Shown here: one piece after another, positions 1-64,000 of the stretch
Layout of the letters: every line of letters begins with the position of its first letter
Position numbering within the stretch: position 1 is the first letter of the stretch
From: Acrasis kona
Taxonomy: Eukaryota > Heterolobosea > Eutetramitea > Acrasida > Acrasidae
Assembly (NCBI GenBank): GCA_026419775.2
Contig: JAOPGA020000476.1
Span: forward strand, 1 to 64,000
DNA: 64,000 bases
Direction: 5' to 3'
Notes under the pieces: model-generated
The model's input: only the letters and a program-made list of their open reading frames with translations
What the model was told of the DNA's origin: nothing
Databases searched by the model: none
Program-made: the position numbers and the translations under genes

Positions 1-1
1 A

Positions 2-838
2 CAAGCATATCATATTATACAACTTAACCACGTTCTTGATGATAAGTTTGATTGGTCTAAGGCATTTAATGAGACACAGATATCGTTAGACCTTTTACAA
101 GTTATTGAAACTTTATCAAAGACAAATCAAAACTCAGAAAATTCAATTCAAACTATCAAAAGTTTAATTGAAACAAGATGGAATTCCCTTGGTGTTTTAG
201 CAAGCATATTATCTGGAAGATGGAAAGCATTTAAAGGGACAGCTCAATTTTTTACAAAAGGGTCACAAGTAAAAGAAGGAAGGAACACATCATGGACAGA
301 TGTACTGGAGTTCTTTGAAGATGAGAAAATGGAGTTGTGTGTACATATAATTGCTGATTTACAAGTACAGTACTTTGCTCCAATGTTTAATCGTTGTCGT
401 CAGTATAATGGTTATGTAGCAGACAAGATGAAAAAGATTGTAAATGATGCATTACAGTCTATAGAAAATTCAAAGATTGATGACAGTATTGTTTTTAACT
501 ATTGTCATCAATGGATTGCTGAAAAATCTGTGGAGTTGAAAAATATGTACAAAGAAACAAGAATCAATGTTTGTAATGCAATAATAAATGAACACAAAAA
601 GTTCTTTAGTGGTTGGATAGACCCTAACCATCCTCTGTATTATGCTTCAATTGGCTCAAATGAATACTGTATTGAGGCACTTCAAAAATTACTTACATCA
701 CTTTATAATTCTGTTGATGTTGCTGGCTTGTTACAACACAAGGAAATAATAACTCAAGTTATTGAAAAAAAAATAACCTTGTGGCCAAGTTACGACGATA
801 TCCGTCATAATAGAGTTGATGAAATGTTGGACCTTTAA
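2..838 (+). mobile_element. hAT-like transposase fragment, cut by window edge
   Basis: An open frame runs from the left edge of the window to a TAA at 836-838, at least 278 codons; the first ATG (329) lies far inside it, so the true start is outside the window. Around positions 170-200 it encodes a T-R-W-N-S motif, which is typical of the central part of hAT-superfamily transposases (the RWNS motif precedes the alpha-helical insertion domain). The remainder is a hydrophobic/charged alternation without a recognised zinc finger. No terminal inverted repeat or target-site duplication is visible here. Neighbouring sequence to 9 kb is full of other transposon debris, including a BED-finger hAT piece at 7.8 kb. 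Family assignment rests on one motif and general composition, so it is moderate; the element may be intact upstream or already decayed. Confidence 0.5.
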
Positions 839-840
839 GA

Positions 841-1230
841 AACCATTGGTGCTTTGTGATTGAAAATCTGCTCTCATTTCTTCGACATGATGGGCATGGT
901 ACTGGAATTTTAAAAGATAAGAGCCTAATGCATCATCTTCATGTTCATACACTTGTTGATGCGTTTGATGTTCATATACAGGACCTTGATACATCTCCAA
1001 TCACTTTAATATCAAGGAGAATTTCTACAAAGATTATTGAATGCGAGGACTCGGAGAACAGCGATACGCTTGTTTATTATCATGGTAAACCTTGCAGAGG
1101 TGATCCATATAAAAGATCAGTTATTCGCACAATATTTGGACAAGAATATGGTAATGTAAAATATTACTTTTGTGTTACTGTTAATGGATGCTTATTCTAC
1201 AGCAAAATGTACTCAAAAGCGAAACAATGA
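841..1230 (+). other. ORF fragment downstream of hAT piece, no ATG
   Basis: This frame is open across about 130 codons directly after the hAT fragment but in another frame, and has no ATG at its head (the earliest start-like codon is GTG at 856). It ends at TGA 1228-1230. The product has several His/Cys-rich patches but no motif I can name. It may be the continuation of the same element after a frameshift, or a second degraded transposon protein. From 1252 another start-less frame continues into the duplicated segment at 1362. I see no evidence that it is expressed. Confidence 0.3.
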
Positions 1231-1361
1231 GTATCATATCTTGCTGAGCTATTGATCCCAAAAAAATCAGGAAGGTCTAAAGCTGCAAAGGTTGAGGGCA
1301 GAACAGCAGAAATACAAGTGTTCATCAAGATTGAAGAATACAGCTATGCTATTGTGAAGTT

Positions 1362-1811
1362 GTTCTCAAGCCTCTTTCTGTACTCCAAAAAATATCTACA
1401 ATACTCATGGAAACTTCCCGTTCCATTTGGACCGCTCGATGTGTTTACAAGGCAAATTGTGAACACAAGCAATCACCTTTCTTAGGACATACCTGTGGTA
1501 TTAATATCTTTTAGTTTTGATGCTGTGAAGTGAAAGTGAAACTGATTCTTCGCCTAATGAACTGTAAAGAAACCGATGGTTTGTACAGGACTTCGCCAAA
1601 CAATTGCTCAATAAAATGTTTGATAATTATATATCTTTTGAACAATACTAATAGAATGTTCATTATACAATACCTAATTACGTTTAGAACACTCTTTATA
1701 CCATTCAATGAATAGGTAATATACACAATAAAATAGTCTTCACGCTCATGACATGTATATTGATGACTTCATACAAGTCAACTCAACTGTGTCACTTACA
1801 ACCATTTCGGT
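1362..1811. repeat. Dispersed duplication, copy 1 (partner 7083-7534)
   Basis: Three blocks of this stretch recur in the same order at 7083-7534: a roughly 170 bp block (1362-1534 with 7083-7283), a 24 bp block (1567-1591 with 7438-7461) and a roughly 80 bp block (1727-1811 with 7463-7534). Identity inside blocks is very high, with a deletion of about 30 bp in copy 1 near 1482 and unrelated sequence between blocks. Both copies lie beside transposase remnants, so they are likely parts of one non-autonomous or decayed mobile element. Confidence 0.8.
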
Positions 1812-1989
1812 GATTTGTATATATAATTTTTTTGTGTAAGGTAACTCATCAATAACCATTGACGGGGGTTTTAAAACTACCAATAAACTATCAAGCTTAT
1901 CCCTGTTTTCAAAAAACCACCATTTGGAACAACAATAAGTTCAGCTCCATTTGTAATATCAGTTGATCGTAGGCAATCAAAACATTCAT

Positions 1990-2484
1990 ATGACAACAGG
2001 CACTGACATTTCACCTACACTATCTAGAACGGTACATGCTCACAAGTGCTCATATTGTACCGATATATTTCCTCGCCCAGGAAGACTTTTGGAATACTTG
2101 AGAAGAAAACATCCAGATCAAGACCATAACATAATCGGTGCACAATACAAACGGTTAAAGGAAAAACCTATGGATCATGTCGAGGGGCTAATTCTGCAGT
2201 TTCAACAAGAGGGTACTAGTTTTTTAAGAAACAATGTTCCAGACAAATGCCAGTGTAATCAAATACTAGCGGATCTGATCTATTTCTCAATCTCCCAAAC
2301 TTTAAGGAAGAGGAGAATGTCGATGACAACAATGATGATGACTTTAAGGAAGAGGAGAATGTCAATAATGAGGTTAATAACGATGATGTGGATGAAGATG
2401 ATTCAACGTGTGGTTTTTAAGAGCTTTTATGAAAAGAACTCAAATTACCTTGTGGGTCAAATTTCAAAAATATTTTTGATTTGA
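1990..2484 (+). CDS. Short ORF with degenerate C2H2 zinc finger
   Basis: From the ATG at 1990 the frame encodes 164 residues. Near the N-terminus there is a C-x2-C pair followed after twelve residues by Tyr instead of the expected first His, then the second His four residues later, so the C2H2 finger has lost one zinc ligand. The C-terminal part is created by a 42 bp tandem duplication (2299-2340 and 2341 onward) that yields two copies of a short basic peptide and many Met residues, which looks like out-of-frame translation. The segment 2228-2332 is also repeated at 4688-4785. Probably part of a mobile element rather than a host gene. Confidence 0.3.
   Translation: MTTGTDISPTLSRTVHAHKCSYCTDIFPRPGRLLEYLRRKHPDQDHNIIGAQYKRLKEKPMDHVEGLILQFQQEGTSFLRNNVPDKCQCNQILADLIYFSISQTLRKRRMSMTTMMMTLRKRRMSIMRLITMMWMKMIQRVVFKSFYEKNSNYLVGQISKIFLI
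2228..2332. repeat. Dispersed repeat, copy 1 (partner 4688-4785)
   Basis: About 100 bp here, beginning gaaacaatgttccagac, recurs at 4688-4785 with scattered substitutions and small indels. Both copies end just after a stretch reading aatgtcgatgacaacaa. They sit in the transposon-rich left arm and probably derive from the same element. Confidence 0.8.
2299..2363. repeat. 42 bp tandem duplication
   Basis: The unit starting actttaaggaagaggagaat occurs at 2299 and again at 2341, 42 bp apart, the second copy diverging after about 23 bp. The downstream partner repeat at 4688 has only one unit, so the duplication is specific to this copy. Confidence 0.8.
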
Positions 2485-2592
2485 TTTTTGTTATCCAAGA
2501 CAAATATGGACAGATCTTACAACAAACAAAAGTAAAATCAAATTCTGACATTTAATCGAATTGATATAGGTTTTTTAATTGATACCCTATTA

Positions 2593-3330
2593 TTAATTAA
2601 TCATCACCACTGTCCATATTATCTTCAACAGAGTTACGGTCAGATCACTATCAGAGTCACTATCAGAGTCACTTTCTGAGCTGCTTTCAGAGTAGTTTTC
2701 AATGCGACTGTTATGTTTTCTCATCTTCTTGTCTTTTCTCCTTTTCCAATTTAAACGGTATTGATAAATGTTTTTGAATACAATACTTCTCATTTCTTTA
2801 TACCACTTGTTATGATCACTGTCATCTTCATTTTCTATTACACTATGGACATCAGCCCAAGAAGTCCATCTTGTTCTTTTTATTTTTGACTGACTGTAAA
2901 AATTTCCTGGAACTGAGTATGTTGCTACCCGTTTGTTTATATCACTGAGTTTTTGATAGAGAGATGTTGATTTCTGAACACGGTTTTGATCTTTTGTTGG
3001 TTCACAAGACATAGAGCCTATGTGACCACTTATATTAGTGTGTGGATCATGTTCTACATACTGCCAATCCTCCACCATCTCTAAAAAATCTGCCAAAATG
3101 ACTTTGTTTTCTTCTATTGTCTCTCTTAATTTTTTTTTAGCATTTTCATTCTCCTGTGAAGTTTGAGAATTCTTCCATCGATACATCCACTTATAAAACG
3201 ATACATCATTTTTGGTAATGCTGTATTTTGTATTAAGGACTACTTTTATGCTAGTACCTTTTGAAATGGCTTGACCTTCACAAATGCAGCATTTTGGTTT
3301 TGGTTTACCCATATTTACAATACTAGTCAT
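2593..3330 (-). CDS. Hypothetical protein with acidic Ser/Asp tail
   Basis: The first ATG of this reverse-strand frame is at 3330, giving 245 residues to the stop at 2593. Near the N-terminus there is a C-x-I-C pair followed by a basic region; the C-terminal third contains an Arg/Lys patch and then alternating Ser-Asp/Ser-Glu runs (around 2640-2690), followed by a hydrophobic end that looks like read-through of AT-rich DNA. I recognise no family. Its position between transposon repeats, with no conserved domain, makes a mobile-element accessory protein as likely as a host gene. Confidence 0.35.
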   Translation of the reverse strand: MTSIVNMGKPKPKCCICEGQAISKGTSIKVVLNTKYSITKNDVSFYKWMYRWKNSQTSQENENAKKKLRETIEENKVILADFLEMVEDWQYVEHDPHTNISGHIGSMSCEPTKDQNRVQKSTSLYQKLSDINKRVATYSVPGNFYSQSKIKRTRWTSWADVHSVIENEDDSDHNKWYKEMRSIVFKNIYQYRLNWKRRKDKKMRKHNSRIENYSESSSESDSDSDSDSDLTVTLLKIIWTVVMIN

Positions 3331-3420
3331 AAAAATGGAACAAGTCAAGTTTTAGTGCTGTTATTATGAAAACCTAGACAGGTCAAAGAGATTTGAATTT
3401 AAAATTTAAAATTTTATTTT

Positions 3421-3930
3421 CTATGCTGTTGCAACCCACACATCATCCCTTAACCTTTGCTCTGTTACTTGNCTGTACTTTACTTTTGCGGCCCCGTTGA
3501 ATTCGTATAAGATTAATTTCACATCTACATAATAAGACCTTAACGTATTGTAAGCAGTTCCATAACAATCGCCATGGTAATTTATGTACCATTCTTCTAC
3601 CTCTTGTTGTTGTAAGGCTGGGATGTTGTTGGCAAATGTGTATGTGTAGACTCTCTCCGGGATCTTTATACCGTTCACTTTGGTGNACTTGACACTTTGG
3701 TCTCTTTTGACACCTGGCTGCCTGCCAAAATANTTGTCNAAAACTAGAAAGTTGGCCCCTCCCATTGAAATTGTTGGAGCTTTAGCTGTGGTTTCCCCNT
3801 TTTCAACATTTGGCTGAACGCGTCTATGCATTTCTTTGGCCATGTTTGAACAGAAAGACGTTAGTTCCCATTCCATACATAACTTTACTTCTTCACTAAG
3901 CCCCTCTTCTTCAAGCTGCACGACCGGCAA
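3421..3930 (-). CDS. Hypothetical ORF containing all the window's ambiguous bases
   Basis: A reverse-strand frame of about 169 codons ends at 3421. It has no ATG at its upstream end (the codon at 3930 reads TTG), so it is a fragment or a downstream exon; the first Met is about 18 codons in. Five ambiguous bases (N at 3472, 3686, 3733, 3739, 3799) all fall in this ORF, and nowhere else in the 64 kb. The protein is of ordinary composition, rich in Tyr and Val, with no motif known to me. The Ns suggest a collapsed multicopy or polymorphic sequence, which fits a repeated element. Confidence 0.35.
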   Translation of the reverse strand: MPVVQLEEEGLSEEVKLCMEWELTSFCSNMAKEMHRRVQPNVEXGETTAKAPTISMGGANFLVXDXYFGRQPGVKRDQSVKXTKVNGIKIPERVYTYTFANNIPALQQQEVEEWYINYHGDCYGTAYNTLRSYYVDVKLILYEFNGAAKVKYXQVTEQRLRDDVWVATA

Positions 3931-4271
3931 GTTCCTTCATTGTTCCGCCCAATAGATGTTATTGAAGTGGTTTTTGTTGTATAAGGTAAATTTTACTGTG
4001 TGTTTGGAGGTTTGTTTTGGCATGTTTTCTTGTTGTTTTGGGATGGGGGGATTACATGCTTGCTTTTATGCAGTCTGTTATTCGTCTTCCATTTTTGGAT
4101 TGCATGTATTTTTCAAAAAATTTGAGTTTTTGTATGAAATTGAACACATTGTCCTGTCCACCAAAACAATCCTCCAGCTCAATTCAATGAAGGTAAAAAC
4201 TAGATTATAAAATACTTAACAATGATTATAGATTATAAGGTTGAGCAAAACCTGCAGTTAGAATAGCGGTC

Positions 4272-4370
4272 AGGTTGAACAGATTAGAGGAGGAGAGGCA
4301 ATTCAGGTTGGACAGATTAGAAGAGGAGAGGCAATTGAGGTCAAACAGGTTAGAAGAAGAACATGAAGAG
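4272..4370 (+). repeat. Three 33 bp tandem repeats encoding an 11-residue heptad-like unit
   Basis: Units at 4272-4304, 4305-4337 and 4338-4370 are imperfect 33 bp repeats. They lie in an ATG-less open frame (about 4266-4442, stop TAA at 4440) and encode R-L-x-R-L-E-E-E-R-Q-L/F type units, a charged helical repeat like the C-terminal tails of many transposon-encoded SANT/Myb-like proteins. The reading frame looks like the last exon or the decayed end of such a protein. Confidence 0.6.
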
Positions 4371-4442
4371 AGGCATCTAAGGTTTTTAAATCAATGTTTA
4401 CAATTAGAGACACTAATTGCGGACCAAGGTGTAGAAATATAA

Positions 4443-5589
4443 ACGAATAACATTGGTATAAATGTTAGCCGAGCAAGAACCACCAACAAAAAAAAGTGAA
4501 ACTGGAGTAAGTCGCCCCACGCGCGTCCAGCCACTATAAAAGGCCTACAACACATCTGTATAAATAAATTTTATAATAAATATATAGGTTTATTGGGTAC
4601 AAGTGTTGTGTAAACGAATCATCATCCCAAAGGGTCGAAGGACAGTGTCATCTTGACACAAAATTTTTTCAAAAAAGAGCGTTGGACGAAACAATGTTCC
4701 AGACAAACGCTAGTGTAGATATACTAGCGGATCTATTTTTCAATCTCCCAAACTTTAGGGAAAGGGAAAATGTCGATGACAACAAACTTTTTCAAAATAG
4801 TACCACATATAAGGTCGTTTCGAATTTCAAATAACAAGCCAGAGCTTATCAAAGGATATTCAATTTGGACGAAGTAATCTGATGTTGATAAATCCAAATT
4901 AAACCCGATTGTTTTGAATGGTCAAATTATCCACTTTGACATTATACACAAATCTCATATATATACTTGGTCGACACTTTCTGCGTACTGTTTATATGAT
5001 GTTTCATACTGTTCGTTGGTTGTGCTGATTTTGCAAAATTATTCTAAATGTAATTATTTATTTATTTATTTATTTATTTATGTAAATTAAACCTGTATAA
5101 ATAAATAAATAATTTAATAATTATCTATATAAATAAATAAATAAATAATTACATCTAGAAGCCGGCGGCTCTAAAAAAAAGCATTGGAGAATATAGAGCT
5201 CTAGGTGTATAACCTGCCCTAAAATCTTTTTGATGGTAGACAATAAGATTGTTATGGGATGCTGCGATCCAGATGAATGCACATAAGAAGGTGTTCAACA
5301 TCCAGCGGGCAGGCGCCAGGGAATATATCTGGTTTTTGCTAGATCTAGTGCTGAAGCTGTTAAGTTTCATAGGGTTTGGAATTGGAATTCGCAACTTAAT
5401 CCTCGGTAAATAAATATTTTTGGTGACTATTATTTATTTAATCTTAATGATAATCCCTCGTTAGACCATTTTTTTAAATGTAACAAAGAAGTAAATCAAT
5501 ACAGGTACTGCATTTTGGTACCTTTACCCCTAAGGACAAAATTTTTGGTAATTTTATATTTAGAAAAAGATAAAAATATTTATTTACAA
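4443..5589. other. Non-coding stretch with repeat debris and an AT-rich palindrome
   Basis: No convincing gene. It contains the second copy of the dispersed repeat (4688-4785) and an imperfect inverted repeat, 5049-5085 with 5126-5153, in which tgtaattatttatttattt is mirrored by the complementary ataaataaataattaca with a loop of about 40-45 bp. The palindrome could be a MITE end or a simple-sequence hairpin. Confidence 0.5.
4688..4785. repeat. Dispersed repeat, copy 2 (partner 2228-2332)
   Basis: Matches 2228-2332 over almost its whole length, with a short deletion around the cagtgta segment and substitutions near the 3' end. It lacks the tandem duplication of copy 1. Confidence 0.8.
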
Positions 5590-6850
5590 TTAGATTGTTT
5601 TACAAATTCCTTGACCTTTTCCTTTGAAATTGTGGAACTCTTTTGTAACTGGGTTATTGCACTTTTTACACACAGGTGTTTTTCGCTTTTTTTTAAATGT
5701 TTCAGCCTCAACCTGATTGTTCTCATGAACAACTGTTGCAGCACCTTTGTTTGATGTCTTCCTCTTCTTTGGCCTCTCACCCTCAAGATTTTTGTATGAA
5801 TGATTGTAGTTCACAGATGAGTGTAATTCTTTTTTTTTCTTTGTTCTCACGTCTACAACTCTTGTATGCTGGCGTCTGTTGCCTAACTTTATTCTGTGCC
5901 TTCTGTAGCTCAATCTTCTCCAAAACTCGGCCAGTTTATAGCGCAACAACTAAATCAAGTTTTTCAAGTGCTGTCAATGTCACAGTTACATCACCCTCAT
6001 TGTGTCAAAGTAAGGCAAAATCAACGCGACCTTTATATGTTCTGAGGTAGTCCTTCCGTTTAGGAGCAGTCACTGTCAATTGGTTATTGAACAACTCATT
6101 ACCATTTGTGTTTGCTTTGTGAACATATTGGGGAAGAGTGTCCGCCAACTTGTCAAAGTAGTTGCATATCAATGTATATTTTAATTGTTGGTCTTCCTTA
6201 TTAAGGGTAACTAAGGCCTGTCTACTCGTGTTGCAATTAATACAGTTATCATGGATGCCTGCCCAATGATTTGGGTAATTATGTAAAATCTGCATTCTAT
6301 CTGGCATGCTCACATCCCTCTTATTACACATTTTAGAAAATGCTCCAAAACCAGACCATATTTTTGTGACTCCCTTGCCAACATTTACAGCTGCATGGTT
6401 CCTGTCATAAAGGTCTAAATACACAATTGTTTTATATACAACACCATCTATATCCACAGTGGGCTGATCCACTAAAAAGGCACTTTGCTTCCTCTTAACA
6501 AGAGCTGATGCACTACTATCATGATCATGACAATAAGTTAAATAGAAACAACAGAGTTCACCAAATATAAGTTGTCAAATTGTTTGCTTCGCAACATTCA
6601 AAAGATGCTCTTCAACTGACTTTTCAACAAGAACCTCCATTTCTGAAAACACTTTTTCAAAATATTTAAACCTCTTGTATTCATTATAATCTATTCCAGA
6701 CAAGAGAGCAGATGCCATTAATTGCTTGTTGCTTTTATTAATGTTATCTGAGGAGTAAAATGTTTTATTGGAAAAGCAAAGTGGACATCTTAGCAGCATT
6801 CTAAAGAAAGGGCCTTTATCTTTACATTGTATCACTTTAATAAAACTAAA
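5590..6850 (-). pseudogene. Mutator-like transposase remnant
   Basis: On the reverse strand one frame is recognisable from about 6850 to 5935 but is interrupted by TGA at 6575-6577, TGA at 6005-6007 and TAA near 5940, then shifts frame. Read in order it gives a cysteine-containing start, a segment of the form L-L-S-G-I-x-Y with many Phe/Lys, a D-x-Y-D-R-N segment, an H-x3-C-x2-C cluster, then N-E-L-F-N followed by a PK motif and an A-L-L/H-N-E-G segment. This order (Asp region, H/C cluster, NE-x-N and PK motifs) is that of the Mutator-like transposase domain found in many invertebrate and protist elements. The tail (5590-5700) has a C-x2-C then C zinc-ribbon-like pattern. Clearly inactive. 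Confidence 0.6.
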
Positions 6851-7082
6851 TTACATGATGCGATGGTCAGAATCAATAAGGTTATCCAGGATAATCTGAA
6901 ACCTGGCTTTGTTATTCGAGGCATTTTTAAATTTTGGGGAGCCATATTATTTGACGCAGCGTGGAATCGAAGGAAGCGAAGAGATGTCAGAGTTGCCGGA
7001 AGATTGGAAGAGGTCCATTTATGCTAGTTTGCTAGGATATGTTAGTATGGACACTTTCAAGCGATTCAACAAGCACTTCAGA

Positions 7083-7534
7083 GTTCTCAAGCCTCTTTCT
7101 GTACTCCGAAAAATATCTACAATACTCATGGAAACTTCCCGTTCCATTTGGACCGCTCGATGTGTTTACAAGGCAAATTGTGAACACGAGCAATCACCTT
7201 CTCGGGAAATGGGTAACACCGTCAAACTATTAGGACATACCTGTGGTATTAATATCTTTTAGTTTTGATGTTGTGAAGTGAAGGCACGTAGAATAAGAAT
7301 CAGTACGTAGCCATCGAAGTAAAAGTATGAAGCAATGAAGGTTAAAAACCAATTTGTTTAATAAAAGTAACATTCAAAACAATGTAATGAATGAAATGTA
7401 ATGAAAGTGTGATGTTTAATTAGGAGGACCTAACCCAAGAAACCGATGGTTTGTACAGGACGATAAAATAGTCTTCACGCTCATGACATGTATATTGATG
7501 ACTTCACTGAACTGTGTCACTTACAACCATTTCG
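7083..7534. repeat. Dispersed duplication, copy 2 (partner 1362-1811)
   Basis: Second copy of the three-block duplication. This copy is longer because it has about 150 bp (7284-7437) not present in copy 1 and retains about 30 bp lost there. Upstream (6909-7260) a frame remains open through the repeat and encodes a Trp/Arg-rich segment that resembles the C-terminal part of a retroelement protein, but this is weak. Confidence 0.8.
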
Positions 7535-7809
7535 TCAATGGTTTATGATGAGTTACCTTACACTAATATTTTATATATATACATCACTGAGAATTTTATC
7601 GCCACATGCTATTCTGTCAGAAAGCGATATTCTGTAAATTCGGATAATATTTGAATTATTTATAAATAACTAACAAATAATGTCAGACCCACGACGCAAT
7701 AAGAGACTATATATATATTTGAAAATAGTGATAATGAGGACGAATCGCAAGAGGTACATCCAGAGCAACCAGATCCTGAAATGCTAATGTGAATACAAAC
7801 AAAGGCAAT

Positions 7810-8504
7810 ATGAGAAGCTGCGTCCGACAGCATCATGAAAGTTTCAAAACGAGTAACGGTGAAGAGAGGATTAAGTGTTTGCACTGGAACTGGACTGCTA
7901 AACTTGATACTCCAACTGGAAATATAGCACGTCACTATTTTTGAAGCACAAATTAGAAAAGGACTCAAAAGAGCGCCCAGAACCATTGAATAGAGAACAA
8001 CTATTCAGAACAGATATTGTTCGTCATGTGGTTGAGAACAACCTTCCATTTACACATGTTGAGTCTCCCTCTTTTAGGACTATGATGCACAATGCAGGAG
8101 CCGATTATGCTGCTATTAGTGCCACTACTGTTAAAAGATCCAAGAGTTTCTTAAAAGTAGGGAATCTGTATGCAAAAGAGGTACATGAGCGATATGCAAA
8201 AGAATTTACGCAATTGTATGGAAATGAGAGTGCAAACACAATCAAATTTCATAGTGTAATTCATATGTTTCATGAGGCGCTCTTGTTTGGTCCACCATGT
8301 ACCTATCACTCAAAACCGTTTGAGCATTACCATCAACAACAAAAGAGGCTTGCTGGGCAATCGACAAGCACCGGAGAAGAATTTGCCAATAAAATCACAG
8401 AAGTTTTAGAAACACTACGATGCCATTACCACGAGACTGACGAGTCTGAGGTGGCAAAATGGTTTATAATTGACGACAACAAATTGAATAAGCAATCAAC
8501 GTGA
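7810..8504 (+). pseudogene. hAT transposase remnant with BED finger, frameshifted
   Basis: An ATG at 7810 opens a 44-codon frame that encodes a BED-type zinc finger (K-C-x2-W, then T-P-T-G-N-I-A-R-H), in which the second Cys is replaced by Trp. The frame stops at a TGA just after a run of T (about 7937-7943); shifting by one base continues seamlessly as LKHKLEKD and then into a segment N-L-P-F-x-H-V-E-S-P-x-F, the hallmark of hAT transposases after the BED finger. Further on, the protein changes to a K-F-H-S-V-I-H-M-F and F-G-P-P-C pattern seen in other transposon proteins rather than the usual hAT core, so the remnant may be chimeric. The stop is TGA at 8502-8504. The single-base shift and lost ligand show it is dead. 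Confidence 0.7.
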
Positions 8505-8702
8505 ACTTGAGTAACCCAGAAGATGGACAAGATTTGAATGGATGATTCGCTTCCTGAGATTATAGAGAAACGATGGTAAATATTAAAGACTGGACAAGCT
8601 ACAGCTGCAAGCCTGGATGCACCTTGTGATGGATGAAAGAATATGGAATTAGAACTTATAATAAATATTGTACATACCTTACACATAAATAGTCATGCGA
8701 AG

Positions 8703-8773
8703 GTCGTTCTAGTTTAATGGTAGAATATAGGTTTGTGGCACCTGAGACACGAGTTCGATTCTCGTGAACGACA
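8703..8773 (+). tRNA. tRNA-His (GTG)
   Basis: Cloverleaf folds completely: 7 bp acceptor (gtcgttc with gaacgac), D arm gttt/gaat with a 7 nt loop, anticodon stem taggt/acctg around the loop ttgtggc giving anticodon GTG, and T arm acgag/ctcgt with ttcgatt. Discriminator A. The base at -1 is G, as used by tRNA-His, and a T-run terminator follows. The D loop has normal size, unlike the Leu and Ser genes in this window. Confidence 0.93.
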
Positions 8774-9038
8774 TCATTTTTTACTATTGTTGTCAAAATG
8801 AGCTAGAAGATGAATGAACGCATCGTTGTTTGTACATGAAGATGGATAAACGCAATTATTTCGATGTACATGTTCAATAGTGCAAACTAATGTCGGAACT
8901 CTATTTTAAAGTAGGTTTGTTAGCTTTCCATTCTTTTATGCGAAAATGGCTTAAAACAAGGATTGGCGACAACACCACCTTCCTTACCGTACGTATCTGC
9001 CTAACGACTGGTAAAACTTATAAGAATTCAATTAAACG

Positions 9039-9245
9039 TCATCCTCCACGTTCTAAAATCTGGTTTAGCAGGACCCTTTGGTTTACCTTCAAGTTGGTTA
9101 CAGCAGATCCAACTTCTTCAATTACACTCACCCCGTTTCCACCAACTGCGGGAAAAACTCTGTTTTCTTACCGTAATTTCCTTGTATCAATGCTAAGGTC
9201 ACCAGGGTTTACAGGAGACATCATTTTAACAACTTGATTTGATTA
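9039..9245 (-). pseudogene. Decayed mitochondrial enoyl-reductase (MECR-like) gene
   Basis: On the reverse strand a single frame encodes M-S-P-V-N-P-G-D-L, then a stop, then P-A-V-G-G-N, then G-x2-V-I-E-E-V-G-S-A-V-T-N-L-K with Arg-Val, before another stop at 9039-9041. These three blocks in this order match the N-terminal catalytic domain of trans-2-enoyl-CoA reductase (MECR/ETR1, medium-chain dehydrogenase family): the PVNP, PAVGGNEG and VGSxVTxLKxGD motifs. At least two stops interrupt it, and the sequence on both sides (8890-9430) continues to degrade, with a frame change just upstream. The nucleotide-binding half is not recognisable. Another MDR-family reductase is the alternative. Confidence 0.5.
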
Positions 9246-9430
9246 TGTTCTACTATTTCAATTCTATTAGGGAGCTCGAAAGGAGCAATGTGATCCTTGT
9301 CCAGTCTGAGGTGACGTTTACTCCGCGTCAAGTTGTACTTTTTCTCTATGAACTGTGACCAAGTGGTTGTGCTCTGTAGGTTGTTGACGGAGGGCTGTGG
9401 GATGTGAAACATTTTAGTTTTGAAATTCAC

Positions 9431-9784
9431 TAGTGGTGTATCGGTATCTTTGCTTGGGGTAGAAATTTTAGCTGGTTATTGGTTTTATCGTTTGTTTTTA
9501 GACAAACAAACTACGGCAGAGCCTCCAACACATCAAGTATTGCGTGAAATAACTTTCGTCTTCATCGCACTTACAACAGCAATTACAAGACTTCCGTTAT
9601 AAAATGTCACTAAACAAGTTACGGCTCAAAAAAGAAGGCTATGTTTGCCATGTTGAATAGGTCCTCTATTGTCGTTTTTGCATTGTCTGTGAAGTCGTCA
9701 CTTCGACAATTTGCACAAAGTGCTTCGGAGGCAAATCACACAAAGTAACATAAAATAAAGAATGTATTTTTATAATTAAGCACT
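9431..9784. other. Gene-poor spacer with a presequence-like short ORF
   Basis: No firm gene. An ATG at 9641 begins a 35-codon ORF (stop 9746-9748) rich in Ser, Arg, Ala and hydrophobics without acidic residues near the start, as in mitochondrial presequences; it may be an orphaned first exon. Otherwise nothing is recognised. Confidence 0.25.
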
Positions 9785-10332
9785 TTACTTCTTCTTGCCG
9801 GTATCCTTGTAGAGTACCTTGGTCTTCTCGGCACCGCGGTGTTTCTTTGCTCTGTTCTTTCTTTCCTTGATTTGTTTACGTGACTTCTCAACCTTAGTCA
9901 AAAGTTTTTGCTACAAAATTAAAAAATCATTAAATCCAAAATCACTCACTCTAATAAGTCTGAAACGTGGTTCAACTCTCTTGGCATCTTGAACGGTGTC
10001 ATAGATCAAACCGAATCCGGTTGATTTTCCACCTCCGAATTGAGTTCTGAAGCCGAACAAAAAGATAGTGTTAAGGTCGCTGACTTTGTACATCTTGGCG
10101 ACTCTCTCCTTTAGCTCATCTCTTGTCAAGGATTGCTTTCCAGGATGCAAAATATCGACAGACTGTATTATGCGTAAGTACATGTTCCATTTCACATGCG
10201 ACATTATCCAGCTGACTTGCCATATTTTGTCGCATATTATAAAGTACTTACGAATTGTCTTCTGTTTAGGAGTCTGTTTGTTAAAAACTTGCGAGTACGA
10301 ATGGTGGCCTTTGAGGTATCTGCAGCGGGCAT
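9785..10332 (-). CDS. RPS24: 40S ribosomal protein eS24 (RPS24)
   Basis: Three exons on the reverse strand: 10252-10332, 9950-10162 and 9785-9910, joined by GT-AG introns of 89 and 39 nt, giving 139 residues. The product starts with an [11 protein letters not shown] motif, contains D-I-L-H-P-G, the strongly conserved [15 protein letters not shown] segment (around residues 69-85) and Y-D-x-V-x-D-A-K, and ends in a Lys/Arg-rich helix, exactly the eS24 layout. eS24 is a component of the small ribosomal subunit body, contacting 18S rRNA. ATG at 10332 is the only start in phase with the first splice junction. Length is close to the family norm (about 130). Transcribed divergently from the DAW1 gene. 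Confidence 0.96.
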
Positions 10333-10592
10333 GTTATGACTTTGGCTCTTTTCACAATCTTCGAAATTTGTATTTTTTCACTCAACTAATCTGATAGGAG
10401 GGTTGTTTACAATTATAGAAATTAATAGTTTCTGGAATTCTTCAATTAGCATGACGACTGTCGTGAAAACGAATTCTAATATCATATTACGAACAAGATT
10501 GCACTATTGTTCTTCAGTTTGAGGAAAGTGCAATGTCCAACCTTGACAAGTTGTCTTGGCTTTGGTAAAGGTAAACCGCCAATTGATAAAAA

Positions 10593-11995
10593 ATGAGATT
10601 GAGAAGATTTCTGCTCAGGTACTATCCACCAGGTATAATATTGGAGTATGAGCGCTCCAGTGGCATTGAAGAGTCGAAAACTATCGATCTCCTCGATCTT
10701 GATCAAAAGTAAGAAAAGATTTTAAGCGAGATCTAAAACTGTAAGCACTGATATTGACGCTACGGTCGAGCAGATTATAAGACACGAACCATTAATATCA
10801 GAGAGTAAGAGACCGCAGGTTACTGCGCTAGTTACAAGTAAATGTTAAATTATTACTCGATCTAACAGCGAACAGAGTTGAGAGATAAAGCGACATCTAC
10901 GGAGCATTCAAAATTTAGATTATATCAAGCTCTAAGTGGACACGAACTCCCGCTTACTAATTGTGCTTTTAATAAATCTGGTGACAAGTAAGAGTTCCCT
11001 CTACCGTAAATTAACTCTTCAGATTCATTACAGGAAGTTATGACAGAACATGCAAAGTTTGGGATACACACACCGGTAGAGAGTTACTCTCTTTGCGAGG
11101 GCATAGAAATGTAGTATACTCTATAGCTTTCAACAACCCTTTTGGAGATAAGATCATTACAGGCTCCTTCGACAAGACTTGCGGACTGTGGAATGCCAAC
11201 ACTGGAGAATGCTATTACTCTCTGAGAGGACATCAGACGGAAATTGTAAGCTTGTCGTTCAATCCACAATCCACATTAATTGCAACTGGATCTATGGATG
11301 CTACTGCAAAGTTATGGGATGTGGAGACAGGTTCGGAGCTGTACACTTTCGCTGGTCACCAACAAGAAATTGTGTCGTTAAATTTTAATAACATTGGAGA
11401 CTTGATAGTCACTGGCTCATTTGACCATACCACTAAATTATGGGATGTAAGGACTGGTAGGGACGTCCATACTTTTACAGGACACAAGGGAGAAATTTCA
11501 TCGACTCAATTCAATTTTGCTGGTGACCTGGTAATCTCTGGTAGTATAGATAATACTTGTAAAATTTGGAGTGTCAGAACAGGTACTTGTCAAAAAACAC
11601 TTCGTGGTCATCAAGACGAAGTATTAGATATAGCCTTCAATGCCGCTGGGACACGAATTGTAACAGGTTCGGCAGATTGTTCGGCTAAAGTATGGAACAC
11701 TATTACTGGAAACTGCATCGCCAGTTGTTACGGGCATCACGGAGAGATCAGCAAGGTTTCATTCAATCCCCAAGGGCACACCATTATTACTGCCAGCAGC
11801 GACAAGACGTGCAGATTATGGAATGTAGAGACTGGAGACTGCACTCAACAACTGCAGGGGCACACCGATGAGATATTTAGTTGCGCCTTTAATTACGAAG
11901 GTGATACCATCATCACTGGATCAAAAGATAATACTTGCAGAATTTGGAAGTCTGAAGATTATTCTGACAGACAACAATATTACGACATGCAATGA
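10593..11995 (+). CDS. DAW1: Dynein assembly factor with WD repeats 1 (DAW1/ODA16)
   Basis: Four exons, 10593-10708, 10746-10837, 10876-10987 and 11023-11995, separated by introns of only 37, 38 and 35 nt; phases join to 430 residues. The first exon encodes M-R-L[12 protein letters not shown], the conserved ODA16 N-terminus, and exon 3 ends in the L-P-L-T-N...[13 protein letters not shown] block. Eight WD40 repeats follow, each ending in the W-D or I-W-K type dipeptide. ODA16 is the cargo adaptor that links outer-arm dynein to intraflagellar transport through IFT46, so the organism builds motile flagella. Length matches orthologues (about 415). A poly(A)-like AATAAA lies right after the stop, which nearly abuts the Mo25 gene on the other strand. 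Confidence 0.96.
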
Positions 11996-12008
11996 AAATA
12001 AAATAAAT

Positions 12009-13261
12009 TTATATCAAGTCCTCGTCTTCATGAGAGGGAGTGTTGTCTGCAGTTTGTGGAGGTCCATGAGGGTCACTAATGTTGTTAATCTTTGAAATCA
12101 ACAACGCCTTCTCTTCTATGAATTGTTCGTCTTCAGTTTTATCTTCATGGAATGTCTTTAAGAATTTAACAATCTTAACCTTGTTGTTATACAAAATCTC
12201 GACCACCTCTGGATCTTTATTGGGATTCGCGACGAACACTTTAAACACGTGAAATGCTTCTATTTGTATGTTCTTCCGCTTATCAAGAAGCAAGTTCATC
12301 ATGAGTTTCAAATTGTCCTTCTTGTTAATGTATCTTTTCATAATGTTAAAATTTGATCTATCCAAAAGAATTTCTCCTAAAAGCTATAGAGCGTTGTTAG
12401 AGCAAAGGAAAGTTGAAAATATTACTCTTAAAGATTGACGCTTGGTAACATAATTATCAGACTTTAAAAGCTTTGTATATCTGAGGAAGAATGAATCAAA
12501 ATTATGATCTAGAAATTCAGATATAAGAGGCTTGTGCCTTGATAAGATTTCTTTGAAGGTAGCGAAGGCGTCGGAAGCTACTTCAAAATGAGATAAATCT
12601 ACGTAGTTGAAAATCTTATACAGCTGTTCTGTATTGTTGAGCATATCCTTCGCTAGGAGTTCGTGCTTCAAGCTCTCCCTAAGCATGCTTCCGCATAATA
12701 GCGCGATTTCTGTTCTCTCATAGCTACACCTTTGTAAGACTAGAATAAGAATGCAAGGCTTACAATGACATTAGCATGTAGAGGATGTCCTTATTTTCAT
12801 GCACGTACTCTACCATGGGTAGCTTTCCACCGATAGTCAGCTTCAACATGTTGTTGTATATTTGAGCGGCATCTTTTCTTGCCTGGGTGAAATTAATATC
12901 AACAATAATGTCGAGTCATACTTCAAAATCTAAATGCTCCAAATACTGAACGATTGTTTGTAAAAGATTTGTATTGTTAGCTTCCTTGGCAGCCTCCTGA
13001 ACGTCTGTTTTCTTTGGCTCAACCTCTCCCTCTCCGTATAATATAGCTTTTATTTGTTGGAACAAGCGGCCAAGTTCCTCAACACTCTGCACATTAGCAA
13101 ACTTACATTGGTATGCTTACTTTCTGGTATTTCGAACTTTGTTGGTACCCATGAGGATCATCATAAACAATTTTAGAAATAACCTTATAACAGTCAGCGC
13201 ACGTATGCACAAGTTCTGTTGGAGATTTCTTGGAAGAAAATATCCTTCTAAGCGAGGACAT
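12009..13261 (-). CDS. CAB39: Mo25/CAB39 scaffold protein
   Basis: Five exons on the reverse strand (13121-13261, 12922-13086, 12764-12882, 12426-12729, 12009-12383) with introns of 34, 39, 34 and 42 nt; all phases join to 367 residues. The C-terminal exon has the diagnostic [11 protein letters not shown][14 protein letters not shown] and D-E-Q-F-x-E-E-K segments of Mo25, and exon 4 the L-R-E-x-x-x-H-E and A-S-D-A-F-A-T-F-K segments. Mo25 is an armadillo-like helical repeat protein that, with STRAD, activates LKB1, and also activates Ste20/GCK kinases; it controls polarity and division. The N-terminus carries the usual F-x-x-K-K-S-P-x-E-L-V motif. A slightly longer acidic C-terminus than animal homologues (341) is the only oddity. 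Splice site 12729/12764 uses AAG. Confidence 0.95.
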
Positions 13262-13339
13262 GAAAAAAGATTACTGGTTGAGTTTTAAATACAATAATTT
13301 TGTAAACAAGGTTAATTTTATTTATTTAAAAAGCTCAGG

Positions 13340-14291
13340 TTAGTTTCCAGGGTTCCTCTTCTGTATCTGTTCTATCAATTTATCAAGTCTCACCCGCTTT
13401 GGCTTTAGTGCTGCGTAATCACAAAGAGTCAGTTTCAAAAACTAAAAGTAGACTTATCATAATGCTTTGGCGTATGTCGGGATCCGAAGTGCTCTTTAGT
13501 CGTTCTTGTAATTCTTCTATTTCAGTGTCCTCCTTGTCCGCAATTTCTTCAATTTCCGTGTTTGATTTGCTGTCCAAGTCCTCTTCTTCTTCCTCTGGTT
13601 TTGGTGAGTCTGCCTTTGGTGGTGGTGGTTGGACTGGTTGTTGTTCCTCTACGTGCGGATCCTCGAGTTTTGTTGGTTTCTTCTACGTGAATGAGTCAAC
13701 TTTCCATTGTTGATGTTACTTACCGCTCTTTTCTTTTTGGGTTCGCTTGTTGTGACGGGTTCCTCTTCGTGTTTTTTAACATTCTTCCTTGCTCTCTTCT
13801 TTGCGGGTTGTTTGCCGCCGATCGAACCGCGTCCTTTAGTGGAGGCTCTACGCTTAGTGCTGCAAAGTTTATGATTTACCACGGTTGCGCGCTTACTGTT
13901 CGTTGTCTGACTCTGACTCTGTATCGGTTGATTTTGCATATTTTAGTTCGGATTCGTCACGATGGGGTGTAATTGTGTGTCCGCTGTTTAAATGTTAGAA
14001 TAATGTGAGCAAAATGTACCTAACAGATGCGGATATCTGTTGTATTAGAGTATCGGCTTCAGCCCTGGCTACCTCTGCATGATGTGACTCACTAGAAATG
14101 TGAAATATGTCCCTTAGTCTATCTATTATTTTCTGCTTTTCCCATGTTAGCTCGCCCTGCGCCCTAACGGCACTAACAACGGCACTATAAGCAGTGGTTT
14201 CTGAACCTTAATGTAATTCTTAAAACAACCAATTACCTAAATGACGTAATTGTGAATGCATATCACCGTTCTCGTCGCTCTTGGAAACCAT
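13340..14291 (-). CDS. ENT-domain (EMSY N-terminal type) nuclear protein
   Basis: Six exons (14237-14291, 14020-14206, 13897-13983, 13724-13859, 13454-13682, 13340-13410) joined by introns of 30, 36, 37, 41 and 43 nt; frames agree throughout and give 254 residues. Residues about 20-76 form an ENT domain: A-Y-S-A-V-V-S-A-V-R-A-Q-G-x-L-T-W-E-K, L-R-D-I-F-H-I-S, then H-H-A-E-V-x-R-A. ENT domains occur in EMSY and plant Agenet proteins and bind chromatin factors such as HP1. The rest is low complexity: basic stretches resembling nuclear localisation signals, a proline run and an acidic region. The start at 14291 is chosen because the frame upstream needs another exon; a possible first exon near 14480 does not fit in phase. 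The last donor reads GTCTAC and is the least certain junction. Confidence 0.78.
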
Positions 14292-14614
14292 AACACTTGT
14301 TTCCTTCTTTTTTGGAATTTTAGCATGTAACGTTATTAAGAGTTGACTAATTGAAGATCTGCTTGAACCAACCACGTCGTTGAACTATAATGACGGGGAT
14401 TAAGATGAGGCGATCTAGGTACTCTCAAGAACTATAGAGAGAGTGGTTTCGAGAAGTGCATCAAAATGATTGATTACCTGTTAACAATTGAATCATCAAA
14501 ATTGTTGAATATATTGTTGTGGTGATGAAGTCACTCGTAAAACACGTTCAAAAACAGCAATTTCTAAAATGTTTTTAAAATTGATATTGTTAAATATGGC
14601 AATTTAATTATAAT

Positions 14615-14707
14615 GGCGATTTGATCGAGATTTTTACGATACTGGTCTAAGATGGACGACTCAAGTTCGTCTCCGAAAGGGCGTGGGTTCAAATCCCACA
14701 GTCGTCA
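14615..14707 (+). tRNA. tRNA-Leu (CAA) with 13 nt D-loop insert
   Basis: Acceptor ggcgatt pairs with agtcgtc (two G-T wobbles); anticodon stem gacga/tcgtc encloses ctcaagt, anticodon CAA; a short type II variable arm (tccgaaagggc) and a perfect T arm gtggg/cccac follow. The D stem is atc/gat, but the D loop reads GAG, then 13 extra bases (14630-14642), then TGGTCTAA, where the eukaryotic Leu consensus is GAGTGGTCTAA. The insert interrupts box A and contains T5, a potential Pol III terminator. A second gene at 20148 is identical outside the insert. The extra bases could be an ectopic intron or a retained enlarged loop. Confidence 0.88.
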
Positions 14708-15258
14708 ATTTTGGGATTCTTTGAATCGTTTTCATAGCCTTACACTCAACACAGCCTCTTTATTATCACAACAGGAGAATTAAAGACTATTTACATCAAT
14801 TGATCAGATCTTCCTCTAGTTCCTATTAGATCATTAATATTGATTTTAAAACTCAAATAGGTGCATCTTTGTTTCCTGGATGGCTTCCACGATTGTGCGG
14901 ACAGAGCGGGCACTGCACTAACGAACCTACAACTGTATTAATCTCCGGTTTTCAAAACTGAGTAGCTCAGATTATGAAGTGGGAATATCCAAATTTGCCA
15001 AATTTTTATACGGGCTATTGTAACAATACTTTATTGTAACGATTAGTCGTCCTTATCAGAGCATATATAAGAGAGACGTTAGAATGAACACATGGTAACG
15101 TTAGAAACACTGGGATCATAATTGTTATTGCTTTTGTTGTGGCTTTAAAAGTAATTAATCCTGTCATTTCGCATTTGATAATGCTTGGCTTCATTTGTCG
15201 TACACTGTGTGGATGCGTCAGTTGATGTAGTAGTCAGAGTAGTTGCTATAGTGGTTGT
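14708..15258. other. Intergenic, nothing recognised
   Basis: Between the tRNA-Leu and the EGF-like fragment I see no gene. The start-bearing forward frame at 15185 is very rich in Val and overlaps the EGF fragment on the other strand, so it is taken as fortuitous. Confidence 0.4.
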
Positions 15259-15499
15259 GCTATTGCGGGAGTTATATATCCAACGTTACAAATACAGACA
15301 TTATCAGCCATGCACCTCCACCGCAACATGCAGTTGTAAGATTATACTTGATACTATAACAGTTGTATGCTTCGCATAGTTGCCCATGAAATCCATCTCT
15401 GCATGAGCATTTGCACACATGTTCCGTTTCCACCACATAGCTACACCCTTTAGTTAATATCAAGCAAACGCACTTGTTATAACTCAAAAAGACATTCAA
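15259..15499 (-). pseudogene. EGF-like repeat fragment, frameshifted
   Basis: The reverse strand encodes C-x-C-x5-G-F-H-G-Q-L-C, a typical EGF-like second half, about 15370-15430. A little downstream, in another frame, C-M-A-D-N-V-C-I-C-N-V-G-Y follows, again an EGF-like unit of the kind seen in the large adhesion proteins of this lineage (compare the gene at the right edge of the window). A frame change between them, no ATG, and no continuation on either side mark it as a broken fragment of an EGF-repeat gene. It lies between tRNA-Leu and tRNA-Gly. Confidence 0.4.
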
Positions 15500-15532
15500 A
15501 GACGAGATGTCAAAGTTATATAAGTAAAAATA

Positions 15533-15603
15533 TGCGTTAAACGGGAATCGAACCCGTGTCGCGAGCTTGGAAGGCTAGCATTCTACCACTATACCATTAA
15601 CGC
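15533..15603 (-). tRNA. tRNA-Gly (TCC)
   Basis: Reverse-strand cloverleaf: acceptor gcgttaa with ttaacgc, D loop containing tagtggta of normal size, anticodon stem ctagc/gctcg around cttccaa (anticodon TCC), T arm acggg/cccgt with ttcgatt, discriminator A. No insert in the D loop. Confidence 0.94.
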
Positions 15604-15664
15604 ATTCTTCGCTACAACGAATGATAATTATTGTGTACATAATCGACATTCATATTTTCTGATT

Positions 15665-16305
15665 TTATTTTCTTTTCACCTTCCTCTTCTTTCTCGTCAT
15701 GTTTCTTCCCTTCTTTGTATTAAACATGTGCACTTTACGGTACGATTTGTATTGGGATGATGTCCTGTTGACTTTATCATCTAAAAAGTGTGTTCTGTGA
15801 ACATATGGATTATCCTGGGCAAGCAGACCAATTCTCTGTTTAACCTTTTTAATTGGCTTCTTGTCCTTCTTGTATGATTTACGCAGGACTTTCGTCCTCT
15901 ACCTCTTCAACAAGTCCCAACTCCTCTCTCTTTTGACCCATTCTGATGTCTTGTTCCGTTTGGTCCTCACAATCTCTCCTTTTTTCGTTGCACTAGTTCT
16001 GTAGGTGGCATGTTCTTTTGCTGTTCAAGAATACTCTTCTCGGATCTTGGTTTTTGGTCAAGTTTCTGAACGAAATAATTAGCAGCTGTCTTTTTTGGTC
16101 TTTTTTGCTGGGGTAGTAGAATTTTATTTTGTGTGTTTTGTCTGTTTACTTTTAAACTCTCGTCATCTAGCATTCTAATTCTATTATTTTCGGCGTTCTT
16201 CTTTGCATTCTCTCTTTGGATGGCTACTCTAGTTTTGGCATACTGTCTTCCGACGAAATTCAAGATGGGGTAACCAGTACCTTGAGGCACAAAGGGACGA
16301 AGCAT
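15665..16305 (-). CDS. Small basic protein of unknown function
   Basis: ATG at 16305 opens a frame that would stop at 15967, but two very short GT-AG introns restore continuity: exons 15971-16305, 15903-15942 and 15665-15868, with introns of 28 and 34 nt, giving 192 residues. The protein is strongly basic, with Gln/Asn/Lys-rich helices in the middle and a Lys/Arg-dense C-terminus resembling nucleolar localisation signals. I recognise no family; the composition suggests an RNA-associated, perhaps ribosome-biogenesis, role, but that is inference only. A poly-A/T run lies near the first junction, so a sequencing frameshift is a possible alternative to the 28 nt intron. Confidence 0.6.
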
Positions 16306-16366
16306 TCAATTACACACAGTCAATTAACTTCATTACAACCCATCTAAAAAAAACTATATTGATTGC

Positions 16367-17419
16367 ATGGTTGATGAACGTGAACCGGACTCAGGTGAGC
16401 CTATATATGTTAAAGAAAAAGAGCACCCAATATTACACCGTGCAAAATCGTCAGTTCTAAATTTCTTTCATGTGCCCCTAAGAAAGATTGCACCATTCGT
16501 TTCATCTGCAATATTCTGCATTATAATTACCTATATAATGGCGGTTGCTCAAGTAGTGGTACAAAATTATTCCATCAAGATGAAGGTTGATAGAAATCCA
16601 CCAGTGTTCGACCTTGGCTTTAAAATATTGCCATATGTTCATCATGAGACACTACCAGATTACCTTACCCTCGGATACCTTGGAATATCTTTTTTAATTA
16701 TATTATTCACAAGAAAAATGAGCGTCGCAGTTGATGCAGCCAGGAGGCTTTTGATTGTGTTGGGTGTCGTATTTTTCATCCGAGCAGTTTCCATATCAGT
16801 CACTTGGTTACCGAATCCATTTCCACTATGTAAAGCATCAGAGTTGGGTAATCCCCTCGTGGAGGCGTTGTTAATTTTAGCAGCTCAGGCCAAGACGTGT
16901 CAAGATTGCTTCTTCTCTGGTCACTCTGTCGCAATCACATTGTCCTGCATGTTATGGTACGATTATTTGAACACAAAAATATGGATACGACTATTGGCCA
17001 TCCCAGCAGCATTCATTGGTGCTCTTGTCATTCTATTGTGTAGATTTCACTATACAGTCGACGTCATATTCGGATTCCTGATCACCTTCCTCATGTGGAA
17101 GTATTACCACATGTTCTTGCACAGAATAGAGAGATATCTGGTAAAGAAGCACGTTGAAATGCTAAAGAAACAAAAATCAAAACCACCTTCCCTATACAAG
17201 TTAGCAAAAGGTTTTGTCAGAAGAGAAATGGGACAAGTAGAAGAATGTGATATCAACTACATACAAGATGTACTCAAGCACGAACCCATAGAAAGTCACA
17301 GGAAAGGAAAAGACGACGTACGAACCATATTCGTCATGGCAGTACTCAAGGCAGTAACATGGCATGAATCATGGGGGTACCTGCTCGAATTACCCATCAT
17401 GCATTACGAACAAGTATAA
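16367..17419 (+). CDS. Sphingomyelin synthase-like membrane phosphotransferase
   Basis: Single-exon gene, 350 residues, ATG at 16367. It has about six hydrophobic segments and the motifs of the PAP2-C (sphingomyelin synthase/SMSr) family: an R-x4-S-V-T-W-L-P segment (residues 139-149), C-x-D-C-F-F-S-G-H-S with His186, and C-R-F-H-Y-T-V-D-V with His228 and Asp232, the catalytic triad. Enzymes of this family transfer a phosphoalcohol head group (choline, ethanolamine or inositol) from a phospholipid to ceramide in the Golgi or plasma membrane. Which head group is used cannot be told from motifs. The C-terminal cytosolic tail of about 90 residues is Lys-rich and longer than in many homologues. 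Its stop is only four bases from the stop of the convergent acyl-CoA synthetase relic. Confidence 0.88.
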   Translation: MVDEREPDSGEPIYVKEKEHPILHRAKSSVLNFFHVPLRKIAPFVSSAIFCIIITYIMAVAQVVVQNYSIKMKVDRNPPVFDLGFKILPYVHHETLPDYLTLGYLGISFLIILFTRKMSVAVDAARRLLIVLGVVFFIRAVSISVTWLPNPFPLCKASELGNPLVEALLILAAQAKTCQDCFFSGHSVAITLSCMLWYDYLNTKIWIRLLAIPAAFIGALVILLCRFHYTVDVIFGFLITFLMWKYYHMFLHRIERYLVKKHVEMLKKQKSKPPSLYKLAKGFVRREMGQVEECDINYIQDVLKHEPIESHRKGKDDVRTIFVMAVLKAVTWHESWGYLLELPIMHYEQV

Positions 17420-17423
17420 AATA

Positions 17424-18626
17424 TTAAAATTCTTTATTCACAAGTGTTTGTATGTCTATTAAAACTTGCACATCATCAATGGTAGCCGGTGCTTTAAAAG
17501 GCTTCATTTCGTCCTTCATGCCCACCACCGCACATTCGACTACATTTACGTGTCTACACAACACGTCCTCCATCACAGCAGTGCTCAATCGATGAGCAGC
17601 TACGTTAATCACATCGTCCGTACGTGACATGACGAATACGTTCTCAGAATCATCTTTGTAACCAGCGTCGCCAGTGTGATAGAATCCAAAATGTTTTTTC
17701 ATATAAGCTTCTACAAATCGATTCTCGTTATTCCACAGCGTAGTAAAAGCACCTGGAGGTAATGGTAACTTCACAACAATATCACCTTTTAGTTGACTAT
17801 GATCGTCTTGTTCTATTTGATAATCTTCGGATGAAGACGATGGTAATATACGTACGTCCCATCCACATACAGGTGCGTTGCTACTACCTGGTTGTATGCT
17901 GGTCGTATAATTCTTTTCGTGTTCCAAACCCAACATTTTGGCACAAATCGGCCATCCAGTTTCTGTTTGCCACCAATGATCAACAATTGGTATTCTATTA
18001 TCGAATAAAGAAATCAACCAATTCAACGTAGCACCATCACACCTCTCTCCAGCAACAAAAACGCTCTTTAAAGAGCTCACATCGTATTTATGAAGACCCT
18101 TTGCAGTTGGATCTTCTTTTTTAATGGCTCTTACGGCAGTAGGTGCCAAAAAAACACTAGAGACATGATTTTCGGATATGACTCTCCAAAAGGCACTTGC
18201 ATCGGGCGTTCCTACTGGTTTTCCTTCGTATAAAACAGTTGTTGCTCCGTAGAGTAATGGTCCATATACAATGTAAGAGTGACCCATCACCCAACCAATG
18301 TCGCTCGCTGCCCAAAATGTTTGATTTTGTTGAATGCTGTATAAATGTTTCATGCTCCATTTGAGCGCTACCATGTGACCGCCGGGTCTCACTACTGCTT
18401 TGGGGTTTCCCGTTGTGCCCGATGTGTAGAGAATGTAAGCCGGGTGATTGGATTCGACTGGCGTGCATTCGATTGGTGATGATGTATGATGTGAATCGAA
18501 ATTGTTTGGAGAGTCGAGTAGAGGGTAGAGATGGGTTGGGTGGGGACGAATGAACGTGAGTATGGGACACGTGCAGTTGCTCTCTTGAACTGCTTGTTGA
18601 ACGATGGATTGGTTGGTATTGACTAG
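17424..18626 (-). pseudogene. Truncated acyl-CoA synthetase (ACSS3/propionyl type) relic
   Basis: An uninterrupted frame on the reverse strand runs from just inside a TGA at 18627 to the stop at 17424 (400 codons), with no ATG until about 18378. It encodes Y-T-S-G-T-T-G-N-P-K (AMP-binding P-loop), S-D-I-G-W-V-x-G-H-S-Y, Y-E-G-K-P-V-G-T-P, W-W-Q-T-E-T-G-W-P and Y-H-T-G-D-A-G-Y, the signature of the ACSS3 branch. Two parts are missing: the whole N-terminal third of the enzyme, and about 65 residues of the C-terminal lid between V-V-G-M-K-D-E-M-K and a T-I-D-D segment that normally closes the protein. The lost lid segment carries the catalytic lysine (P-K-T-R-S-G-K-I). The frame is intact, yet the protein could not complete both half-reactions. 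Confidence 0.75.
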
Positions 18627-18733
18627 TCAATGTATTTTTGGTTATTAAATTAATTCACTTCCAATTGTAGCAATAACAGTCCGGGTTAATTACCCGAAGA
18701 TTTCGTAATATTGACACATGATAGGTTTTTGAA

Positions 18734-19424
18734 ATGAACAGAGGACTCAAAGTTCTAGGTACTCATAATTTATAAGCAATATCATAAATGATTAGTTTTA
18801 GGGGATTCTAATGTTGGTAAGACATCCATTATTAGGAGGTTGGATAAGAACGAATTTGTTGAGAACTATTTTCGAACACAAGGACCTAAAACCACTGCTA
18901 TCCATCACAACAAGACCGAAATTAATTTTGTGGATGTACCAAAAGAGCAAGTCTCCGGTAACCACTTACAATCTTCAAGATGTGTGTTAATAGTGTACGA
19001 CATCACGAATGCAAGTACTTTCGCGAATGTAGGGAATTGGTGGAACATGATTGTAGACTACAACCATGATGCGAACATTATAATTGTTGGAAACAAGAGC
19101 GATATGAGCGGCATGCAATCAGTTCCGTCAGAGGTAGGCAGAAAGAAAGCAACAAACTACGGAATACCATTCTTTGAAATAAGTTGCAAAAACAACTCTC
19201 AAATTGCGGCAGTGCTTGACAAGATTGTTCAAATGAGCACAGTTGTAAGCATTCCGCTTGAGGTAACCGTGCCATTCAAAGTACACCGCAACATTGACAT
19301 CATACCTTTTTGGCGATCTACTTTATCATTTCTTACTTGTAACGCTGTATTCAGCAATGATGTAAAATATACACCTCTACTTTCTGATGATGGTGAGGAT
19401 CAAAATAATATACCTATGCAGTAA
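18734..19424 (+). CDS. Divergent Ras/Rab-like small GTPase
   Basis: Two exons, 18734-18758 and 18802-19424, joined across a 43 nt intron that lies inside the P-loop codon, giving 215 residues. G1 reads G-D-S-N-V-G-K-T-S, and G4 reads G-N-K-S-D, with E-I-S-C-K as G5, so guanine binding is likely. In place of the G3 D-T-A-G-Q-E motif there is V-D-V-P-K-E-Q: the Asp is present but the Gly and catalytic Gln are absent, suggesting slow or no hydrolysis. The switch I region is short. No C-terminal prenylation Cys is visible; the tail is acidic. Most like Rab/Ras-like proteins of amoebae; exact subfamily unresolved. Confidence 0.8.
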
Positions 19425-19550
19425 TAAATTGAAATGAACATATAAAATTGTCTTACGTGTCTTTATGTATCGACCGAATTCCAACTAATTTTTGCTGTTT
19501 TGTTGGTCTCACTGCTTGTCGAGGTTTTTCATGACAGACCAAATTTTGTA

Positions 19551-19800
19551 ATGGAGGAAACAAAATCTATTTGTGTCATCGGAGCTGGAGCAGCGGGGTT
19601 AGCAGTAACGCGACACCTAGCACTAAATTTTCCAGACGAGAATACTCTCTGTGTTTCTTCTACTTGCATTCGTATTTCACAATAGGGTTTTGAAATGAGC
19701 TCAATTTTAAAATGACATTGAAAAGATATTGGTGGAGTCCATGTCGAATGTAACTATTGCCACAATCTCGACATCACCAACAACTCAGATATTCTCGTTT
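19551..19800 (+). pseudogene. Flavin monooxygenase N-terminal fragment
   Basis: ATG at 19551 starts M-E-E-T-K-S-I-C-V-I-G-A-G-A-A-G-L-A, a Rossmann FAD-binding G-x-G-x2-G motif as in flavin-containing monooxygenases. After about 30 residues the frame fails; a weak D-I-G-G-V motif, which follows at the right distance in FMOs, is found around 19728 in another frame after two stops. Nothing of the catalytic body remains before the tRNA-Ser. A 5'-end remnant of an FMO-like gene is the simplest reading. Confidence 0.45.
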
Positions 19801-19860
19801 TGGTGAGTCAATGAACACTGTCCAACTCTCTGTCATCTGTTTAAATAGATTTAAAAAATT

Positions 19861-19953
19861 CGTGTTCGGCAGGATTTGAACCTGCGCATCTTTCGATAAC
19901 AGATTTCTAGTCTGCCGCCATAATCTTTTTCTTGACCGCTCGGCCACGAACAC
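19861..19953 (-). tRNA. tRNA-Ser (AGA) with 12 nt D-loop insert
   Basis: Reverse-strand tRNA: acceptor gtgttcg/cgaacac, anticodon stem gcaga/tctgt around ctagaaa (anticodon AGA), long variable arm, T arm gcagg/cctgc with ttcaaat, discriminator G. The D stem is gcc/ggc and the loop starts gagcggtcaa as in other eukaryotic tRNA-Ser, but is followed by 12 extra bases (plus-strand 19920-19931; sense gaaaaagattat) before the 3' half of the stem. Its length without the insert (81 nt) is that of a normal tRNA-Ser. Confidence 0.88.
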
Positions 19954-20147
19954 ATGCATCAATATTTTAATATATAAGCTAAGATATTGAGATACTCCTC
20001 GATCAAACAATGATTGCCGGTCAAGATATAATACTGAGTGCAAGGAAAATGATATACTGTCAATGTTTTATGAACTTTTATCGAGGAATATGGGATTTGC
20101 ATCATTTATTAGAATAGTATATAAGGTTTTTAAAAATTGAGATGTAT

Positions 20148-20240
20148 GGCGATTTGATCGAGTTTTTTACGATATTGGTCTAAGATGGACGACTCAAGTT
20201 CGTCTCCGAAAGGGCGTGGGTTCAAATCCCACAGTCGTCA
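20148..20240 (+). tRNA. tRNA-Leu (CAA), second copy, 13 nt D-loop insert
   Basis: Identical to the gene at 14615-14707 over all 80 bases outside the D-loop insert. The insert (20163-20175) differs from the first copy at its first and last base only and contains T6. Flanks are unrelated except for a short at before the acceptor and a T-run after the discriminator. Same structural reading as copy 1. Confidence 0.88.
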
Positions 20241-20276
20241 GTTTTGTATATTCCTTGATGCGAAATATGGAAAAAC

Positions 20277-20444
20277 ATGGCTTCTACAGCATTCGTACGA
20301 AGTGTGAGAGTGCCCATTCTTCAGGGCATTGTCCATATTATCATTGGTGGAAGAGATGTTATCAGCAATAAACAGGATATACAGTTCTTAGTAGGTAAAT
20401 TAGAACTACAAGGCCAACGTATCAAGATCTTATTCAATATCTAA
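20277..20444 (+). CDS. Possible 55-residue protein
   Basis: An ATG at 20277, 37 bases after the tRNA-Leu, opens a 55-codon frame ending at TAA 20442-20444. The peptide starts with a hydrophobic, Arg-containing stretch compatible with a mitochondrial presequence or a short membrane helix and is otherwise unremarkable. No family is recognised and length alone does not prove it; listed because it is the only candidate between the tRNA and the lipase gene. Confidence 0.3.
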   Translation: MASTAFVRSVRVPILQGIVHIIIGGRDVISNKQDIQFLVGKLELQGQRIKILFNI

Positions 20445-20483
20445 ACAAACGAAAATGATAAATTATTAAACATCAAATCTTTA

Positions 20484-22946
20484 TTAAACTTCTGCATTTA
20501 CTGTTGGAGCATTGGGATCTTCTTTCGCCTGAACAACACGAACCTCAACCTTTGAGTCTTGTTTGCTTCTTACATCCCCATGAACGATGGCCCTAATCCA
20601 ATCACACAGACGGTCGGAAGCATCCTTAGCCTCTGGAACAAAATCAACCAAATTCAAGTACCCATGACCCATACCATCCACAACCTCCAATTTCACTTTT
20701 TCACCATTATTTGCAGAGATACGACGTGCCATATAGCAAGCATCGTCAAACAAGGGATCCAAAGCACCAACACCAATATAACACGGAGGGAAGAGTTTTA
20801 ACATGTGATCTGGAGCCATGCAAGGAGAAATAAAGGGATCTCTCTTTTGGTCATGAATCGTAGCATCAGTGTAATTTGCAGCACACATGCTAAGGAAGGA
20901 AAAATTAACAAGAGGATCTACAAAGCTATTCACCCTAGCGGGCGATGGAGCAGCATAAACATAAGTACAAGGATAACTAAGAGCTAAAGCATGAGGTAGT
21001 TTTGTTTTTTCCTTCATACACTTTAACACCAAAGCAAGAGACAAATTACCACCAGCTGAATCTCCTGCCAAAATGACTTTACCCAATGGAGCTCCTAATA
21101 TTCTCTTTGCATTCTGTATGGTCCATAAATAAACAGAATAACACTCTTCTAAAGCCACCGGGAATCTACTTTCTGGTGCTTTACTGTAATCTACGCTGAC
21201 TACGCTCATATCACACTCGATGGCCCATCTACGTAGATATCCTTCATGAGCAAAACTGCTCATAGCTATGAATCCTCCTCCGTGTATGTGGAAGATCAAG
21301 TTTCTTGGTGCTTTTTGATCCACTTGGTTTCCATCTGGAGTAGTTGGCATGTCTTGGTCAATTACCGGTTGTGATGCATCAGAACTCGAACTACTGCCGC
21401 TCCAACCTGGTATCCAGCTCTTGGCAGCGTTTAGAATCCTCACTGCTTGTCGTAAGTGTGGAAACTCTTGGATGTTGTAAACGAGGTCATTCTTTAGTGG
21501 AGTGGCGCTAATCAACCTTGTGTTTACAAACATTTGGTCGTACTTTGTAAGATAGTCTTTGAATTTTCCATAAGATGTGTTCGTTTCCTTCATGCTGACT
21601 TTGCCCTCCATAATGATACTTTCGTCCGGTGTTTCGGGCGTTGTGGCCTCGTTGATTTGCTCTTCCATTTGTTCGACGCTCTTTGTGCTATCTAATTGGT
21701 GGTTGGCGTGCAAATCTTTTTCCATGTTTCGCATCAATTCGTCTTCGCTTTGCTGCGTCAATTCAATGTCCTTGTTCTTATCGAGAGTTTCCTTCGCCGC
21801 TCCAACATTTGATCGGAAAACATGATCGGCAATGAATGCTCTGAATCCAAAAATGCCCCTTCTTGTTTTCTGCGCTTGTTCTTGGTTGAAATCCCCGTTG
21901 GTGTTGATGAAACTGGGTACTTTGAATGTGGTCGAAATTTCAACGTAGGGCATGCTCAGGTACATGAATGGTTTGATGAGACCTGCATCTTGCAAGTCCC
22001 ATAATTCTCTTCCGCTGTCGCTCGTTACATTGTCGAAGAATTTGGTTGTCTTGGTGGCGGCATCACCCGCGTTCATAATGTAGTATAGATTGGAAAGGCA
22101 GAATGCGGCATTCTTGACGTACGGGTGTTTTTGTTTTTTATCCCATGAGGATGCGTTGGAGTAGGATGCGGTGACTTTGACCATGAGCGAGAAGAAACCT
22201 CTAAGCATGGGCACGTATTGGGTTCCCAAGTCTTGCATAATGTCCTTGACGTTCAATTTGGTCATCTCTTCGATTGATGCAATGTCGACGGCGTTTGAGA
22301 ATGGGAATGTGTGATCGTTGAGCGCTTCGGCACTTTCTCTTTCCACGCTGATCGTGTTTGATAATTTGAGGAGAATGATGAACGTGTGGAACTTCCGAAC
22401 GTGTCTATCGAGCTCTTCGCGATAAGTCAACATTTTGAAATGTACTTTGAATGGATTGAGATGGTACTTGTTGCGGTACTTTTCTCTTTTGAATTGTGTT
22501 TCCTTCACAAATGCTCTTGCCATCTCGACATTGTGGCATAATGTGAGCAAGAAACCTCTAAAGGCAGAAAAGAATTTTTGAATTTGACCTGATGTTGAAT
22601 TTTCATGACGAAGGGCGGCTGTGGCCTCGTGGCGCCTTTGTAAAGACGATCTTAAGGTTGAAAGCTCGGTGGTCATGTTATCAAGTATCATGTCGAATCC
22701 AATGAAGGTATCAAGCCCAACAGGCTCTTTTGAAGGATCTCTACTACCGCTATCGACTTGGAACAGCATGATTCCTTCTTCTCTGAGTTCGTCTCTAAAT
22801 CTGCGGACAGATTTTGAAGTGTGATCAATCACAGTGCTCCATGATTCTTCCTCAATATTTGGAAGCGCTGTATTGTCCGAGTAATCATATCGTATTATAC
22901 GTAGACCGTACAAATTGCTTTTATCAGTGGTTATGGGCTGTTGCAT
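20484..22946 (-). CDS. LIPE: Hormone-sensitive lipase family hydrolase
   Basis: Single exon of 820 residues from the ATG at 22946 (a longer frame upstream lacks an ATG). The N-terminal 350 residues match the helical HSL N-terminal domain in character; the C-terminal half is an alpha/beta hydrolase of the HSL branch with H-G-G-G-F (oxyanion hole, about residue 554), G-D-S-A-G-G (nucleophile, about 626), D-P-L-F-D-D (acid, about 727) and G-H-G-Y (His, about 760). Between them is a Ser/Thr-rich loop where animal HSL carries its regulatory phosphorylation sites, but no clear PKA site is conserved. Cytosolic enzyme hydrolysing di-/triacylglycerol or sterol esters at lipid droplets. Full-length HSL with this N-terminal domain outside animals is less common but occurs in amoebae. 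Confidence 0.9.
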   Translation of the reverse strand: MQQPITTDKSNLYGLRIIRYDYSDNTALPNIEEESWSTVIDHTSKSVRRFRDELREEGIMLFQVDSGSRDPSKEPVGLDTFIGFDMILDNMTTELSTLRSSLQRRHEATAALRHENSTSGQIQKFFSAFRGFLLTLCHNVEMARAFVKETQFKREKYRNKYHLNPFKVHFKMLTYREELDRHVRKFHTFIILLKLSNTISVERESAEALNDHTFPFSNAVDIASIEEMTKLNVKDIMQDLGTQYVPMLRGFFSLMVKVTASYSNASSWDKKQKHPYVKNAAFCLSNLYYIMNAGDAATKTTKFFDNVTSDSGRELWDLQDAGLIKPFMYLSMPYVEISTTFKVPSFINTNGDFNQEQAQKTRRGIFGFRAFIADHVFRSNVGAAKETLDKNKDIELTQQSEDELMRNMEKDLHANHQLDSTKSVEQMEEQINEATTPETPDESIIMEGKVSMKETNTSYGKFKDYLTKYDQMFVNTRLISATPLKNDLVYNIQEFPHLRQAVRILNAAKSWIPGWSGSSSSSDASQPVIDQDMPTTPDGNQVDQKAPRNLIFHIHGGGFIAMSSFAHEGYLRRWAIECDMSVVSVDYSKAPESRFPVALEECYSVYLWTIQNAKRILGAPLGKVILAGDSAGGNLSLALVLKCMKEKTKLPHALALSYPCTYVYAAPSPARVNSFVDPLVNFSFLSMCAANYTDATIHDQKRDPFISPCMAPDHMLKLFPPCYIGVGALDPLFDDACYMARRISANNGEKVKLEVVDGMGHGYLNLVDFVPEAKDASDRLCDWIRAIVHGDVRSKQDSKVEVRVVQAKEDPNAPTVNAEV

Positions 22947-23080
22947 ACTAAAACTGAAATATGATATTTTTTTCAAAATTTAATAATAAAATTTAAACCA
23001 CATTTGGTGAAAATTGTTTTACAAACTTCTAACGTAGAGCTACCTCTAGTTCCGAATGTTTCTTAAGCTATCAGCACAAT

Positions 23081-23923
23081 ATGAGCTCTTCTAATTTTAA
23101 CACAGACCGTTTACATATGATTCGCTCGAAGACCTCAGTGTTGTTTGAATCGAAAAGCGATGTTCCATCTCCTCACCCAGTTCGTTCGCGGTCGCATACT
23201 GGCTTTGATATTGAAAATAGGATACTAGAATTTCACAACCAGGCTAGCAAGTCAGAAAGTAGTTTAAACAAACTACCGCCAATCGTTTCAGAAACCAATA
23301 GGAAACTTCGTTCCCAAAGCAAGGAATTAGAAATGTTGAGGAGAGAACAAGACGACTTAATAATGAAAAGAATGGCCAAGCACAGAACAAATTTGACTTA
23401 TAGAAACCTTAATGTTTTTAGGAGGGGAAATATTGAGGAGGAGAAGAAGAAAAGTCAGTCTATAGTTGATGAGCTAGCGAACAACATCGGTCATCACTTT
23501 AACAGAACGTTTAATTATAATGGACTTATCAATGCACACAATTCGATATCAGCCGCTCCGGAAACTACTTCAGAACCAACCAAAGAAAAGAAAGAAGCAA
23601 CAAACACTGAAATTTTAGCGCTATGTAGAAAATCTCTGAATGAAAAACAAAAATCCGTGACAATAGATGGTTTTGGCGATATTATTCTTTCTAAAATAAA
23701 TTTAAGGCAAACAAAGCAAGTTCAATTAAAATCCCTTCCTGTATCAGTTAGGGAAGCAAATAAAAAGTGTTTAATTTGTGAAGAAAATAATAATACCGCA
23801 CGCCCAACGAGTCAATTTTCTTCCTGCTCACATTTGTTTCATGATGATTGTCTGTTAGTTTGGTTCAAACTTTCAAATTTATGTCCAAATTGCGGTGTCA
23901 GTGCGTTTCATGAAAAATGTTAA
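23081..23923 (+). CDS. RING-H2 finger protein
   Basis: Single exon, 280 residues, ATG at 23081. The last 55 residues form a RING-H2: C-x2-C, a 14-residue loop, C-x-H-x2-D-D-C, then C-x2-C about ten residues further, so zinc binding and E2 recruitment are likely (E3 ubiquitin ligase). The N-terminal 220 residues are Ser-rich and then a charged helix, with no other domain; there is no membrane segment or signal peptide. The C-terminus ends four residues after the finger region. Substrate unknown. Confidence 0.75.
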   Translation: MSSSNFNTDRLHMIRSKTSVLFESKSDVPSPHPVRSRSHTGFDIENRILEFHNQASKSESSLNKLPPIVSETNRKLRSQSKELEMLRREQDDLIMKRMAKHRTNLTYRNLNVFRRGNIEEEKKKSQSIVDELANNIGHHFNRTFNYNGLINAHNSISAAPETTSEPTKEKKEATNTEILALCRKSLNEKQKSVTIDGFGDIILSKINLRQTKQVQLKSLPVSVREANKKCLICEENNNTARPTSQFSSCSHLFHDDCLLVWFKLSNLCPNCGVSAFHEKC

Positions 23924-24117
23924 AGTAGTACCATTTCAGTGTTGAAAAGTTGATGAGTTTTATTTTGTCTTGTTTTCACCTTCTGTGGTTGGATTGGTTA
24001 CAATCATAAAACTTGTAACAACAACAAGTTTAAAACTACATGTGATTTCTCCAAAGCTGTGATGAAGCTAAAGAAGTATGTGATGCGTGTACACTTCTAT
24101 CAATCTGAAGAGAGATT

Positions 24118-24405
24118 ATGATACAAACCGCAAAGGAAATAAATAAATTAAAAATAGATTTTAGATATTATTATGTGCACAAATTTGGGTGGCAAAAAAT
24201 ACTTGGAGAGCAGTCAACCCCTTACAATCTCAAAAATACCTTCCCAGAAAAGTATAAGATATTTCTAAAAAGCTATTATTACTCAGATTCTATCTATCTC
24301 TGTGCACCAGATTTCCCAACTTGTCCATCTAATTTAAAATCGCAATTGAAAACCAAACCACACGCGTTGGTACAAACATACTGGACTACTTGTGACAACC
24401 CATAA
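24118..24405 (+). CDS. Hypothetical 95-residue protein
   Basis: ATG at 24118, stop 24403-24405. The protein is rich in Lys and Tyr and contains three Cys in the last third; no domain is recognised. An open frame immediately upstream (about 24030-24120) in another phase could be an earlier exon, but no convincing donor joins them. Status uncertain. Confidence 0.35.
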   Translation: MIQTAKEINKLKIDFRYYYVHKFGWQKILGEQSTPYNLKNTFPEKYKIFLKSYYYSDSIYLCAPDFPTCPSNLKSQLKTKPHALVQTYWTTCDNP

Positions 24406-24589
24406 CACAAAAGTGTATACAGAATCACTATTACAAACTTTTATTCGGTTCAATTAATTGACCTTCACACATACTGTAAATTAAAATTAAACTATGGTTA
24501 CTCAAATACAAAACGTAAGAGTCAAATACCGCTGTATTTAATGACAATGCTAGATTAACTCATACCTGTATAATAACCTTGAAGATCCC

Positions 24590-25989
24590 ATGACCAAAGA
24601 AGAGGACATGTCTTCGTCCCCAATAACTTCCACACAATCATACCAAGCTGGAATAAAATATTCTTTTCGTTCTGGTTCCCCTTCAAGTCCGCAAGAAGAA
24701 ATGACACGGTTATCCTCCTCTTCACCGTCGTCACCCGAGACGTTTAACTCAACTGTACAAACACCAAAAAAGAGGAGGAGAGCTTCTTCCGGTGCCTCCC
24801 TCATGGATCCTCTATCTCCAACCCATACAAAAAGAAACCGCAACTGTTCCGCTAAATGTTCCAACTGTGCTGCCGAACAAACCCCCCTATGGAGGAAGGG
24901 TGCCGACGGGAAAACACTCTGCAACAAATGGTAAGATCAATCCTTCTTTATACCCTTGTACTTAAAAAGCAAAGTGGTTTGTATTGGAGCAGGCATAGTA
25001 AACATAGACCTGTAAGACTAGATCGCAGCCAGATGCAAGCTTTGGCCGCCCATAATGCGTCGGTTGCAGTAGCTGTCCAATCGACTCCACCCAGAAAGCA
25101 AACGCCTACGGTCAACACCAAATTGTCACAAAACGTGGCTCTAAAGGCAAAGAAATTAGAGAGTCCTCTAAAGAGATCCATAGAAGATGATATCACAGAC
25201 CAAAATCCTTCGATGAAGAAGAGAAGAGTTGATCCTACAAAGAAGAAAGCTAGGAAGCAAGTCCAAGAACAACTTGATTCTATTGCACCGCTCACCAGTA
25301 CGCCTCCCTCTGGTACAGAGCCAACATTGTACAGAAGCGATCATCTCCACACGGAACAAATGATCCACACTCTGCCAGAGGCCATGCAAGAGGAACCAAC
25401 CACCAGCAGTGCTGACCAGACGCCATCATCCTCTACGGTGTCGGCCCTACAGCAACAACTCCAGTCATTTGCAGTACAGCAATCATTCTCGGGTCACAGT
25501 AGCGAAAATGACATTAGCATAGCAGTGGAACAACCATCCGTCCACCCTGCTTCGACATTTTCACAACCATCATCGGTCAACCATGACGAAGAGTCAGAGT
25601 TCACGATACATCAATCAACTAGCGTGGATCCCTTCATGATGCAACTATACTCCAACAACAATGACGCCACATACTTTAATTCATATGTACAAACACCTGT
25701 CACAAATATTCAAACCAACAACATCGTCAAGCCGACACCCTTGTATCTAAGAGCACCACAACTACAACATTTGCAGGTGCACAACAATTACAACAAGACT
25801 GGAGCCTTCAACGACAATACTGACATTCACTCGCCGTGCGGAGACAATCTGGATTCCTTGTTTTCTAGTCTATTCGGAGGGGAATCAGCGCCAAGTCACA
25901 ATGTGTCAGGAGTCAGCTGTGACCCTTTCAAGGTCGAAGAAGAAAATGAAACCATCGGTAGCGAATTCTTGGGATCACCATTCCTATGA
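24590..25989 (+). CDS. GATA-type zinc finger transcription factor
   Basis: Two exons, 24590-24930 and 24975-25989, with a 44 nt intron that splits the last cysteine codon of the finger; product 451 residues. The finger (about residues 90-120) reads C-S-N-C-A-A-E-Q-T-P-L-W-R-K-G, then L-C-N-K-C-G-L-Y-W, a C-x2-C-x17-C-x2-C type IVa GATA finger with the P-L-W-R and C-N-x-C-G-L-Y-W signatures that read HGATAR DNA. Upstream is Ser/Pro-rich; downstream are a bipartite basic stretch (nuclear localisation) and a long Gln/Ser/Thr-rich, acidic-tailed region typical of activation domains. A single finger of this class matches fungal and amoebal GATA factors more than animal two-finger ones. Confidence 0.92.
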
Positions 25990-26151
25990 AGTTAAGAAGG
26001 GCCATCTCATCAGGAATTAACGAAACAAGAGAGACGCTTGCAAGTTGTCGGCCATGAATGCCTTCTTTCATGTATAGATAATAAAACTCAATACTTTACA
26101 ATTTGTTTTTTTCGGTTGCGTTTGTAATTTATTTTGTCTGAATAATCAAGG

Positions 26152-26974
26152 ATGTCGAGCAATGCTAGATTGCAGGTACTGCCCAGTCGCATGAGTCAGA
26201 TGCAGATGAAGTTGCGTCTGGTTGGTGCCAAGAAGGGACATAGTTTGATGAAAAAGAAGAGCGATGCATTGACTATGCGCTTCCGTGCCATTCTAAAGGA
26301 CATTAAGACGGTTTGTCATTTTGTTGCTCTGGAATTTTTTTACACTAGGGTAGAACAAGGAAGGTATGAGTGACAGTTTCAGAAAGGCCAACTTTTCTCT
26401 TTCCGACGCCAAATATAATGCAGGAGACATTTCTTATGCAGTCATTGAGAGCGCCAAGCAAGCAGCAAAGAAGGTTCGCATGAGGACCGACAACGTTGCT
26501 GGTGTCACACTACCAGTTTTCCAACAAACTGTAGACGAGACAGCATCAGCAGAGGGCTTTACTAACATTTCACGTGGTGGTGAGCAAATCCGCGCCTGCA
26601 AGGATCAATTCGACGAGCTCTTGTCTTCGCTCGTTCAATTGGCTTCACTACAAACCTCTTTTGTTACTTTGGACAGGGCCATCAAGATCACAAACAGACG
26701 TGTAAATGCTCTTGAAAGAGTGGTTGTTCCAAAAATTGAAAATACCATCTCCTACATTACTTCTGAGTTGGATGAATTAGAAAGAGAAGACTTCTTCCGT
26801 CTCAAAAAGATTCGTAACAAGAAAATGAAGGATAACCTTGAGAAGGAGAAGGAGCTCAAGCAGAAGCAGGAGGAGTTGGCAGCGAAAGGTGTTGCAAAAG
26901 TTTCAAAGGGAGAGAATTCTCTTTTGGGTTCTTACGGTTCTAATGTTGATGAAGACGAGGATGTCATCGTATAA
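26152..26974 (+). CDS. ATP6V1D: V-type ATPase subunit D
   Basis: Exons 26152-26310 and 26354-26974, intron 43 nt (GTTTGT...GGGTAG), 259 residues. The N-terminal helix (P-S-R-M-x-Q-M-x-M-K-x-R-L-x-x-A-x-K-G-x-x-L-x-K-K-K-S-D-A-L) and the R-x-N-A-L-E-R-V-V-x-P-x-I-E-N-T and [15 protein letters not shown] segments identify subunit D, the central rotor stalk of the V1 sector that couples ATP hydrolysis in A3B3 to proton pumping through Vo. Acceptor choice is fixed by the N-K-E-G-M join, the upstream AG giving a stop. Subunit C lies about 1.6 kb downstream. Confidence 0.95.
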
Positions 26975-26995
26975 CGGTTTTTATTAAAGGTCTTT

Positions 26996-27310
26996 TTATA
27001 CTCCAATCTTTGTTAATTCGTACACTCTTGCTCCTTCGTATCTATCTACCTCTAGTTTTTTAGCATCCTCAATTGCTTGCTCTTCCTTTTCTTTTTCAAT
27101 TCTTCCATAGTGTGCTGCTGCAATTGATATTATAATCAACACGATACATGCCAAAATCGCAATACTCATTCCAATAAGGTTTGTTCTTGGGAACATTGGC
27201 TGGTTTTCAGCTGTATTCCCACTTTCATCGGATGGTGGACTGTTTTGTATTTCATTGTTAAATGCTGTGCATGTTGCGATTAATATTCCAAGCAGAAGCA
27301 ACACACGCAT
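26996..27310 (-). CDS. Small single-pass membrane protein
   Basis: 104 residues, ATG at 27310, convergent with the V-ATPase D gene. A signal peptide (residues 1-16, Leu-rich, ending T-A-F) is followed by a short Asn/Glu/Ser ectodomain, a hydrophobic helix of about 23 residues (48-70) and a charged cytoplasmic tail rich in Glu/Lys. This is a type I topology. No cysteines in the ectodomain and no known family. The clean signal-peptide/TM architecture supports a real gene. Confidence 0.6.
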   Translation of the reverse strand: MRVLLLLGILIATCTAFNNEIQNSPPSDESGNTAENQPMFPRTNLIGMSIAILACIVLIIISIAAAHYGRIEKEKEEQAIEDAKKLEVDRYEGARVYELTKIGV

Positions 27311-27323
27311 TTTTTATGTTACA

Positions 27324-27719
27324 ATGGGCTTAGTTTACCACGTTCAATGTCCCAACTACACTCTACCATTATTATTTAAAGCTAGTTCGACACGAACAAC
27401 GAATGTAACTCAAGCAGTGCCTGATGGGCGTGCGCATTCTTGATAACATATTTTTGCAAGCATGTACCTCGTATAGTTTTGTATTATATATTTGTACATA
27501 GTCTATTGAGAGTGCTTGGGAATTTAATAATAGTTCAATGTTGTTCCTTTACAGATATTCAATTTTAATGCGAACAGTGTTTTTCCGACAATACTATCTA
27601 TCATAGCAGAACATATAGTAACGTTGGTGTACAACTATTCTACTACCGATGTTATTGCCACCTTCAATGATGTCGTTCAAAATAGGATCCGTTGTCATCA
27701 ACATCATGCTAGTTACTAA
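27324..27719 (+). CDS. Possible two-exon small protein
   Basis: ATG at 27324, thirteen bases from the divergent membrane-protein start, encodes 27 codons to a GTAACT donor; after 150 bp an AG at 27553-27554 leads in phase into 54 codons ending at TAA 27717-27719, for 81 residues in all. The second exon reads as an amphipathic helix. No family recognised. The intron is much longer than the local norm, so the model is tentative; reading without the intron gives a 39-residue ORF. Confidence 0.35.
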
Positions 27720-27734
27720 AGATAGACCAAGTAA

Positions 27735-28451
27735 ATGAATGAAGGGAGTACGGGCACCAGTAGTACGTCCCCACTATACAAGCCTGGCAAGAACAAGAGT
27801 TTGAAAAATTTGATTAAAATACCTGGTAGACGCTCTAAAAGCCTCCTACAGACCTTGTTGCGTACAAAGACAAAGCAAGACAACTCATTACCATATCTAA
27901 ATACCAATTTCAAACAGTTGGACACCCCTGCTTTGGAAGAAACCTCCAAAAACGATACAGAAGGGTATCATAACATGTGTGAATCAGAGTACTTCGAGAG
28001 TATGATATTAAACGACGATTTAGAGCGAAGAAAGCTACTAAAACTTGCTTACCTCCAGTATAGGGAAGGATGCGTTCTCGCTTGGGAGGACATAAAAATA
28101 TGGAAGGAGCTTATTGGTGATGATTTGGAGAGGATGCATCTCGAAATGATGCGTTCATATTATTACAAAACGACACAAATAACCCAAAACTTGAGAGTTT
28201 CAATGCACCACGCAATCAAAAGTGCTTTATTGTCTAACGACCCGAAATTAACAACCATTCTTATGAATGGTGCTAGCGCTATGGCAGTTGAGGAGTCACT
28301 CAAAGTCTACAAACAACAACTAGGAGGTGAAGAAAGATCTCTACAAAGAGCTAAGACTGTGCCTGTGATAGGCAGCCAAAAAATCACAACAAAACTAGGA
28401 TGGAACACTCTAAGAGAGGTAATAACGCCAAGGAGAGTAAACTCAAAATAA
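27735..28451 (+). CDS. Hypothetical protein with helical, possibly RGS-like core
   Basis: Single exon, 238 residues, ATG at 27735. The N-terminal 75 residues are basic and Ser/Thr-rich; residues about 85-185 are predicted helical, with a motif of the form L-K-L-A-Y-x-Q-Y-x-x-G-x-x-L-A-W-E-D-I-K-I-W-K that vaguely recalls an RGS helical bundle, but the diagnostic RGS residues are not all there. No membrane segment. Function not assigned. Confidence 0.5.
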   Translation: MNEGSTGTSSTSPLYKPGKNKSLKNLIKIPGRRSKSLLQTLLRTKTKQDNSLPYLNTNFKQLDTPALEETSKNDTEGYHNMCESEYFESMILNDDLERRKLLKLAYLQYREGCVLAWEDIKIWKELIGDDLERMHLEMMRSYYYKTTQITQNLRVSMHHAIKSALLSNDPKLTTILMNGASAMAVEESLKVYKQQLGGEERSLQRAKTVPVIGSQKITTKLGWNTLREVITPRRVNSK

Positions 28452-28539
28452 ACTTACTATTTATTTGTAGAATCTTGTTCTGGTTTTACAATGAACTGTC
28501 CAACGTCATTGTCAGGTTAACCGTTCAAAATTCGATAAC

Positions 28540-29804
28540 ATGGTGTGGTGGCTGATTAGCGTTCCTTATGAAGATTCCCAGAAGAAAACCTTCAAGCAAA
28601 TAGAAAAATCTCTCCAGGAGCAAAGAATTTGTGATGCTGTCTATGAGTTTAGAGTACCAAAGCTCAAGACTACAACCCTTGATACTTTAATTCAACTCGG
28701 AGATGATCTTGCTAAACATGACCAAACAGTTGAATCCATCATGGGAAAAGTGTTAAGGACATTGAGCGAGGTGAGTGATACTCCTGAAGAGGATTTTATC
28801 CCAACTGTTGTACTTCCCAATGAACAAACACGTGAGTACATAATTACAAAATAATTGACACAGCAAAAGTCTCCGCCGAGGTGTTCACCACTTTCTTTGT
28901 TTGGGATGAGAACCAATATTTATTATCACGAAATTTGACAGACATCGTGAGCACTATCATCAAGAAGTGTGCGCGTTATGATGAGGAACTCAGAACCAAG
29001 ACCACAGAGTACCAAACTTTGAAGAACAACATATCAACGCTAGAGAGAAAGACTTCCGGACCTCTTGCCACCCGTTCACTAGACGGAATTATCAGACCTG
29101 AGCATGTGACCGTCAAAGAATCGGAGTACCTACAAACCCTTTTTATTGTTGTACCTAAAAAAGATCAACTATACTTTGAACAAAACTATGAAGATCTAAC
29201 CACAGATGATGCATCAAACGTCCAAGAGAGCGACGTTTTCAACCACACTGTCGGTATGTGCGTTGTTCCAGGCTCATTAGATGTCGTGACTGAGGAGCAG
29301 GACAGCATTTTATACAGCGTAGTACTTTTGAAGAAACTAGCCCAAGACTTTAAGAAAGCATGTTCACTACCAAGCAGAAGATGGGTTGTCCGTGACTTCC
29401 AATTCGATCAAAGCAGGTACCAACTATCCCAATTAGAGGAAGAGGAACTAAAAGAAAAATCGGAAGGTCTAAAGAGGGATTTGAATGACTGGACTAGAGT
29501 CGCGTTCAGTGAAGTTTACAGTGCTTGGCTACATTTGAAAGCAATTCGTGTCTTTGTTGAGAGCGTCCTACGTTACGGTCTACCTCCACAGTTTTGCAGC
29601 ATTCTCCTCAACGTATCAAAGAACGAATCTAAAGTCCACAAATTCTTCAGAGATCAATACAAGCATTTACTGAGCGATCAACCAACAGAAGTTTCTGATT
29701 CTAGTGCTTCTACTTTTGGTATTCTGCATGGTCTTGAGTTCCACCCATATGTTCTATTGACATTGAACGTTAATAACTATCCTCTGTTGAAGATGGGAAA
29801 ATAA
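28540..29804 (+). CDS. ATP6V1C: V-type ATPase subunit C
   Basis: Exons 28540-28831 and 28864-29804 joined across a 32 nt GT-AG intron, 410 residues. It begins W-W-L-I-S-V-P, the subunit C start, and has the F-V-W-D-E-x-Q-Y-L at the foot-domain return, V-R-D-F-x-F-D, the W-x-R-V-A-F-S-E-V-Y-S-A-W-x-H-L-K-A-I-R-V-F-V-E-S-V-L-R-Y-G-L-P region in separated blocks, and a Y-P-Y-L-like end. Subunit C bridges the peripheral stalks and Vo and is the part released when the pump disassembles. Length is within the usual 370-390 plus a short insertion after about residue 175. Confidence 0.95.
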
Positions 29805-29946
29805 AAGTCAAATTAATTTACAAAAGTTTTTGTGTTTGTCCGCAAAAGGCAAAATAAATGATAGACGAAAGTATGTCATCGTAGGTAGTTGGAAGAAGGA
29901 GCTTTTAAATGGTGGACTAAATATTATATATAAAATAAATGTATTT

Positions 29947-32580
29947 TTATGTTTTCCGTTTTACTGATTTGGGTCTCTTATCAACATATTTCCGATCGTC
30001 CTTCTCTCTTTCTGACAAATGTATTACCCTACCGCTGACACCCGTCAAACTGTCTCTCATCTCTTTTAATTTCCTCTTGTTGACATCAGACTGATCAAAT
30101 TCTGAATCATTTTGGCGTTCGTTGTCTAGAGCTTTCCTCATTGCAAGGTTATTGTCCAGAACGTCCCGAAGTTTATCCTGGAGGACTTGTACTTTATGTT
30201 CTAATTGCTCCACTCTCTCTGGTTCATCCGCTACAATTCTTTCCTTTTGAAGGCTCTTGTCTAACTGTGATTTTAATCTATTGCTAATGTCCTCATACTT
30301 GTCCTTCTCTAATGTTAACTTTTTCAAGTCTTTGGCGGCTTCTTTTACTTTTGATCTCAATTTGAGGTTTTCTTTGTCTAGTAGCATGATTTTACTTTCG
30401 CTCTTGATGGCATTTTCCTTTTGCTTCTCAAGGTCTAACTTGAGCGAAGTCATGAGAGAGTTTAACTGAGTGACTTGATGGACGGAATCATGACTGGTTC
30501 TGAATTGATGATCATTGGCATTGGAGTGAACGCTCAGACGTTCGTTGAAATGTGACAATTGTTGTTTCAAATCTCTCACTTGTAGTTCTAAGCTCTCATT
30601 TGTTTGACTTTGTCTCTGGGAATCTTCAATTTCATCCTTCATATCCCTAACTAACAGTTTAACTCTTGCATGATCTCCTTCTAACTTTTTTATTTTCTCG
30701 TTCAAGGCTTTATTTTGTTTGGTTAATTGTACATTTTCCATTTGCACAGACTTGGCCACGGACTCTACGCTGAATCGATTAGCATTCAAATCAAGCTTAT
30801 GATGCCATGTTGGTGAATCATTGGGTGCGTCAATATTTATGGTATGGTTTCTATTAAAAGCATTATTGTAAGACTGAGCAGAATGTGGACGGTCCATATA
30901 TAAATGTTTAGGAGAAGGTTCAAGAGAAGCAATTGACGGAGGAATTTCCAAATCAAATTCCTCATCAACTTGGTTCTTTATTAACTGTGCAGCAGAATTC
31001 AAAGAAGATCTAAAGTTAACACTTTTTGGTGATGTTACATGATTGACCTCGTTCATCATCAAGTCACTCATTTGATTATGATGTACAAAATCGTTACTCT
31101 CTTGAGGTCTGACCTGCATAATCTTTATGCGATCCGTGAGGCGTTCCACTTGATTCCTCGTCGATAAAAGTTCATTTTGTAGTTCTTCAATGTGTTGGTT
31201 CTTGTCCTTTACTAGAGCGTTCAAATCATCTTTTTCCTTAGTGACAGCCTTCAAGTTTTGGTCATGTTTCCTAGAAAGTATTTTTTCCATTTGCGAAGTG
31301 TCGGCTTGTGTTTGTAGTTTCGTTTGCATGCTTTCCTTTTCGACATTTTTTAATTGTTCCGAACTGGATTGGAGCTGATCCCTTAGTTGTCTAATTTCGT
31401 CCTCCTTTTCGTTGAGTTGACGAGTTAGTGTTGTTTTGGTTTGTTGTAATGACTGGACTTGAATGTTTAGGTCGCTGTCCCTAGTGTTTAATTGTTCAAT
31501 TTCCTTGTTTTTCAATCTCCACTTGTCTTCTACTTCTGCTTTGAGAGAGGCTACTTCCTGGTCTTTAAGGTCCAACTGATGGGCACACTCCATTTCATAC
31601 ATTTTTACTTGTTTTTCAAAAGTAGAGATGCGTTGGCTGGCTTGGTCGGCTTCTAAATGTAATTTATGGATCCGTTCTTCGTATGTGTCGACTACTTCTT
31701 GGTGATGTTTTCTACTTCTTCTTTCCTGTTCGTTTAGTTCGGTGTCAAACGTTCTTCTTTGATCCTCTAAATTGTTTCTTAGGGCTTCATTTTCTTCTTC
31801 CATCAACTTGATTGATGATTTATTTTTCATTGTGATGGACTCAATGTCGGAGTTTAATTTGTGTATAGCTTGTTTTTGTTGTTGTAGCTGAAATAATCTA
31901 GTTCTGTCAATTTCGTCTCGTTGTGATAGAGCGGCAGTGCACTGTTCTTCGGTTTCTCTTTTGGTTGCACTTGACTCGTCTATTCTCTCTTGAAGCTGCC
32001 TTCGGAATTCCCTCACAGTAGACTCATGCTTTTCTACAACATCCCTAATCCTAGATTCGTATCCTTGTTTAATACTCTTGACGAATTTTAATAATTTGTT
32101 TGTTTTTAATCTTACATACACTGATGTCAGCTCTTAGTTGCTGCATTTTATCTTGGTAATAATGCTCAGTTTCATTATTCTTAGTTGTCTCTGAGTTGAA
32201 CTTCGATTGCAGTTCTGCTACTTTCGATTTCAAGTCACTAATCTCAGATTCTCTTTTGTAAGTTAGTTGTTTTGTAAATTAACAGCATACTTGTTCCTAA
32301 ATTCTGACCTTAGTTGTTCCACGTACAAATCAAGATTGTTTATCTCCTCCTCGCGTTGTTTTATTACCTCAAGATTGAATTGAAAGTCCACCGCTAAATC
32401 TTCAAAGTTTTTTCGTGATTGTGACAGTTCCTTGTTCAAATCTTTGATTGTTTTTTCAAGAGTATTGAATCTCAAATCGTTTAATGTATTCATTTCCCTT
32501 TGTTTCGACATGATTTCTGCAGAAATATTCCCAATAGGGGACCGAATGGATGTTTCATTCCCAATGAACGAAGAACTCAT
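29947..32580 (-). CDS. Long coiled-coil protein
   Basis: Three exons on the reverse strand, 32291-32580, 32120-32252 and 29947-32076, with introns of 38 and 43 nt; 850 residues. Nearly the whole chain is heptad-patterned coiled coil rich in Glu, Lys, Gln and Leu, interrupted at about residues 460-570 by a Ser/Asn/Pro-rich spacer; the C-terminus is short and basic. No motor, calponin or IQ motif. Such proteins are usually basal-body, centrosomal or Golgi scaffolds; with DAW1 and SPAG17 nearby a basal-body or axonemal role is possible but unproven. Confidence 0.8.
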
Positions 32581-32648
32581 CCAAGGTCCTATTTAACGTC
32601 CCTTTTCGTTGTTTTTACAATGACAATCGGAATTTGAAAGGCGCGAGT

Positions 32649-34821
32649 TTATTGATCTCTGTGTGACAGATATTTTGCAACACCAAATTTAAATCCTACA
32701 ACAGATGACTTCCAGATATTCGGAGTAGAAGGCCGTAAATATGTGTATGAAAGAGGGTCAACACTCGAAGTTGGTCTAACAGATTGAGCAGTTCTTGGGC
32801 GAGGTCTCTTAACCTCTTCCTCCTTCACCACATTCGCCTGTTGCAATTTCAACTTCATAACATTTTTGCGTTGTTGCATCATTCTATCCTGCAAAGCTGA
32901 GGTGTCTACTTTGGTTACACTTTTCAATTGCGATACACTCATAGGTTTAATAGGAAAATTATAAGATACTGCCACACTGTCATCCTTATTACCAATATTA
33001 ATATTAGTCAGTTTTATAGGGTTCTTATCAGACTGATATTTCCAGCCAGCATCCATATTAAAAACATTGACAGGGACTCCAAGTCTCTCCAATAGTTTTC
33101 TTCTTCTTTCCCTGGCATCATCATCTTCATCCTCATACGCCACAGGCTCGACATTTTCAGGAGCCTTCTTTTTTGTAAGCAACCCGATATTTCTTGCTAT
33201 GAAGTTTATCTTTTTAGCACGTCTACGAACAGCAGTACCAATGTTTTGTTTTACAATAGATTCGGTAATATTGTTCTCAGATGTTGACCTATGCAGTTGT
33301 GGTTTGCTCTTATGCACGGAAGTACTAACTGATGCATATCCAGAAGATTTTACATTAGCATAAGGATTACGTGGACTACGATATCTTTCTACATTATTTT
33401 CTACATTATTTAAAGCAAGAGAGTTAGATTCTATTGAAGAGGCTTCAGATCTTTTAGCTTCACTAGCCTTTTCAGCCTCTTCAAGTAATCTCCGCCGTTC
33501 CCTCTCTTCAGCTTCAGCTTTCTCCCTCTCCTTCTCTCTGACTTTTTCTTCAATCTTTTTGCTAAGAATCTCATCATAGGATACATTTTCCTCGGAAATC
33601 ATTCTTTTATTAATTAGGTCGTAACTTCCACCGCTCAAACTAAAACTTCTTGTTCTTGTGAGTCGCTTCTTACTTTCGGCTAACTTATCCATTTGATATT
33701 TGCCGGCCATCGTGGGATCTAATATCATGGATGCTAAATCAGTCATTGAAGTAGTTCCGGTGCTGTTGTCCTCTCTAACGTTATGTTTACTAGATAGCTC
33801 TGAGAACAAACTAGAGTATAAATTGGTATCGCTATTTTGCCGCTTTAAGCTACGTTTTTCTCTATCTACATATGAAAAGCGATTCATATCTTTAGGAAAA
33901 GTTTAATAGAAACAAGAATGCATTATATTTACCTTCATCTTGTTTAAAATGTATACTGCCATCTTTACTGCTCAAGAATATTTTTTCTTGAGAGCTTTCT
34001 AGCTCTTTTAATAGCTTGTTAGCTTTTTCGATAGCTACAGCTTCCACAAACATAGCTATGTCATCATCCATGTTTTTTCCATTTTCATCTGAATAGACGG
34101 ATGATGCCTCGATGACAGACTTTGTTGTATTCTCTGCTTTATTATGGTCTTTATTAGTTGTTAAAAAATACATCTCTGCTTCAATCTTCTTCTGCTTTTC
34201 TCTCTTTCTTGCCTTTATTCTCTCCCTTCTATCCTCATCTACAAGTTTTTGAAAAACTGTCTTTTCCTGCTTTTCCTTATCTTCTATTACTTTTGGTTTT
34301 TTGATACTTGATAAAAGTGTCATAAAGTCATCATCTTCAGTGTCCATAAACGATGAGTTTCCTATCCCTAGTAGAGTGCCGAAAGGAGAGTAAGCGGTAC
34401 CGGGTGTACCAATCTTCGTCGCATCAGATGCCGCTTGCGCTGCTTCCGCTGCTTTTTTTAAAGCGTCGTCTTCTTCGAAAGTAAATCGGTGTACTTTTAA
34501 AATGTTTTTGTTTTCAGGAAATTCCTGGAAGCAAAAATATACTTTGTGGACGGGTTTGCCGAATAATCTTCTTTTCCTTCTTACTGCGTTAGGCTTTTTA
34601 CGTTGAAAAAACGACGAAATTGTGGATGCTGTACCAGCAACTGATTTAGGTCTTATTGGTAGCGGCGTAGATACGGCATCTTGGTTTGTGGAAGATAATT
34701 CATATTTCGGACGAGATATTGAGGTTTTTTGATTTTTTACATAAATAGATTCTTCTAGGGCTGAATAGGGGTTTTGTTGGTTGTTGATAGTTGAAGAACT
34801 CCCTAAAGCCAACTTGTTCAT
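32649..34821 (-). CDS. Large low-complexity protein of unknown function
   Basis: Two exons, 33933-34821 and 32649-33889, joined in phase over a 43 nt intron, 709 residues; without it the region would look like two separate genes. ATG at 34821. The protein is Ser-, Lys- and Glu-rich, with a charged E/R/K helix (around 33480-33560) typical of single alpha-helices, a conserved-looking basic patch R-K-R-R-L-F-G-K-P-V near residue 70, and no recognised domain. Next gene downstream is the coiled-coil protein in the same orientation. Confidence 0.7.
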
Positions 34822-34896
34822 AAAATTTTTACAAAGCAATGAATTAGAGGGAGGCCTTTGTAGTTACGAAGCGTAGAAAAAATTATTCACTCAGAT

Positions 34897-35157
34897 ATGG
34901 ATCGTTTACCGAGGATTGACGAAGTAATACTTGTCTTATGCAAGGTTTTTAACATGAAGTCCTCTACAGTCTACCTAATCAGTATGGCACTATGGATGGT
35001 AAAGAAACATTTCAACAGAGCATGTATTTACCCTGTTGCCTGGATTACAATCTTTTTCATTTTTTATCGACATACTCACCAACCTCCCGAATTTATACAC
35101 TACGTTACTTCAACACCCCAACAATTATCCAATGAATCACTTATTCTGCAGTATTAA
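34897..35157 (+). CDS. Hypothetical 86-residue protein
   Basis: ATG at 34897, divergent from the 709-residue protein gene by 75 bp, stop at 35155-35157. The N-terminal half is helical with a Leu/Val/Met pattern slightly like a cyclin-box helix; residues about 44-58 form a hydrophobic, Ile/Phe-rich segment that could be a membrane helix. A GTAAAG donor inside it would allow alternative splicing, but no acceptor gives a better protein. Not assigned. Confidence 0.4.
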   Translation: MDRLPRIDEVILVLCKVFNMKSSTVYLISMALWMVKKHFNRACIYPVAWITIFFIFYRHTHQPPEFIHYVTSTPQQLSNESLILQY

Positions 35158-35274
35158 TCTAATTTTTTTGATGCTGATTGTTGTAAACTTAATGTCAAAC
35201 TGAATTTCCAAAAGGTTGGTTTATTTATACACTGGTAAACCAAAACGAAAAAGGCCTTTCCACCACTCACGATC

Positions 35275-37531
<2,257 letters not shown>

Positions 37532-37687
37532 TAGGTATGTTTTTTGTGTTGTAAGAGTATCTAAATGATTGAGCGAAAAGTGTGAAGGTGTGTTTTTGAG
37601 AGATGTGGTAATGAAATTTAAAAATGATTTAAAAATGTAACAAAAAAAATAATAAAGCATTGCATGTTTCTTTTTTAAATTGTGTTT

Positions 37688-40026
37688 TTATGTATTTGTT
37701 TCATAATAATGGTCGTGTATGGTTTTTGTTGTTTTTGGTGCATATTTCGTTTTGAGTTGTTCCAGTTTGTTAAGACCATATGGATCTGATGCGTCTGATG
37801 AGATGCTTCTTGTTGTTGTGGTTGTCTTTTTGGATCCTTTCATGAGTTGATCATAAGCAGATTGTTCGCTGGACCTTCTCTTTGCATCAATAGATTTGGA
37901 TGGTCTGTGGGTTTGTGAACCAGATATGGAGTAGGATGTGCTGCTTCTTTTTGGAAGAACGTCTTGGGGAGGTGATAAGGTCTCAAAATTCTTCCTTCTT
38001 CTCTCCGTTGATGTAGGCCGCAGCTTATCGTAAGCAATTTTAGAGATTATATCATCTCTTATTACAGGTGAGGCATCAACGTTGTAGATTATTGAACGGG
38101 GTGAATTTGTGGATTTGGTGGGACTTGATGATGTGTTAATTGGTGATGTAACGCCATTATATGATGATCTAGTTTCTACTTTTGATTTCAATGTAGTGAT
38201 ATCAATCCCTACATCCCTAAGCTTTAATGAATGCCCCTCAACAAGCCTCTTCAAGTGCTCCATATCGTATTCTACTTTTATCTTGCTATACCTCTGCTCC
38301 TTCAAAACTTCATCTATTCTTTTATTAATATCCTCATGCTCATACTCGATTTGAGCAACTCTATCTTTTATTTGTTCGACGTTACCTTGCATAGATCTCA
38401 TAATCTCCTTCATCGCTATGACTTCCATTGTAATTTCAGATATTGATTTATCTCTCTTGCTGAATTCATTTGTAGATAATGTGTCTTTGTTGTGAATCCA
38501 TTGTTCTATCTCGTTCATTCTGGACCAAAGTCCTTTAAGCTCCTGTACAGCCATATTCTCATTGTTCTCTACTACAGATTTTATTTGTAGTATTTCTTTT
38601 TTGCTAACATCTCTTAGTGTGTTCAGTTGTTCTATCATGTCGTCTATCTTTCTGCCTCTGGGGGAGTTTTTTTGGTAGTTTGTTTCATGTTGTTTGGCTG
38701 TCTCGTTCATTTTCAGCATTCTAGAATAATCAAAATTATCCATTGGGCTTGAACCGGTTCTCCCATCCATAACAGCCATTCTGAAGGGGCTTTTAACTAT
38801 ACTGAGCCCATTTGGCATAACTTGAGTGTGTCTCCTCTGCAATCTTAAACTTTGGTCCTCGGGCGAAGTTATCCTCATATCTGGTGTTCTAGATCTTTTT
38901 TCAGGTGACTTTATACTATTTGTTTTATTTTCAGTCGGAGTAATTGTTCTTTTCGATTTCCTCGGCTCTATGTTGTCTTGTGTAGGATTAGACGATTCAT
39001 CCTTGGATGGAGTATCGTTTTCTTTGATTGGAACTTCAGGTAGCTTTTTGCTCTCAGTCTTGTCTTCCTGAACCAATGGGCTAGCTGCTAGCTGGCTCTG
39101 TTCGTTCTTTATATTTATTGCTTCCTCTACTACAGGTAGTGTAGGCAGAGGCTTTCCTAATGTAGTTGTGATATTTGAAGTAATGGTACTGTCGAACGAT
39201 GCGTTCAGCACTGGTTTTGGCTTTTCTTGCTCTTTTGGGAACATTGTTGGGAAGTTTCTTATTACTGTAGTTACGAAAGAATTTACGGAGGCAGTTCCGG
39301 CAAGTAGCTTAAATCTATCTTCGATCGTACTATCTTTAGCTAGCTCAAGTGTAATTACGGTAGGACCCCAACAAATAGCGAGATTAGAGGCATCCATTGC
39401 GTATTCATCAATTTTTGTAACAGAATGCAAGTATTTGAACACGTGTAGTATAACGTCTCTGTTGATAACGGGTAAGTCTTCAATCAACTTTTTAGACTGT
39501 TCTATCTTAGTTTCCTCATTTATATCACCTTCACTTTGTTATGATTATTAAAAAATCTACACTTACCACCAATGGCAACGACAGATGCATAGGCATTGTA
39601 AGTGAACAACGGTTCAGGCAGCTCTCTGAAAAAAGATTTAAGTAGAGAGCAGAGGTCATTTGTATCACATTCCTTAAACTCAATATGCTTGTCTTATCAA
39701 ATTAGTATTCGGGGAAATTTTTAATACCTGTATTTATGGAGTCTTTTAGCATGTTCACTTTCATCATGTTTCCAACTTCTCTAAATATACCTCTACATGG
39801 TGATCTATTTTCTATTTCTGTAATCAAAGTATCTACTATTATCGGAATATTGCTTTGATTATTGAAGTGGATATGCTCATATTGAACTCTCTCATCCAAA
39901 GAAACACCAAACGTTGGGTACACTTGTAGTGGGCTGTCAGATTTTCTACCACTACCTTTGGTAACCTTCTCTCGAACTTCAGTTTGTCAGTTACTGCACT
40001 TGAATCGACTTACGCTTCTTCCACAT
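37688..40026 (-). CDS. RhoGAP domain and coiled-coil protein
   Basis: Four exons, 40014-40026, 39728-39976, 39567-39692 and 37688-39528, with introns of 37, 35 and 38 nt; the first exon is only 13 nt and codes M-W-K-K plus one base. Product 742 residues. The RhoGAP domain spans about residues 25-215: F-G-V-S-L-D-E, then G-I-F-R-E-V-G with the arginine finger, L-L-K-S-F-F-R-E-L-P-E-P-L-F, and the N-L-A-I-C-W-G-P-T-V segment. The remainder is Ser/Thr/Lys-rich with a long coiled coil about residues 400-530. It should accelerate GTP hydrolysis on Rho-family proteins; a conventional Rho target fits, since the Rho-like fusion at 57.9 kb has lost the catalytic Gln. Confidence 0.9.
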
Positions 40027-40203
40027 CTATTGAATTTGTAAGCCTAGCCAGTAAATAGACAGGTCAACTAAAGACGCGACTTTATTTGACTGGTTTCCTA
40101 TTGTTTTCTTGTGATCTTTCACAATTTAAGAGCTTTTGTTCAAAATATAGGGAGTATTTTTTACTCAAAAATTTTGAGCGGTAACTGAGTCAACTGTACA
40201 TCA

Positions 40204-42396
40204 ATGTCAAACAACAGAGAGGACCATGTATTAAGGTCAAACTCTGTTCGCGATGTGAGATATTTTACATTGAGCTTAGACTCACCGAACAACATTCATG
40301 ATCGAAATCCAGAAGCACCAATGCCTGATGTGTCACAGATGGATGCAGTTTTGAATATGTTCGAAGCAAATGACAAATACAGAGTATTGACATTAGAAGA
40401 AGTTCTTGTACAAAGTAAAACAATGGAAACCGCGCCTGGTGAAACTTTGGCTGGAGCATACGAAGCAACAATCGAGGAGGAAGACAACTTGTTAAGTGAA
40501 CAGACCGAATCTATCAATGATGACTCATTTAAACAAAAGAAACTAGCAATAGCAGCGAAGCGAAATCAACTTATTGCAGAAATGTACAAACGAATGTGCG
40601 ATTCAATTGTAACAGAATTTATAAATAAAAAAGCGGAAGAGGAAAAAAAGAGAATTGAACAGCAGGAGAAAGATGAGGAAAATCAACGTAAAGAGAAAGA
40701 AAAACAAGACAAAAAGAATGTAGGAAAGAGACCAACATCAAAGCAAAGTACTGGGAGACCAAAGTCTGGGGTCAAGTCAAATAAAAAGCCTACAAAAGAA
40801 GAATTAGAAGACATTAAAAGGCAGGAGGATGAAGAACTTAGACTTCTCAAAGAAAAAGAAGACGAGGAGAACAAGCTACTTGCCTTACAAAAAGAGGACC
40901 GTCTACGTCAAGAAGCAATAAAAAAAAATATAGAACATGAAGAACATTTGCAAGGACTCCGGCCTCATGTGTACATATTGTTTAAAGATTACCCGGAGAC
41001 GATTGATGAATTAGAAGCACTTAAAGAGAGTGGGACTAATTTCGATGCTGTCGTCGTAATCAACACTGGAACAGCTACAGGCCCATACCCAAGGTCGCAG
41101 ACTGATTTAGAAGATGCTATAGATACCAAAGCGAAGGACAGCAAAAAGAAAAAGCCCGGAAATGTACCTAGACCTAAAAGTAAACAGGAGCCAAAAGCTA
41201 GACCGAAAAGCAGGGCAGCAATTTTGGGTGGTAAAAAGAAGGCTCCAGCCAAAACCGACAAGAAGAAAGGTCAACAGCCAACTGCACCAGTTGAATACGA
41301 AGTGGTTCAACCATTATCAACCGTTCTCAAACAAAAACAAGAAGAACTTTCTCAACAAAACAAAGCTTCCCCCCTCAGAGATGTTTTGATAATTGATCAT
41401 CTTTTCGACCAATACACCTACGATGCAGAGATGAAAGTGTTTGATGATGGAGAGGATGAAGATCGTGAATCACAAAGAATAGTGAATGAAGTATCAGAAA
41501 ATGTTACAAGTATACTACAAAAGATACCAGAATATAGAAATGATGGCGAGTATCCTACTGATAAAAAACTGTTTTACATTCCAGAAGCGGAAGGTGATGC
41601 CGATTCATCTTATTATAGAATCCTCTTAAGGGACGTTTCTGACAGCAGTGCAACTATTCCAATATTATTACATTGCTTGATCGAACAAGTGGTAAAGAAT
41701 GTTGAAAAGGACAGATATCAAGAAGATATTGAAGTGGCTGAATTTAACGACAAAATCAACAATGTACTGAATGGAGCTTTTTCAAAGTTTAGTAATGAAG
41801 CCGATAATATTGAGGAAACAGAAGAAGAGGCAAACACACAAGACGACAAAAGCGACGACATGATATTACTGCCGTACGGTAATCGGTCGACCGATAATTT
41901 ATTGTCAAATTCATGCGTACAAAATACATCACTCATGGATATTGAGAACAAAATGTTTAGATTATATCCTGTGGTCTATTCACAGTCCGAAAGTACGACG
42001 ACAACAACAACAGAAGCGGAGGAGGAGATTCATCCGGTGAAGTCATTGGAGGAGAGAGGATCGAGACTCACAGAACTGTTCCACTTCACATGTGCCAATC
42101 CAAATGCAACAAGTAGTGATCCCATAGAAAAGCGGTACTTGTACTCTTCCGAACAAATGGAAAAAGAATTATGTTTATTCCAATTTGAAGGAATGTTAAA
42201 GTCCTTCAATGTAGATCTAGGGGATCGTGTGTTCAAGGAAGATTATGATCCTGAAACATTTGTCCAAATACTCACAAATCTGTCCGTACTTGATAGACCA
42301 ATCTTGATGTCCAAATATTACGATATGGAGGATGCTGCCCTGATTGTATGTCACAGAAAAGTTCCTGCTTGTCGTTATGTTGAGGATTCTTGGTAA
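40204..42396 (+). CDS. SPAG17: SPAG17/PF6-like central-apparatus protein, N-terminal part
   Basis: Single-exon frame of 730 residues, ATG at 40204. Order: N-terminal Asp/Glu region, Lys/Glu single alpha-helix with basic insert (residues 140-250), a segment H-V-Y-I-L-F-K-D-Y-P, long Lys/Pro tracts, a segment L-F-D-Q-Y-T-Y-D and a C-terminal stretch ending W. This order and style match the N-terminal half of SPAG17 (PF6), the C1a projection protein of the ciliary central apparatus. The stop at 42394-42396 is followed by TAATAAAAA, and only 68 bp separate it from the next frame, which corresponds to the C-terminal part. Identification relies on the overall pattern and its neighbour rather than one signature. 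Confidence 0.65.
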   Translation: MSNNREDHVLRSNSVRDVRYFTLSLDSPNNIHDRNPEAPMPDVSQMDAVLNMFEANDKYRVLTLEEVLVQSKTMETAPGETLAGAYEATIEEEDNLLSEQTESINDDSFKQKKLAIAAKRNQLIAEMYKRMCDSIVTEFINKKAEEEKKRIEQQEKDEENQRKEKEKQDKKNVGKRPTSKQSTGRPKSGVKSNKKPTKEELEDIKRQEDEELRLLKEKEDEENKLLALQKEDRLRQEAIKKNIEHEEHLQGLRPHVYILFKDYPETIDELEALKESGTNFDAVVVINTGTATGPYPRSQTDLEDAIDTKAKDSKKKKPGNVPRPKSKQEPKARPKSRAAILGGKKKAPAKTDKKKGQQPTAPVEYEVVQPLSTVLKQKQEELSQQNKASPLRDVLIIDHLFDQYTYDAEMKVFDDGEDEDRESQRIVNEVSENVTSILQKIPEYRNDGEYPTDKKLFYIPEAEGDADSSYYRILLRDVSDSSATIPILLHCLIEQVVKNVEKDRYQEDIEVAEFNDKINNVLNGAFSKFSNEADNIEETEEEANTQDDKSDDMILLPYGNRSTDNLLSNSCVQNTSLMDIENKMFRLYPVVYSQSESTTTTTTEAEEEIHPVKSLEERGSRLTELFHFTCANPNATSSDPIEKRYLYSSEQMEKELCLFQFEGMLKSFNVDLGDRVFKEDYDPETFVQILTNLSVLDRPILMSKYYDMEDAALIVCHRKVPACRYVEDSW

Positions 42397-42464
42397 TAAA
42401 AAGGTATTTTGTCCACAAGTCTGTCACATTAACACATTTGTAGTTTTCAGTTCGGCCTTACTTT

Positions 42465-45400
42465 ATGGAGACGCTGGATTTACATCAGAAAGATATTATG
42501 GAGGAAAGTAAAGAATTACTCGAATATCGTCGATCCGATACTCTACGGAGGGCTCTTGACCTTTTAAAACCACCAGTTGACCCAGCATTACAACCTAATG
42601 AAACAGAAGCAAACATAAAGCCAATTGCAGAAGTTCTTCCCTTGGAGCCTCCAATAAAAAAAGCGAAGACACAAAAAGCAATCAATCATCGAACTTTAAT
42701 CTCATCCGATGGCAGTCAACGATTAATCATGGAAGGCCCAGGCGCAGACTTACAAGTTGATTGTTGCACCATGTATCCATCTGATGGGTCAATCATAAGA
42801 AGCACTATTCGAGAGGGTCTTTTCCGCTCCACGTGTTGTGATGTATACAAGGATGGTGTGTTGTTTGGGTTCGGAAACAGTCATCAAAAATACTTTTTCT
42901 ACTCTACTTTTGAAGACTCTAGTAGCTTAGTGCTGAAAGATTTCAATACAAGTTACTGCTCGTCAGGGGGCCTTGTGGTTGATTTGAACTCAGAAGGTAC
43001 CGTTGACATGTGCTTCCCGGGCGAAGTCACCAGAGGCGAACAATCAAAAAAGATTTTTGGAGCTGGCTATCATGGGTTAATCAAAAACACGGAAGAAAAA
43101 ATGACAACCGAAGTGACCGCTGTCATTGAGAATGTGAACATTTATGATATGGAATCTTCTAGTTTACAAAACGTTCTGACAAGAGAAATCTCAAGGTCCA
43201 TCTTATCGAATGGAGATGTAGTGAGAAGATTTGAATCCAATGGGAAATTCAAAAACATTTCTCAGTTGTTATGTAGTAATGGAGAAGTCCATAGTACTTT
43301 TTCTTCAAATTGTTGGTTGTCTTGTTATCTGGATGGTTCCATGGTTGTTGAACACGCCGCTTCCAAACTAAAATTAGATATTTCGAAGTTGAAATTTGCA
43401 GAGAATTTCGATCCAGTGACACAAGCCTCTGTTTACTCTAGAGAGGACTTGGTCATGACTGTCAAATATCCAGACAATACCATCCTGGTACGTCACGCCG
43501 ATGGAACTCGCATCTGGAGTTTACAAAATGGTTCGAAACTGATCACAAAAGATTCTTATGCAAGTGTACTAATCGACTCTAAAGGAAACGTCGACGTTGA
43601 ATGTCCAGATGCCACTTTAATCCATTGTTCTCCCTCCGAAAACACATTTTCCATTTTCAAGGAAGGACACAACATTAGTGTGGACGTCAAATCAAGTCAA
43701 GTCCAATTGCAACCCAGCAGCCTACCCTTCCACAACAACCGAAGAGCACATTCACTCAAGGCCACCCCAGCCACGGTCAAGACCAGAGCGCATGGAACAT
43801 TTATATTTGATTACAAGAATGGAGGCATGAGGACCATGGACACTCACGGCCACGAATTCATCGTCAACAGCCAAGGAAGCATAGTCATCAAATACAAGTC
43901 AGAAACAAGAGATGAGAACGCGCCTACTTATCAAGACCTTTGGAACAACAACGACGCCATCGTCCCATCACAAAGGGTCACCACATACGGATCCATTCCC
44001 GACATTTCACACACTTTGGAAATACATCAACCACGATTATTCATCCTAAGAAAGAGCGATGGATCAGGGAGTGAATTCTTATCTAGTCAAGACGTTGATC
44101 CCTACATTAGAACAGCATTAGCCAATTCGGAATCAACAAGCACCACCGAAGAAATCAATCACGAAGGATTAAAAACATTTACATTCTTGACGCCACATCA
44201 ATCCATAGTCACGGATTCATGTTTAGGCGATCCCAGCACATCACATCCCATTCCAAGAGGCCTCCTACCCATCCTACCCGATCAACACATTAATCAAAAA
44301 CAAATCACCAAAGCATTCCATTATAGAAAATTAGTAAAATTCCCATCATTGACTCGTGATGAGAGGACAATAATCAAAAAGGGATACGATCGATGGGTAC
44401 AGTGGTATCACCAAAGAGAACAATACAGAAGAGAACAAATCGAATTGGAAAATCAACATTCACATCAACCGTTAGAAAATCAAGACGAGACCTCATCTCA
44501 ACAACAACAACAACAACAACAACAAGATGACGAAGAGGAACAAATGATACAAATGCGCATCAAGGAATTAATAGAGAGGAAACAAAATCAAAGAATGCAA
44601 CAATTTGAAAATCAAGATCAAACGGATGATGCACAAGATAAAGACCAAGTCATAGCAGACGAACAACAAACAGAGGAAGGAGACGAAAACGATACTTACG
44701 TTAGCGAGCAAGACGAAGTGTTCACGAGCGATGATTTCCCAGTCAATATCGAACAACACACCATTCAACAGAAACAACAAAACACCACCACCAATACAAA
44801 TCCACCACAAAAACTATCGTATTGGTACGACATAAAGGGTCGCGAAGCATGGGAAAAATTAACCACTCAAAAAAATCAAATGACCCTTCCAGAACCTCGT
44901 TTCTCAGATGATAACAATCATCATGTTCACGCTCACTCTAATGAGAAGGAACTATTACAGGTAGATATGTCTGATTTGGGGTCCAGAATGTCATCGCCAC
45001 CTCCATTATCTACATCTGGTACACCTCTTCATTATCAACATCATCAGTATCTATTCACAAAACAACAACCAAGGGAACATAGTGCACTTCCTTTGGTCAA
45101 ACAAGCTACTTCCATAGTGAATAGCTCTTATAAAAGAGTGGAGGATGGCACTAGGCGTAAATTAAATACTGTTTCGATGGTTTCTCTTAAAAACCTAAAC
45201 AATAACGCTTCTTCTTCGTCCAATACTTACTTTAAAAATGCTTCTTCTACTAATGCCATTAATACCACCGGACATCCCGTTCCGCAACAACAACAACAAG
45301 TAAATACTAGCTCTTTTATGATGGCTTCTTCACCTAAAATCAATCAAGAAGGTCCCCTCTTGATGATCCATCCATTATCAGTGAGTTTTGGTCACTTGGT

Positions 45401-45770
45401 ATGTGGACAAATTTACTCAGTGAGCGTGAATTTGTATAATAGGGGAAATATGCCTGGTCGATTCACTGTGAAACATCATAATAAGAGCACATGGTTTCAT
45501 TCTTCGAGAGATGTGAGGGAGAATAGTAGCATGTTGGTCAAGTATCAACATGGTAGCATAGCGCCTGGGTTAAGTACCGAAATTGTGTTCGAGATTCATG
45601 CGGTCAAGGTTCAGGTGTTGACGTTTGATGTGGAGATTACAACGGAGCAACACGTGATTACTGTGCCTGTTACTGCAAACGTTGTGACCAGGAATACTTT
45701 TGCCACCCAAAAGTATCAATTAAATAACAGAGTAAAGATTTGTACGCCATCTCGTCAAAATGTTGATTAA
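42465..45770 (+). CDS. SPAG17: SPAG17/PF6-like central-apparatus protein, C-terminal part
   Basis: Single-exon frame of 1101 residues, ATG at 42465. It has repeated D-G-S/D-G-T units with alternating hydrophobic residues (about residues 85-470), which in SPAG17 form the C-terminal beta-repeat region, the R-L-F-I-L-R-K-S-D-G-S-G segment, an R-x-x-I-I-K-K-G-Y-x-x-W segment, then poly-Gln and Gln/Asn-rich linkers, and finally an immunoglobulin-like ASH (ASPM-SPD2-Hydin) domain in the last 130 residues (H-P-L-S-V-S-F-G-H-L-V-C-G-Q ... I-A-P-G-L-S-T-E-I). SPAG17 is the scaffold of the C1a projection that controls beat. It is encoded directly downstream of an apparent N-terminal half on the same strand. 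Confidence 0.7.
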   Translation: METLDLHQKDIMEESKELLEYRRSDTLRRALDLLKPPVDPALQPNETEANIKPIAEVLPLEPPIKKAKTQKAINHRTLISSDGSQRLIMEGPGADLQVDCCTMYPSDGSIIRSTIREGLFRSTCCDVYKDGVLFGFGNSHQKYFFYSTFEDSSSLVLKDFNTSYCSSGGLVVDLNSEGTVDMCFPGEVTRGEQSKKIFGAGYHGLIKNTEEKMTTEVTAVIENVNIYDMESSSLQNVLTREISRSILSNGDVVRRFESNGKFKNISQLLCSNGEVHSTFSSNCWLSCYLDGSMVVEHAASKLKLDISKLKFAENFDPVTQASVYSREDLVMTVKYPDNTILVRHADGTRIWSLQNGSKLITKDSYASVLIDSKGNVDVECPDATLIHCSPSENTFSIFKEGHNISVDVKSSQVQLQPSSLPFHNNRRAHSLKATPATVKTRAHGTFIFDYKNGGMRTMDTHGHEFIVNSQGSIVIKYKSETRDENAPTYQDLWNNNDAIVPSQRVTTYGSIPDISHTLEIHQPRLFILRKSDGSGSEFLSSQDVDPYIRTALANSESTSTTEEINHEGLKTFTFLTPHQSIVTDSCLGDPSTSHPIPRGLLPILPDQHINQKQITKAFHYRKLVKFPSLTRDERTIIKKGYDRWVQWYHQREQYRREQIELENQHSHQPLENQDETSSQQQQQQQQQDDEEEQMIQMRIKELIERKQNQRMQQFENQDQTDDAQDKDQVIADEQQTEEGDENDTYVSEQDEVFTSDDFPVNIEQHTIQQKQQNTTTNTNPPQKLSYWYDIKGREAWEKLTTQKNQMTLPEPRFSDDNNHHVHAHSNEKELLQVDMSDLGSRMSSPPPLSTSGTPLHYQHHQYLFTKQQPREHSALPLVKQATSIVNSSYKRVEDGTRRKLNTVSMVSLKNLNNNASSSSNTYFKNASSTNAINTTGHPVPQQQQQVNTSSFMMASSPKINQEGPLLMIHPLSVSFGHLVCGQIYSVSVNLYNRGNMPGRFTVKHHNKSTWFHSSRDVRENSSMLVKYQHGSIAPGLSTEIVFEIHAVKVQVLTFDVEITTEQHVITVPVTANVVTRNTFATQKYQLNNRVKICTPSRQNVD

Positions 45771-45782
45771 AAAATTTTTAAT

Positions 45783-46453
45783 TTAATTACGAACGAATTT
45801 TTCTGGATTGAAACAAAATTTTCTCTCAAAATCTGGTAAATTCTCACATAGTGTTTTAAATTCATTCAAGGATATTTTCTTGTTTCCATCAATGTCACAT
45901 TCCTCGAATACTTTTGCAGCTGCGGCTGGAATTGATATATCTTTTACATTTCTCTTTGTTGAAGCGGTCATGTATTTATCTACTAGTCTGCTTATGAGCG
46001 CTGTGACATCTTCCTCGCTCAATTGGCCATCATCATCCTTGTCAAATACGTGGAACATTACTCTAGCTTTCACTTCGAATGTTGCTTGTTTTGAAAATAC
46101 AGAGCACATGTCCAAGAAGTCTTCGAATGTAAAACCGTCGTCAGAAGCTGTTATTGTTAGGCTGTAAAAGAAACACAAAGTACGTACAAGCAAATAATTG
46201 ACATATCTTGTCTTTGAACGGGTTACAAGTAAGACACTTTAGTTTTTGTACCTCCTCGATGGGTAATACGCTGTCCTTCTTTAACGCTCCAAGCGATTGG
46301 AACACTTCCCATAAATTCAAGATTTCGTTGATGTTGAAGAAGGTACTAATAACGATTAGGTAATGGATGATATTTTGCATACTTTCCCTCAAAACTCTTC
46401 AAATCAGATTCTGTAAACACTGCTCCTCCATTTGAACTGCTAGATGCTCCCAT
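45783..46453 (-). CDS. CIB-like EF-hand calcium-binding protein
   Basis: Three exons, 46383-46453, 46184-46345 and 45783-46161, with introns of 37 and 22 nt; 203 residues. Start M-G-A-S-S-S has a myristoylation signal as in CIB1. Two canonical EF loops are seen in the last exon, D-K-D-D-D-G-Q-L-S-E-E-D and D-I-D-G-N-K-K-I-S-L-N-E; the F-E-D-F-L-D segment precedes them and C-N-P-F-K-D-K-I-C lies in exon 2, as in calcium- and integrin-binding proteins. The 22 nt second intron is required to keep frame; without it the frame stops at once. CIBs regulate kinases and adhesion; a partner is not evident. Confidence 0.85.
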
Positions 46454-46579
46454 TATTTTCAGAGTCAACTCTATTCCAGTTGTATTTTGGAACTAGGGAA
46501 TAGATAACTCCTAATTACAGCTAATAAAATTAGTTGAGTACCATTGATATTACAATCATCTGGACAACCTGCAATCAAA

Positions 46580-47584
46580 ATGAGTATCATCTCGAGTCTA
46601 TTGCGCATCCTTATTGTTGTGGTTGTAGTGGTGGCCATTATAATAGCATATATAAATCGTCTTCCAAATGCCGAGGTTAATTGGGACTCCTTAAAGAACC
46701 TAACGACTGATTCTGTTCAACATAAAATATTCGAGTTGAACAGTGGTCGTAGGATTGAATATTTTGAGTTTGGAGATCTAAATAACCCTAACGCTGAGCA
46801 GTTATTAATAATTCCAGGCACGGTGCAAACAGGTCACTATTATACTATCAGCGAAAAGTTCCACAAAGCACACAATATACGTGTGATTTGTCCCACTCTT
46901 CCTGGTTCTGGTTCAGACATTGCCGATTATCAATTTAACGCGACTAGTTATATTAACAATGATCTTGATCCTTTAATCAATCACGTCTTTCCTGAAGGCG
47001 ACTTCTCTGTTGTAGGTGTTTCTATGGGTGGTACTATAGCCTCTCACGTTGCAAGTAGATACGATCGAGTTAAAAATTTACTTTTGGGTGTATCCATGGG
47101 TCCAATGACCAATATTGAAGAGAGTGAGATAGAGTACATAACCAAGAGCAAGCCATTAAGGAGCATGATGCAAAGCAAGATAGTATCAACTTTACTCTGC
47201 TTCTTCATTTATTTAGATGTACTAAGAAAGGAGGGTGCTGTATTGAGTAAGAATGAGGTACTATCTGCTAATAGAGAAGGATTTGATCCTCAACATCGAA
47301 AGGCCATAGCAAAAGATTTCAGAAGATCAGTGACACATGGCTTCCGTGGCATGACGCATGCATTTGATGTTATGAGTTCGCCTTGGGAGGTTGACTGGGA
47401 TCAGTTGAGCAAAAAGAATGTGATCATTCTAAGTGGAGAGCTTGATGACACCGTACCCGATGAAATTCAAAAATACCTTCACAGAAAAATTAAAAATAGC
47501 AGATTCATATCTTTTGACGGAGCTCACATAGATGTTGGAGATTTATTGGAGGAGATGGTGTTATTACTTTTAAATAAAGCATAG
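46580..47584 (+). CDS. Membrane-anchored alpha/beta hydrolase
   Basis: 334 residues from the ATG at 46580 (an upstream TTG extension is ignored). Residues 5-28 form a Val/Ile membrane anchor. The hydrolase fold has I-I-P-G-T (HG-type oxyanion region), G-V-S-M-G-G as nucleophile elbow, S-G-E-L-D-D with the acid, and F-D-G-A-H-I with the His. Substrate is unknown; the monoacylglycerol-lipase-like type is common. Single exon, transcribed divergently from the CIB gene. Confidence 0.8.
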   Translation: MSIISSLLRILIVVVVVVAIIIAYINRLPNAEVNWDSLKNLTTDSVQHKIFELNSGRRIEYFEFGDLNNPNAEQLLIIPGTVQTGHYYTISEKFHKAHNIRVICPTLPGSGSDIADYQFNATSYINNDLDPLINHVFPEGDFSVVGVSMGGTIASHVASRYDRVKNLLLGVSMGPMTNIEESEIEYITKSKPLRSMMQSKIVSTLLCFFIYLDVLRKEGAVLSKNEVLSANREGFDPQHRKAIAKDFRRSVTHGFRGMTHAFDVMSSPWEVDWDQLSKKNVIILSGELDDTVPDEIQKYLHRKIKNSRFISFDGAHIDVGDLLEEMVLLLLNKA

Positions 47585-47708
47585 AATTTGTCTTTATTCA
47601 AATAACTATTTCGTTGCGCATCGTTTTATTGTTTTACAAGAATGTCAATCATAATCAGCACTACATTTGATTGGCAACAATTAAACTCAATGATGAGTTG
47701 CAAGATTA

Positions 47709-48857
47709 TTACTGTGTAATATCCTGTTCTGGTATCATTTTCGACCACAAATCAAGTATGAGCTCCTCGAATTCTTGCTCCATCAAGGTCCAATGTTCAG
47801 AATCCCGGCATTTAGACACGTCAGGAAACGATTTGGCATCTTGTGGGTGATATAACTTATTACCATATCTTACTAACAACATAAAATGCTTGAACAAAAC
47901 TACTACGTGACTACCGGCTATTTTTTGTAGCCTTATAAAATCTTGACGCAGATCACAATCATCAATTATATTATCAATGTGATAAGAGAACACATCATAA
48001 AAACTTTTCATTGGGTTATTTGAAAAAATGTCACCACCAAACTCATAAAATACATTAAATATCACTTTAAAATATGTTGCGATTGGATCGATTAAAAAGT
48101 TTGTGAGGATACCTCCTGTATTGGCTCCATCCATAATCCAGCCCCCTGATACATCTTCTGCCGCACAAGATGTAAGAATGAGACAAGGCTGTGTAGATGA
48201 GGTTCCCCAAGTACCCAAACCTTCTACAACAGCAAGACCACTATGACAACATTCGAGAATAAGAAATAGTGGATGCACAGGTTGAAGGGAATGCCAATAT
48301 GAAATTAATTTATTCAGACAGACAAGTTCTTCTGATGTATCATTATGACTTGACTTGGCCATGCTAAGATACAATTCTTTCGAGTTGGAATGTATAGACT
48401 CCACTGCCTTCCCATGACCACTCCAATAAAGTATAATTCCTTTATTATTGGAGTCTGATGTTGTTATAAACGATTCTTTTAGTACATGTTTCACATTCTT
48501 TGCGGTCACATGACCATTTACACTAAAAGAAATTGGGTATGCCAGTTTACTTATAAAATTGATGATATTTAATACATCATTGTTACTGTTTAGTAAAGAT
48601 CTTTGTAAGTATTGGTTCTCGTGAAATTGTTCAGAATGCGCGACTGCGTTTGCAATTTTTAAATGGTGTGTATTTCCAGTAAATCCTAAGCATAGAACGT
48701 GGTGAAATGTTGTATCTTTTATATTTTGGATTGATGGTCCACTTCGGTCATAATGGAATGGCTTGATATGCTTAATGAGATTGGTTATTCTTGACAGCGC
48801 CATTGACATTAAAAATGATTGCGACTTCCCTTCATCATGGCTCATTGAAGGAATCAT
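47709..48857 (-). CDS. Caspase-fold (metacaspase-like) protein
   Basis: 382 residues, ATG at 48857. A caspase hemoglobinase-fold core is suggested by Y-W-S-G-H-G-K with His148 and L-I-L-E-C-C-H-S-G with Cys204, the His/Cys dyad of clan CD (C14) peptidases; a beta strand I-I-L-Y before the His and L-F-L-I-L before the Cys fit. The usual acidic residue before the catalytic Cys of metacaspases is Asp in DxCHSG; here the sequence is E-C-C-H-S-G. There is no LSD1 zinc finger or proline-rich prodomain. The C-terminal 170 residues are helical and unlike a standard p10. Activity is plausible, specificity unknown. Divergent from the Mad3 gene. Confidence 0.65.
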   Translation of the reverse strand: MIPSMSHDEGKSQSFLMSMALSRITNLIKHIKPFHYDRSGPSIQNIKDTTFHHVLCLGFTGNTHHLKIANAVAHSEQFHENQYLQRSLLNSNNDVLNIINFISKLAYPISFSVNGHVTAKNVKHVLKESFITTSDSNNKGIILYWSGHGKAVESIHSNSKELYLSMAKSSHNDTSEELVCLNKLISYWHSLQPVHPLFLILECCHSGLAVVEGLGTWGTSSTQPCLILTSCAAEDVSGGWIMDGANTGGILTNFLIDPIATYFKVIFNVFYEFGGDIFSNNPMKSFYDVFSYHIDNIIDDCDLRQDFIRLQKIAGSHVVVLFKHFMLLVRYGNKLYHPQDAKSFPDVSKCRDSEHWTLMEQEFEELILDLWSKMIPEQDITQ

Positions 48858-48943
48858 TACAATTGAAGTCGGTCAACTCCACTATTATTAATAGTTGTGT
48901 CAATTTTGAGTTACCGTTTAGGCACAAAATAAATCCGTTAAAA

Positions 48944-50005
48944 ATGAATAACCAAGACTATGGCCCTGTGCACATATCAGAGTTTGAGGGTAGCAAGGAG
49001 AACATTAAGCCCATAAAAAAAGGAAGGAAGGCATCAGAATTAAGAAAACAATTTGCCCCACTTACCAACGTCTTTTGTGACACTTCAGCACCACAACATC
49101 AGGACAAAAATGCCATTTGCTTTGACAACCACAACACAAAACCAAAACTAGCATATGAAAGAGCAGTGTGGGAGAACCTTGTTCGTCAACCAAGTTCAGA
49201 CTGTCTTCAAACATGGTTAAATTACCTTGAGTGGATTGAGAATAGTTACCCAACACTTGGTCCAGAAAGCCAATACATCGATGTTATACAGCGCGTTTCA
49301 CGCGACTTTATGAAGAATCCAGAATTGAAGGGAAGATATTTGAACGATGAACGATTTATTTGTATCTGGTTAAAATATGCGGATACTTGTTCAGAACCTT
49401 TGGATGTTTTTGCCTTTATGGATACAAATGGAATTGGCTGTGATTATGCTCCTTTTTATGTGCAGTGGGCCACTGCTCTTGAGGATGCAAAGGATTTAAA
49501 ATCTGCAGATGCTGTTTTGTCAAGAGGGTTGAACAGAGAAGCAAAACCACTCCATCTCATGAGGTCGGCACATGAAGGATTATCATACAGACTTGCCAAG
49601 TACTTAAAGCAACAAATTACCGCACCTCGTACCCAACCTCCAACTCTCCAACGAGCACCCTTCGCACCCATTGGAAGCACATCAACATCTTCTGCAAGAC
49701 CAATGTTAACATCTGCCCCAAAATCACTGAAGCCAATTAGAATGCAACAGTCACTGGTCAAAAGAAAGAATGATGCTACTTTTAAAGTTTATAGTGACGA
49801 AAACGCACCTCAAGTTGGCAGAGTACTTCCCTTCCAATCTGAACATCAAATGACCTGGGATAGTTTGCCCACAGAAACGCAAAGTGAGAAGGAGAATACA
49901 ATGTTACCTACAAGGTGGAATCATCTAATGCCCCAACATCACATCACTTCCACTCACGTACCTCCGGCGTATGAGGAGTTTACAATATACGCAGATGAAG
50001 AATAA
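48944..50005 (+). CDS. MAD3: Mad3/BubR1-like spindle checkpoint protein
   Basis: 353 residues from the ATG at 48944 (the frame continues upstream without an advantageous start). KEN box 1 is K18-E19-N20, then the Mad3/BUB1 homology region 1 (TPR-like, about 55-200): W-E-N-L-V-R-Q-P-S-S-D and then W-L-N-Y-L-E-W-I, and R-F-I-C-I-W-L-K-Y-A-D, with D-V-F-A-F-M-D-x-N-G-I-G. A second KEN box is at 316-318. There is no kinase domain, so this is the Mad3 type, which binds Cdc20 through both KEN boxes in the mitotic checkpoint complex and inhibits the APC/C. A GLEBS/Bub3-binding stretch is not obvious. Single exon. Confidence 0.92.
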   Translation: MNNQDYGPVHISEFEGSKENIKPIKKGRKASELRKQFAPLTNVFCDTSAPQHQDKNAICFDNHNTKPKLAYERAVWENLVRQPSSDCLQTWLNYLEWIENSYPTLGPESQYIDVIQRVSRDFMKNPELKGRYLNDERFICIWLKYADTCSEPLDVFAFMDTNGIGCDYAPFYVQWATALEDAKDLKSADAVLSRGLNREAKPLHLMRSAHEGLSYRLAKYLKQQITAPRTQPPTLQRAPFAPIGSTSTSSARPMLTSAPKSLKPIRMQQSLVKRKNDATFKVYSDENAPQVGRVLPFQSEHQMTWDSLPTETQSEKENTMLPTRWNHLMPQHHITSTHVPPAYEEFTIYADEE

Positions 50006-50299
50006 CGTATGCTGTAATTTATGTTAATAATACATTTTATATTTTCAACTCCACATTTGAATTTCGATCTTTGATGTTGCACCAAACAAAAATTATACAA
50101 ACATTTGTATCGATATATCCACTTTACTTTCCTTGTTCTATTATATTAAACTCACCATTTACATCATCTTCTGTTTTTGTAGCTCAATGATGGAGTATTT
50201 CATTTCTGCGTTGCTATTCTCCTCAATCTTCGGAAATTTAATGTCCGCTTAAAAATTGTAATAGGAAGATTTTAAGAAAACAGGCACAGGATCTTTGTC
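50006..50299. other. Intergenic, one possible small reverse exon
   Basis: Between Mad3 and the ABC transporter gene. On the reverse strand about 50159-50255 an open stretch with good codon pattern ends in TAA (50159-50161), preceded by a possible AG acceptor, but no upstream exon could be joined in phase. No other feature seen. Confidence 0.2.
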
Positions 50300-52360
50300 A
50301 TGTCCAATCAAAGTAAGCCTGTTTGGAATGCCCTCGGCCACACAGCCGTGGGTTTGACTGAGCTTTTCCTAAGCATCTATCAAAACCCAAAATATAGGAA
50401 AGCGGCATCATATACAATTGGAGGAAGTGCCATTCTCACAGCAGCCTCCATCGGACTCTTGAAGTATTGGAACTTTAAGCAAAAATTAGAACAAACGGAG
50501 AATAGTACTCAAACAAAAAATAGACCAAAAGCCAAAGTTGATGGTAAATTCTTGGAGAGACTCAAGCTATTGCTAAACATTGTTGTTCCCGGAGTCAAGT
50601 AAATATTTAATTATTTTGCCTGCGCCTAACAAACATAGATCAAAGGAGTTCCTCCAGTTAATTGCATTATCCGTTGTGGTCATTGCAAGAACATTAATTA
50701 GTAATTGGTTGAGTTCATTGAGTGGTGACGTATCGAAGACACTCATTGAGTTGGACTTTAGAGAATTCTGCAGAACGCTAGCTTTGAGTAGTTTACTATC
50801 CATTGGTAGCGCGTTATTGGCACCAACACTCAAGTACCTAATCAACAAGCTCAGCTTGGAATGGCGTATATCCCTAACTAAGCACATTCACACCAAATAC
50901 TTGAGAAACATGATGTACTACAAGACCGCATACCTAAACACAGATGTTGGCAATCCGTAAGTCGTCACCCATGATGGTCCCGAAAACTAAAAAATAACAG
51001 CGATCAATGCATCACACAGGATGTTGAAAAGTTCACTGAAGGCATGTGCAGCTTGTATTCAAACTTGGTCAAGCCCATCGCCGACGTGTTGCTCTACACC
51101 TACCAATTGGTCAACATTGCAGGAACCGGAGGTCCATTGGCCATCGTCGGATACACCTCCATCTCCTTCATCTTGATGACCATCTTGAGACCTCCATTCT
51201 CCAGCATGACCAGTAAGCTACAAAACATGGAGGGTAAATTCAGATACTGTCACATTCGTACCGCCACCAACGGAGAGAGTATTGCATTCTACGGAGGAGA
51301 CGAATTAGAAAAGAGCATCGTCGACAACAGCTTCAAGGAACTCTACGACCACAAGAAGAGCTTAGTGAAGGCTCATTTATACTTTGGAATCTTTAACGAC
51401 TTTTTCGTGTTCAATCTACCTCAATGCGTGTCGTGGTTGATCGCCATGGTACCAGTGTTCTTTGGAAATCTCCAAGGAGCCAACCAAGCAGAACTAGCAA
51501 GACAGTTGCGTTACTTGGCAGCCGTCATTAGTCACGAATTCCAAGCCTTGGGAGAAATCATCACTTTGAACACCAGATTGAGCGAAATTGCAGGTTACAC
51601 CGCTAACGTTTGCAACCTACTCGAGACCATCGACGAAATCGACAAGCACGACGTCGAAAAGAGAGATAAACACTTTGAGCTCGGCGACACGATCAAATTC
51701 GAAAATGTCACATTGGTCACTCCTGCAGATGTGGTGCTCGCCAAGCACTTGACCTTTGAAGTCAAGCCAATGCACAATCTATTGGTAACTGGTCCCAACG
51801 GAACCGGTAAGAGCAGTTTGTTCAGAATCTTGGGTGGACTGTGGTACATTCAAGAAGGTATCATCAAGAAACCAGGTGGATCTCAATTACAAACCTTCGG
51901 GGACATTTACTATGTGCCCCAAAAGCCTTATAACGCTCTGGGAACGTTGAGGGATCAAATCATTTACCCTGAAGCACCAGATAGCACCAGGAGCAGGAAC
52001 ATGACCAACGATGAGTTGATTGGTTTGTTGAAGAGAGTGAGAATCGATTACATTGTCGAGAGAGAAGGTGGATTCGATATTGTGAAGAATTGGGACGATA
52101 TCTTATCGTTGGGAGAGCAACAACGTTTGGCCATGGCCAGATTGTTCTATCATAGACCAAAGTATGCCATTTTGGACGAGTGCACCAGTGCCGTTAGCGT
52201 TGATATTGAGAAGAATTTGTATCAACAATGTAAGGACGAGAACATTACGTGCGTCACTATATCGTTGAGACCTGCACTCAAGCCATACCATACTCATGAG
52301 TTGAGCTTTGATGGAGAGGGTGGATGGAAGATTGAGGAAATTACTGAAGACCAATTGTAA
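50300..52360 (+). CDS. ABCD: Peroxisomal half-size ABC transporter, subfamily D
   Basis: Three exons, 50300-50598, 50639-50956 and 51001-52360, with introns of 40 and 44 nt; 658 residues. The membrane half contains the N-P-D-Q-C-I-T-Q-D-V-E-K-F segment diagnostic of ABCD proteins and the EAA-like motif G-E-I-I-x-L-N-T-R-L-S-E-I-A-G-Y-T. The nucleotide-binding half has Walker A G-P-N-G-T-G-K-S-S, signature L-S-L-G-E-Q-Q-R, Walker B Y-A-I-L-D-E-C-T-S-A-V-S, and at the end the usual F-D-G-E-G-G-W-K. Half transporters pair to import very-long-chain acyl-CoA into peroxisomes. The switch (H-loop) histidine, in the usual S-I-T-H-R-P, is Leu here (T-I-S-L-R-P). Confidence 0.93.
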
Positions 52361-52372
52361 AGTGTGATTGTT

Positions 52373-53672
52373 TTAATCTTGTTCTTCTTCTTCATCTTGT
52401 TCATCTTCTGCTTGTTCTTCTTCTTCTTCTTGTGGTTCGTTATCTGGTTCGTAATCTAATCCTCCTTGAATGTAATCGAATCCGTATTCTTCAAAAGTTG
52501 ATTTTACGAAGCCACTCGTTTGGGAAGGAGTGGGTGCATCCCATAATACTGGCACCTAACCATGCGCTAGTGATTGGATTGTCGCAGGATGTGACATTGA
52601 CTGCTCCCTTTAATGATCTCTCTTCTCTTTGTTCCTTGGTCTCGTCGAGTTTCTCCTTTTTGGTTTCGTACCATGTTGATTGTTTTCCTTGTTTTTTGAC
52701 TTGTTTAATTGTGTATAGATTTTGTTGTCCCTTGATCTCTGTTTGGAGTCTTGAATTGAAACCTTCGAATAATGTACTTCCTCCGCATACAACAATGTTT
52801 TCACGCATGCGGCTACGTAAATCCATTGCTACTTTTGAAATGGATTCCTTCACTAGATCAACAACTCCTGTTTGTTCATTGCCGATCATGCTTGGGTTGA
52901 AGAGAATTTCTGGTATTGTGTATAATTCCTGTTCAAGTGTGATTTGAACTCCATCTGGTAATATGTAATGTTTTTGTTTCTGTTCAGGAAGCAATTCTTG
53001 TCCTTCAAAGTCGGGCGAGACGAAACATAACTTTTCTTTGATGTCTCTTGAAATTTGTTTTTCTCCCGAACTCTCCAAGGTGTATCCTTTTTCTGTTAGC
53101 ATCCGAACAAGATGGTTTGTTAGATCTCTACCACCGGTTCCTATTTGTTGGATGGCGTGCAAATCTACAAAGCCCTCAGCAACTGGCACTGCATTAGCTC
53201 CACTGTCACCAACGTCAAGTACGATACCAGTGGTGCGACCACTAGCGTACAAAGACATAAGCTGACCTAATACTAGCTTTACTTTATCAAATCCGAAAGA
53301 TTCGAAAAGTATTTCATACCACTTTTGTTTACTTACATCAGAGTTGAAAGGTGGTTCTGTGATAAGTGCTGCGTGGTCTTCAGGGAAAATTTGAAGTTCA
53401 TTATTGAAAGTATGTTTCATGAGCAACTCCATGTCATCCCAATTAGTTACAACACCATGTTCGATAGGACTTCTCATCGCAAGTAATCCGCGTCTACTTT
53501 GTGCTTGCTCTCCAACATAGGTATCTCTGCCACCTATGATACCTGAAAGAACCGCTCTCTCCTTGTGCCTTCCAACTAAAGTGGGTATGATGCATCTTGG
53601 CTCATCCTCGCCCGAGAATCCTGCCTTGATCAAACCTGCACCAACATCAACAATAACAGGTGGTTGTGACAT
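52373..53672 (-). CDS. Divergent actin-related protein, frame break near C-terminus
   Basis: ATG at 53672; the frame to 52491 codes 393 residues with the actin fold: V-D-V-G-A-G-L-I-K-A-G-F-S-G-E-D-E-P near the start (phosphate 1), L-D-V-G-D-S-G-A-N-A-V (phosphate 2), I-G-T-G-G-R-D-L-T, and V-V-C-G-G-S-T-L-F-E-G-F. A Lys/Gln/Glu-rich insertion of about 45 residues (52600-52740) separates this from the C-terminal N-P-I-T-S-A-W-L-G-A-S-I-M. The normal end continues in another frame, open from about 52555 to 52373 and carrying F-V-K-S-T-F-E-E-Y-G then an acidic tail, so a one-base shift near 52511-52514 (or a tiny intron) is needed. Orthology to a named Arp is not clear; neither canonical actin nor Arp2/3 fits. 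Confidence 0.75.
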
Positions 53673-53991
53673 TGACGTTTGTTTGTAAAGTATAACCTTT
53701 TACAATCAAAATGGTTTATAAAGTAACAGGACAAACTTTTTCATTGGTATTTATTGATGGATCTCTGTACATAGTGTTTTATTCTCATAATTATAAGCAT
53801 TCCAAGATAATCCTATTAGTAATAGTATTCCGTTTGTTGAGGTGAGACTTTTGTCAAGAGTGTATGCCTTTTATATGAACGAATGCTGCATTTGTGATAA
53901 GATTGCAAAACGCCATTTCAAGAGTGTATACCCTCTAGATGAACAAGTTCCACGGTACTATAAATACAGAACATGCTATGTAAATAATATA

Positions 53992-54144
53992 TCAAAAAAC
54001 AGTAACAAGCAGTTTGATACAAGTCTCCCTGTTACTAATACCATACATCTCATTATCCTCAACAACGTCACAAACTGTTTTGATAGAGGATTCTAGGTTG
54101 ATATGTTTCAGGTAGTCTCTAACAATACGAGGAATTGATGTCAT
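53992..54144 (-). CDS. Possible 50-residue ORF
   Basis: ATG at 54144 to TGA at 53992-53994 on the reverse strand encodes a 50-residue helical peptide. Downstream (53860-53940) two near copies of tatacactcttga occur in other frames. The forward frame over the same DNA starts with GTG and is probably fortuitous. No family recognised; it may be a first exon. Confidence 0.25.
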   Translation of the reverse strand: MTSIPRIVRDYLKHINLESSIKTVCDVVEDNEMYGISNRETCIKLLVTVF

Positions 54145-54358
54145 GGATTTCGTGAATTAGAACAAAGTGGTGGGTGATTGTGCGTGTGAGGATTGTTGTT
54201 TGTGAGATTTCTGGTTTGTTATAATTCTGACGATATAATAAAATGTCTGGCTTGGAGTCTGATTGCAACATCTATATAAAGTGACAAAGGAGCGCGACAG
54301 AATAAATTAACTAAAATATTGATAACTCAAACCACTGTTCTTTATATTACTGGAACTT

Positions 54359-55213
54359 TCATCTTTTATCACAGTCCTCACCGGAGATGTCAATTACAAC
54401 ATTATTTAAGGCTTCATCAATATCATCCATATTATCAAAGAAGTCGGCATCTGTGGTAGGTAAGCCAGGCAGTAACGCAGCAGGCCAAGGATCGACTATA
54501 CTGTTGGTCAGAGACAAGGGAGAATCAGCGATACCAGCCTTGCGAAACTCCATGAGGTATTGATCAAATTTACCAGGTTTGAAGTTTGCCAACACTCTAT
54601 TCTCCCCGGTATAGTCTTTGTCTTGATTTACTACCCTTGGATTTACCCTGCCACTTGTTATTCCCCTATCTCTTCTCTGTAGAGGTCCCTGCATCATAAC
54701 TACATCTCCTACAGAACGGTTGTTCTTCTTTCTGGCCATAAACACTAGTGTTGACTTTTTATATCCTTTTCGGAGTCTAGTGTGAATTAGACTTGTGGCT
54801 AACGCACCAACACTAATTGAGCGGCTGGCTACATCAATTTGTATCACCATGCCTTTTGAATTACCGTTTTCTTTGTGAGAAGCGGGTAGGCTGTTGTAAT
54901 TTTTCCACATCACCGATTTGAATGGAAAGTCTCTTCTTCTTCTGACACCTTCATGATATGTCACTGTTGCATGGCAACTGCAACATTTAAGAATAAAAAT
55001 AATATCCTCAAATATTGTATTTGTTCTGAACTGTTTAGTGTAGAAGCATGCTGTGAATACGGAATTCCTGGAGCATGGTACCATGTTTCTTCTGAAAAGA
55101 TTATGTGTCAAGTCTATTTCGTCATTGTCAATGTCACACGTTATTTCATCATAAATGGTAGTGTTTAGTTCAAAATTATCGTCTGTTGAATCGATCAAAA
55201 TTGGACTGGTCAT
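54359..55213 (-). CDS. Hypothetical 284-residue protein
   Basis: Uninterrupted frame from ATG 55213 to stop 54359. It has an Asp/Thr-rich start, a Cys-rich patch (C-C-S-C-H) near residue 77, an Arg-rich middle with K-K-N-N-R-S, and an acidic C-terminus with I-D-I-S. I recognise no domain. It sits in an accessory region between an Arp gene and transposon debris, so it may be a mobile-element or lineage-specific gene. The region upstream (55214-55464) shows no other gene. Confidence 0.45.
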   Translation of the reverse strand: MTSPILIDSTDDNFELNTTIYDEITCDIDNDEIDLTHNLFRRNMVPCSRNSVFTACFYTKQFRTNTIFEDIIFILKCCSCHATVTYHEGVRRRRDFPFKSVMWKNYNSLPASHKENGNSKGMVIQIDVASRSISVGALATSLIHTRLRKGYKKSTLVFMARKKNNRSVGDVVMMQGPLQRRDRGITSGRVNPRVVNQDKDYTGENRVLANFKPGKFDQYLMEFRKAGIADSPLSLTNSIVDPWPAALLPGLPTTDADFFDNMDDIDEALNNVVIDISGEDCDKR

Positions 55214-55464
55214 TTGCTAAATAATAATATCTAGTATTTCAAACTTTCTTTTGGGTTTGTGGTTACTTAAACTTAATGATATTTTTTTTTTGGGTCAACG
55301 GGAAAATGGAAGTAGGTCAACTGTATGGTTGAGTGAACGAGAATTTTCGTGTGAGACACTTCCAAATCAATAGATGGCCAATTCTTTTCTGGCAGTCAAC
55401 GAGTCAAACCACTCACACAATGCTCATCCTAAAGAAAGGTTTTTTAAAGTATTTTGTTTATTGT

Positions 55465-55625
55465 CTAAGCATACAAGCAATGGTCAAAAGAATCAAAGCA
55501 CTTGTGACGCATGCATTTTCCACACTTTTCACACCCATACACTCCTTGCACGGGCAATGTCGTAGCTGCCTCCAATAACACACAACACAGTTGCCTCTTC
55601 CTTTCTGAAGCTTCTTACAGCACAT
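55465..55625 (-). pseudogene. piggyBac-like transposase C-terminal zinc-finger relic
   Basis: On the reverse strand one frame has G-N-C-V-V-C and, after a frame change, another has Y-G-C-E-K-C-G-K-C-M-x3-C-F-D-S-F-D-H-C, ending at a TAG (55465-55467). Spacing and residues resemble the C-terminal cysteine-rich (cross-brace) finger of piggyBac-type transposases, which has R-x-C-V-V-C then Y-x-C-x2-C-x-x-x-L-C ... C-F-x2-F-H. Two frames are needed, so it is a relic. The catalytic domain is not found upstream. Confidence 0.4.
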
Positions 55626-56669
55626 TTCAAATTAATAAAAGGTAAACTATTAAGGTAAGAACGTTATGCTTCGTAAAGCACGCCTTTATGCTTAGGATTA
55701 TAGAAAGCACACATTATTTTTATCAGCCTGCTCAGGTAGCGACTATCGATTGTTAAAAAAATTGGCTCATTCGACGACTTGGGATTAATAGATTACTTGG
55801 GTTACGAAGTGAGAAAGAGAGTAAAAACAAATATGGGCTCGTCGCACGGCTCTCACCTCCACATAGCATCGAAAGATATCCAGCGCTTACAAACATTATA
55901 CAACACCCGGGACAGCAGGGCAAAACAATGTCCAAACAATAACCTGAATCAGGGGAAATACGGTCTAAACCTATGCAGTTACTACTATATGATTAATGTG
56001 TTACTACTATATGATAATATATAGAGCGGGTTAACCAACATATTATCCACGCAAACGATAACAAGAAGCCCCGCATAGAAACACCTAATGCATTATAATA
56101 TAGTGCAGATTAATCCACATACTACAATCCCCATAATCTCTCACAAGTTGCGTGAAGACGATCTTCCAGTCCCCAAATCTTAGTGATGCCGCACTATCAC
56201 CTACTATCGCCATGTTGATCAATTTATCAATGGATGCATCCGGATCCTTGAAGTAGATTTAATTCCTTTCCTCGAAGAGGTCTAATCTCTTCTCCAACAA
56301 AACGATGCGTTCCATGTATTCATTTATTAGAGCGGTTGCTTCTAATTGTAGAATTTTATCTTCGTGAACGGAGACCAGATCCTCCACAATCTGCAGACGT
56401 CTGGTAGCATGCCTTGTGCTGACGGAGGGTCTCTTGCACTGGTAGTGGATAATATATCATTCATGTTTGGTTTTGGTTCACAAATTTTGTTGTCAGTGAT
56501 TACATATAGTTTGTAGCTAGGATGGATATCCCTTCGGAGCATCCTGTTGTCACAGCTTGGCCACCAATATTGCGTCGCCTTCAAGATCCGCCCTAAGAGT
56601 AAGAGATAATTATAAATTAGAGATGAAAATTTGATTTTCTATTAAAGAAAAGCATATGAACTTAATCAC
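55626..56669. other. Accessory spacer without a firm gene
   Basis: Several short forward and reverse frames are present but none is convincing by composition or domain. A reverse frame at 56342-56584 has a Trp-Trp-Pro-Ser start and no ATG. I see nothing else. Confidence 0.4.
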
Positions 56670-57197
56670 ATGACTTCGGCTGTTGCATATACTAAATTAA
56701 GTCGCTTGATTCAGAAGTTACGTGATGATAAGCTTCTTGTTAATCGGTCAAAGTCCTTGATTGTGCCTACTCGCCAAATTGATTATTTGCAGTATAGGTT
56801 GGATTTAGAGAGACATCAGATTTTCGGAACCGGTTTGTCTCAACGTATTCGTGATTTACGCTCTGATTTGTTTTCAGTTCCTGTTGACGATCGTTTAGAT
56901 GCATTAGAACATTTTGCCAGCACATGGCATGCTGATGTGCCTAGTCGGTCACTACGTAGAGAGGTTTGCTCTATTCTGCAGGCTATGCGATCCTCTCTTA
57001 AAAGTAACCAAGATTTTGTTGGTTTTAGAGACGCTGCTGTGCGCTTGGTTGATCAATGTTTGTGTATCTCTAACGTGGAGACACACTTAAATTACTACGA
57101 CAACGTTTGGCTGTGTATACCTAAACGTGGAAATAAAAGTACTTACTGTTATAGTATACTTCTTATACACTTAATAAATGCTTCTACGTTACGTTGA
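56670..57197 (+). mobile_element. Reverse transcriptase-like retroelement fragment
   Basis: From the ATG at 56670 the frame codes 175 residues. Early on it contains L-V-N-R-S-K-S-L-I-V-P-T-R-Q-I-D-Y-L-Q-Y-R-L-D, which matches the thumb-proximal motif E region of Ty3/DIRS-like reverse transcriptases (L-N-x-x-K-S-x-x-x-P-x-x-x-x-x-Y-L-G). The YxDD catalytic box is not present in this piece. The rest is helical. Whether it is a DIRS- or gypsy-type remnant is not clear. The frame ends at TGA 57195-57197. Confidence 0.5.
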
Positions 57198-57857
57198 GCG
57201 GTCCTGTTGGGACTGCGCCTGCCTGGTGAGCAACTCTCGATGACATCATCATATGCTCCTGTGGTTGACCTGATCACGTTCACAACCCTTTCTTCGGCTC
57301 CCAGTATAAGGTTTGGAAACGCTTTAAGGTTTGAAGTAGTTATGAATGAAACTTTCTTGTATTATTTGCAGAACGGAGGCTTGACAAGAACCAATAAAAG
57401 CGTTTGCTGTTGTGGTCAGTTCAAAGAATGAAAATGTTGTGATTGGCACTGTAAATTATTTTATGTACATCGATGTTCCTGTTATAAAATGTGTAAAACA
57501 AGACAAATCGTCAGTGTACATCATGAATTTTACACATTCAGTACATACAAAATCAAGTTAGTACATCTAGGAGAGCATGGCAATGTAAGATCAATGATGA
57601 ACAAGATTCCCTGTCGATAATGACTTTGAGTTTAAACAGTACTTCAGGAAATCAAATCTTGATGTGTTATTGGTCGATCAGTCCTTGGAGGCACATATTC
57701 TGTTAAGAGATTTACTAAGTATTAATGCTGTAATGTTGTGTAAAAACTATGAAGTGGAAGGGAAATTAAGATTTAAATTGAAAAACCAAAATAACTATTA
57801 GTGTTTAAGTTATTTTAGTTTCGTATCTTAACCCAGACAGTTCAAATACAACATAAC
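57198..57857 (+). other. Low-confidence stretch before the fusion gene
   Basis: An open stretch of about 65 codons (57598-57801, TAG) reads as a plausible protein, with L-L-V-D-Q-S-L and a basic C-terminus, but no ATG or upstream exon joins it in phase. No other feature seen. Confidence 0.2.
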
Positions 57858-59381
57858 ATGTTTTTCGTTCTAGATGAAGACGTACAAGATGTCTTATCCA
57901 AATGCCTGTGCTTTAGAGAACAAATAAAAGGATTCTTCGCTCCTGATATCACTGATAAACAAAGGACCAGTAGCACAGAGAATGATAGCGGGTATACCAA
58001 TAACGACATTAAGCAACAATTTCAAATTCGAATCAACAAAACCGAGTTTTGTGATGACAACCTTAGTCAATTAGGACTTGCCGCATTCTCATCTTGCTTT
58101 TCATACTGCAGACAATTTCTAATCAACTGGATTCAAACACATCAAAATAAAGCAAACATCACAACCTACCTAATGGACGCATTGAATAAATTTACAGATC
58201 CCACCTTTTCAGTACTCATAGCAACAGAATACTATAGCCACAGTGACGCTATAAACTACTGCCCACCTCATTTAGATAGTGGATTAATCACTTTATGTGT
58301 GTATCCGGAAGAGGGCCTCCAATTGTACAGTGAAGAGAACCAAGCGTGGTTGAACGTTAATGGTCCTAATAAATTTATTTTACTTTTTGGTGAATCTCTC
58401 CAACAAATAACAAATGGCATTGCTCGTGCTAATCTTCACAAAGTTTCTAAAACATCAGTCAACAGGCCCTCACTTGTTTTCAAATTTAGAATGGACCCAG
58501 CTATACTCGGTCCTCGAAATCTGTATGATTACCAAGCCATCTTAGAAGGAGAGCAAAGAAGTGTATATAATCGTGACGAGTCAAAGATGCCAGTAGATGT
58601 GCTAGAGATGGTTTTCTTGTTCCTTCCTTACAATAGTATTTGCACTTGCGAGTTGGTCTCAAAGCACTGGAAAAAAGTGGCTTGTTCGAATTATATATGG
58701 AGGGAGCAATATAAAATGTATTATGGAAAAAATGATGTGATATTAATAGTTGTATCTTGGAAAGATTTTTTTATTAATAAAGTTTGCACGAAACCAAAAC
58801 ATGAACTCCTTCACTCACTGTCTAAATGTGTGTTTGGTTTAATAAAAGTCGATCTCAAACTTGTGGTTGTTGGTGACGGTGCAGTTGGAAAGAGCTGCGT
58901 AACTCTTGGGTTCGCTTTTAGCAGAATTATCACACATAGGATGACGCCATTTAATAATCACACAGTTTTACTAACAATTGATGATGCTCGTGTGCATTTC
59001 ACATTGTGGGACATTGCTGGTTCAACACCTTTCAGCAAGCATTCAAGACATTGGCACTACACTGAAACTGATGTGTTTTTGATTTTGTTTTCTGTGGATA
59101 ATAGAGCCTCCTTTAGAAATGTGAAGACAAAGTGGATGCCCGAACTCAAGAATTATAGCACAGCCCCCGTAATTCTTGTCGGAACTAAAATAGATAAAAG
59201 AAAAACCGAGGATTGTGTAGTATTTGGTGAGGGTTTGGAAATGGCGAAGGACATTGGAGCGTTTGGATATTTTGAAGTATCAAGCTTAGACTTCGAAGGT
59301 GTAGATCGTCTCTTTCGCTGTGCTGCAAGAGTAGGATTGCACCACTGCATCGACATTCCTTATTTAAGCCGTCAAGTGTAG
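57858..59381 (+). CDS. 2-oxoglutarate oxygenase, F-box and Rho GTPase fusion
   Basis: Single exon, 507 residues, ATG at 57858. Residues about 110-215 are an isopenicillin-N-synthase-type 2OG-Fe(II) oxygenase core: P-P-H-L-D-S-G supplies H138 and D140, N-L-H-K-V supplies H194, and R-P-S supplies R203/S205 for 2-oxoglutarate. Residues about 243-290 form an F-box: M-P-V-D-V-L-E-M-V-F-L-F-L-P, then L-V-S-K-H-W-K-K-V and W-R-E. Residues 333-507 are a Rho-family GTPase: P-loop G-D-G-A-V-G-K-S (339-346), W-D-I-A-G (384-388), T-K-I-D (443-446). The GTPase lacks the catalytic Gln, since W-D-I-A-G is followed by S-T, and has no CaaX box. I know no described protein with this order. Convergent with the NHL protein gene, with an 18-base coding overlap at the 3' ends. 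Confidence 0.88.
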   Translation: MFFVLDEDVQDVLSKCLCFREQIKGFFAPDITDKQRTSSTENDSGYTNNDIKQQFQIRINKTEFCDDNLSQLGLAAFSSCFSYCRQFLINWIQTHQNKANITTYLMDALNKFTDPTFSVLIATEYYSHSDAINYCPPHLDSGLITLCVYPEEGLQLYSEENQAWLNVNGPNKFILLFGESLQQITNGIARANLHKVSKTSVNRPSLVFKFRMDPAILGPRNLYDYQAILEGEQRSVYNRDESKMPVDVLEMVFLFLPYNSICTCELVSKHWKKVACSNYIWREQYKMYYGKNDVILIVVSWKDFFINKVCTKPKHELLHSLSKCVFGLIKVDLKLVVVGDGAVGKSCVTLGFAFSRIITHRMTPFNNHTVLLTIDDARVHFTLWDIAGSTPFSKHSRHWHYTETDVFLILFSVDNRASFRNVKTKWMPELKNYSTAPVILVGTKIDKRKTEDCVVFGEGLEMAKDIGAFGYFEVSSLDFEGVDRLFRCAARVGLHHCIDIPYLSRQV

Positions 59382-62300
59382 TTCGACGTCGTTTGGTGAG
59401 CTGGGTGAATTTGGCGATGGGACCTTGGTGTATGCAGTATTTTGATTGCTTGGTGATGTTGTCAAGTTCACGGATTGTTTTTCTGTTTGCTTGCCTCCAC
59501 CACGTACAATGACAACCACGACTATAACAAGGACTACTAACAAGACAATAATAATGACAGCTCCAGCGATTGAACCAATAACAATACCTGCGATCTGACC
59601 TCCAGTCAATCCACCATTACTTGCTGGCGTGGCAGAGCTAGTGCGATCGACTTGCACTGCAACATAATCAGTAGTGTGATTACACGAACAAGAAATTCTA
59701 TCGACCATCACTTGCAAAGTCTTGCATCCATAATTACTATAGTCATTGATCAATGGATTCCAGAATTGACATTCATAGTTGTTGCTCGTGTTGAATTTTC
59801 CAGGAATGGTGAACTTTACATCAGACGTCAATGACTTTAAAGAAAAGGCAGCATCGCAGTTTTCACCGAGATGTATCACGAATAAATTTGACGCTACGAC
59901 TTTGGATGAAGTGTAAATGTTATTTGGCAAGGACATTGCTTTGAAATCGAGAGCAGAGCTACTGCTTCCTAATCCACCAGCGTTAGTAGGAACGATCAAT
60001 TGTGCAACGTTAGTGCTGTTACCGATAGTAGTTCCATCGGATCCAACGTTAAATGAGTAACCTTTGGCAACCAAAACCTTAATAGTAGAACCAATCACTG
60101 CTGGTGCATCACCAGGGCTCATTCCATAAGCAATTCCATCCATCACATTACAAGCAGAGTTGTAAGCCTTTTTAGCTAGCGATACGCTTTGAGCAACCGA
60201 ACGACTACTTCCAGAGAAGGTACTTGTGGTGGTCAAACTGTTTACAACATCAAGAATGATAGAGCTAGTATCGAGCGACAGGAGACCTTTAGAAATGGAC
60301 AACATGCTTTGGATGTTATCCATGGCGTCGGATCTAGCATCAGTGGTTACTGTATCAGGATTACTCACAATAGCTCCAATATTGGTTATAGTACTACCGA
60401 CCGAAGAATCCAAAGCAATAGCAGCAGCGCTTCCTTGAGTAACGTTTGCTGGAATGAATTTAAATGCATTTGAAACGAGCATAAGAGCACTAGTGATGAA
60501 CGTCTGCTGAGCTTGTAATTCCGCAGCGGTGAATCCACAATCAGATCCAGTAAATCCACTATTGCAAGTGCACTTTCCACTACTACAGCTTCCACGATTA
60601 AAGCAATCATTTGGACATGCTCGAGTTGATGAACTACCAGATACACCTTGTTGAGCAGCGACGTTTCGTCTAGCTTCGTTAATCAACGTCACGGCAGCTG
60701 ATATCAAATTAATAATAGCAGGAGTAGGTGCAGAAGTGAGAGGTGCGTTATTGATTTGATCAGCAAAGTAAGAGGTCACTGCTGTGCTGTTTGTGTTGTT
60801 GGCGGCACTACCTATACCAGGGATCACGATCGCACCAACATTAAAAGTAGTCGAATTGGATGCACTGTAGCCCAATCCATTACGAACAACCACCACAAAA
60901 GTAATACTACCACTTCCAGCAATATAAGGAATGCTGATGGTTACCGATGTGTTGGATGAAGCTGGGTTTAAAATCTTCGGAGGTCCATTGTAAACGTAAC
61001 TGTACTCATAGGTCAACGACGAAGAAGTATCGCCGATTATTGGATCAGAGTCACTAAAGCCGACTGAAGTAGCTACGATGCTTGATAATGGTGCTCCTGT
61101 AGATGCACTCAATGATAAACTTCCAGCGACTATTCTATTATTTACGTACGAAACTGAAATGGCATTGCTACCAGGGTTATTTGATGTTGAAATCTTGACG
61201 ACACAATTAATGCCGTAGATACCAGCTACAAGAGTATTCGCTGGTATATACAACGTAGCTTTATCGATTGCAACGCTCGAAGGTAAGCTTGTAGAAGTAC
61301 CATCTGATTGTAAAACTGTCCACGAGTAGGTCGCTCGAGATGGTTCGTATGAGGAGCTCACTGGCACTGCAGTTAAACTCAAACCAGAAGATACAGAAAT
61401 ACTTCCTGACTTTACGCCTGTGATAATGAACACTGGAACTGCTCCATCAACTACGATCAATGTAATTTCGGCGTAAACGTTCATTGTCGTTGATTTTAGG
61501 GTAACTCGTACGATGAAAGTTCCTGCAATCTTTGACGAAACTGTTTGAGTGAGAGAGTTGGTAACAAAATTGAATGGACAATTATCGGGAGTTGTGCATG
61601 CCCAGGTGGTATTTGCTCCCGATGGTACATCAGTGACTGTTGCTTTTAAATTGATAGTAGATCCAACGGATGTTGTGATTTTACTTCCTTGATCAATTTT
61701 GATGGATGGTGCTCTTGGTGGAATAAATGATGTAGGTACTGGTGTTGATGTGGGTACTCTGGTGGAAGTAGGTGCTGCAGTAGATGTTGAATCGGGTACT
61801 GCAGTAGATGTGAACATTGGAGTCAAAGTAGATGCAGTAGATGTTGAATCAGGTACTGTAGTAGATGTAGAGGTAGGAGTAGGCGTTGGAGTAGGTGTAG
61901 GTGTTGAAGTTACGATGGTTGTATAATTTGTGGTGACTGCTCTGATGCGATCGTTATATGTATCTGCAACATAAACAACATTATTGGCATTATCTTGTGC
62001 CACAGAAGTAGGATAGAACAACAAGGCAGCATCCGCCGCAGCCGGTCCACCATCACCACCAAAACCTTGCGCACCATTACTACCACCAGCAAATTTATAA
62101 ATATTTCCATTAGATCGATCAATCACTCTAATTCTATGATTATCATACTGTGCAATAAAGATTAGATTATTAAAACTATCCACAGAGATTCCATAAGGTT
62201 TAGAAACAGGTGCATTAAGAGCAGGTCGAGTGTCACCGAAATTACCTGCATAAGTAGTTCCAGCAACCAACGATATAGCACCACTCGATCGGTCGACTAC

Positions 62301-64000
62301 TCTGATTACATTATTATCTGAATCTGCAACGTAAACTAAATTTCTAGGAACGTCTACTGCGACGCCCAAAGGACCTTTCAAATTGGCACTCGTAGCATTA
62401 CCGCCATCTCCACTATAACCACCGGTCCCCGTACCAGCGAAAGTGTTGATCGCACCGGTCAATCGATCAACCACTCTGATGCGATGATTGGTACTATCTG
62501 CAATATAAACGAGATTGTTAGCACTGTCTACTGAAAGTCCATATGGATATCCTAGTTTGGCACTCGTAGCATTACCACCATCTCCGGTGCTACCTGCTAC
62601 ACCCGTACCAGCAAACGTAGAAATGTTACCAGTTAATGTATTTACTACTCTGACTCGAAAGTTATCAGAATCTGAAATGTAGACCAGGTTGTTGGAACTA
62701 TCGACTGCTAGTCCGTAGGGTCTGGTGATTTGAGCTCTGGTGGCTGCTCCTCCGTCCCCACTGTAACCACTGGTGCCCGTACCAGCGAACGTGTTGATGA
62801 TGCCGCTGGTTCTGTTGATAACTCTGACGCGATTATTGTCAATGTCTGCAACGTAGATGAGATTATTGCCAGCGTCGACGGCGATCGAACCTGGATGATT
62901 GAGTTGGGCTGTATTAGCAGGTATGTTGTCGCCGTTGTATGTTAATAAACCTGTTCCGACGACGGTGGACATGGCGTTGCTGGTGACGTTGACTGCTCTA
63001 ACGCGGTAGTTCAAGTATTCTGCAATGTAAACGAATCCATTCACGTTGTCGACTGCAACAGCAGTAGGTCTGTTGATTTTGAAATTTTTGGCGGCACCTT
63101 CTCCGTTGTAACCGGCTTGGCCCGATCCAGCAAATGTGTTGATGATGCCAGTCAACCGATTGACTACTCTGACGCGGTGGTTGGATGAATCTCCAATGTA
63201 AACGAGATTTCTAGTATTGTCGATGGCAATACCATTTGGCTGCCATAATGTTGTTTTTGTGGCTTGGACACCATCTGAAGTGAATTGTGGGTATTGGTTT
63301 CCGGCAAATGTTGTGATAATTCCACTCGTACGATTTACTACTCTCACACGATTGTCTGTTGTATCTGAAATGTACACGAGGTTGTTGTCGGTGTCCACGG
63401 CGAGTTTGCTAAGACTGAGCATGGATCCTAATGTAGCATCACCGCCATCTCCGTCACCACTAAGTTGACCATTTAGAGCAAATGTGGTGATGATTTTAGT
63501 TGTCGTGTCTACTACTCTGACGCGCAAGTTTCCAGCATCTGCAATGTAAACTAGATTATTGGTAGCGTCGACTGCAACAGCACTAGGATTACTTAATCGC
63601 GCGCTTGTGGCAAGACCGCCGTCTCCGGCAAAACCACGCGCGTTCGACCCGGCAAATGTGGTGATGATACCTGTTTTCCTGTCCACCACTCTGATGCGAT
63701 TATTGTTTGAGTCTGCAATGTAAACTAGATTGTTGGTAGTGTCGACTGCAATACCGAAAGCACTATTTATGGTGGCTTTGTTAGCTGCGGCACCATCTCC
63801 ACTAAAACCTTGAACTCCTGTTCCGGCGACAGTTGTTACGATACCACTGGAAACGTTCAAAACTTGAAGTCTGTTATAATTGGTGAGTATGTAACAGAGA
63901 TTGCGGATGCCGTCATAAGCGAGGTCAGTAGGTTGTACTTCAGATACTACTCCTTGTATGTTCTCCCCTATGTAGCCTTTGAGTCCCGTCCCTGCAATGG
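59364..64000 (-). CDS. Giant NHL/REJ/EGF/GPS single-pass membrane protein, partial
   Basis: The reverse frame is open from the right edge of the window to the stop at 59364-59366, at least 1544 codons; the N-terminus is outside. From N to C it has about twelve NHL/beta-propeller-type repeats (61920-64000, each with a N-x-L-V-Y-I-A-D-S-x-N-x-R-I-R-V block and G-T-G-x2-G-Y-x-G-D-G), a Thr/Pro/Ser-rich stalk (61735-61920), Ig/PKD- and REJ-like beta domains (60830-61700), one EGF (60530-60610: C-P-N-D-C then C-x-C-x-S-G-F-T-G-S-D-C), a GAIN/GPS region with C-x-F/W-N-P and C-N-H-T-T-D (59650-59800), one transmembrane helix (59510-59610), and a short Ser/Pro-rich cytoplasmic tail. This is a cell-surface adhesion or signalling receptor of a type multiplied in heterolobosean amoebae. 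Confidence 0.9.
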   Translation of the reverse strand, partial: IAGTGLKGYIGENIQGVVSEVQPTDLAYDGIRNLCYILTNYNRLQVLNVSSGIVTTVAGTGVQGFSGDGAAANKATINSAFGIAVDTTNNLVYIADSNNNRIRVVDRKTGIITTFAGSNARGFAGDGGLATSARLSNPSAVAVDATNNLVYIADAGNLRVRVVDTTTKIITTFALNGQLSGDGDGGDATLGSMLSLSKLAVDTDNNLVYISDTTDNRVRVVNRTSGIITTFAGNQYPQFTSDGVQATKTTLWQPNGIAIDNTRNLVYIGDSSNHRVRVVNRLTGIINTFAGSGQAGYNGEGAAKNFKINRPTAVAVDNVNGFVYIAEYLNYRVRAVNVTSNAMSTVVGTGLLTYNGDNIPANTAQLNHPGSIAVDAGNNLIYVADIDNNRVRVINRTSGIINTFAGTGTSGYSGDGGAATRAQITRPYGLAVDSSNNLVYISDSDNFRVRVVNTLTGNISTFAGTGVAGSTGDGGNATSAKLGYPYGLSVDSANNLVYIADSTNHRIRVVDRLTGAINTFAGTGTGGYSGDGGNATSANLKGPLGVAVDVPRNLVYVADSDNNVIRVVDRSSGAISLVAGTTYAGNFGDTRPALNAPVSKPYGISVDSFNNLIFIAQYDNHRIRVIDRSNGNIYKFAGGSNGAQGFGGDGGPAAADAALLFYPTSVAQDNANNVVYVADTYNDRIRAVTTNYTTIVTSTPTPTPTPTPTSTSTTVPDSTSTASTLTPMFTSTAVPDSTSTAAPTSTRVPTSTPVPTSFIPPRAPSIKIDQGSKITTSVGSTINLKATVTDVPSGANTTWACTTPDNCPFNFVTNSLTQTVSSKIAGTFIVRVTLKSTTMNVYAEITLIVVDGAVPVFIITGVKSGSISVSSGLSLTAVPVSSSYEPSRATYSWTVLQSDGTSTSLPSSVAIDKATLYIPANTLVAGIYGINCVVKISTSNNPGSNAISVSYVNNRIVAGSLSLSASTGAPLSSIVATSVGFSDSDPIIGDTSSSLTYEYSYVYNGPPKILNPASSNTSVTISIPYIAGSGSITFVVVVRNGLGYSASNSTTFNVGAIVIPGIGSAANNTNSTAVTSYFADQINNAPLTSAPTPAIINLISAAVTLINEARRNVAAQQGVSGSSSTRACPNDCFNRGSCSSGKCTCNSGFTGSDCGFTAAELQAQQTFITSALMLVSNAFKFIPANVTQGSAAAIALDSSVGSTITNIGAIVSNPDTVTTDARSDAMDNIQSMLSISKGLLSLDTSSIILDVVNSLTTTSTFSGSSRSVAQSVSLAKKAYNSACNVMDGIAYGMSPGDAPAVIGSTIKVLVAKGYSFNVGSDGTTIGNSTNVAQLIVPTNAGGLGSSSSALDFKAMSLPNNIYTSSKVVASNLFVIHLGENCDAAFSLKSLTSDVKFTIPGKFNTSNNYECQFWNPLINDYSNYGCKTLQVMVDRISCSCNHTTDYVAVQVDRTSSATPASNGGLTGGQIAGIVIGSIAGAVIIIVLLVVLVIVVVVIVRGGGKQTEKQSVNLTTSPSNQNTAYTKVPSPNSPSSPNDVELHLTA

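Follow-up and report, generated by a model that had tools for sequence, protein, structure and literature searches.

A 2-oxoglutarate oxygenase, an F-box and a Rho-like GTPase domain in one chain in Acrasis kona and other protists

Introduction

KDM2A and KDM2B are demethylases in which a JmjC-type 2-oxoglutarate (2OG) oxygenase and an F-box are carried in one chain together with chromatin domains and without a known GTPase. In Dictyostelium, in which oxygen-linked SCF control plays a part in fruiting, JcdI is an F-box dioxygenase whose dependence on O2 is physiological, and its overexpression lowers the O2 that is needed for fruiting (PMC9485057). RhoBTB3 acts as a scaffold for VHL and the prolyl hydroxylase PHD2, and ubiquitination of HIFα is enhanced by it (PMC4931677). 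The pairing of an oxygenase with an F-box and that of a Rho domain with a cullin adaptor are each known elsewhere; in the protein described here, one chain contains all three.

The protein is encoded by Acrasis kona (Heterolobosea), an amoeba with aggregative fruiting of its own (PMC11589745), in a stretch of 64,000 nucleotides (hereafter, the window). An initial annotation of the window had read one uninterrupted frame as a fusion of 2OG-Fe(II) oxygenase, F-box and Rho-type GTPase, and had known of no described protein with this layout; likewise, our searches of the open-access full-text literature, supplements aside, listed no description of it. In the main text of the Acrasis kona genome paper, supplements aside, the terms ‘F-box’ and ‘oxygenase’ are absent (PMC11589745); in that of the Naegleria fowleri genome paper, F-box, BTB and RhoBTB appear in the reference list only, although its supplement may treat F-box/GTPase fusions (PMC8296547).

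Results

Domain layout of the window gene

The fusion held up: a single exon encodes an oxygenase, an F-box and a GTPase domain of Rac/Rho-like type, each above its Pfam cut-off (Table 1). The oxygenase is of the IPNS/DAOCS type (PF03171; 38.5 bits against a curated cut-off of 23), two profiles match the F-box (35.9 against 20.5 and 39.5 against 24.3 bits), and neither BTB nor JmjC is among the nine Pfam families that match at E ≤ 1. Structure prediction, which had been proposed as a check, gave a double-stranded beta-helix for the oxygenase part and a fold that is Rac/Rho-like by Foldseek for the GTPase part. The solved structures nearest to the oxygenase are SO_2589 (which has no assigned role), ethylene-forming enzyme, DAOCS and thymine hydroxylase, none of which is known to be a protein hydroxylase, and the solved matches of the F-box include those of KDM2A and KDM2B. 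For the Rho part, the best solved match is Rac1 (E = 5.3e-31), and the best 60 of 883 matches to solved small GTPases are Rac, Rho or Rho-like. The Rho insert after TKxD is absent (an 11-column gap against Rac1) both here and in the paralogue described below, and we therefore call the domain Rho-like. The P-loop and TKID are retained, Ser stands where Gln61 is expected, and the chain ends in SRQV, without a CaaX motif.

Residues 302–507 recur with 100% identity on contig C952, positions 1–5258 of which match window positions 58761–64000 at 99.2% identity, as a second haplotype or a recent duplicate. Among the other window genes, a scan of 10 of the 29 frames of at least 180 residues found a second small GTPase (18792–19421; Ras family, E = 5.6e-28), a frame with a partial RhoGAP match (37691–39538; residues 7–62, E = 1.9e-9) and an actin-family protein of 402 residues (52494–53699; E = 1.3e-93).

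Table 1 Positions of features in the window and of further F-box fusions in the Acrasis kona genome
Feature	Sequence	Position	Strand	Remark
Whole coding sequence, P0001, 507 aa, single exon	Window	57858..59381	+	
2OG-Fe(II) oxygenase fold, residues 1–226	Window	57858..58535	+	Pfam core 123–208 = 58224–58481
His138	Window	58269–58271	+	Iron triad
Asp140	Window	58275–58277	+	Iron triad
His194	Window	58437–58439	+	Iron triad
Arg203	Window	58464–58466	+	R-x-S, for 2-oxoglutarate
Ser205	Window	58470–58472	+	R-x-S, for 2-oxoglutarate
F-box, residues 243–285	Window	58584..58712	+	Pfam F-box-like E 4.9e-10, F-box E 5.8e-9
Rac/Rho-like small GTPase domain, without Rho insert, residues 334–491	Window	58857..59330	+	Pfam, Rac1 match, Foldseek
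Scrambled switch I–II segment, residues 350–403	Window	58905..59066	+	Against C849 paralogue
Ser389 at Gln61 position	Window	59022–59024	+	
Stretch common to window and C849 paralogue locus, in pieces	Window	57291..59361	+	blastn
Non-homologous tail	Window	59362..59381	+	LSRQV-stop against paralogue KKKKCTVQ
2OG-FeII_Oxy_3 + F-box	L053	1384–3072	-	
2OG-FeII_Oxy_3 + F-box	L055	1641–2501	-	
2OG-FeII_Oxy_3 + F-box	L057	1465–2964	+	
2OG-FeII_Oxy_3 + F-box	L054	2070–3362	+	
F-box + Rho-like GTPase, 478 aa	C85, L031	245–1681	-	CGIM end
F-box frame, then Ras-like frames	C808, L046	970–2048	-	Ending KKCMVM
Ras-like frames, then F-box-like frame, same strand	C591, L047	1161–2294	+	One gene or two

A conserved three-domain family

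Searches of approximately 5.8 billion proteins, made in other organisms for the three-domain protein only, returned nine members beyond Acrasis (P0004, P0006, P0052, P0053 and P0054–P0058) with 22–42% identity to the window protein. No match (E ≤ 1e-5, 1e-5 and 1e-3) was named as a Naegleria protein, in searches that were based on five-residue words, limited in length and answered mostly by nameless matches. Together with the window protein and a second Acrasis copy (P0003, on contig C849), the nine relatives form an alignment of 11 rows, from which a third Acrasis sequence (P0002) was left out as allele-like and shortened; most of the 11 are less than 45% identical to the window protein. The same fusion thus occurs beyond this gene, with all three domains above the Pfam cut-off in nine of the 11 aligned proteins (the C849 paralogue and seven of the nine relatives included). 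Taken singly, the oxygenase reaches its cut-off in ten proteins, the F-box or F-box-like profile in all 11 and Ras in nine; P0056 and P0058 have no Ras match above the cut-off, and P0058 has no oxygenase match either. The iron triad (HxD...H) and R-x-S, which had been assigned to H138, D140, H194, R203 and S205, are invariant in all 11 rows, P0058 included, and these residues together with purifying selection (see below) make a live 2OG active site likely. In a tree of the oxygenase–F-box part, P0004 and the Acrasis proteins group together (100/100), apart from the other eight. A viral origin was rejected, as 62 pattern matches in viral contigs yielded no relative by tblastn. Judged by sequence, the window gene is one member of a family conserved among protists, in which a 2OG-Fe(II) oxygenase is followed by an F-box, then by a GTPase of Rac/Rho-like type and finally by a CaaX-like end.

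Within the GTPase part, Gln61 is found in five of the seven readable rows, with Ser in the window copy and Asp in P0057; the count would be five of eight with the unreliable Asn of P0054, the gene call of which leaves homology right after DTAG, and P0055, P0056 and P0058 have no homologous sequence at this column. All five homologues with a complete C-terminus possess both the catalytic Gln and a CaaX-like end (P0003, P0004, P0006, P0052 and P0053, with the ends CTVQ, CIVQ, CTVN, CLIN and CNLQ), the C-terminus being reached by only four of the nine non-Acrasis proteins. The initial annotation was therefore correct that the window copy keeps the P-loop and TKxD and misses the Gln, but this loss is untypical of the family. 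P0054–P0058 stop short of the GTPase part or soon after its start, possibly where gene callers met introns: homology is lost right after DTAG in P0054 (that is, at the site of the intron in the C849 gene), a few residues later in P0057 and earlier in P0055, P0056 and P0058. Position 12, which can be read in ten rows, is Gly in six and otherwise Val, Thr, Thr and Pro, so poor hydrolysis may recur in the family. P0052, which has the Val, also carries AQTD in place of N/TKxD, so that its GTPase part is naturally altered; among solved sequences it is closest to a Rac2 entry with the same P-loop Val, against which it shows a gap of six columns at the Rho insert. Given AQTD and the altered position 12, the switch of the family may not cycle.

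Origin of the window copy

The C849 paralogue has 518 residues and is 83% identical to the window protein. Its gene contains a 43-nt intron (GTATG...TAG) directly after DTAG, and its product has canonical TVFD and DTAGQ; the best 60 of the 169 matches of its Rho part to solved structures are Rac, Rho or Rho-like. Homology between the two loci begins upstream of the window gene and ends just 5' of the codons for the polybasic-CaaX end, and the last codons of the window copy have no counterpart at the C849 locus. On the basis of this alignment, the window copy is a duplicate, which appears to have lost its prenylation end because the duplicated stretch stopped short of it. We infer that the window copy, rather than the C849 copy, is the derived one in the Rho part, with which the outgroups agree. 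Elsewhere in the window, 112 bases (3383–3494) match, at 81% identity and in opposite orientation, the DNA immediately upstream of the C849 paralogue, and are probably a dispersed repeat.

Gene conversion was rejected as the source of the scrambled switch segment, as no matching donor was found in the assembly other than C952. Approximately 25 nt of the segment align weakly with the C849 intron, with a run score that is reached in 1.6% of 5000 intron shuffles, uncorrected (35% for the downstream exon). This is no more than suggestive of an exonised intron, in which part of the old intron would have become coding and displaced the Gln.

P0002, a database protein of Acrasis kona that is known from its protein sequence alone, is 98% identical to the window protein, leaves the frame and ends inside the Rho part. 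It is encoded on a contig of 6402 bases, and no such match occurs in G000. It may represent a sequencing error or a decaying allele; an error is conceivable because the frame change lies near T runs and the assembly was built from 454 plus short reads (PMC11589745).

Selection between the two Acrasis copies

Comparison of the window and C849 copies gave dN/dS of 0.30 for residues 1–115, 0.17 for the oxygenase core (dN 0.04, dS 0.24) and 0.03 for the F-box (residues 236–290), which, with a single coding difference, is the most constrained part; the switch segment reached 1.08 (dN 0.62, dS 0.57) and the C-terminal half of the Rho part 0.87. Coding differences are fewer than silent ones in the oxygenase core (Fisher, P = 1e-5) and the F-box (P = 1.4e-4), and the same test gave P = 0.78 for the whole Rho part. 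The oxygenase core and F-box evolve as under purifying selection, and none is detectable in the Rho part, although such pairwise counts cannot place all of the constraint on the window branch. This pattern suggests that the duplicate held the enzyme and docking module largely intact and released the GTPase.

When polarised by outgroups, 20 of the 33 changes in the switch segment fall on the window branch and two on the C849 branch (11 not resolved). The corresponding counts are five and three in the C-terminal half of the Rho part (6 of 14 not resolved), five and none in residues 1–115 (5 of 10) and five and two in the oxygenase core (3 of 10). Beyond the Rho part, the window branch is again the busier when the last two regions are pooled (ten and two, eight not resolved), and relaxation may extend past the GTPase. 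With no detectable constraint and without Gln, canonical switch regions and a prenylation end, the window Rho part has the look of a degenerating or pseudo-GTPase.

Other F-box fusions in Acrasis kona

The genome holds at least 78 F-box matches. On C427, C643, C746 and C835, a 2OG-FeII_Oxy_3 domain is fused in front of an F-box, that is, in the order of the window protein but with an oxygenase of another family. No GTPase matched in the three of these frames that were scanned for domains (L053, L055 and L057; C643, nearly identical to C427, was read only). The C85 protein has an F-box followed by a Rho-like GTPase, as in the window protein, with Pro at the Gln61 position (after AG) and without a match to an oxygenase, and the F-box and Ras-like frames on C808 are probably one intron-containing gene. 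In Acrasis, F-boxes are thus found joined to oxygenases as well as to GTPases.

Discussion

Domains that are fused frequently serve the same pathway, and the family consequently predicts that oxygen and 2-oxoglutarate status, Rho-type signalling and the degradation of proteins are directly linked. Given the F-box, an SCF adaptor is the obvious interpretation, as had been proposed from the sequence together with a hypothetical oxygen-dependent ubiquitin switch. We suggest that the family comprises SCF adaptors in which the oxygenase is active and the Rho-like module tethered to membranes, and of which the window copy would be a soluble, switch-less offshoot, and regard the chances of this as evenly balanced. 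The F-box would dock the protein on Skp1–Cul1, the prenylated Rho-like part would place the SCF at membranes and, when GTP-bound, would capture partners, and the oxygenase, using O2, 2-oxoglutarate and Fe(II), would hydroxylate the captured partner or a nearby protein, by which recognition or turnover would be tuned. The window copy would most likely act as a soluble oxygenase–F-box protein with a residual Rho-like scaffold. Acrasis kona does possess a Skp1 gene (C849:38957–39100, E = 1.1e-27), the product of which retains the stretch NDFTPEEE, the site that PhyA hydroxylates in Dictyostelium. Given its nearest solved structures, the oxygenase could instead act on a small molecule; we prefer an SCF adaptor that sits at membranes and carries an oxygenase of its own, because the layout fits the partial systems represented by JcdI and RhoBTB3.

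Several other readings, which overlap such that their probabilities need not sum to one, can be weighed against this. The oxygenase may be the output, with the F-box mainly setting turnover of the protein itself and the Rho-like part serving only as a membrane address, without a separate substrate for ubiquitination. The same role has been suggested for the F-box of JcdI, the overexpression of which lowered the O2 threshold through catalysis and not through the F-box (PMC9485057), and neither position 12 nor Gln61 of the GTPase is strictly kept; on the other hand, the constraint on the F-box (dN/dS 0.03) is perhaps beyond what self-turnover would need, and we consider this account possible, if somewhat unlikely. 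A more elaborate form of the adaptor model is, in our estimate, unlikely as a whole: a single-chain coincidence detector, that is, an SCF receptor that would ubiquitinate a partner only when GTP loading of a membrane Rho-like domain and O2- and 2-oxoglutarate-dependent hydroxylation coincide, as an independently evolved one-protein counterpart of human RhoBTB3–PHD2–VHL, with GTP hydrolysis repeatedly lowered across lineages and with full and switch-free soluble versions in Acrasis kona.

The drifting Rho part, the severed CaaX end, the excess of resolved changes on the window branch in the N-terminus and oxygenase core, and the broken frame of P0002 could together mark the window copy as a pseudogene in the making. 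We think this rather improbable, as the oxygenase core and F-box are free of stops and their coding differences are far below the silent ones, dN/dS for the window core would still be well below 1 (as estimated from 5 of 7 resolved changes, if silent changes split evenly), and the frame change in P0002 may be an error. The initial annotation had further proposed that, in the window copy, the ligase is under the control of a Rho module that is loaded with GTP and probably poor in hydrolysis. Ser at the Gln61 position, the retained P-loop and TKID, and the repeated alteration of hydrolysis residues among family members (four of ten rows at position 12; Asp at Gln61 in P0057) would suit such a module, but the scrambled switch I–II, the missing anchor and a Rho part without detectable constraint point to decay rather than tuning, and we consider the proposal improbable. 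A chimeric assembly or chance frame is scarcely credible, given that the recurrence of this layout in the C849 copy and among relatives at 22–42% identity rules it out for this 454 plus short-read assembly (PMC11589745), barring identical mis-assembly everywhere.

The family offers a single small protein for testing a link between oxygen, Rho and degradation, and Acrasis, with two natural versions (that is, with and without switch and anchor), provides a ready comparison. KDM2A and KDM2B likewise unite a 2OG oxygenase, of the JmjC type, and an F-box in one chain. JcdI and JcdH are similar in that the F-box protein is itself a 2OG dioxygenase, belongs to a social amoeba and is linked to O2, but their JmjC domain lies C-terminal to the F-box and no GTPase is described for them in the account of these proteins (PMC9485057), whereas in the Acrasis protein the F-box is preceded by a fold of the IPNS/DAOCS type and accompanied by a Rho-like domain. 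In O2 sensing by PhyA and Skp1, a 2OG oxygenase is again coupled to the SCF, but as a separate protein that modifies Skp1 (PMC9485057). In RhoBTB1–3, a Rho-like domain is fused to a cullin-ligase adaptor, and RhoBTB3 additionally carries a CaaX motif and cooperates with PHD2 and VHL; in these proteins, as described, the adaptor is BTB/Cul3 rather than F-box/Skp1–Cul1, the BTB lies C-terminal to the GTPase, and the chain holds no oxygenase (PMC4931677). Human RhoBTB3 gathers, as separate subunits (PHD2 and VHL), activities comparable to those for which the present family fuses counterparts from other domain families.
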